This document shows positions 1-28,228 of a stretch of DNA of 28,228 nucleotides, piece after piece. The stretch's first letter is position 1, and the number at the start of each line of letters is the position of its first letter. This DNA comes from a virus. Position numbers and translations under genes: made by a program. Below the pieces are notes generated by a model. That model was not told the DNA's origin. It did no database searches and saw only the letters and a program-made list of their open reading frames with translations. The stretch covers positions 1 through 28,228 of IMG/VR virus record IMGVR_UViG_3300036785_000142; one strand, 5' to 3'.

Positions 1-2
1 TT

Positions 3-257
3 TATGGTGCCCAGTCACTTCAGCAGTTCCTGCAGTTCATCAACAAGCAGCTCTACATCTCCAACCGTGTGCCGGCAGGCACGGCGTACTTTGTCCAGGA
101 AGGACAGGTCGGTGAGATGCGGATTGAGAAGCCACTGGGTACGGAGACCTGGCGGGAACCGGAAACAGAGCGAACCTGGTCCCAGTCGAGCGTGCGGCCG
201 GTGATGTATGTCACTAACCCATTCTCAATCCTGGTGGCAACAGGCCTCGCGGGCTAA
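3..257 (+). CDS. Probable major capsid protein, C-terminal fragment
   Basis: The frame is open from the left edge and ends at a TAA at 255-257, so only about 84 C-terminal residues are visible and the start lies outside the window. The fragment runs YGAQSLQQF, then VPAGTAYFVQEGQVGEMR, and ends in an NPFSILVATGLAG-type tail. A C-terminal segment rich in beta strand and ending in a hydrophobic strand is what HK97-fold capsid proteins look like, and head-completion genes follow directly, so capsid is the best fit. The identification rests mainly on position plus the style of the tail. It could instead be another abundant head protein, but not a tail gene given the order. Confidence 0.55.
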   Translation, partial: YGAQSLQQFLQFINKQLYISNRVPAGTAYFVQEGQVGEMRIEKPLGTETWREPETERTWSQSSVRPVMYVTNPFSILVATGLAG

Positions 258-270
258 GGAGGGTATAGTA

Positions 271-771
271 GTGTCGGCAACACGAGAAAAGGGCAGTCGT
301 AGGGGAGAGCCACATGTGTCTCTGTCCGGTAAGGAACTGCGCACGGTAACAGTTGCCGCCCGAGCATTTCCTTACCGGATTGAAGAGGAGCATCCTTATG
401 AGCCGGACAAGATCCTTCCTCAGGATCGTACCGCAATGCGTGGTGAAACGGTTGAGGTACTGCCGGCTGATTACGCCCGTGGGATGCGCCTCAATGCCTT
501 CCTCAAGGAAGGTGAGACAATCGAACAGTTGACCAGTGGATCAAGTGGAACCACTGAGCTTCAGTTCAGCGCAGCAGACGCCACTGATACGGAACTCATC
601 AACTGGATCAAGGACGACAATCCTACGGTCCAGCAGGTGGTCAACGCGTCGGAAGGTGACGGGGAAGTTGCGGCACGTTTGCTTGCCGCAGAAGTCCAAG
701 CGACTGGCAACGACCCTCGCAAGGGCGTAATTGCTGGTCTTGAAGCAGTGGTTGCTCGTTCAGCGGACTAA
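271..771 (+). CDS. Head-region protein of unknown function (166 aa)
   Basis: The GTG at 271 was chosen because AAGGAGGG lies 7 bases upstream; a longer reading from 208 would run into the capsid gene. The protein has a basic, disordered-looking first 15 residues, a central part with an FPYRIEEEHPYEPDKI stretch, and a helical C-terminal part with acidic and Ala-rich segments ending in VIAGLEAVVARSAD. I do not recognise a named family. Its place between capsid and head-completion genes suggests a head decoration, adaptor or capsid-associated role. The gene ends three bases before the next ATG, so the two are probably co-translated. Confidence 0.75.
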   Translation: MSATREKGSRRGEPHVSLSGKELRTVTVAARAFPYRIEEEHPYEPDKILPQDRTAMRGETVEVLPADYARGMRLNAFLKEGETIEQLTSGSSGTTELQFSAADATDTELINWIKDDNPTVQQVVNASEGDGEVAARLLAAEVQATGNDPRKGVIAGLEAVVARSAD

Positions 772-774
772 GTC

Positions 775-1239
775 ATGCCGGTTAGTGACTACACTCCTAC
801 CACGTCAGACGTAGCACTTCTTCTGCGTGCTAGGACGCGCGACGCGAATGGCAACATTACCGGTGACTTCACTGACGACGTGACTGTTCCGGGAGAGACC
901 GATGCTGCTGGCCTTATTGACTTGGCTGCTGATGAAGTAGGCGAAGCAATAGGGCCAGACATCGATACTGACTTCTGGGAATCAGGAAAAGCAGTGATCA
1001 CCATTCTGGCAGCAGCAAACATCGAGTTGAGTTACTTCCCTGAGCAAGCTGCTGCAAACAACTCGATGTATGACAAGTTGATGGCCCGGTTTGACGTGAA
1101 GCTCAAGTCGTTGCAGGCTGACGTTGCCGAGGCTGAGCAAGAGGAGGAAATGGAGGAATCAGGGTCTGACAGTACCATGGGAATTTCAGTCGCAGGAGGT
1201 TTCCCCATGCCGCTCTGGTGGGGAAGCGTGCAATGGTGA
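775..1239 (+). CDS. Probable head-tail connector / head-completion protein (154 aa)
   Basis: The ATG at 775 follows the previous stop by three bases. The body (residues 5-95) is mostly helical with a regular beta insertion (NGNITGDFTDDVTVPGE), the pattern seen in head-to-tail adaptor proteins of many actinobacterial phages. It also has the size (130-160 residues) and position of that class. A Glu-rich linker around residues 118-129 leads to an odd hydrophobic tail, FPMPLWWGSVQW. Function is assigned from position and overall build rather than from a diagnostic motif. The tail could bind a neighbouring neck protein. Confidence 0.6.
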   Translation: MPVSDYTPTTSDVALLLRARTRDANGNITGDFTDDVTVPGETDAAGLIDLAADEVGEAIGPDIDTDFWESGKAVITILAAANIELSYFPEQAAANNSMYDKLMARFDVKLKSLQADVAEAEQEEEMEESGSDSTMGISVAGGFPMPLWWGSVQW

Positions 1240-1245
1240 GGTGAC

Positions 1246-1752
1246 ATGCCACCGTTGAAGAACAGAGGACCAGCAACTCACGTTCAAATCGAAGTCGAGG
1301 TATTTGGCGACAAGCAGATCAGTCGCCACTTACTTCGATTTGGTGAGCGAGCAGTTAGGGCAACTCCACTATGGAATTCGCTCTACCGTGACTTGCAGAA
1401 CATTGAGAAGGTCCAGTTCCTCACCGAAGGTGGTCACGGCTCAGGAGGATGGGCTGAGCTCGCTCCTTCAACTGTGGCAGACAAGGAAAGTCGAGGCATG
1501 GCACCATGGATTCTGCGAGCATCTGAAATCCTCTACAACTCTCTTACTGGTCGTAACGCACTTGGTCAGATCAAGGAAATTGGTCCTGACTTCATGAGGT
1601 TCGGTTCAGACATCCCTTATGGTGTTTATCACCAACGCGGTACAGTACATATGCCAATGCGTAAGGTGATCGATATTACTGAGTCTGAGCGCGTCGCAAT
1701 AGTGAAGAAGATTCAGATGTTCCTTGTGCGAGGAGTGGTTGTTCCGCTGTGA
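1246..1752 (+). CDS. Phage virion morphogenesis / tail-completion protein (168 aa)
   Basis: The protein matches the Mu gpG / P2 gpS type of virion morphogenesis protein (Phage_tail_S). It has an N-terminal helical part with GGWAELAPSTV, then ILRASEILYNSLTGR, a GSDIPYGVYHQRGTVHMPMRK segment (residues about 124-144), and an acidic, helical end. The GS-x2-PY-x3-HQ-x-G...MP-x-R signature is the conserved core of that family and is clear here. Such proteins act in tail or neck completion and help join tail to head. The stop overlaps the next gene's GTG start, so translation is likely coupled. Confidence 0.8.
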   Translation: MPPLKNRGPATHVQIEVEVFGDKQISRHLLRFGERAVRATPLWNSLYRDLQNIEKVQFLTEGGHGSGGWAELAPSTVADKESRGMAPWILRASEILYNSLTGRNALGQIKEIGPDFMRFGSDIPYGVYHQRGTVHMPMRKVIDITESERVAIVKKIQMFLVRGVVVPL

Positions 1753-2408
1753 CTACGACTGCTCCATTTCCGCAGTACAGCGACGACAGTCCCCTTGTAA
1801 CTCGGGGGCAAATAGAAACAGCCATGCTCTCGCACATGCAGACCTGGTTGTTGCCCTATTTGGGCCGAATCGAGCGTCTGAACGGTTTGACAGAACACAT
1901 TGCAACACCTAAGTCATGGGAGGTAGTGAACGAGTACACACGTTATCCAGAAGAAGCAATGCCGTACATTGCAGTCATCTCGCCAGGTATCAGTCCTGGT
2001 CATCCACCACGACGTGATGGCGACGGTCTGGTAACAGCTTGGTGGTTGTTGGCCGTTGGCGCAATCGTTGCTACTCGTGACGAACGGTCTGCCAAGGACG
2101 TAGCAGGTTACTATGGCGCAGCCATTCGTGGTTGTGTCATGGAGTTACCTGATTTGGGTGGGTGGGCAGAAGGTGTTGAATGGAACGATGAAAAGTATGA
2201 CGACTTTCCTCGTGTCCAGGAACGCACGATGGCTGCCGTTCGTCTTGTATTCACTGTCGAAGTCCAGGAAGTGATAAACGTATTCGGTGCTCCCAGCGAT
2301 TACCAGGATACGTCGGTGCCACCAGATGATCCGTACGCGACACCGGCGCCATTCCCAATTGTTGAGGCAGTCGAGGACGCTTCTGCGACGGTGGAGCCAG
2401 AATCATGA
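1749..2408 (+). CDS. Probable tail terminator / neck protein (219 aa)
   Basis: It starts at a GTG inside a GTGA overlap with the preceding stop. Residues 20-165 look like an alpha/beta neck protein: a long helix (ETAMLSHMQTWLLPYLGRI), a strand with YPEEAMPYIAVISPG, a central strand pair (WWLLAVGAIVATRD), a helix with the KDVAGYYGAAIRGC motif, and a closing strand (AAVRLVFTVEVQEV). The arrangement resembles tail-terminator proteins that cap the tail just before head joining. The last 45 residues are Pro- and acid-rich and probably disordered. Its position between the completion protein and the sheath fits. No single diagnostic motif was seen. Confidence 0.6.
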   Translation: MTTTAPFPQYSDDSPLVTRGQIETAMLSHMQTWLLPYLGRIERLNGLTEHIATPKSWEVVNEYTRYPEEAMPYIAVISPGISPGHPPRRDGDGLVTAWWLLAVGAIVATRDERSAKDVAGYYGAAIRGCVMELPDLGGWAEGVEWNDEKYDDFPRVQERTMAAVRLVFTVEVQEVINVFGAPSDYQDTSVPPDDPYATPAPFPIVEAVEDASATVEPES

Positions 2409-2429
2409 TCCGAGAGGAGTAAGTAAAGA

Positions 2430-3554
2430 ATGTCGCCACTTCCTGGCTACAACGTGGAGATTGTTTCATCTCCTCCTAACCCTGGTTTGCTAAGTCAGAG
2501 GGGAACATGGTTCCCAGTTGGCTTTGCAACCGTAGCAGCTTCCGATTGGGTTTACTCAATCGACCAGTTCAATGCGACGTTCGGCGCGCGTGACCCGTCA
2601 TCTGTCCTGTACGATTCAGTACAGCAGTTCTTTCGTGAAGGTGGGTACCGCGCTTTCGTCAATGCGGCAGCACTGAGTGGCACTCCAGCTGACTTGGAAG
2701 CCTTGTTGCCGAACATCACAGACGAGCTCGGACCTGGGGTCATCTCAGCACCTGGCCAAACAACATCGGCAGTGCAATTGGCTGTTGCATCGTACGCTGA
2801 CCAGACCTCGCGTATCGCTATCCTCGACCTGGATGATACGGATGTAGCAGCAGACCTGATCACTGCTGCCCAAGCGGTCACCTCTCAGGTCGGTGACTGG
2901 CGATGTGCAGCGTTCGCACCTTGGGATGTTATACCAGGCATTGTTCCCGGTTCGACTCGCGTAGTTCCACCGTGTGGGCGCGTTGCCGGTAATTTGGCGC
3001 GCAACGACCAGTTGGGCTACGGTGCAGATGACGCTGCTGCTGGTGCAATGGGAGTTGCTCAGTGGACTCAGGGCATCAGTCAACCTGCATGGACAGATGG
3101 TGACAGAACCAACCTGAACGGTGCAGGAGTCAATGTCACCCGTATGATCTACGGCGTACCGCGTACGTACGGCTTCAGGTCACTAGCGGATCAGACAACC
3201 AAGCCGGACTGGTCACAGTTCGCCAGTTCACGCACAATCAGTGCCGTCGAGTGGGAGCTTGCTCCTATTTCTGAGAACTTCGTGTTCAGCAAGCTCGACG
3301 GTCAAGGTCACACAATCAAGCGCTGGCAGGCGGCGCTTACTGCACCGCTCATGGGATTCTGGGAGAACGATGACCTGTACGGGTCAACTCCCCAGGAAGC
3401 GTTCTCAGTCGGCGTTGGCCCGGATGTCAACACTGATGCAACGTTCGCTGCCGGTCAGTTGTTTGCCAAGATCGGCCTACGGACGAGTTCCATGGCAGAG
3501 CAGGTGTTCATCATGATCGCCAAGGTGCCAGTCACCGAGGCGCTAGCCGCGTAA
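2430..3554 (+). CDS. Contractile tail sheath protein (374 aa)
   Basis: The ATG at 2430 has GAGAGGAG upstream. The N-terminus, PGYNVEIVSSPPNPG, is the usual sheath opening. It is followed by the FVNAAALSG strand region and a long domain with the CAAFAPWDVIPGIVPGSTR segment, in which sheaths recount a date-like surface loop. The C-terminal third (GVNVTRMIYGVPRTYGFRSL, then WRTL-type SRTISAVEWEL) is the conserved region that interlocks sheath subunits, and the end FIMIAKVPVTEAL is a strand handed to a neighbour. This protein surrounds the tube and contracts to drive DNA entry. At 374 residues it is a compact sheath. The tube gene follows directly, as in most myoviruses. Confidence 0.9.
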   Translation: MSPLPGYNVEIVSSPPNPGLLSQRGTWFPVGFATVAASDWVYSIDQFNATFGARDPSSVLYDSVQQFFREGGYRAFVNAAALSGTPADLEALLPNITDELGPGVISAPGQTTSAVQLAVASYADQTSRIAILDLDDTDVAADLITAAQAVTSQVGDWRCAAFAPWDVIPGIVPGSTRVVPPCGRVAGNLARNDQLGYGADDAAAGAMGVAQWTQGISQPAWTDGDRTNLNGAGVNVTRMIYGVPRTYGFRSLADQTTKPDWSQFASSRTISAVEWELAPISENFVFSKLDGQGHTIKRWQAALTAPLMGFWENDDLYGSTPQEAFSVGVGPDVNTDATFAAGQLFAKIGLRTSSMAEQVFIMIAKVPVTEALAA

Positions 3555-3571
3555 AGAAAGGAGGCGATTCG

Positions 3572-4000
3572 GTGTCTGACGGAACCCGCGAACAACTATT
3601 CCTCGTCACGTTTTCCATTGATGGTGTTGACCTTGGGATTTGGGATAAGTGGGACGGTGGTGGAAAGGATTCCACTAGTACCAAGTACCGTTCAGGCGGT
3701 AACCCGATTGAAGAGGACCTCGGTGGACTTCCCACTTTCACCGATGTGACTCTGACGCGGAACTACCGCCTCAGTCGTGACGCTGCCATTGTCGGCTTCC
3801 TACTCAACAAGGTAGGTTTCGGCACTGGTGTTGCAAACAAGTTCCCGTTGAATCGAGACTACTCGACTTACGGGCCGTACATTCAAGCAATCGGTCCACT
3901 CAAGACAGTTGACGATCCGAAGGTGGATTCCAACGCTGCTAATGCAGCGACGATTGTGGTAGTGATGTCTGTCAACTCAATCAATTCGTATAGTTCCTGA
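3572..4000 (+). CDS. Tail tube protein (142 aa)
   Basis: The GTG at 3572 has AAAGGAGG about 9 bases upstream. The protein opens with the strand FLVTFSIDGVDLGIWDKWDGG, followed by a loop with KYRSGGNPIEEDLGG and the strand TFTDVTLTRNYRLSRD. This strand-loop-strand build with a GG-x-P loop is the typical tail-tube fold shared with type VI secretion Hcp-like tubes and with P2 FII-like proteins. Its 142 residues are normal for the class. It forms the hollow inner channel beneath the sheath encoded upstream, and the chaperone and tape measure that set tube length follow. Confidence 0.88.
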   Translation: MSDGTREQLFLVTFSIDGVDLGIWDKWDGGGKDSTSTKYRSGGNPIEEDLGGLPTFTDVTLTRNYRLSRDAAIVGFLLNKVGFGTGVANKFPLNRDYSTYGPYIQAIGPLKTVDDPKVDSNAANAATIVVVMSVNSINSYSS

Positions 4001-4025
4001 TACAAAGGAACTCAAGGGGAGAACA

Positions 4026-4622
4026 ATGGAAGGTTCACCAACTCGGCCTCCTGTCCCGCCCGTTATGCCTCCTGTCATGCCACCTGAGGTAGAAGTTGAG
4101 GGTCGGGAAGAAGAAGACATTGAACTGTTCGACAGTGAGAACGGTGATGTCCCTGATTCACTGCTGAGTGAACTGCGCGAAGCACAGCGCGAAGCACAGC
4201 CATTCGGCAAGACAAAGCTCATCCACGTGCCTGGCTACAACGGCCTGCTGGCCATCGAGTATCAGTACATCGGTTCCGAAATCACTGAGTCAATTGCCCG
4301 AAAGATTCGGCGCGAGACACGCCCGGTGGACGGTCGCGGTTCAGGTCTACTGAGTTCTATCGACACCTTGCGCGCAGCCTGTAAGCGTGTACTGTGTCGA
4401 AGGACACTCGATGGCCCCTGGATGAGCGTAGGAGGCAAAGGGCGCCCTATTGTGCGCCTCGATGTACACCTTGCGCATCTACTCAACTTCGACGCCGAAG
4501 ATGGTAGGGAAGTTGTGCTGGGTTTGTTCGGCAGTGAACATGCGATCACCAACCAGAACATGATACTCAGCGGCTGGTTGGCGGATCGTACCAAGAAACT
4601 GGATGAAGATTTTTTAGCATAG
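4026..4622 (+). CDS. Tail assembly chaperone, short form (198 aa)
   Basis: This is the unshifted product of a tail-chaperone gene, analogous to lambda gpG. The start at 4026 has AAGGGGAG upstream. Residues 1-30 are Pro-rich (PPVPPVMPPVMPPE) and then acidic, and a 12-base tandem repeat at 4175-4198 encodes REAQREAQ. The rest is helical with an FGKTKLIHVPGYNGLLAI strand. The frame ends at a TAG one codon after a classical slippery heptamer. Position between tube and tape measure plus the frameshift make the role secure even though the sequence itself is poorly conserved. Such proteins coat the tape measure while the tube polymerises and are not found in the virion. Confidence 0.85.
   Translation: MEGSPTRPPVPPVMPPVMPPEVEVEGREEEDIELFDSENGDVPDSLLSELREAQREAQPFGKTKLIHVPGYNGLLAIEYQYIGSEITESIARKIRRETRPVDGRGSGLLSSIDTLRAACKRVLCRRTLDGPWMSVGGKGRPIVRLDVHLAHLLNFDAEDGREVVLGLFGSEHAITNQNMILSGWLADRTKKLDEDFLA
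4610..4616 (+). other. Programmed -1 ribosomal frameshift site (T TTT TTA)
   Basis: In the chaperone frame the codons read GAT TTT TTA GCA TAG, so the heptamer T TTT TTA fits the X XXY YYZ rule exactly. After slipping back one base the ribosome avoids the TAG and reads 69 further sense codons to a TAA at 4823-4825. Two small potential hairpins lie just downstream (GTGA 4629-4632 with TCAC 4637-4640; CTGC 4640-4643 with GCAG 4649-4652); they are weak and I do not rely on them. A -1 shift in the chaperone gene is a widely conserved feature of tailed phages. Confidence 0.88.
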
Positions 4623-4825
4623 TACTTGGTGAAAGTTCACTGCTAGAGGCAGCAAAGATTCAAGCAGCAGGCCTGTCAGGAATGGACTTCCTAAATTGTA
4701 CCAACCAGTTCGACCTAACTGTGATTCAAGCCCTTGCTCAAAAGACCTTGGCAATTCAGGACGAACGCGAGGAACACCTTGCGACAAGGATTGCTAACGC
4801 CGTAGGTAAGATGCTAGGGGGCTAA
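4616..4825 (+). CDS. Tail assembly chaperone, -1 frameshift extension (T-like domain, 69 aa)
   Basis: This segment has no start codon of its own and is read only after the slip at 4610-4616. It encodes SIVLGESSLLEAAKIQAAGL followed by a stretch with FLNCTNQFDLTVIQALAQ, then a charged helix with DEREEHLATRI, ending in LGG. The fused product would be 197 + 69 = 266 residues, analogous to lambda gpGT. The extension ends one base before the tape measure's GTG at 4827, so no sequence is left over between the two genes, which supports it being coding. Confidence 0.82.
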   Translation, partial: SIVLGESSLLEAAKIQAAGLSGMDFLNCTNQFDLTVIQALAQKTLAIQDEREEHLATRIANAVGKMLGG

Positions 4826-4826
4826 A

Positions 4827-7013
4827 GTGTCTTTCGGTTCTGATGGCGCAGATGTCCTGGATGTCTTACTCAAGCTGAGTAACCTCCAGGGCTTTGTTGC
4901 TGGCACTAGAGAGGCTGCCGCAGGTGTTCGTAGCATTGGTACAGCTGCAGAAGAAACATCTGGTAAGTCACAAGTAGCAAGCAGCAAGATGAGTGGCGTT
5001 GCAGGTCTCGCCGGTAAAGCATTCAGAACTACTGCTGTTGCGGCTGGTGTGTTCGCTTACCAGTCAGTGAAGATGGCGAACACGTTTGATGCACAAATGG
5101 AGATGATCCACACTCAGGCAGGCGCAACGCAAACTGAAGTTGGCAACATGTCTAAGGCAATACTTGGTATGGCTGGCAGCGGTCAATACGCACAAGGTCC
5201 TGTCAAGCTTGCTGAGGGCTTGTATCACCTTGAGTCAATCGGGTTGCGAAGTACGCACGCGCTCGATGCTCTAAAGATTGCCGCTCAGGGTGCGGCAGTA
5301 GGTAACGCAGACCTTGAGGATACTACAACTGCGCTGGGATCGGCCTGGTTGGTGAACATCAAGGGTGGTGGCGATCTCAAGCAGGTGATGGCGACACTGA
5401 ATGCTACAGTTGGCGCCGGTAACATGCGCATGGGAGATCTGGTCAACTCGTTGGGCACCGGTGTCCTTGCTGCTGGTAAACTTGCAGGGTTGAGCCTCAA
5501 CGATGTGATGGGCGCTTTGGCAACGTTGTCTGATGAGGGTTACCGTGGTTCATCAGCGATGGCACAGTTGGCAACATCGTTCCACTTCCTCACCGATCCT
5601 ACTGCGAAGGCAAAGAAGGCACTAGGTGAACTTGGGCTGTCGCAGTTCCAGCTGTCTGACACAATGCGGACAAGAGGTTTGCCTGCGACACTTGCACTGC
5701 TAAAGAATCGTCTAGCTGGGTTCTCACCTGCCCGTCAGGAGGCGATGCTCGGTGACATTCTGCCTGCTGGTCGAGGTCGAGTCCTTGAAGTGTTGATGAA
5801 CCAGGTTGACCGGTATGGTAAGAAGATTCACCAGATTCAGAACACTTCAAAGAACTTTGGTCAAGACGTTGCGGCGACGCACAAAACTGCTGCCTTCCAA
5901 ATCCATGCCGCCTGGTCATCGATTCAAAGCCAAATGATTCACCTGGGTCACCTGTTGCAGCCTGTTGTAATTGCGCTTGCTAAGGGGCTTGCTTGGATGG
6001 TCAAGGAGCTTGTTGCACTTGTGCCGTGGCTGGCCAAGTTGGCACCTATTATCGTACCAGTTGTTGCGGCGTTTGTTGCATATGAAGTTGCCATTCATGG
6101 CATCATCATTGCGCAGGCAATCTGGGAAGGCATGAGTGCTGCCTTCGCAATTGCATCAGCGTTGGTAACTGGTGGCACACTTGAGATGACAGTTGCCTGG
6201 GTAGCTTTGTCCGCTGCACTGGACATCAATCCGATTGTCCTCATCGGTGTCGCGTTGATTGCAGTCGGTGTTGCACTGTACATGGCTTACAAGCACTTCA
6301 AGTGGTTCCATCAGGCTGTGAATGCTGTGGTTCATGCCATTGTCGTAGCTGTCAAGTGGCTAGGTAATGCGATCTGGGATGTGGTGAAGTTCATTGGGCA
6401 ACACTGGAAGTGGTTGCTCTTGCTGATGGGACCTTTCGGATGGGTAGTGCTTGCGCTCATTGCCCATTGGAAATGGTTCAAGAAGGAAATTGCACCGATC
6501 ATCAATTGGTTGGTTGGCGCGTTCCATTGGGCACTAGATGCGATCAAGGATGCGTGGAAGAAAGTAGGACCGATACTTGCCTTCCCATTCAAGTGGGTAT
6601 GGAAGAATGTCATCAAGCCTGTGGCCAATTGGATCGTCGGTGCATTTCAATGGGTAGAAAAGGAAGTTACCAAGATTTGGGGAAAGATGATGGGCCCGAT
6701 CAAAGCAGTTGGTCACTGGCTTGGTGGTGCTGCTCATACAGTAGGACACGTTGGTAGCTCGATAGGACACTTCTTCGGTCTACAATCAGGTGGTACGATT
6801 GCATCACCAGGCATGGCCCTGGTTGGTGAACACGGTCCTGAGTTGTTGAATCTACCTCGTGCTGCTTCAGTGATACCTTTGCGCACAGCAGGACTAGCAT
6901 CTCCTGTAGGCGTAGGAGGAAACTTTGAGATCACTGTTCCTGTCATCATTGACGGTCGAGAGATCGCGCGAGCGACTGGTCGATACGTTGACAACCGGTT
7001 GGCACGGCAATGA
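4827..7013 (+). CDS. Tail tape measure protein (728 aa)
   Basis: This is the longest structural gene, directly after the chaperone as expected. Residues about 75-350 match the TP901-type tape-measure core (ANTFDAQMEMIHTQAGAT, later GALATLSDEGYRGSSAMAQL). Residues about 390-545 contain several hydrophobic segments broken by Trp-rich HWKW/KWFKK motifs, the membrane-active region of tape measures. The last 75 residues carry the SGGTIASPGMALVGEHGPEL signature common at tape-measure C-termini. The protein fixes tail length and is thought to help form the DNA channel in the host membrane. At about 0.15 nm per residue, 728 residues suggest a tail near 110 nm; this is a rule-of-thumb inference. Confidence 0.93.
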   Translation: MSFGSDGADVLDVLLKLSNLQGFVAGTREAAAGVRSIGTAAEETSGKSQVASSKMSGVAGLAGKAFRTTAVAAGVFAYQSVKMANTFDAQMEMIHTQAGATQTEVGNMSKAILGMAGSGQYAQGPVKLAEGLYHLESIGLRSTHALDALKIAAQGAAVGNADLEDTTTALGSAWLVNIKGGGDLKQVMATLNATVGAGNMRMGDLVNSLGTGVLAAGKLAGLSLNDVMGALATLSDEGYRGSSAMAQLATSFHFLTDPTAKAKKALGELGLSQFQLSDTMRTRGLPATLALLKNRLAGFSPARQEAMLGDILPAGRGRVLEVLMNQVDRYGKKIHQIQNTSKNFGQDVAATHKTAAFQIHAAWSSIQSQMIHLGHLLQPVVIALAKGLAWMVKELVALVPWLAKLAPIIVPVVAAFVAYEVAIHGIIIAQAIWEGMSAAFAIASALVTGGTLEMTVAWVALSAALDINPIVLIGVALIAVGVALYMAYKHFKWFHQAVNAVVHAIVVAVKWLGNAIWDVVKFIGQHWKWLLLLMGPFGWVVLALIAHWKWFKKEIAPIINWLVGAFHWALDAIKDAWKKVGPILAFPFKWVWKNVIKPVANWIVGAFQWVEKEVTKIWGKMMGPIKAVGHWLGGAAHTVGHVGSSIGHFFGLQSGGTIASPGMALVGEHGPELLNLPRAASVIPLRTAGLASPVGVGGNFEITVPVIIDGREIARATGRYVDNRLARQ

Positions 7014-7672
7014 TCAAGTGCGCCTTCATATGCCACGAGAGACAGTTCACTGTAGTGCCACAGTTGACTGGTCCGGTCAAAGTGATCAGGCACGATTCTG
7101 AAGGTTGGCAGCAGATCAACCGCATGTGGAAGCTTTACTTCACTGAGTGGCAAGGATCGCAAGGAATGGAGTTACAAATTCCATTCATCTTTGACCAGTA
7201 TGGTTACAACCCCAAAACTGGTACTGCCCGTAACTCAGTTGAGCCATTGATCCTGCGCATGGAACTACTTGGCGCATATGATAAGAGGCTAGGACGTACT
7301 CCTATCTTTACTATCGATGCCGATGGTGCAGTACCACACGACCTAACGCGTGACCCAACCAAGCGCTGGGTATGCGGTACACTTGACTTCGATGACACAT
7401 ACGTCATCAACCGACAGAATCATAGGTGTAGGCAGACAGGAACGATCAACGCAATTGAGTATGTTCCTAGCGTAGTTATTCAGTCGAAGAATCTCACACC
7501 TACTAAGCCTGTACCTCATACGTACAGGATCAAGAAGAAAGACACGTTGGTCAAAATTGCCGTGTACTACTATGGCGATGGTAGTAGATGGCGTGACATT
7601 GCCAAGCTCAACCATATACACGACCCTAACCACTTGAAGGTGGGTCGTGTGATCAAACTTCCAAAACAATGA
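7010..7672 (+). CDS. LysM-domain baseplate/tail protein (220 aa)
   Basis: The ATG overlaps the tape-measure stop (ATGA). Residues 1-160 form a beta-rich part with WQQINRMWKLYFTEWQG and LEFPFIFDQ-like strands. It is typical of small proteins that lie between tape measure and hub in contractile-tail phages (T4 gp53 / XkdP type). Residues 170-219 are a LysM domain: HTYRIKKKDTLVKIAVYYYGDG, then WRDIAKLNHI and LKVGRVIKLP. LysM binds the N-acetylglucosamine part of peptidoglycan, so the protein probably anchors the baseplate to the wall or to its own hub. It is co-translated with both neighbours by 4-base overlaps. Confidence 0.85.
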   Translation: MIKCAFICHERQFTVVPQLTGPVKVIRHDSEGWQQINRMWKLYFTEWQGSQGMELQIPFIFDQYGYNPKTGTARNSVEPLILRMELLGAYDKRLGRTPIFTIDADGAVPHDLTRDPTKRWVCGTLDFDDTYVINRQNHRCRQTGTINAIEYVPSVVIQSKNLTPTKPVPHTYRIKKKDTLVKIAVYYYGDGSRWRDIAKLNHIHDPNHLKVGRVIKLPKQ

Positions 7673-9672
7673 GCACTAGCTACCAATACTTTGTCAAGAA
7701 TCAAACCCAGTTGCAGAGGCTTAGTGCTGGCAAGAAAAGCTTGCTACCTCCACCCACGCTGCTTCGCTTTCCGGTTGACACAGACATCAACAACTTGATC
7801 ATCAACGATGCGCGCATTAGTGACCAGTTGGCATCAGCTGTACAAACCGGCGAAATTCTTGAGACGATGGACTATGCAGCTGGTACGTTGTCCCTTACCA
7901 TTCTTGATCGCTCACGTACGCTGATCAAAGGTTTGTTGAAGGACTGGGTAAGCGCGAACACGCCACGTGTCTACACGTCAATCGCTGGGCAACGAAGGAA
8001 GAAGGTTGTTCCGGCTGAGTGGAATGAAATCTACTGCACGTTTGACGGTCGTGATTACGCGCTGGTTCAGGTGAATAAGTCCCACGACCAGTTCGACTTG
8101 ACTTTCGAGAATCGTACTATTCACGAAATGCGTCGGTACAGTAAACCTCGCATTTGGTACCGTGACCAGCATACTCGTGCTCAGGTCATTCTGGCAATGT
8201 GCCAGGAAGTAAGGAACTACAATGTGCAGTTCTATGCACCTGAGTTGGATGTCATTCAGCCTATCGCTGTTACCCATGCTCAACCGACTCCTAAGGAAGT
8301 TGCTTCGAAGAAAATGAAGGGCTTTCACAAGGGTACTAAGTTTGATATCAAGGGCAAGTCTGCTTCTAAGCAGCAGATCAATCATGTTGCTGAGGTCATC
8401 CGGGTGGGTGACTCGATGAAAGTCCCGTACAACGTTCACATCTCCGCGCTCATATCAATCATTGAAATATCCAACGCTAAGGACGTTCAAGGAAGCACTG
8501 AGTTTGGTGGTGGTAATGGCCTGTTTGGTTTCATCAACAGTACTTCAATGAGTGCCGATGCGCATTCGTTCTACCAGCACGCCATGGAGTTTTACAAGAT
8601 TGACCCAACCACTACACCAGGGCAGATGGCGTTCTATGTCCTATCAGGTACCCGCGTTGTGTCGCCATTCAAGCCGGCTGAGTTTGATCGCTGGGTTTCG
8701 GAAGCGCAGGAAATTCTCACCAAGTGGGGAACAAGTCTTACCGGGGGGTCAGTTACTTTCACCGAGTACAATCGGTATGCTTTCAAGCGAGGCCTTGATG
8801 GCAAACGTGAGGACTCATGGAACTGTGCAGTTCGTCTTGCCAAGGAAGTGAACTGGCGAGTGTTTTCAACCGACAACATTCTCTGGTGGGTCGATGATAA
8901 TGACTTGCGCTACTCGATTCCTTGGGACACCATCGATGAGGACTCAGTTGGCATCGATTCGATTGACTATGAGATTGATACTGGTAAAGCGCTGAATGAG
9001 GTAACTATCAGCGCATACCTCTCGCGTTGGCAGTGTCCTCCTGGTGTTCCAGTTGTCATCGAGAATAGTGGTCCTGCTGACGGGCGCTGGTTGGTGTATG
9101 AAGTACGTCGACCACTTGACACTGACCTTGGTGAGATCACTTGTCACCTTCCTGCACCGGCGCTTGATGAGCCTGCCCCGACAACTAAGCGGGTGAGCAT
9201 CAGCGGTTCGAAGCTTGGTGGCATACCTATTGCTGTCACTAAGAACGCAGTAGTTGACACCGCTTATGCGAAGGCAATACAGATCAGCAACAAGCATTAC
9301 CCATATGTGTACGCCGGTGGTCATAATAGCAACTTCGCACCGTCGCTTGGGCCACCACCCGGTTATGACTGTTCAGGCTATGTGTCAGCAATCCTGAGTG
9401 CAGCAGGTACGTTGCAGCAGCCTGAGGCATCGGGCGGTTTGGAATCTTGGGGGCAAGCTGGACCAGGTAAGCTGATGACGATTTGGACCAACGCCGGTCA
9501 TGTGTTCATCGAGTTCAACTTGCCACAACCAATCGGGCACGTTCAAGCGAACACTTCTCATGGTAGCTTCGATGGTAACAAATGGGGCGCAATGGTACTA
9601 CCTTGGGGTTACAACGGTAAGGCAGACGCTGACAGTGGGAGCTTCATGGCGAGGCACTGGCCGGGGACATGA
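7669..9672 (+). CDS. Baseplate hub protein with lysozyme-like insert and C-terminal NlpC/P60 endopeptidase (667 aa)
   Basis: The ATGA overlap with the LysM gene fixes the start. The N-terminal third resembles hub proteins of the T4 gp27 / P2 gpD class. Residues about 240-355 look like a lytic-transglycosylase fold: E266 sits in a helix (ALISIIEISNA) and is followed by GLFGF at 284-288. Residues about 420-510 are beta-rich hub sequence. Residues about 535-667 are NlpC/P60-like: catalytic Cys568 in GYDCSGYVSAIL and His611 in NAGHVFIEF. NlpC/P60 enzymes cut peptide stems of peptidoglycan. The lysozyme-like call is weaker than the NlpC/P60 call. Together they suggest a tail tip that opens the cell wall. 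Confidence 0.82.
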   Translation: MSTSYQYFVKNQTQLQRLSAGKKSLLPPPTLLRFPVDTDINNLIINDARISDQLASAVQTGEILETMDYAAGTLSLTILDRSRTLIKGLLKDWVSANTPRVYTSIAGQRRKKVVPAEWNEIYCTFDGRDYALVQVNKSHDQFDLTFENRTIHEMRRYSKPRIWYRDQHTRAQVILAMCQEVRNYNVQFYAPELDVIQPIAVTHAQPTPKEVASKKMKGFHKGTKFDIKGKSASKQQINHVAEVIRVGDSMKVPYNVHISALISIIEISNAKDVQGSTEFGGGNGLFGFINSTSMSADAHSFYQHAMEFYKIDPTTTPGQMAFYVLSGTRVVSPFKPAEFDRWVSEAQEILTKWGTSLTGGSVTFTEYNRYAFKRGLDGKREDSWNCAVRLAKEVNWRVFSTDNILWWVDDNDLRYSIPWDTIDEDSVGIDSIDYEIDTGKALNEVTISAYLSRWQCPPGVPVVIENSGPADGRWLVYEVRRPLDTDLGEITCHLPAPALDEPAPTTKRVSISGSKLGGIPIAVTKNAVVDTAYAKAIQISNKHYPYVYAGGHNSNFAPSLGPPPGYDCSGYVSAILSAAGTLQQPEASGGLESWGQAGPGKLMTIWTNAGHVFIEFNLPQPIGHVQANTSHGSFDGNKWGAMVLPWGYNGKADADSGSFMARHWPGT

Positions 9673-10433
9673 CAGACCCAACTAAACTTCACCGTTTGTT
9701 CAGTGACATTCATCATGAGGAGAATGAATCGCGCTACCCAGTCCGCGCTTTCGTTCAAGCGTATGACGGTACTACTATTGCAATTGTGATACCATCGTTC
9801 GATGGTGGTCATAGAATGTTCTCAGTTGATTACGTTGGTGCAAACTTCCAGACGGGTGACCTCATTCTTGTGGTACAAGATGAGGCGGACACTTACTGGT
9901 TTGTCAGTTCACAGTATGTGCCTGTCACTACATCAGCAACTCCTATTACCTCGTCGCAGGATGCCGGCGGCGGTTCAGGAACAGGTGGTGTAGGTTCGTT
10001 GCCTAAGAATGCTGATGCTCACCTCAGTAAGAACCAGCAACAGTTTGCCGCTAGGTTGCAGGCAGACGTTGGTCTTGAACCTTGTGTCATCTGTGGCTGG
10101 CTACTCAGCGAGGAATCTGGTAAGCCTGCGCAAGCGCCGAATGGTGCTAACAACTGGCTCAACATCGGTGCCTTCGATTCGGGTAACTGGGCAGGCGGTA
10201 AGGCTCCTGTTTGGAATACACCTGTGAGCGGTGCTGATGCAAGCGCTTCCTTCATACTCGGTAAGCAAGTCAACGGCGTGAATGCACCAAGTCATGCTTC
10301 ATCTGGAATCACCAATGGTATCACCGGTGCAGTTGGTAAGTCCATTGATGCACAGATTACTGCGTTGCAGACTTGCGGTTGGGCATCGAGTGGTTATCCG
10401 AATCTTCCTCAAGTAGTGGGGTACTTCAGGTGA
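9669..10433 (+). CDS. Baseplate spike-type protein with C-terminal lysozyme-like domain (254 aa)
   Basis: It starts in an ATGA overlap with the hub stop. Residues 20-88 are short beta strands (YPVRAFVQAYDGTTIAIVIP, GDLILVVQ, TYWFVSSQ) like the OB-fold base of gp5/VgrG-class spikes. A Gly-rich linker (97-110) follows. Residues 118-254 look like a transglycosylase-type domain: NQQQFAARLQADVGL, then the probable catalytic Glu149 in WLLSEESG, NNWLNIG at 161-167, and an ITALQTCGW helix near the end. Members cut the glycan strand of peptidoglycan. It would supply a glycosidase next to the peptidase of the upstream hub. The family call is from motif pattern, not alignment. Confidence 0.72.
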   Translation: MTDPTKLHRLFSDIHHEENESRYPVRAFVQAYDGTTIAIVIPSFDGGHRMFSVDYVGANFQTGDLILVVQDEADTYWFVSSQYVPVTTSATPITSSQDAGGGSGTGGVGSLPKNADAHLSKNQQQFAARLQADVGLEPCVICGWLLSEESGKPAQAPNGANNWLNIGAFDSGNWAGGKAPVWNTPVSGADASASFILGKQVNGVNAPSHASSGITNGITGAVGKSIDAQITALQTCGWASSGYPNLPQVVGYFR

Positions 10434-10828
10434 GTTATGTAACACCACCAGGCGGCGGATCAATTATTGCTCCTGAGATTGCTGTGCCATTCACCTTTGA
10501 CATTCCCAATGGTGATGTGCAGCAAATCGAGCAAGGCTCAGACGAAGATATTGTGAGCCGCATTTGGACAGTACTTTCCTACGAGCCCGGTATGTTCATA
10601 AGTGATCCCACATTCGGTATACCGCAGCAAGTGTTCAAGAAGGGTGGCGCTGATCTGAATGCGGTAGAACGGGCAATACTGAACTTCGTACCTGATGCCC
10701 AAGTTATCATCGAGCGTAACCTCGACTGGTTCGCAACCTTGGTTGATGAAATTCAAATAAGGAGAAACGAGTCTGACTCCCCACCGATTGCTGGCGATCC
10801 TCGCCAGGTGTGGACAACTGAAACGTAA
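10430..10828 (+). CDS. Baseplate wedge protein, GPW/gp25-like (132 aa)
   Basis: A GTG at 10430 makes a GTGA overlap with the upstream stop and gives a protein of normal length for the gp25 class; a start further upstream at 10373 would lie inside the previous gene. The body contains FDIPNGDVQQIEQGSDEDI, then RIWTVLSYEPGMFISDPTFG and LNAVERAILNFVPDAQVIIE. The last two are the recognisable gp25-like part: a helix, a Pro/Gly loop in the place of the usual GE-x-P segment, then a strand. gp25 joins the sheath to the baseplate wedge. Its place directly before baseplate J is the standard order in P2-like and T4-like systems. Confidence 0.82.
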   Translation: MSYVTPPGGGSIIAPEIAVPFTFDIPNGDVQQIEQGSDEDIVSRIWTVLSYEPGMFISDPTFGIPQQVFKKGGADLNAVERAILNFVPDAQVIIERNLDWFATLVDEIQIRRNESDSPPIAGDPRQVWTTET

Positions 10829-10836
10829 AGGTAACC

Positions 10837-12003
10837 ATGGCTGACGAGTATATTTCTGCCCCGATTGAGTTCGACGAGAACTTGCTCTATAACACTGGCG
10901 TAGAGCGCATTCAGTCCTACTTCCCTGGATGGACACCAAAGCCTAATGGGTTCGCTGACTTGCTGCTTCGCGGTGTTGCAGCCATGGCAGCAGTAGGAGC
11001 AGAAGTTGCCAGTGACGTGCCCTTCGCCATCTTCCGTGCATTTGGCCCACTTGCTCATGACCCAGCAATCGATGCGACACCTGCTACAGTTCAATCAATC
11101 TGGACTGCAATCGACCAGCAGGGTGGTTACGAGATTGCTTCGGGCACCCCGGTAGGTCTGTCGTTGAGTACTTCAACCAGTCCTCCCGTCGGTTTTGAAA
11201 CTGTTGGCGACTACGTGATACCTGTTGACGAACAGACGGTGCAGATTCAGTTGGTAGCAACTATACCTGGTGGGAATACGTCAGGACTCGATTCAGTTAT
11301 CCGCGCTGACTCATTGACTTACATAACGTCAGTCACTTTGAATGGTGTATCGGCTGGTGGTAATGACGCTGAGCTCGATGATGCCTATGTCAACCGGTTG
11401 TCGAATGACTTTGAGACATGGACTACTACACCGATTCGTGGTCCTGACTTTGCGCGTAAGGCATGTGACCTTGCTGGTGTATATCGTTGTGCCTACTGGG
11501 AGAATTACAACCCAGCTGATGCCACAACCAATAATGACAAGTACGTTGCACTCTGTCCAATCGATCAGTACGGTAATGCGGTTAGTTCAGGCACTCAGTC
11601 ACAAGTGCAAGCGTACATCGAAAGCTTACGTGAAGTCAACTTTGTTGCACCAGTTGTAAGTCCTGACTACTCATCTATCGATGTAACTGCGGAATTGCAT
11701 GTTGCTGATCCTAACAACCAGCAAGTTGCAATTGCCAATGCAACGTCGAGCATTCAGGCGTTCCTCAATGCCGCGACTTGGGGTGCTCCTCCATCTGGTC
11801 AGTCACCTGTATGGCAGAACACACCGATCATTCGTTACAGTAAGGTAATGACTGTCATTGAGGACGCTGACTACGTTGAGTACGCGGACAACATGACTAT
11901 CAACATCACTGGCAATGCTGCTGGTACCGCAGATATCACTATGCCCGGTTCTTTCCCACTGCCTTCGGTTGGAACTATTACAGTTACAGCGGTGTCACCG
12001 TGA
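10837..12003 (+). CDS. Baseplate protein J (gp6-like wedge, 388 aa)
   Basis: The ATG at 10837 has AAAGGTAACC upstream. The N-terminal part is helical (GFADLLLRGVAAMAAVGAE). The centre contains the J-family features: an even-spaced strand region with IPGGNTSGLDSVIR, then AGGNDAELDDAYVNRL at about residues 172-187, in the place of the conserved S-x-D-E-x2-R helix. A FARKACDLAGVYRC helix follows, where J proteins test for cyclic frame position, and the C-terminal domain holds SSIDVTAELHV. J proteins form the baseplate wedge dimer. The stop overlaps the next start. Confidence 0.87.
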   Translation: MADEYISAPIEFDENLLYNTGVERIQSYFPGWTPKPNGFADLLLRGVAAMAAVGAEVASDVPFAIFRAFGPLAHDPAIDATPATVQSIWTAIDQQGGYEIASGTPVGLSLSTSTSPPVGFETVGDYVIPVDEQTVQIQLVATIPGGNTSGLDSVIRADSLTYITSVTLNGVSAGGNDAELDDAYVNRLSNDFETWTTTPIRGPDFARKACDLAGVYRCAYWENYNPADATTNNDKYVALCPIDQYGNAVSSGTQSQVQAYIESLREVNFVAPVVSPDYSSIDVTAELHVADPNNQQVAIANATSSIQAFLNAATWGAPPSGQSPVWQNTPIIRYSKVMTVIEDADYVEYADNMTINITGNAAGTADITMPGSFPLPSVGTITVTAVSP

Positions 12004-12611
12004 GTACTGATCCTCAAGGCGCAAACTTTGCTGCTCGGTTGTTCGAGCAACTGTTGCCGTTCCAAACTCTCGATCAGCTTGGGCACCTATGGGCACTGTG
12101 CGATGGCATTTACGCAATGTTCCAAGCGGTTGAAGAACTTACAGCTGAGCGCGATGATGGGCTCCCCGGTTGGGCAAGTATGGTGGACATCAATGCGTGC
12201 CAATCACAGTACTTACCGTACTTGGCGCAGTTCGTCGGCGCGCAAGTGCAGCTGGGACTTTCGGATGCCGATCAGCGTGCTTACATCATGTCGTTGCCTG
12301 GGTTCAACCGTGGCAGACCAGCAACAATAATTTCAACGACGCAAGCTACTTTGACTGGTAGCAAATTTGTCGATCTTCAGGAACGCTCAGGTACTGCATG
12401 GCAGTACACAGTTGTAACTAAGCCATCTGAAACCCCTAATCCTGCTGCTACAGTTGCTGCGATACAATCGCAAAAAGTAGGACCTGACCAGTTCACACAT
12501 TTGCTTGTAGAGCATGCAACATATGGGTGGCTAGCAGGTGAGTACGCTACGTACGCAGACGTGGTGGCTACGTACGCTACGTACACCGATCTGGCAAGTG
12601 CGACATTGTAA
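12000..12611 (+). CDS. Tail protein I-like baseplate component (203 aa)
   Basis: The gene starts at a GTG within a GTGA overlap with baseplate J, which is the normal J-I order. It opens with a helical part (ARLFEQLLPFQTLDQLGHLWALCDGIYAMFQAVEEL), then LPYLAQFVGAQVQLGLSDADQRAYI, a typical protein-I segment that closes the baseplate and leads to the fibre. After residue 110 it becomes strand-rich. The C-terminus holds a short repeat built on ATY (residues about 170-196), encoded by repeated GCTACGTAC blocks at 12546-12584. The next gene encodes the fibre. Family assignment is by order and style and is moderately certain. Confidence 0.75.
   Translation: MSTDPQGANFAARLFEQLLPFQTLDQLGHLWALCDGIYAMFQAVEELTAERDDGLPGWASMVDINACQSQYLPYLAQFVGAQVQLGLSDADQRAYIMSLPGFNRGRPATIISTTQATLTGSKFVDLQERSGTAWQYTVVTKPSETPNPAATVAAIQSQKVGPDQFTHLLVEHATYGWLAGEYATYADVVATYATYTDLASATL
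12546..12584 (+). repeat. Short GCTACGTAC repeats in the protein I gene
   Basis: The 9-base unit GCTACGTAC occurs at 12546-12554, 12567-12575 and 12576-12584, the last two head to tail. It is in frame and encodes ATY repeats in a Tyr/Ala-rich tail that faces the fibre. It looks like recent expansion of coding sequence rather than a regulatory site. Confidence 0.7.
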
Positions 12612-12620
12612 GGGGAGGTC

Positions 12621-13955
12621 ATGGCTACCACTAACTCACCACGTCTAGGAATTCCTAAGCCTGATGAAAATTCAACACCTGATGTTCCGCGTGATCTTGG
12701 AGCAGTAGTTGACCGTGTTGACGCCATTGCAATGTCAGTCGATGTTGGTCCGCTTTCAAGTAGGCCAACCAGTTCGCCGAGCACTCCTGGTACATCCGGT
12801 CATGCGTTTGTTGTAACCGATCAACCGCTGACAGGTCCTCGCCTTGATGTTGACACCGGTACAGGGTTCTTTACAGCTGGCCCTGCTCCTGTCGATGCTG
12901 CGCCAACTGTACCATCATCTCGCACGCTTGGCGCAGGTGCCAATCAAGCTTGTGCCGGTAATGATCCGCGCCTGGTTGGTGGTGCAGCAGCGACTGGAGA
13001 CATTTCAGGACCGTATCCTGGTCCACTTGTCGTCACTACTTGGGGTGGTCAGAACAAGGCACAAGTAGTTGCTGGTTCGCCACCTCAGGCACACGGCTCC
13101 AGTCACCTTCAGGGTGGTACTGATCCTATCGTCGGTATCACTGATGCGCAGATTGCTCCTTTGAACAAGGATGGTGCAGTCGGTACACCGAGTTTGAGAA
13201 CACTCGGTACTGGTGCTCAGCAAGCTTGCGCTGGTAATGATCCACGCCTGGTTGCACCTTCGCCAATCGGCGCAATTGTCGCATACTCAGGTAACGGTGA
13301 TCCCCCTGAAACAGACTGGTTGATTGCAGATGGTCGTCTCATTGACCGCACGACGTATGCTGAGTTCTACAACAGAACTGGCCACGCTTACAACGGCGGT
13401 GTCGATCCTGGCGGGAACAAGGTCCGCATTCCCGACAAGCGCGGAAAGAAGTCAGTCGGTGCCATCAATATGGGTACCGGAGCCGGACCAGCTGATAACG
13501 CGCACCTTCAAGCGGCACGTGGTACCAGTTACGGAGAAGTCAACCATACGCTGAATGACCTTGAGTCGGGCGTGAACAGGAATGGTAGCACTGGTGCCAC
13601 AAGTGTCGATCACACTCATGCTGTAAGTGTTTCGGGTGGTAGTGGTACCTCAGATCAAAGCTTGAATCATTATCACTCAGTGCCGAACTTGAACGGTTCT
13701 GCAAGCCATGCGTTTTACACATCAGGCTCAGGTGGTACCTACACTGTTCCTGGGCAGGCACCGTCAACTAACACATCTTCTGTTGACTTGACTGGTCATA
13801 CGCATCAAGTAAGTAGCTCAGGTGGTACTAACTGGATGTCACAGCAAGGCTATGCTGCGGCTCACGCTCACGGTTTCAATGCCCGAGCAGCTGATAGTGC
13901 CCACAACAATATTGATCCATGCGAGTCTGACTCGTACATCGTTCGAGTGCTGTAG
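12621..13955 (+). CDS. Tail fibre / collar-domain protein (444 aa)
   Basis: The ATG at 12621 has AAGGGGAGG upstream. The N-terminal 90 residues contain DVPRDLGAVVDRVDAIAM, an attachment part like those of other short fibres. Two copies of a repeat follow (RTLGAGANQACAGNDPRLV at about 98-119; the second at about 190-211). From residue 216 the protein shows a collar domain: IGAIVAYSGNG, then DWLIADGRLIDRTTYAEFY, with a RIPDKRGKKSVG segment. The C-terminal part carries repeated His pairs (DHTHAVSVSGG, LNHYHSV, GHTHQVSSSGG, AHAHGF) that in related fibres bind metal. It probably binds the host surface. It is the last gene of the baseplate set apart from a small charged protein. Confidence 0.85.
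   Translation: MATTNSPRLGIPKPDENSTPDVPRDLGAVVDRVDAIAMSVDVGPLSSRPTSSPSTPGTSGHAFVVTDQPLTGPRLDVDTGTGFFTAGPAPVDAAPTVPSSRTLGAGANQACAGNDPRLVGGAAATGDISGPYPGPLVVTTWGGQNKAQVVAGSPPQAHGSSHLQGGTDPIVGITDAQIAPLNKDGAVGTPSLRTLGTGAQQACAGNDPRLVAPSPIGAIVAYSGNGDPPETDWLIADGRLIDRTTYAEFYNRTGHAYNGGVDPGGNKVRIPDKRGKKSVGAINMGTGAGPADNAHLQAARGTSYGEVNHTLNDLESGVNRNGSTGATSVDHTHAVSVSGGSGTSDQSLNHYHSVPNLNGSASHAFYTSGSGGTYTVPGQAPSTNTSSVDLTGHTHQVSSSGGTNWMSQQGYAAAHAHGFNARAADSAHNNIDPCESDSYIVRVL
12912..12977 (+). repeat. Fibre repeat, copy 1
   Basis: This 66-base block encodes a 22-residue repeat, P-S-x-R-T-L-G-x-G-A-x-Q-A-C-A-G-N-D-P-R-L-V. The second copy is at 13188-13253. The protein repeats differ at three positions while the DNA differs more, so the duplication is not recent. 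Confidence 0.8.
13188..13253 (+). repeat. Fibre repeat, copy 2
   Basis: Second copy of the 22-residue fibre repeat found at 12912-12977. It lies just before the collar domain and may be a trimeric coiled or triple-helix junction element; that role is inferred. Confidence 0.8.
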
Positions 13956-13963
13956 GAGGAAGC

Positions 13964-14437
13964 ATGAACAGAGTGATTGTTCACCACGCGCACCATCCGG
14001 ATGAAGGCGATGGTATTTACCGCCTGGTTCATGCTGAGCGAGAAGAAGTTGTAGTCCAGGAGCTCGTCGAGTCTGAACCAGAGAGGAAAGTTGTTTCTGT
14101 ATTGAATCCTGCTTATGTGCCAGTGCCGACTGAGGAAGAGGACAATCGCACTGATGAGGAAAAGGAAGTCATCATCGAGCAGGAAGTGGAAATCCCAGTC
14201 GAACCGCAACTGGTCGATAGAGTCGAAGTGATCGAATATGATCACAGTGAAATCGTCTGGGATGCAGCCGACAAGCGCTGGGAAGGAAAGTCTGATCAGG
14301 AGATAGCAGACTTGCAGCGTGAGGATGTTCGCAAGGTGCTAGCAAAGGCTGAAGCAGCTGCCAAGAAGGAAGAGAAGGCTGCCACACGTCGAGAGAAGTC
14401 AACTAAGCACTTCGATGGCGTTGGCGACGCGCTGTAA
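13964..14437 (+). CDS. Charged protein of unknown function (157 aa)
   Basis: The ATG at 13964 has TAGGAGGAAGC upstream, a strong ribosome site. The protein is unusually charged. After a His-rich start (VHHAHHPDEGDG) it has a middle part that is almost all Glu/Val (EEEDNRTDEEKEVIIEQEVE), then IVWDAADKRWEGKSDQEI and a long Lys/Glu/Ala helix (residues about 110-147) that is probably coiled coil or simply helical. No enzyme motif is visible and I do not recognise a family. It follows the fibre gene directly, so it may be a fibre-associated protein, chaperone or tail accessory, but this is inference. It is the last gene before the convergent junction. Confidence 0.7.
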   Translation: MNRVIVHHAHHPDEGDGIYRLVHAEREEVVVQELVESEPERKVVSVLNPAYVPVPTEEEDNRTDEEKEVIIEQEVEIPVEPQLVDRVEVIEYDHSEIVWDAADKRWEGKSDQEIADLQREDVRKVLAKAEAAAKKEEKAATRREKSTKHFDGVGDAL

Positions 14438-14570
14438 ATGGCGTCAAACGACCGCTTCAGATACCGCGTATGACGCACGTGTCGTTGCGCCTGCGGCGAG
14501 ACTTTTGCAGGTTTGATCGATCACCTTATCTGCGACTAGACTCTCGTCAGATCGCCGCATATTGAAACGG
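14438..14570. other. Convergent junction, no clear terminator seen
   Basis: This 133-base stretch lies between the ends of the left and right gene blocks. It contains some weak inverted repeats (GCGTCA at 14441-14446 facing TGACGC at 14471-14476), but none has the strong stem and T-run of an intrinsic terminator. No tRNA, no ORF longer than about 12 codons and no long repeat was seen. Termination for the two strands is expected here but cannot be located by eye. Confidence 0.5.
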
Positions 14571-15218
14571 TTATCCTCTCGCTTGTCCATGCCAAGCATG
14601 CGGTGCGGTCCACGCGCGCCTGGTTGTGAGAGGTCCAGGTGAATTAGATGAGTTTCCCCATTGCCCGTTCCAGAGTGCCCATTCTTCGAACGCTTGCCAC
14701 TCAATCGTTATTAGCTGTTCACCCTTGCCATCCACCTGGTCTGTGACATCGCGTTGCGGTGCAAAGTAGTTAGCATGACTGTCCCGGGCAACATAGATAG
14801 CTGGACGACCCTCGATACCTAGTTCAACGCGCCAATACTCGCGCTTCTCTCCTCCATCATGCTGAGAGCAAGTGACTAGTACAGGTTCGTCGCCTAGCTC
14901 GTCTTTGCAACCGATCTGTACCATCTCCCAGTCACCTTCATGTTCACCGAAGCCTGCGTACTTCTTTGGGTTATAGAAGTACCAAAACCAGAACTGATGC
15001 CAAACGAGTCCTCCACCATCGGCCACACGATGGTAACCAACCAATGGGCAGACTGGTTGGGTCATGTTAGCAGGAAAGTCTAAATGACCTCCGTCTGGCA
15101 AGTTGTTCAGGTCAATCGGTTCCCCGTTGATGCGCGCACCACCAACCTTGGGTATCATTTCAACTGGACTGGGATGCCACTTCTCACGCGAGTCAAGTAT
15201 CAACAGCGGTGTGATCAT
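14571..15218 (-). CDS. VPS62-like domain protein (215 aa)
   Basis: I place the start at the ATG at 15218 because GGGGGA lies 6 bases upstream; a longer reading from 15230 lacks a ribosome site. The protein has a strand with a WHQFWFWYFYN segment, then the conserved core GEHEGDWEMVQIGC (about residues 88-101) followed by a strand with SQHDGGE and YVARDSHANYF. The H-x-GDWE, S-x-H-x-GG and A-x-x-SHA-x-Y set is the hallmark of the VPS62/DUF946-type fold found in fungi, plants and scattered bacteria. Function in phages is unknown. It is the last gene of the right-to-left block and overlaps the upstream gene by 26 bases. The family call is fairly sure, the role is open. Confidence 0.68.
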   Translation of the reverse strand: MITPLLILDSREKWHPSPVEMIPKVGGARINGEPIDLNNLPDGGHLDFPANMTQPVCPLVGYHRVADGGGLVWHQFWFWYFYNPKKYAGFGEHEGDWEMVQIGCKDELGDEPVLVTCSQHDGGEKREYWRVELGIEGRPAIYVARDSHANYFAPQRDVTDQVDGKGEQLITIEWQAFEEWALWNGQWGNSSNSPGPLTTRRAWTAPHAWHGQARG

Positions 15219-15501
15219 TTGTTCCCCCATTCGAGACAGGATCTATTCCCCTGTGCTCGCACCATGTTTCGAATTCCCGAATGCTCATGCCATATCTTAC
15301 TAGCACTTCATCAAGTGCGCTTAGAGTTACACCTCTCTTGCTACTCCAACTGCTAATCTTCCTTTTGTGGTAATCCTCTATTGGGTACTTGTTGAGGTAG
15401 ATTATTTGTCTGCCCTTCTTGAAATGCTCTACTATACGATTTTCATCTAGAAAATCGTGTACTGCCTTTGAATTGTAGTTGAGTTCCTTTCTTCTTCCCA
15501 C
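15193..15501 (-). CDS. Small AT-rich protein of unknown function (102 aa)
   Basis: The gene starts at a GTG at 15501 with AAAGGT upstream, only 10 bases after the primase stop. The protein is basic at the N-terminus (MGRRKELNYNSKAVHDFL), then has a helical end with VTLSALDEVLVRYGMS and REFETWCEHRGID. The helix-turn-helix-like build, with a Trp-x-Ser basic linker before it (KISSWSSKRG), could bind DNA, but I see no named family. By hand count, 15241-15480 has about 41 percent G+C while the neighbouring primase gene is about 50 percent. That is consistent with a later arrival. The VPS62-like gene overlaps its end. Confidence 0.6.
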   Translation of the reverse strand: MGRRKELNYNSKAVHDFLDENRIVEHFKKGRQIIYLNKYPIEDYHKRKISSWSSKRGVTLSALDEVLVRYGMSIREFETWCEHRGIDPVSNGGTNDHTAVDT

Positions 15502-15511
15502 TGCTCTACCT

Positions 15512-17623
15512 TTACTGCTTTTGAATGGCGATGTATACTGTCTCGCGCTTGCGCTTACCAGGCAGTCTGGAACTTGTCTCGTTGATCAGGCCACGCTCAA
15601 GTAACTTCTTTGTGGCAACGTCGATCTGCGCTTTGGTATAGTTGCTCTGCAAGATGTCCCGGACAATCTCAGTACGTGTGAGACCTGAGGCATGCTCGAC
15701 AAGTGCAAGGTAAATCCTGTCAGCAACCTTATCGCCAGTGGATTGACCAAACAAATGAACCAGTGTCTCCTCGTTGTAGTCGATGAGTGACATTGCTGCA
15801 TCAAGGTGATGAACGTCGATTCGCTTCTTGAAGTCCAGTGCCGCAAAGATCATGGCAATTCGCCTGGCATAGCTACGCCGGCGCCCCATCGCTGTTTCGA
15901 GATGCCCTGAGTACTTATCCTTGGACAGTTCTTCATACAACTCTTCCCAGTACTCAGCACCGTCACGAGTGAACCCAACTTCAAGTGGCTTCTTGCGTGT
16001 GTCGAACCGGTCAGCTAGCACAGTGACAGCATCGATTATGTCCGTGGCGATAGGATCGAGCGCTTCCTCAGGAATCTTGTAACCAATGGGTTCAAGGTGG
16101 GTTCGCTTTGCCCACACCCATATGAAGCGGTTGCCAAAACCGTTCATCAACCAGTCGTAGGACATTTGTTCCTGCACAACTACCATAGGCGCGTGCATCA
16201 CCACTGAGATACGAGCGTCTTTGACATGCCTGCTTTGGATGGTGAGCTTACTGGCGAATCCACGGTCCCACAGGTCGATCAGTGTTTCCATGGTAGTGTT
16301 ACCCTGTCGTTGCAACACTTTGATCAACCGGCCCAGCTCGGGTTCGAAGATCATGAGGCGCTTATCTGCATGACCAGCATTATAGGTATGTGCAACCTTC
16401 TTGCCTTGAATAGTGGAGGTTTCACCAGTCGCTGTCGCATCAGCAATTGCTTCGATGAGGCCCTCACCTGACGCTAGGCCACTGGTGATCTTGTCAACCC
16501 ATCCTTCATCGACTATCTCCATGAGTTCTTCGCAACGCGACTCGCTCTGTCCTTTGGCACCTTCGCTGGTTGGGCCAACGATAAGTGTATAGAGTAACGG
16601 TGGATGCCAAGTCTTGCCAACGCTGAAGCCCAGGTATGGACTCATCATGTTGCCAATCATCGTCAATGAAGTTGCCAGTATGGCCATGTGGTGAGCTTCA
16701 CTGTACTTGTTTGTCAACTTGATGAACTCACCCAGTATGCCATACGGTGCATCCTTTGCCTTGGGCTCGATTGCCCTTTTACCGCTGTTGATGCGCAACT
16801 TCATGTCCAGGAAGTGCATCGCTTCCTGAGGGTACTTTGCTACGCTCTGAGCGATGAGCGGCACATCGTACTCAGCAAACGTCTTACCAGTCTTATTGTC
16901 AATATCGTGGTAACCTTCGATCAAGCCATGTTCACCTAGTCCATCGATGATGGCATGAATGTGCTGCTCGGTTGCACCGTGCCGACGAAACAACCCAGCT
17001 AGCTGAGTGCACTTGTCGTTGCGCTCACCCAGCATAATCGTATCGGCGAACTGAATGCCTTCATCGCTGTGAATGCGATCACCTAGTACTGAGAAGATCC
17101 ACTTGTAGGGCAACGGTGCAAGTTCAAGTGGCGATCCCTGCACTACCTTATAGGTGCTGTCCGTGATTGAAGGCGGTACAACTACCTGTCCTGACTTCTT
17201 GAGTTCAAGCCCAGGCCCAATCTTCTGCGGTAGCATACTTCGGTCGAGATCAGCTGGGACACGATAGTAGAAGTGTGAACCTCCACCACCAGAGCGAACG
17301 GTGTACGTCGAGGGAAGGTCACCGTGTTGTTCTTGCAGGTCCTTTAGTGTCTTGTCACCTCCGTTGCGCGGGTCAATATCCATGACAGCCAAGCCGCTGA
17401 GTTGAAGCGCAATGCCAATGTTGTAATCCTTGCCACCCCATTGGTCACGAATCTCATCAGCCTTGGTTGTGGCCCTACGTTGCCAGTTTTTGAAAACAGG
17501 CTTCTTTTCGCCTTCCCGCAGGCAGACGACGAACATCCGGTTAGCGGCATACGCGAGTGCCGCATCTCGCAGATTTGTTCCTGGCTCAAGGAACGAAAGT
17601 AGTGCTGTTTTCTCTTCAATCAC
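15512..17623 (-). CDS. Bifunctional primase-polymerase with C-terminal ATPase (DUF3987-like) region (703 aa)
   Basis: The GTG at 17623 forms a GTGA overlap with the polymerase stop. Residues about 15-175 are an archaeo-eukaryotic-type prim-pol: the metal motif LAVMDIDPRNGG with D82 and D84, then RSGGGGSHFYYR with the S-x-H motif at 116-118 (His117 by my count). Residues about 290-640 look like a DUF3987-type ATPase: a Walker-A-like GPTSEGAKGQS at about 350-360, with YNAGHADKRLMIFEPELGRLI further on. The order primase then ATPase matches phage replication proteins that prime and unwind. The loop departs from a classical GxxxxGK[ST], as is common in this family. The polymerase lies just upstream. 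Confidence 0.82.
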   Translation of the reverse strand: MIEEKTALLSFLEPGTNLRDAALAYAANRMFVVCLREGEKKPVFKNWQRRATTKADEIRDQWGGKDYNIGIALQLSGLAVMDIDPRNGGDKTLKDLQEQHGDLPSTYTVRSGGGGSHFYYRVPADLDRSMLPQKIGPGLELKKSGQVVVPPSITDSTYKVVQGSPLELAPLPYKWIFSVLGDRIHSDEGIQFADTIMLGERNDKCTQLAGLFRRHGATEQHIHAIIDGLGEHGLIEGYHDIDNKTGKTFAEYDVPLIAQSVAKYPQEAMHFLDMKLRINSGKRAIEPKAKDAPYGILGEFIKLTNKYSEAHHMAILATSLTMIGNMMSPYLGFSVGKTWHPPLLYTLIVGPTSEGAKGQSESRCEELMEIVDEGWVDKITSGLASGEGLIEAIADATATGETSTIQGKKVAHTYNAGHADKRLMIFEPELGRLIKVLQRQGNTTMETLIDLWDRGFASKLTIQSRHVKDARISVVMHAPMVVVQEQMSYDWLMNGFGNRFIWVWAKRTHLEPIGYKIPEEALDPIATDIIDAVTVLADRFDTRKKPLEVGFTRDGAEYWEELYEELSKDKYSGHLETAMGRRRSYARRIAMIFAALDFKKRIDVHHLDAAMSLIDYNEETLVHLFGQSTGDKVADRIYLALVEHASGLTRTEIVRDILQSNYTKAQIDVATKKLLERGLINETSSRLPGKRKRETVYIAIQKQ

Positions 17624-20136
17624 TTTAGGCCCGACCAGTTATCGGCTTCGTGAATTTCTGCCTTGAAAGGCACCAGTGTGTCAATTGGAACGTTCTCCTG
17701 CATCTCGTACAGCATGATCTTCTTTACTTTTCTTGCTACCTTCTTTTTGCACTCAACCATCACCGAGTCGTGAATGGTAAGAATCACACGAGCAACCACT
17801 TCACCGTACTGTTCATTCAGCAGAAGTAGTTGCTCGTGTATTCGAATGAGTGCTGACAGTGTTATGTCTGAGGCGGTTGATTGAATGGGGGTGTTGACGG
17901 ACTGTCTTTTGACCAGTCCATTATCGTTCCTGGGAATAAATGGGAACCTTCGTTTTCTGCCAAAGGGTGTCTCAACGAAGTGGCGAACGTGGGCCACTCG
18001 ATGCTGCTCGTCGATCCAGGCTTTGAATCCCTTGTACTGGTCAAAGAAGTTTCGGAAGTACTGCTTCGCTTCTTCAAGCGTCCAACGAGTGCCGCCGTAT
18101 TCTCGCTCAATGTAATCCATTTCGGGACCAAGTGCAAGTGACTCAGCTCCTCTGCCGTACATTGCACCAAACACAGTGTTCTTCGCCAACCATCGCTGGT
18201 ACGGTGTAACTTCTTCTTTCGGTTTATGGTAAAGCGCGCCTGCCACGTCCTGGTGAAGGTCTCGGTCTTCAAGGTAGACCTGCAACCAGTCGGGATCCTT
18301 AGACAGGTGAGCCGCAACTCTGAGTTCCAGCTGTGAATAATCAGCTTCCAGGAGGAGCCACTCCTCGCTAGTAGTAATAAAGCACGCCCGTATGTCAATC
18401 TCAATGTGGGACACCTCCGGTACATTTTGCAAGTTGGGATTACGGGAACTCAGTCGTCCTGTTTCAGTACCGTTCAAAAGTAGGTCCGAGCGTATTCGAC
18501 CATCGCTCGATAGGCGCTTGCTTAGCCCATCGACGTAAGTACCGATAGTCTTCTTCGCCGTACGGTACGCCATCACGTCACCCATGAACGGGGAATACTG
18601 AGGGAACTTGTCACGTAGGATTCGCATGACCGGTGTTGATGTAGGACCCTCTTGCAGCCTACCTCGTCGTGGCGTCTTGGTTGGTGGCAACTTGAGATGG
18701 TCATACATCAGCACCTTCATCTGCTTTGATGAGTTGGGATTGAAATTCTCCCAACCTTCGAAACCGAAGTCACGTGCATGTTCTCGAATCTTTACTAGCA
18801 TGCCTTCTTCGCGTTCACCTAGTTGAGCCTTGAGTCGTTGCAACTCATCGACATCTAGACGAATCCCAACTGACTCAACGTCTGCCAATGCGATAGTACC
18901 GGGAATAAGCAGCTTGTTGTAAACGTCGAGTAGACCTTCTGATTCTTCAGCAACCTCATCGTAAAGGATGGGATAGGCCCGGTCAGTGTAGTAGACGTCA
19001 GCCGCACAGTACTTGTACATCTCTCTACGCATCTTGGCACGTACCTTGCGGTCAGTCTCCTTCGCATATGCCTTCAACCACTTGCCCATCTCGATGTTAT
19101 AGTCAGGCGCGTCGAAACGGTACCGGGCGATAGCATCGAGATTGTGCGCCTCTGCTCTACCGATTGGGCGCTCATCAAGGAGATAGTTGAGCAGCATAGT
19201 ATCTTCAACTGACCATGGCTCGTATCGTAACCCATTACTCTCAAGGCCACGTTTCATCCACTTGAGGTCGAACTTTGCGTTATGGAATACTGTGGCCTGG
19301 TCGTGAGATAACTGCTTGCCGACTAACTTCCACGTGTTCCGGTCATTCAGGATTTTCTCTGTGAGTACGAATGCTGTACCTAGGTATGGGTCATCCTCAT
19401 CCACCCAGCTGTAACCTAGTGCGAGCCAGTTGCTGTCGATGACTGACAGGCCTGTCGTCTCAAAGTCAGCTGACACATGCTGTGCTTCTTCAAGCATCCA
19501 AGCAAACAACTCACGAACTTCACTAATCGTCTTGGGAATGTGAACTTCAATTGTTGGATACTTGTCAGGGCCCTTGGTTGTGAAGAACTTACGAATGTCC
19601 CGGTCGAAGTCACGGAACAACCCTGCGCTGCGCGATGACGTGGCATCAGCAAGTATGACCACCGGTGCATACGTCATGAGTACTTTCATTCCATAAGCGT
19701 GCTTCCATCGTCCATGCTGCTTAGAGGTTCGTGCAACCTTCGGTAGTGATAGCAACTGAGAGTAGCCGATTGGACCAAGGCAAAGTACTTTTCGAACTCC
19801 GACTGAACGTAGCTCCTCAACCAGTCGTGGACGGCACTGTTCCATGGCGGGACGTATAATTGTTTCTCGCTTGACTGCGCCAGGACGACAATTGAGAGCT
19901 GATGTAATATAGACATCGTCCGTTCCAAGTCCAAGCGGCCTAAGTATTGCTTTGATAAGTCGACCGGTGTCACCTTCACCGAGTCGTCCCTTATTTGCTT
20001 CAAGCTTGGTTGGATAGTCAATGACAATCGCATGTTCGTACTTTCGACCGACTGGTCGTTGGCAGGCGGACTTCTCTTGGTTAGGACAGGCAGCGCAGAT
20101 CCTGCGGAAGTTAGTAGGTGGTGCTATAGTTGCCAC
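17620..20136 (-). CDS. DNA polymerase I family enzyme with N-terminal UDG-like domain (838 aa)
   Basis: The GTG at 20136 overlaps the upstream TAG by one base. Residues 1-187 resemble family 4 uracil-DNA glycosylase: C14 and C17, C83 in YITSALNCRP, and C101 could hold an Fe-S cluster. The usual glycosylase motifs are altered, however: a GE-x-PG loop is replaced by DYPTKLE and the end motif reads TYAP in place of TYHP. Residues about 220-410 are a 3'-5' exonuclease (D224 and E226 in SADFETTGL; FHNAKFDLKW; CAADVYYTD). The polymerase part has motif A ADYSQLELR (D599), the O helix KNTVFGAMYG and motif C IHDSVMVE (D790). SPO1 phage polymerase is known to have the same UDG-like N-terminus. This is the replicative enzyme. 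Confidence 0.93.
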   Translation of the reverse strand: MATIAPPTNFRRICAACPNQEKSACQRPVGRKYEHAIVIDYPTKLEANKGRLGEGDTGRLIKAILRPLGLGTDDVYITSALNCRPGAVKRETIIRPAMEQCRPRLVEELRSVGVRKVLCLGPIGYSQLLSLPKVARTSKQHGRWKHAYGMKVLMTYAPVVILADATSSRSAGLFRDFDRDIRKFFTTKGPDKYPTIEVHIPKTISEVRELFAWMLEEAQHVSADFETTGLSVIDSNWLALGYSWVDEDDPYLGTAFVLTEKILNDRNTWKLVGKQLSHDQATVFHNAKFDLKWMKRGLESNGLRYEPWSVEDTMLLNYLLDERPIGRAEAHNLDAIARYRFDAPDYNIEMGKWLKAYAKETDRKVRAKMRREMYKYCAADVYYTDRAYPILYDEVAEESEGLLDVYNKLLIPGTIALADVESVGIRLDVDELQRLKAQLGEREEGMLVKIREHARDFGFEGWENFNPNSSKQMKVLMYDHLKLPPTKTPRRGRLQEGPTSTPVMRILRDKFPQYSPFMGDVMAYRTAKKTIGTYVDGLSKRLSSDGRIRSDLLLNGTETGRLSSRNPNLQNVPEVSHIEIDIRACFITTSEEWLLLEADYSQLELRVAAHLSKDPDWLQVYLEDRDLHQDVAGALYHKPKEEVTPYQRWLAKNTVFGAMYGRGAESLALGPEMDYIEREYGGTRWTLEEAKQYFRNFFDQYKGFKAWIDEQHRVAHVRHFVETPFGRKRRFPFIPRNDNGLVKRQSVNTPIQSTASDITLSALIRIHEQLLLLNEQYGEVVARVILTIHDSVMVECKKKVARKVKKIMLYEMQENVPIDTLVPFKAEIHEADNWSGLK

Positions 20137-20951
20137 TAGAACTTGAAGTATTCCTTGAGGAAGTCGATATTGCCGTGCGCAAGTATCAGTTGAGCCTCAT
20201 TGAACTGCAAGTCAAGGTACTCAGGTGGGCGCTTCGGTAACTTAGTACCGTTGTCAGTCATCACATGGTTAGCAGAAGCGCATACGAACGGCAATGCCGT
20301 GTCGAGTGACCTGATGTAAGGATTCTCGATTACTACCTTACGCGTACGGTTGAGCTCCTTGGGCAAACCTAGGCAATGCACTTGTAGATTGAACTCACGG
20401 ACAAGTTCACGCACCACCTCACGGAACAACATCAACCAGCCGCCATGCAACTTGTCCATGTTCTTCGATACGCCGAGTGTGATGTGACCACGCAGATAAG
20501 GTACACCGTAGTTCCACGCGCTTGCCATGTCTGCCGCATGAACTGCATAGTCGTCAATTTCCTCGAAGGTAGGATCAACTTGTGGAACAATCATGATACG
20601 CGGCCTACCAGCGTGCATCCATGCTGCTTGTCCTACATGTGAATCCAGCCAGGCAATTGCCTCAAGCGACTTACCGTATGTCTCATGGCGATTCATGATG
20701 GTGTCAGGGGCAACGATCTCCTGGCATTGCATGTAATTGCTTATTGCCATGAGCATTGGCATTGATACCACTGATGAACCTTTTTCGAACGCTGAGTTGT
20801 CGAGGATCAGGTAGTCATCCAGCATTCTGCGTTGACGGTAGTACTCGATGTACTTCGGGTTACGGCAAAGGTGCGCCAGTAGCATGCACGAGCCACTGGT
20901 TGCGAAGTCATGCAGATGTGGGACTGGCGGTATCAGTGCTAGTTCGGTCAT
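20136..20951 (-). CDS. dpdA: TGT/DpdA-like 7-deazaguanine DNA transglycosylase (271 aa)
   Basis: The ATG at 20951 has GAGGA upstream. The protein follows the tRNA-guanine transglycosylase (TGT) barrel. YLILDNSAFEKG holds D51, in the place of the TGT DSGGFQ motif. IVAPDTIMN has D83 and RIMIVPQ has Q124. LRGHITLGVSK and VHCLGLPKEL follow, then IRSLDTALP with D217 at the position of the TGT nucleophile. No C-x-C-x2-C zinc site is visible, and at 271 residues it lacks the extra domains of many TGTs. The preQ0 genes folE, queD, queE and queC are in the same block, so it most likely exchanges guanine for preQ0 in DNA, as DpdA does. It could in principle act on RNA. DNA polymerase is next downstream. 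Confidence 0.75.
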   Translation of the reverse strand: MTELALIPPVPHLHDFATSGSCMLLAHLCRNPKYIEYYRQRRMLDDYLILDNSAFEKGSSVVSMPMLMAISNYMQCQEIVAPDTIMNRHETYGKSLEAIAWLDSHVGQAAWMHAGRPRIMIVPQVDPTFEEIDDYAVHAADMASAWNYGVPYLRGHITLGVSKNMDKLHGGWLMLFREVVRELVREFNLQVHCLGLPKELNRTRKVVIENPYIRSLDTALPFVCASANHVMTDNGTKLPKRPPEYLDLQFNEAQLILAHGNIDFLKEYFKF

Positions 20952-21168
20952 CGATCCTCATTATCTCTCGGTCAAGGTACCAGCGTGCCTTTTTGAGATC
21001 ATCGAGAAGTGGGGCATTGTCCTTCTTACCTGCCCTGGCAATGTACTTGACACAGTTGCCAAGGCAGAATCCAAGGTCCCATGCCTCGATGACATTGATT
21101 GCCTCATAGGTGGCATCCTTGCCACCATAGTAGGCCGGGTGATTGATGTGGTCGTCAGGCGCCGACAA
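20908..21168 (-). CDS. DUF3310 (SaV-like) family protein (86 aa)
   Basis: I place the start at the TTG at 21168, giving MSAPDDHINHPAYYGGKDATY, the usual opening of the family. A GTG at 21225 has a better ribosome site (GGGGAG) but would lie 71 bases inside queC. The core reads YEAINVIEAW, LGNCVKYIARAGKK and LDDLKKARWYLDREI, the conserved DUF3310 helical pattern. Members occur widely next to phage replication genes and have been proposed to act near nucleotide metabolism; function is not settled. It overlaps the start of the DpdA-like gene by 44 bases and the end of queC by 14. Identity is sure, the start is not. Confidence 0.8.
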   Translation of the reverse strand: MSAPDDHINHPAYYGGKDATYEAINVIEAWDLGFCLGNCVKYIARAGKKDNAPLLDDLKKARWYLDREIMRIDDRTSTDTASPTSA

Positions 21169-21862
21169 TAGCTTGAAACTCGTACCAGCCGTTTGCGCGA
21201 GTGAGGCACGCAGGGCATTCTCCACATCCTGCTCCCCAATCGTGCCATTCCCGTGACCCACGGTAACAAGTGTGTGTTTCACGAACGATGAAATCGAGGT
21301 AACCCAACTCATCTGCAATCTGGAATGTTTCGGCCTTTGACTTGAGGGTAAGCGGGGTGAGGATGGTAACTCTGATTTCATCAAGTGCATTGACCAGTGC
21401 CTCCTCCATCGTCGAGTAAAACTCAGGCCGACAGTCAGGGTAACCTTCGTAGTCAGCAAGGCACCCACCTGTCATTAGGTTGTAGCAGTCAAACATGGCA
21501 CCCCATGCGGCTGCCACGGCGAGGAACATTACGTTGCGGCCGGGCACGACAGTTGATGGCAGGCCATGTGCTTCCGCGTACTTGTTGCCTGTACCAGTCG
21601 CATCGGTATCGATACCGATGTTTGCGTTGGTCAATGCCCCACCGCCCAGATCGTTGAGCACTCCCAGGTTGAACACACGACGCCGCTCTGCTACACCTAA
21701 CAGTTTGCAAATGCGCTCTGCCTGGTCAAGCTCAACGACATGGGTCTGATGGTAGAAAAAGCCGACAGGGTACACGTTCTTGCTGCCGTACTCCTGGATG
21801 GCCAGCAACAGGCAGGTGGTCGAGTCCTGTCCGCCAGAGTGAAGAACGATGCACTTTTCCAT
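21155..21862 (-). CDS. queC: 7-cyano-7-deazaguanine synthase QueC (235 aa)
   Basis: QueC converts 7-carboxy-7-deazaguanine to preQ0 using ATP and ammonia. The protein has the PP-loop motif SGGQDST at residues 9-15, the usual body (PGRNVMFLAVAAAWG, LMTGGCLADYEGYPDCRPEF) and the C-terminal zinc site with C199, C213, C216 and C219 in TCYRG...GCGECPAC. Its length is normal. It has no fused amidotransferase domain, so it makes preQ0 rather than an archaeosine-type product. It lies downstream of the endolysin and apart from queE and folE, yet on the same strand and in the same block. Confidence 0.95.
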   Translation of the reverse strand: MEKCIVLHSGGQDSTTCLLLAIQEYGSKNVYPVGFFYHQTHVVELDQAERICKLLGVAERRRVFNLGVLNDLGGGALTNANIGIDTDATGTGNKYAEAHGLPSTVVPGRNVMFLAVAAAWGAMFDCYNLMTGGCLADYEGYPDCRPEFYSTMEEALVNALDEIRVTILTPLTLKSKAETFQIADELGYLDFIVRETHTCYRGSREWHDWGAGCGECPACLTRANGWYEFQAIVGA

Positions 21863-21889
21863 TTTGCTATCTCCGCAGATGTAGATTGG

Positions 21890-22519
21890 TTATTTGCCTG
21901 GTGTACCGAGTGTATACCACCCAGCGTTGCGCTTGCCCTTCTCCGCGCCGGCCCATCCCGAGTTCTCCCCGGTCTGCCAGGTGTGGAACACTTCGCCATC
22001 TTTCGCCTCGACGAACACTTCAATGGCACCGTTCTTCTTGACGACTGCGTTCAACATGCTGAAATCAGTTCCTTTAGGTAGTGGTGTCGGTGTCGGTGGC
22101 ACTCCCAAACCAGCGGGGCCGGGATCAGGTCCTGCCCAACTGCCTTCTTTCCATTTGATATGCCACCACTCGCTGGGCGCGTCTGACCACTTCTTAGCCC
22201 AGCCATACTTCTCTCCGATGCGATCAACCATCGAACGCATTTCCTGGGAAGCCACATCAACTGCAAGTCCCCATCCGTGGTTCGAAGTACCAGGTTGTGC
22301 AGCAAGGTTACCAGTGCCTGCTCTGTACATAGCGTACAGTTCAACTTGCTCCGCGTATGTACGATAGCTGGACTTTGAACCGGTCGGTCGAAGCGTTACA
22401 CCAAGTGAACGTGCCTCGACGTTCATAGTGTTCCAGGCAGCTGCTGCATCCTTTCTCAGCTCCCCATTGAGTATCGGCGATAACGCACCGTCTGGTAACC
22501 TGCCGTTCTGGAAGGCCAT
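21890..22519 (-). CDS. M15 (VanY-like) peptidase endolysin with C-terminal repeat domain (209 aa)
   Basis: The ATG at 22519 is chosen because GGGAGGA lies 8 bases upstream and it forms a TAATG overlap with the preceding stop; the longer frame from 22630 runs inside the MazG-like gene. Residues 40-123 are a zinc D-Ala-D-Ala type peptidase: SSYRTYAEQ, then TSNHGWGLAVDV with H81 and D88, and EWWHIKW with H120, the complete zinc and catalytic set. A Pro/Gly linker (129-150) leads to a C-terminal unit (about 156-209) reading GAIEVFVEAKDGEVFHTWQ, like a single DUF346/PLL-type beta repeat, perhaps for cell-wall binding. It probably acts as the lysis enzyme. A holin is not recognised in the window. 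Confidence 0.85.
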   Translation of the reverse strand: MAFQNGRLPDGALSPILNGELRKDAAAAWNTMNVEARSLGVTLRPTGSKSSYRTYAEQVELYAMYRAGTGNLAAQPGTSNHGWGLAVDVASQEMRSMVDRIGEKYGWAKKWSDAPSEWWHIKWKEGSWAGPDPGPAGLGVPPTPTPLPKGTDFSMLNAVVKKNGAIEVFVEAKDGEVFHTWQTGENSGWAGAEKGKRNAGWYTLGTPGK

Positions 22520-22839
22520 TACCATTTCCTCCCATGGAGCATAGGGCGTTTTGAGTTCTTCTCCCTTACTAGATTGTTGTAGTGATTCATGTGCAAGCCA
22601 CGATGCGCCATGTAGTCGCCAATACGCCATACACAGTCCATCAACTCTATGCCTACATGTTCCATGTCGCCGTCACGTAGTGAACTGAGTGCCTCAGAAA
22701 TCTCTGAGTGCATGAGTGCAAACTTCTCAGCGTCTACTTGGTGTGTCTTGTCATCGTGGTCCCAAAAACCGTGGGTGAGTGAGTGACGATGCACTTCATC
22801 TTGGAATTCCTGCAAGCCTATCCAGATTTCGTGTGCCAT
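22519..22839 (-). CDS. MazG-like NTP pyrophosphohydrolase family protein (106 aa)
   Basis: The gene starts one base away from the folE stop (22841), at an ATG with AAGTGACAT upstream. The helices read EVHRHSLTHGFW, FALMHSEISEALSSLRDG, then VGIELMDCVWRIGDYM. The second carries the E-x3-A-x2-S pattern that stands for the E-x2-E part of MazG proteins, and the third an E-L-x-D-C-x-x-R-I motif with the metal-binding E and D. A K-x2-RP-x-HG end also recurs in phage members. MazG-like enzymes remove pyrophosphate from (d)NTPs or alarmones. Its place in a nucleotide-modification block fits. Catalytic activity is inferred. Confidence 0.78.
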   Translation of the reverse strand: MAHEIWIGLQEFQDEVHRHSLTHGFWDHDDKTHQVDAEKFALMHSEISEALSSLRDGDMEHVGIELMDCVWRIGDYMAHRGLHMNHYNNLVREKNSKRPMLHGRKW

Positions 22840-22840
22840 G

Positions 22841-23479
22841 TCACTTGCCGATCAACCGCATGAACTCGTCACGTGCGCCAGTGGAGGGATCGGCAAACGC
22901 TCCCCTGACTGCACTGGTTGTTGTAATCGTACCTGGCTTCTGCGCTCCTCTCACTGACAGACACAAGTGTTCAGCCTCGATGACAACCATGACACCTTTC
23001 GGCTCAAGGTGTTTCTCAAAGGCGTCTGCTACCTGCTTGGTCAACCGCTCTTGCAGCTGGAAGCGACGTGCGTAGGCGTCAACCACACGCGCCACCTTTG
23101 ACAGGCCCAGTACACTTTCCTCTGGTAGGTACCCAACATGTGCGAAACCATGGATGGGCAACCAGTGATGCTCACACATCGAGTTGATGGCAATTTCGTG
23201 TACCGCAACCATGCCATCGTAACCCTCTGAGGGAAAGACAGCAGTGAACAAGTCCTCGATGTCCACGTCATACCCTGCTGTCAACTCGTTGACGAACATG
23301 CGAGCAACGCGGACTGGTGTGTTGTTGGTACTGCGTCGTGGAATATCGGGATCAAGCTGTATCATCATTCGACCGATGATTTCAGTTAGACGGTCGATCT
23401 TACCATCTGGTCGGTCAACATCACCATGGCGGATAGTTTCGTCTATCATTCCGCCAGCCACGCGCATCTTTGTTCCCAT
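22841..23479 (-). CDS. folE: GTP cyclohydrolase I FolE (212 aa)
   Basis: I use the ATG at 23479: AAAGGGGA sits 5 bases upstream, while a longer reading from 23512 would start inside queE. The enzyme opens GTP to 7,8-dihydroneopterin triphosphate, the first step to preQ0. It has the zinc set C102 and H105 in [12 protein letters not shown] plus C173 in [29 protein letters not shown] and the [10 protein letters not shown] end are conserved active-site and fold parts. A host folE is always present for folate, so a phage copy suggests extra demand for the deazaguanine route. Confidence 0.95.
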
Positions 23480-23495
23480 CATTTCCCCTTTGTTG

Positions 23496-24290
23496 TCAAT
23501 GGCCACGTTCATTGCCCCAATAGAGTACGTGGTTCTGCACCTGCACCCTAACGTCCGCCATGTCAGGGTCGATCATGAGTCGGTTTGCCAATCGGCGTCC
23601 ACTGTTGATCAGGTCTTTGGCAACTTGATCTTCCGAGCGATGATCCTCACCAGCTGGGTTACCTACCGTTGAGCCTGCGTTGTTACAGGCGCTGATGAAC
23701 ATTGGCAGACTGCTGAAGTGTCGATGAACCAGCTTGGCGTAGTTATAGTCAGTGACAGTTTGAACAACTACCTTGAGGAAGACTGTACCAGTGACAGGAT
23801 GGCATACCTCAAGAAAGTTCCTCAGCACGTCAAGGTCAGTGGTATATTCACTTGATGGTGGCTTGGGTGATACGCACACCCGGTCAACTCGCCACAACCA
23901 CTCTTTGAACACAGTGCCTTGTGTTTCAACTGCTACTTTGTAACCAGCGCCGTGCAACATGTCAACTAGGAACCAGAGATCGTGCAGGACTGGGTTACCA
24001 CCTGAGATGACTATCCAGCTCGGCCCTGGTGTTAGAGCAGCAACCTTACTTACTATCTCCTCTGAGTTCAACCGAGTGGCGCGTCTTACTAGTTCAGGTA
24101 GTACAGCAAAAGGAGAATCGCACCATACACACCGATAATCGCAACCGCCAAGGCGAATGAAGTAGCACGAAACACCCTGGTCGATGCCTTCTCCCTGAAT
24201 TGTAGGACCGAATACTTCAACGACTGGAAACTTCTTTCGGCGTGCTGCTTCACTGCGCTCAAGTTGCCCCTGTGCCTTTACTGTTGTCAT
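23496..24290 (-). CDS. queE: 7-carboxy-7-deazaguanine synthase QueE (264 aa)
   Basis: The ATG at 24290 has GGGAG upstream and overlaps the queD stop (ATGA). The protein is a radical-SAM enzyme: [10 protein letters not shown] at 27-35, the CX3CX2C Fe-S motif C50, C54 and C57 in [10 protein letters not shown], then [10 protein letters not shown] and a VETQGT strand. It turns 6-carboxytetrahydropterin into 7-carboxy-7-deazaguanine. In many QueE the motif is CNLWC or similar; here it reads CDYRCVWC, which keeps the three cysteines. Length is normal to slightly long because of a charged N-terminal extension of about 20 residues. It works between QueD and QueC. Confidence 0.95.
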
Positions 24291-24721
24291 ACTGCTCCCG
24301 CCCCTGCCATGACTCGTCTACTTTCCCATTTGCCATCCGCCCAGGCATCGCTGAACGTAACGCAGGCACAGGAGGTTTCAGTCTCCCACACTTCCACCTT
24401 GTCAACTGGTACAAGGTTTGCCCTGAATACCAATAGTGCCCAACCGGCGATGTTCTCAGCAGTTGTGGTACTTATTGGTAATGTCTCGTTGAGGTCCTTG
24501 TGATCGAGTAGAGGTTCAAGGCTATGCTTCCATACAGCCTTTATGTCAGCAAAGTCAATCACCATACCTTCCTTGGGATGGTCCTGCTTTTCGTTCACTT
24601 CACCCTTTACGCACACGACCACCTTGTAGGAGTGACCATGAGGGTTCTTGCACTTGCCATCATGATTGGGTAACGAATGCGCTGCCTCGAATTTGAACAC
24701 CTTGCTGACACAAGCGATCAA
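24287..24721 (-). CDS. queD: 6-carboxy-5,6,7,8-tetrahydropterin synthase QueD (144 aa)
   Basis: A TTG start at 24721 is likely because GAGAGGGGG lies 6 bases upstream, and it gives the usual queD length. The metal site reads FEAAHSLPNHDGKCKNPHGHSYK, with H15, H28 and H30 as zinc ligands and C24 as the catalytic cysteine of the family. GMVIDFADIKAVW, LDHKDLN and the TTAENIAGW strand follow, all typical QueD features. The enzyme acts on dihydroneopterin triphosphate from FolE. The stop overlaps queE, so the two are translated together. Confidence 0.94.
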   Translation of the reverse strand: MIACVSKVFKFEAAHSLPNHDGKCKNPHGHSYKVVVCVKGEVNEKQDHPKEGMVIDFADIKAVWKHSLEPLLDHKDLNETLPISTTTAENIAGWALLVFRANLVPVDKVEVWETETSCACVTFSDAWADGKWESRRVMAGAGAV

Positions 24722-24734
24722 CTGGTCCCCCTCT

Positions 24735-25031
24735 CTAGGTTACGCTGGAGTGTCCTGCCTTGCGCAGGATCTTGTAGGCTTCTTGTACTGCTAGGGTAGG
24801 ACCAGTCGGTTGTTCCGGCCCATGATCGAGCACAACTGCGTATCGACATTCGCGCTCGACGTTGATGCCCTTGCTCTTACACATCTGGCAGACAGCCCGA
24901 GAGAAGGTGGGTTTGCTCTTTATGTCCCGGTTCATTTGTTCACCGAGATTTTCACCCTCGATTGACAGGGCACCGTAGTAATCAGGGCAATCGGGAGTGG
25001 GGCAAACCCACACTTCAATCAGTGTCCTCAT
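24735..25031 (-). CDS. Small protein with Cys pairs (98 aa)
   Basis: The ATG at 25031 is part of an ATGA overlap with the DUF669 gene. Two Cys pairs, CPTPDC (residues 10-15) and CQMC (48-51), could form a zinc ribbon; the spacing of about 32 residues is plausible for that fold. The rest is helical, ending with AVQEAYKILRKAGHSSV. I do not recognise a family. Its place between the recombination genes and queD suggests an accessory of either group, possibly nucleic-acid binding. The zinc role is inferred from the cysteines alone. Confidence 0.7.
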   Translation of the reverse strand: MRTLIEVWVCPTPDCPDYYGALSIEGENLGEQMNRDIKSKPTFSRAVCQMCKSKGINVERECRYAVVLDHGPEQPTGPTLAVQEAYKILRKAGHSSVT

Positions 25032-25675
25032 CGCACTCTGCGGCGTGCCTTCTCGCGCGACCGGGTCTGTGTCCTGGACTTGGCACTGGTTGAGGATGTT
25101 GAGGACCGGCGACGTGGACGTTCTTCCTCCTCGTCTTCCTCATCTTCATCCTCGTCTTCTTCCTCGTCACGTGTGCGCCGGCGTGAACGTCCACCGTTGC
25201 CACGTGACTCAGCAGCTGCGGTACGAGTTGTCTTTTTCTTCTTGGGCTTCTTGTCGGGGCCGAATAGGTTCTCCACTCGGTTGCGCTCCCGACCATCGTA
25301 CATCTCGTTCTTGACTTGAGCGACTGCTTCGATACCCTGCAACTCCGGGTAGAGCAGCAGCGGGCCACCACTGGTTGTGGGCTCAACGTCATCGTCCCAC
25401 TCAAGGTCCATCTCTTCCTCATCCTCGTCGATGATGCCGAGGTCCAGGAGGACTTGCTTGAGGCGGAACAGCGCCTGAGGCTTGAGTGAAGTGATCATCC
25501 ACAGCCGGCGGTTCTCGTACTCACCATCGATGACGACCAGTTCCCAGTTGAGGTAGTCACCGTCGTCCGCCTTGTTGCGACGAACTTCGACTTTGTCCAC
25601 CTCAATGTCATATGAACCTTCTGGCAGAGGTTCAAAGCTATCTACATCGGCAAAGTTTACAGTGGTACTAGGCAT
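25028..25675 (-). CDS. DUF669 family protein with long charged tail (215 aa)
   Basis: The family part is residues 5-80: FEPLPEGSYDIEVDKVE, then DGDYLNWELVVIDGEYENRRLWM and FRLKQVLLDLGI, the usual DUF669 strands. DUF669 proteins are commonly encoded beside Sak4/AAA_24 ATPases in phages and may bind single-stranded DNA. After a middle part, the last 75 residues change sharply: a Lys/Arg block (141-169), an almost pure Glu/Asp run (170-185) and another Arg/Ser block up to 215. This acidic-basic tail is longer than I would expect and is probably disordered. It is translated right before the Cys-pair gene (ATGA overlap). Confidence 0.75.
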   Translation of the reverse strand: MPSTTVNFADVDSFEPLPEGSYDIEVDKVEVRRNKADDGDYLNWELVVIDGEYENRRLWMITSLKPQALFRLKQVLLDLGIIDEDEEEMDLEWDDDVEPTTSGGPLLLYPELQGIEAVAQVKNEMYDGRERNRVENLFGPDKKPKKKKTTRTAAAESRGNGGRSRRRTRDEEEDEDEDEEDEEEERPRRRSSTSSTSAKSRTQTRSREKARRRVR

Positions 25676-25857
25676 TACTCCCCTTGCTGAATGTCGATTC
25701 GAATGAGTTTTCCCGTACGGTACACCGACCAGCCTTCACCCTTTACCGCTTTGACTTGCTGATCGGTGTCCTGTATTAGGGTGAGTACAGCGTTGATGAT
25801 CTGTGGCCAAGGAATGAAAGTTTCCTCGGGCATCACACTACCGATTACTGCCATCAT
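25675..25857 (-). CDS. Small protein of unknown function (60 aa)
   Basis: Two start codons in a row (ATGATG) follow AGAGGAG; the first makes an ATGA overlap with the Sak4-like gene, the second would be better spaced from the ribosome site, so residue 1 is uncertain by one codon. The protein is a helix (PWPQIINAVLTLIQDTDQQV) followed by strands ending in LIRIDIQQGE. No family is recognised. Overlaps on both sides (the stop shares one base with the DUF669 start) argue that it is a real part of the recombination set. Confidence 0.6.
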   Translation of the reverse strand: MMAVIGSVMPEETFIPWPQIINAVLTLIQDTDQQVKAVKGEGWSVYRTGKLIRIDIQQGE

Positions 25858-26630
25858 TTTCTCCTCTTCTTTTTCTTGCCTCCATTTTCGCTTTCGCTGT
25901 AGCCAAGTACGTCGAGCAGTTCACCGATGGTCGGTTCAACTAGCTCGTCTGGAACGTCACCTCCCCACTTGGTGCGCGCCTTGACACGGTACTTTGGGTA
26001 GTTCCGCATCAATAGGATCCTCTCCTCTTCTCCATCACTGTCAGTTGAGAGAGCAAGGTACCCGCTCATTGACACAAGACCTGCAACTTCCTCAGCCAAC
26101 TGACCAGACATGTCAGGAAGCGTGATCCTGCCTTCACGGGGCATGTCTGCCTGCTTAGCATGTGCTGCATAGAACACGTGCATTGGTAAGTCCCGGTACT
26201 TCCTGAGCGTACGCCTCATCTGTACGGCTGCCACACCGTAGTCACCCTGTTCGATGAGGTCTGGGTTCTTACGATTCGGCCCTTGTTCCTCAAGTATGTT
26301 CAGTAGGGCCCATCTATGCCACTCGCTGATCGAGTCGATGCCCACTGAACGGTACTCACTGAAGTCGATTTCCTCCCCTCCCACCTTCTTCACTGCCCCG
26401 TCAAGCAACGCCTCATAGATCTGGTCAGCGTCGCGCCATGAGCGTATGGGGAAGATGTCGATGTCCAGTCCTGCCAGTGATTCGTACCCTGATTCGAAGT
26501 CCAGGAACGCCATGGGGAACGTGCGCTCATCCTCCTGCGCAGTTCCCAACAAGCACGTTTTGCCATGACCAGCTGGAGCGAAGATTAGTGCCTTGCACCA
26601 ACGTCGCTGATGGGGAAGGTGAACCTCCAT
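25854..26630 (-). CDS. Sak4-like / AAA_24 RecA-type ATPase (258 aa)
   Basis: The ATG at 26630 is a TAATG overlap with a small upstream gene. The protein has the Walker A APAGHGKT at 18-25, an acidic strand (FLDFESG), and a Walker B strand VGIDSISEW around residue 100. YAAHAKQAD and LRKYRDLPMHV strands follow, and the C-terminus ends in a Lys/Arg run, GGKKKKRRK. This pattern fits Sak4-like phage recombinases, remote RecA relatives that anneal single strands together with an SSB. A DUF669 gene immediately follows and a Cas4/AddB-like nuclease precedes, which supports a recombination role. Confidence 0.8.
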   Translation of the reverse strand: MEVHLPHQRRWCKALIFAPAGHGKTCLLGTAQEDERTFPMAFLDFESGYESLAGLDIDIFPIRSWRDADQIYEALLDGAVKKVGGEEIDFSEYRSVGIDSISEWHRWALLNILEEQGPNRKNPDLIEQGDYGVAAVQMRRTLRKYRDLPMHVFYAAHAKQADMPREGRITLPDMSGQLAEEVAGLVSMSGYLALSTDSDGEEERILLMRNYPKYRVKARTKWGGDVPDELVEPTIGELLDVLGYSESENGGKKKKRRK

Positions 26631-26785
26631 TATCGCTTCTTCCTTTCCTGCTTGACACTTGCGGACTTGTGAGGGTTCATCGACCCTGGTTGGTGATATC
26701 CTTGTCGCCGATCACTACGGATGCTGTTGTACATACCGCGGCGTACACCAAGACGCAGCTTTTGGCTGGTGAGTTTATTGCCCAT
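26630..26785 (-). CDS. Small basic protein (51 aa)
   Basis: This frame is short but has a strong ribosome site: AAGGGG six bases before ATG at 26785. It ends in TAATGG, so the stop shares bases with the start of the Sak4-like gene. The protein reads MGNKLTSQKLRLGVRRGMYN... with 15 Lys/Arg and 1 Asp and 1 Glu by my count, ending QERKKR. It fills the space between the nuclease and the ATPase exactly. Such a basic peptide may bind nucleic acid, but no family is recognised. Confidence 0.6.
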   Translation of the reverse strand: MGNKLTSQKLRLGVRRGMYNSIRSDRRQGYHQPGSMNPHKSASVKQERKKR

Positions 26786-26795
26786 TGTTTGCCCC

Positions 26796-28097
26796 TTAGA
26801 TTCGACGGCTTGCTTTACGGTCAGGAGCTTGCATGTAGCGAGTGTCGATGATCGACTCTACATCGCTCCCATCCTCCATCGCTAGGCATATGGGTGCCAT
26901 TTCACATCGTGGACACCATAGTCGAGACATGTTCGGGTAAGGTGCTAGGTCACCTTCGTACACTTCGCGCATGTCATAGTACTCGTCCACTAGACGGTAC
27001 TCAAAGTTGAGCATCTCGTTGAGGTTCTTCATCACATAGTGACGAGTGAAGAACCTGTCCCAACCATAGCTGAGCAACGCCTCATAGGCTTCCCGGTACT
27101 TCTGCGTCTTGACGGTACCGTCCTTGAGCATGAGGCCACGACGCTGCAACTCTGCTTTGTACTTCTGCGCTGTCGTCAACTGGTCCTTTGCAGCACTCAG
27201 ATTACCAGCCTTCAGAATGCGCGGTTCCTTGGGAGCTTGCTTGATCAAGTAGTTGAAGCAAACTCCCCGTGGCATCATTCCCAACCAGCGCCACACTACA
27301 TATGTGTACCCTGTCGCCTGGTCGTCGAAATCTAGTCCGCGGTCGTTCGGTTGTGAATCTGATGACTTGTGATCATAAATCCACAAGCCTCGCACACCTT
27401 CTGGTCTGCGCAATGCCAACACATCGATCTTGGCACTAAGGCACGGCCTTCCTGGGAGCGGTTGACGTGTCTCAGGGTCAAGAATTGGACATAGCAAACG
27501 TCCTGAGGGTTTGTGGAGAACGACTGCTGATTCGGAGTGCTCAGCAATGTGTTCACGCTCCTCAAAGTGCTTGTTCAACCAGGATGTGCCTGCGCCTGTC
27601 AGCATGCCCTCGATGGCATGGACAGTAAAGTCATCCTCGTGATGGGCGTACTGATGGTACCCCCTGAGCATCTCTTCTCCCAAGTCACCGAGCTCGACAA
27701 GTGCATCACCTAGTGACACCTTAGCCTCAGTCATTAGCTCCTTGTCGGAGACTATGCGTTCATCGGCCCAGTAGTACCACTTATCCCAGGCGTTCAGCGC
27801 TGCATCAAGAATGACACTATCGGCAGCCGACTGTAGGTACTCCGGCGTGTCGGCCTTCCTGAGGTAGTATGCCTCAAGTGCCTCATGTATTCCGCTACCA
27901 AAGTCAAGTGCCATTCCCTTTGGGACACGTGGTGCGAGGTTCTCGATGACCTCCAAGTGCCAGCGCCTGCGACACGTCTTGAAGGTGCCGCGTTCGGTGG
28001 TTGATATGTCCTTGACTCGTTGTGTGAGTTGTAGTGGAGTAGGTTGTTTCTTACCGGTTGGATACTTTGTTCTCGACTTCGTTGTTGTCTTTGGCAT
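26796..28097 (-). CDS. PD-(D/E)XK nuclease, Cas4/AddB-like with Fe-S cysteines (433 aa)
   Basis: The ATG at 28097 follows GAGGACCA. It opens with a basic tail, then STTERGTFKTCRRRW with C42, the RecB-like start motif. GSGIHEALEAYY has H71. The catalytic set is D225 in SAKIDVLAL and D242-x-K244 in IYDHKSSD, with the follow-up helix FDDQATGYTYVV. Near the end LWCPRCEMAPIC gives C395, C398 and C404 in CX2CX5C spacing, which together with C42 matches the Fe-S site of AddB and Cas4 nucleases. It probably resects DNA ends for the Sak4-like recombinase. Confidence 0.85.
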   Translation of the reverse strand: MPKTTTKSRTKYPTGKKQPTPLQLTQRVKDISTTERGTFKTCRRRWHLEVIENLAPRVPKGMALDFGSGIHEALEAYYLRKADTPEYLQSAADSVILDAALNAWDKWYYWADERIVSDKELMTEAKVSLGDALVELGDLGEEMLRGYHQYAHHEDDFTVHAIEGMLTGAGTSWLNKHFEEREHIAEHSESAVVLHKPSGRLLCPILDPETRQPLPGRPCLSAKIDVLALRRPEGVRGLWIYDHKSSDSQPNDRGLDFDDQATGYTYVVWRWLGMMPRGVCFNYLIKQAPKEPRILKAGNLSAAKDQLTTAQKYKAELQRRGLMLKDGTVKTQKYREAYEALLSYGWDRFFTRHYVMKNLNEMLNFEYRLVDEYYDMREVYEGDLAPYPNMSRLWCPRCEMAPICLAMEDGSDVESIIDTRYMQAPDRKASRRI

Positions 28098-28228
28098 TGG
28101 TCCTCGGTTGTGACTTGATGAACCATCGGGCCAGTTTGACCGCGTCCTTTTCGTGCTTCGTGCCTAGTTGTTCTGAGCACTTGGCTGCGGGGTGACCTTT
28201 CCAACGGTTTGGTGTCACTAGGTGCGCC
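28051..28228 (-). CDS. Partial gene at the right edge (C-terminal 58 aa)
   Basis: On the minus strand one frame is open from the window edge to a TAA at 28053-28051 and reads AHLVTPNRWKGHPAAKC, then HEKDAVKLARWFIKSQ and a charged, disordered tail. It overlaps the nuclease start by 47 bases. The amphipathic helix near the middle looks like real coding sequence, but a second minus-strand frame is also open here. The gene is cut by the window edge, so no function can be given. Confidence 0.4.
   Translation of the reverse strand, partial: AHLVTPNRWKGHPAAKCSEQLGTKHEKDAVKLARWFIKSQPRTNAKDNNEVENKVSNR

Follow-up and report, generated by a model that had tools for sequence, protein, structure and literature searches.

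The preQ0 gene block

The window analysed here is the entire IMG/VR record IMGVR_UViG_3300036785_000142, which is 28,228 bases long and probably a genome fragment. A complete preQ0 pathway and a gene for a protein of the tRNA-guanine transglycosylase (TGT) fold stand in one block, all on the minus strand, co-directional and tightly packed, which confirms the observation of an earlier note and the gene positions that it gave. Matches to Pfam and PHROGs profiles assign QueD (6-carboxy-tetrahydropterin synthase) to 24287..24721, with a TTG start (PF01242, 6.7e-32; phrog_2389), QueE (7-carboxy-7-deazaguanine synthase) to 23496..24290 (phrog_2076, 2.1e-38; Radical_SAM, 1.2e-7), FolE (GTP cyclohydrolase I) to 22841..23512 (PF01227, 1.1e-60), and QueC (preQ0 synthase) to 21155..21862, where PF06508 covers the whole protein (2.2e-57). 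The active-site motifs claimed in the earlier note are intact, namely GKCKNPHGHS in QueD, CX3CX2C in QueE, the residues C113/H116/C184 in FolE, and SGGQDS and CGECPAC in QueC. QueC has no glutamine amidotransferase domain, and in agreement with the same note neither QueF nor a Gat-QueC fusion was found in the 28 kb; since the record is probably a fragment, their absence proves nothing, and tailoring genes such as QueF or ArcS may lie outside the view. No tRNA gene was found within the window.

Further genes on the minus strand surround or interrupt the pathway. Upstream of QueD, at 24735..25031, lies a conserved 98-aa protein with CPTPDC and CQMC cysteine pairs, to which no Pfam or PHROG family was matched above threshold, and which is conserved in L004 (188-484) with a dN/dS of 0.24. 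A MazG-like nucleotide pyrophosphohydrolase is encoded at 22519..22839 (phrog_3301, 'pyrophosphatase', 4.5e-13; dN/dS 0.073). The M15/VanY-type peptidase at 21890..22630 (PF02557, 1.9e-11) is a probable endolysin and, though inside the cluster, probably stands outside the deazaguanine pathway. A DUF3310 protein at 20908..21168 (PF11753, 5.4e-14), with a proposed TTG start at 21168, overlaps the genes on both sides, QueC at its end and the transglycosylase gene at its start. Beyond the latter follow a DNA polymerase A at 17620..20136 (PF00476, 2.2e-88), with a 3'-5' exonuclease domain (PF01612, 1.7e-14) and an N-terminal domain of the uracil-DNA-glycosylase (UDG) superfamily (PF03167, 2.4e-9), and a primase-polymerase/DUF3987 replication protein at 15512..17623 (PF09250, 1.7e-33; PF13148, 1.1e-13). 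On the plus strand, a tail sheath (2430..3554; phrog_23, 6.1e-20), a tail tube (3572..4000; phrog_5102, 1.4e-10) and a baseplate J-like protein (10837..12003; PF04865, 2e-13) were found, so that the contractile tail is real. The earlier note, which took known examples to be mostly siphoviruses, held a compact contractile-tailed phage with the full gene set to merit description, but contractile-tailed examples are known: 23 Myoviridae are among those of Hutinet 2019 (PMC6884629), and Schizotequatrovirus 6E351A is another (PMC12028318).

A divergent guanine transglycosylase

The 271-aa ORF at 20136..20951 (minus strand) has no Pfam match and only a weak, unannotated PHROG match (0.002), and plain tblastn against 50,697 phage records returned nothing at 1e-3; the first lead to its relatives came from a loose tblastn at E 10. 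A family HMM from which the window group had been left out then found the ORF among 9,455 ORFs at 1.8e-26 (92 bits). For AlphaFold, 53 sequences were taken from the window and IMG/VR, and the protein was modelled with a pLDDT of 92.5 and a pTM of 0.90, while only three near-identical relatives gave a pLDDT of 30.5. In a fold comparison with the PDB, the top 44 matches were all tRNA-guanine transglycosylases (best E 2.6e-6, probability 1.00), the first other TIM barrel being PdxJ at rank 45; these TGTs were found by fold comparison alone, as a PDB sequence search with the family profile found none. Viral fold matches include proteins of phiST, the nt-1 DpdA2, and the TGTs of HCTV-1 and mycobacteriophages. 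Despite the missing Pfam match, the ORF is thus, on the modelled fold, a divergent DpdA-type guanine transglycosylase.

Residues D51, N52, E56, D83, Q124, H192, L194, G195 and D217 are conserved in the enzyme, and D51, D83, Q124, H192 and D217 are invariant across the 53 proteins. They stand in the order of the catalytic and guanine-pocket residues of TGTs, to which they would correspond, and by alignment D217 is likely the nucleophile. The CxCxxC zinc motif of tRNA TGTs is absent. Against three relatives the gene shows a dN/dS of 0.055-0.111, and by this measure it is under purifying selection.

The earlier note had called the enzyme DpdA-like, which holds for its fold, but it is neither of the 9g type nor of the nt-1 type. 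The profile of the 9g-type DpdA1, phrog_887, has no match in the window; DpdA1 was likewise absent from 19 records of the branch described below, searched together with the window, and four positive controls were found. Nor did blastp match the window enzyme to DpdA2 of the nt-1/VH7D type. Sequence comparison instead places it in a third branch, together with proteins of CP220/CPt10 and with immuto gp206, which was deposited as a DNA guanine transglycosylase; this branch presumably corresponds to the subfamily 'DpdA3' that Cui et al. 2023 described. A scan with the BSP7/Youna2 pair gave no matches. Early hhalign comparisons with shallow profiles were not significant, as was also the case for DpdA1 against DpdA2, and deep profiles were then used: the branch matched 37 DpdA1 proteins at 6.8e-12, as against 0.06-0.39 for three unrelated profiles, and the alignment pairs LDNSAFE with LDSGAFS, HCLG with HGFG, and SLDTA with SCDSS (window branch and DpdA1, respectively). 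To the enzyme of any phage with tested DNA, the identity is about 20%.

Linkage to kinase-type genes

A linkage of the CP220/immuto branch to kinase-type genes is reported here as new. Near the DpdA3-like gene, a dNMP kinase (DNMK, PF21448) was found in 41 of 104 loci and a DUF3310 gene in 47, almost all of them within 60 nt, and the two never occur together in any locus. In a broader search, a kinase-type gene lies within 1.3 kb in 94/104 branch loci as compared with 1/37 DpdA1 loci; the 104 loci are partly related to one another, and after collapsing at 60% identity the counts are 22/31 and 0/29 (Fisher 1.5e-9). In a control with ORFs picked at random from these short loci, a kinase-type gene was close by in 31/104 cases. 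All of the sampled kinase neighbours (32/32) matched PF21448. In RHph_I1_18 the transglycosylase is fused to DUF3310, in a WWE3 genome a thymidylate kinase adjoins the enzyme gene, and MazG, DUF6378 or DUF1599 genes adjoin it in several loci. T7 gp1.7, which phosphorylates dGMP and dTMP (PMC7693777), matches the DUF3310 model (PF11753) at 4.5e-23. In the window, DUF3310 directly precedes the transglycosylase gene and makes a candidate kinase, with the MazG-like gene also at hand. A comparison of the UDG-fused PolA with DpdA1 loci was weak, since few DpdA1 polymerases were detected, and was given no weight.

Predicted product and possible routes of guanine exchange

The cluster is very probably a phage 7-deazaguanine DNA-modification system of the CP220/immuto ('DpdA3-like') type. 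FolE, QueD, QueE and QueC would convert GTP to preQ0, or to ADG if QueC stops half way, and the TGT-fold enzyme would exchange guanine for either base through a covalent aspartyl-sugar step, so that 7-deazaguanine likely enters the phage genome. DNA rather than tRNA would be the target, a large share of the guanines may be replaced, and the modification would protect against host nucleases. The product proposed earlier, dPreQ0, is a reasonable choice, but dADG is a candidate too: in CP220, which like the window encodes QueC with no QueF detected, and in CPt10, 100% of dG is reported to be replaced by dADG (PMC8306585). Restriction protection, to which the earlier note also pointed, depends on the derivative, for in plasmid tests dG+ conferred EcoRI resistance and preQ0 did not (PMC6884629). 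Taken as a whole, that interpretation is partly supported.

The same four pathway enzymes also supply queuosine synthesis. A cluster serving only host or phage tRNA would accord with phages that carry preQ0 genes without DpdA (PMC6884629), but the missing zinc motif and the gene context, with replication and nucleotide genes linked to the enzyme and no tRNA gene in sight, led to its rejection, and it is highly improbable. Two routes into DNA were weighed. One is exchange after replication on the phage DNA itself, as is the case for 9g and CAjan, with partial dPreQ0 as the outcome; this, in essence the reading of the earlier note, draws on the fold and motifs common to the window enzyme and DpdA1, and it stands only just short of an even chance. 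In phages with the same pathway and a DpdA, dPreQ0 makes up 28-32% of G (PMC6884629). The window enzyme, however, comes from another branch than DpdA1, such a route leaves the linked kinases unexplained, and replacement in CP220 is reported as complete.

The linkage of the branch, with the DUF3310 and MazG-like genes of the window, suggests but does not prove that guanine is exchanged on dGMP before replication, at the level of nucleotides rather than finished DNA. The MazG-like enzyme would make dGMP from dGTP, the DpdA3-like enzyme would exchange its guanine, and a dedicated kinase, DUF3310 here and a DNMK- or thymidylate-kinase-like enzyme in relatives, would phosphorylate the modified dNMP in the direction of the triphosphate, for incorporation by the phage polymerase. 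This scheme would explain complete guanine replacement, and the mutually exclusive kinase families, the DUF3310 fusion and the activity of T7 gp1.7 speak for it. Against it stand the known action of TGTs on polynucleotides, the relatedness of the loci and the random-ORF control, and two contrary results: Crippen 2019 reportedly did not detect dADG phosphates (nucleotides) in CP220 infection, and Cui 2023 is said to have inferred post-replicative insertion. Nucleotide-level exchange is somewhat less likely than not, close behind the post-replicative route. Slightly less likely again is the extension to the branch at large, that its enzymes act on dGMP (or dGTP) and not on DNA, and with a dedicated dNMP kinase of the DUF3310 or DNMK type and a MazG-like hydrolase yield a 7-deaza-dGTP that replaces dGTP, so that every guanine is swapped during synthesis.

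That phage DNA can contain 7-deazaguanine is known, and in some phages every guanine is replaced. For such complete replacement, the presence of one of two unrelated kinase-type families beside most genes of the branch, never both, offers a simple and testable reason, in that the swap may occur on nucleotides. If true, this would revise the view of how 7-deazaguanine gets into phage DNA, offer one more way to complete substitution, and stand beside the post-replicative DpdA1 route as its counterpart at the level of nucleotides. From its sequence, the window appears to represent a contractile-tailed phage with every gene needed to make an altered guanine and to put it into its own DNA by an overlooked enzyme type, whose genes in other phages nearly always have nucleotide-handling genes as neighbours, and an annotation is gained for a transglycosylase family still 'hypothetical' in most records.

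Comparison with known systems

The Campylobacter phages CP220/CPt10 (Firehammervirus) share the transglycosylase branch with the window. In CP220, however, a P-loop kinase adjoins the transglycosylase where the window has DUF3310, and the transglycosylase and QueC lie far apart in a genome of ~177 kb, whereas one block holds both in the window, which differs further in its MazG-like gene and UDG-fused PolA. Other members of the family are found in Flavobacterium immuto (gp206), Cellulophaga phiST and phi13:1, Bacillus BSP7, Weizmannia Youna2, Brevundimonas StAshley and Vibrio D479; most of these genes adjoin preQ0 genes and a kinase-type gene, and the proteins are mostly annotated as hypothetical. 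Immuto encodes QueF in addition, which was not seen in the window record, and phi13:1 is without the QueC that the window has. QueF matches in BSP7 and Youna2 were located at the FolE genes and were rejected as cross-matches arising from the shared fold.

DpdA1 systems (9g, Seuratvirus) have the pathway and the TGT superfamily in common with the window, and their motifs align, but they are without the kinase linkage and use the phrog_887 enzyme that the window is missing. For DpdA2 systems (nt-1, VH7D, pf16), a fold match to the nt-1 protein and a weak profile match to that of pf16 were obtained, although DpdA2 proteins are about 440-460 aa long as against 271 aa, with no blastp match. Phages with 2-aminoadenine (Z) encode PurZ, MazZ and DpoZ. 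Although their chemistry is another and their key enzyme is unrelated, they place a MazG-type hydrolase, a base-altering enzyme and a PolA side by side, by the same logic as in the window.

Gene layout and the preQ0 pathway

The window, an entire IMG/VR virus record of 28,228 bases, is probably a fragment of a phage genome, and it encodes a contractile tail on the plus strand, where the neck (6e-9), tail sheath (6.1e-20) and tail tube (1.4e-10) were matched, along with the tape measure and Baseplate_J. From 14.6 kb on, annotation is confined to the minus strand, with the genes transcribed in the order PD-(D/E)XK nuclease, AAA ATPase, DUF669, a 98-aa protein, QueD, QueE, FolE, MazG-like, M15 peptidase, QueC, DUF3310, transglycosylase, UDG-fused DNA polymerase A and primase-polymerase. 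Loci from other metagenomes share this arrangement, L004 with an identical order and L001 and L002 with parts of it. Every window gene compared is under purifying selection (dN/dS 0.06 to 0.26), and values for the transglycosylase gene are 0.055 to 0.111.

QueD, QueE, FolE and QueC matched PHROGs at 9e-20 to 2e-64 and retain their motifs; the MazG-like gene lies between FolE and QueC. With these four enzymes the phage could make preQ0 independently of its host. Also within this cluster, an M15/VanY peptidase (21890-22630, minus strand), a probable endolysin, overlaps the MazG-like gene and recurs in L004 (2817-3551). The 98-aa protein (24735-25031, minus strand), upstream of QueD and kept in L004, carries two cysteine pairs and has no family.

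A divergent transglycosylase

The 271-aa ORF at 20136-20951 (minus strand) gave no Pfam match and no tblastn match at 1e-3, and its relatives were first traced by a loose search and gene order. The candidates were a Vibrio D479 protein and "hypothetical" proteins encoded beside PolA in three phages, Bacillus BSP7, Weizmannia Youna2 and Brevundimonas StAshley. From BSP7 the trail went on to proteins of Campylobacter CP220 and Cellulophaga phiST and to Flavobacterium immuto gp206, whose database entry names it a "DNA guanine transglycosylase". An HMM of this branch, built with the window group left out, matched the ORF at 1.8e-26, and a scan of IMG/VR with the D479 sub-branch returned more than 500 relatives.

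The AlphaFold model (built from 53 window and IMG/VR sequences; pLDDT 92.5, pTM 0.90) is placed by Foldseek among TGT: the best 44 matches in the PDB are all TGT, and its matches in the viral set include phiST, nt-1 DpdA2, HCTV-1 and mycobacteriophage TGTs. Deep profile-profile comparison with 37 DpdA1 proteins gave 6.8e-12 with three catalytic motifs in register, against 0.06 to 0.39 for unrelated profiles. The tRNA-type zinc motif was not found in the window enzyme, and DpdA1 (phrog_887) was not found in the window or in 19 records carrying a branch enzyme, with four control phages positive. The earlier note's observation of a preQ0 pathway beside a DpdA-like enzyme is thus real, the four pathway proteins matching families with motifs and the transglycosylase being recognized by HMM and TGT fold.

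Neighbours of the branch enzymes

Of 104 loci with a branch transglycosylase, 41 have a PF21448-type dNMP kinase near the enzyme and 47 have a DUF3310 gene there; the two never occur together, 16 loci have neither, and nearly all of these genes are no more than 60 nt from the enzyme. All 32 sampled kinase neighbours matched PF21448, and seven of the eight DUF3310-type neighbours checked exceeded the Pfam cut-off, one falling slightly under. T7 gp1.7, which phosphorylates dGMP and dTMP (PMC7693777), matched the DUF3310 model at 4.5e-23. In the window the DUF3310 gene overlaps the QueC end and the transglycosylase start, and in Rhizobium RHph_I1_18 transglycosylase and DUF3310 are fused. Other sub-branches have an AAA_18, AAA_28 or thymidylate-kinase-like neighbour, and in several loci lacking a recognized kinase DUF6378, DUF1599 ("nucleotide modification associated domain 1") or MazG adjoins the enzyme.

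A kinase-type gene was found within 1.3 kb in 94/104 branch loci versus 1/37 DpdA1 loci; random ORFs of the same loci had one nearby in 31/104. After collapse at 60% identity the counts were 22/31 and 0/29 (Fisher 1.5e-9), related loci not being fully independent.

Other neighbours were also observed. PolA of the window (17620-20136, minus strand) has an N-terminal UDG-superfamily domain, a fusion also present in L030, L083, L088, L194, L195, L199, L202, L203 and L204 and, by a rough HMM, in 19 of 21 branch loci having PolA within 2.5 kb. A phosphoribosyltransferase-like gene recurs close to the transglycosylase in L024 (3771-4166), L088 (3801-4178), L100 (1237-1674) and L197 (6702-7181), recognized by Pfam in L100, by annotation in immuto and by eye elsewhere. 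In 52 loci, including L027 (4513-4944), the gene immediately upstream of the transglycosylase encodes a small conserved protein, and the one member scanned had no Pfam match. In a WWE3 candidate division genome bin (L211, 9294-10778), a branch member is immediately followed by genes for a thymidylate kinase and an N-type ATP-pyrophosphatase-like protein.

Expected DNA product

Within this enzyme branch, the closest phages whose DNA has been analysed are CP220 and CPt10, in which all dG is reported to be replaced by dADG (PMC8306585, citing Crippen 2019); CP220 has QueC, with no QueF detected. Hutinet et al. measured between about 0.02% and 32% of modified G in their DpdA and DpdA2 phages (PMC6884629). 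On these grounds the window phage DNA is expected to contain either dPreQ0 or dADG, perhaps densely. The earlier interpretation stood in part; dPreQ0, proposed as the simplest product, is possible with nothing specific favouring it.

Across the whole records of phi13:1, MA9V-3, Ahp1, Bakedbeans and RHph_I1_18 (L025-L029), no QueC match was found despite the transglycosylase, so these phages may incorporate CDG, which QueE makes, or draw on host preQ0.

Level of guanine exchange and relation to known systems

The kinase linkage raises the question of whether guanine is exchanged on nucleotides, before incorporation into DNA. A nucleotide kinase would be superfluous for post-replicative exchange and is required by nucleotide-level routes to modified bases, such as those of T4 (gp1) and SPO1, and complete replacement of the CP220 kind is typical of such routes. 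However, dADG phosphates reportedly went undetected by Crippen in 2019, and insertion is said to have been inferred as post-replicative by Cui in 2023. Weighing linkage and full replacement against these two reports, exchange on nucleotides is regarded as a credible proposal, somewhat short of an even chance.

The wider value lies in the family-level kinase linkage, by which the insertion mode can be put to the test in a phage grown in the laboratory, for example BSP7. The window itself represents a new lineage within an already known type of system, with a divergent enzyme.
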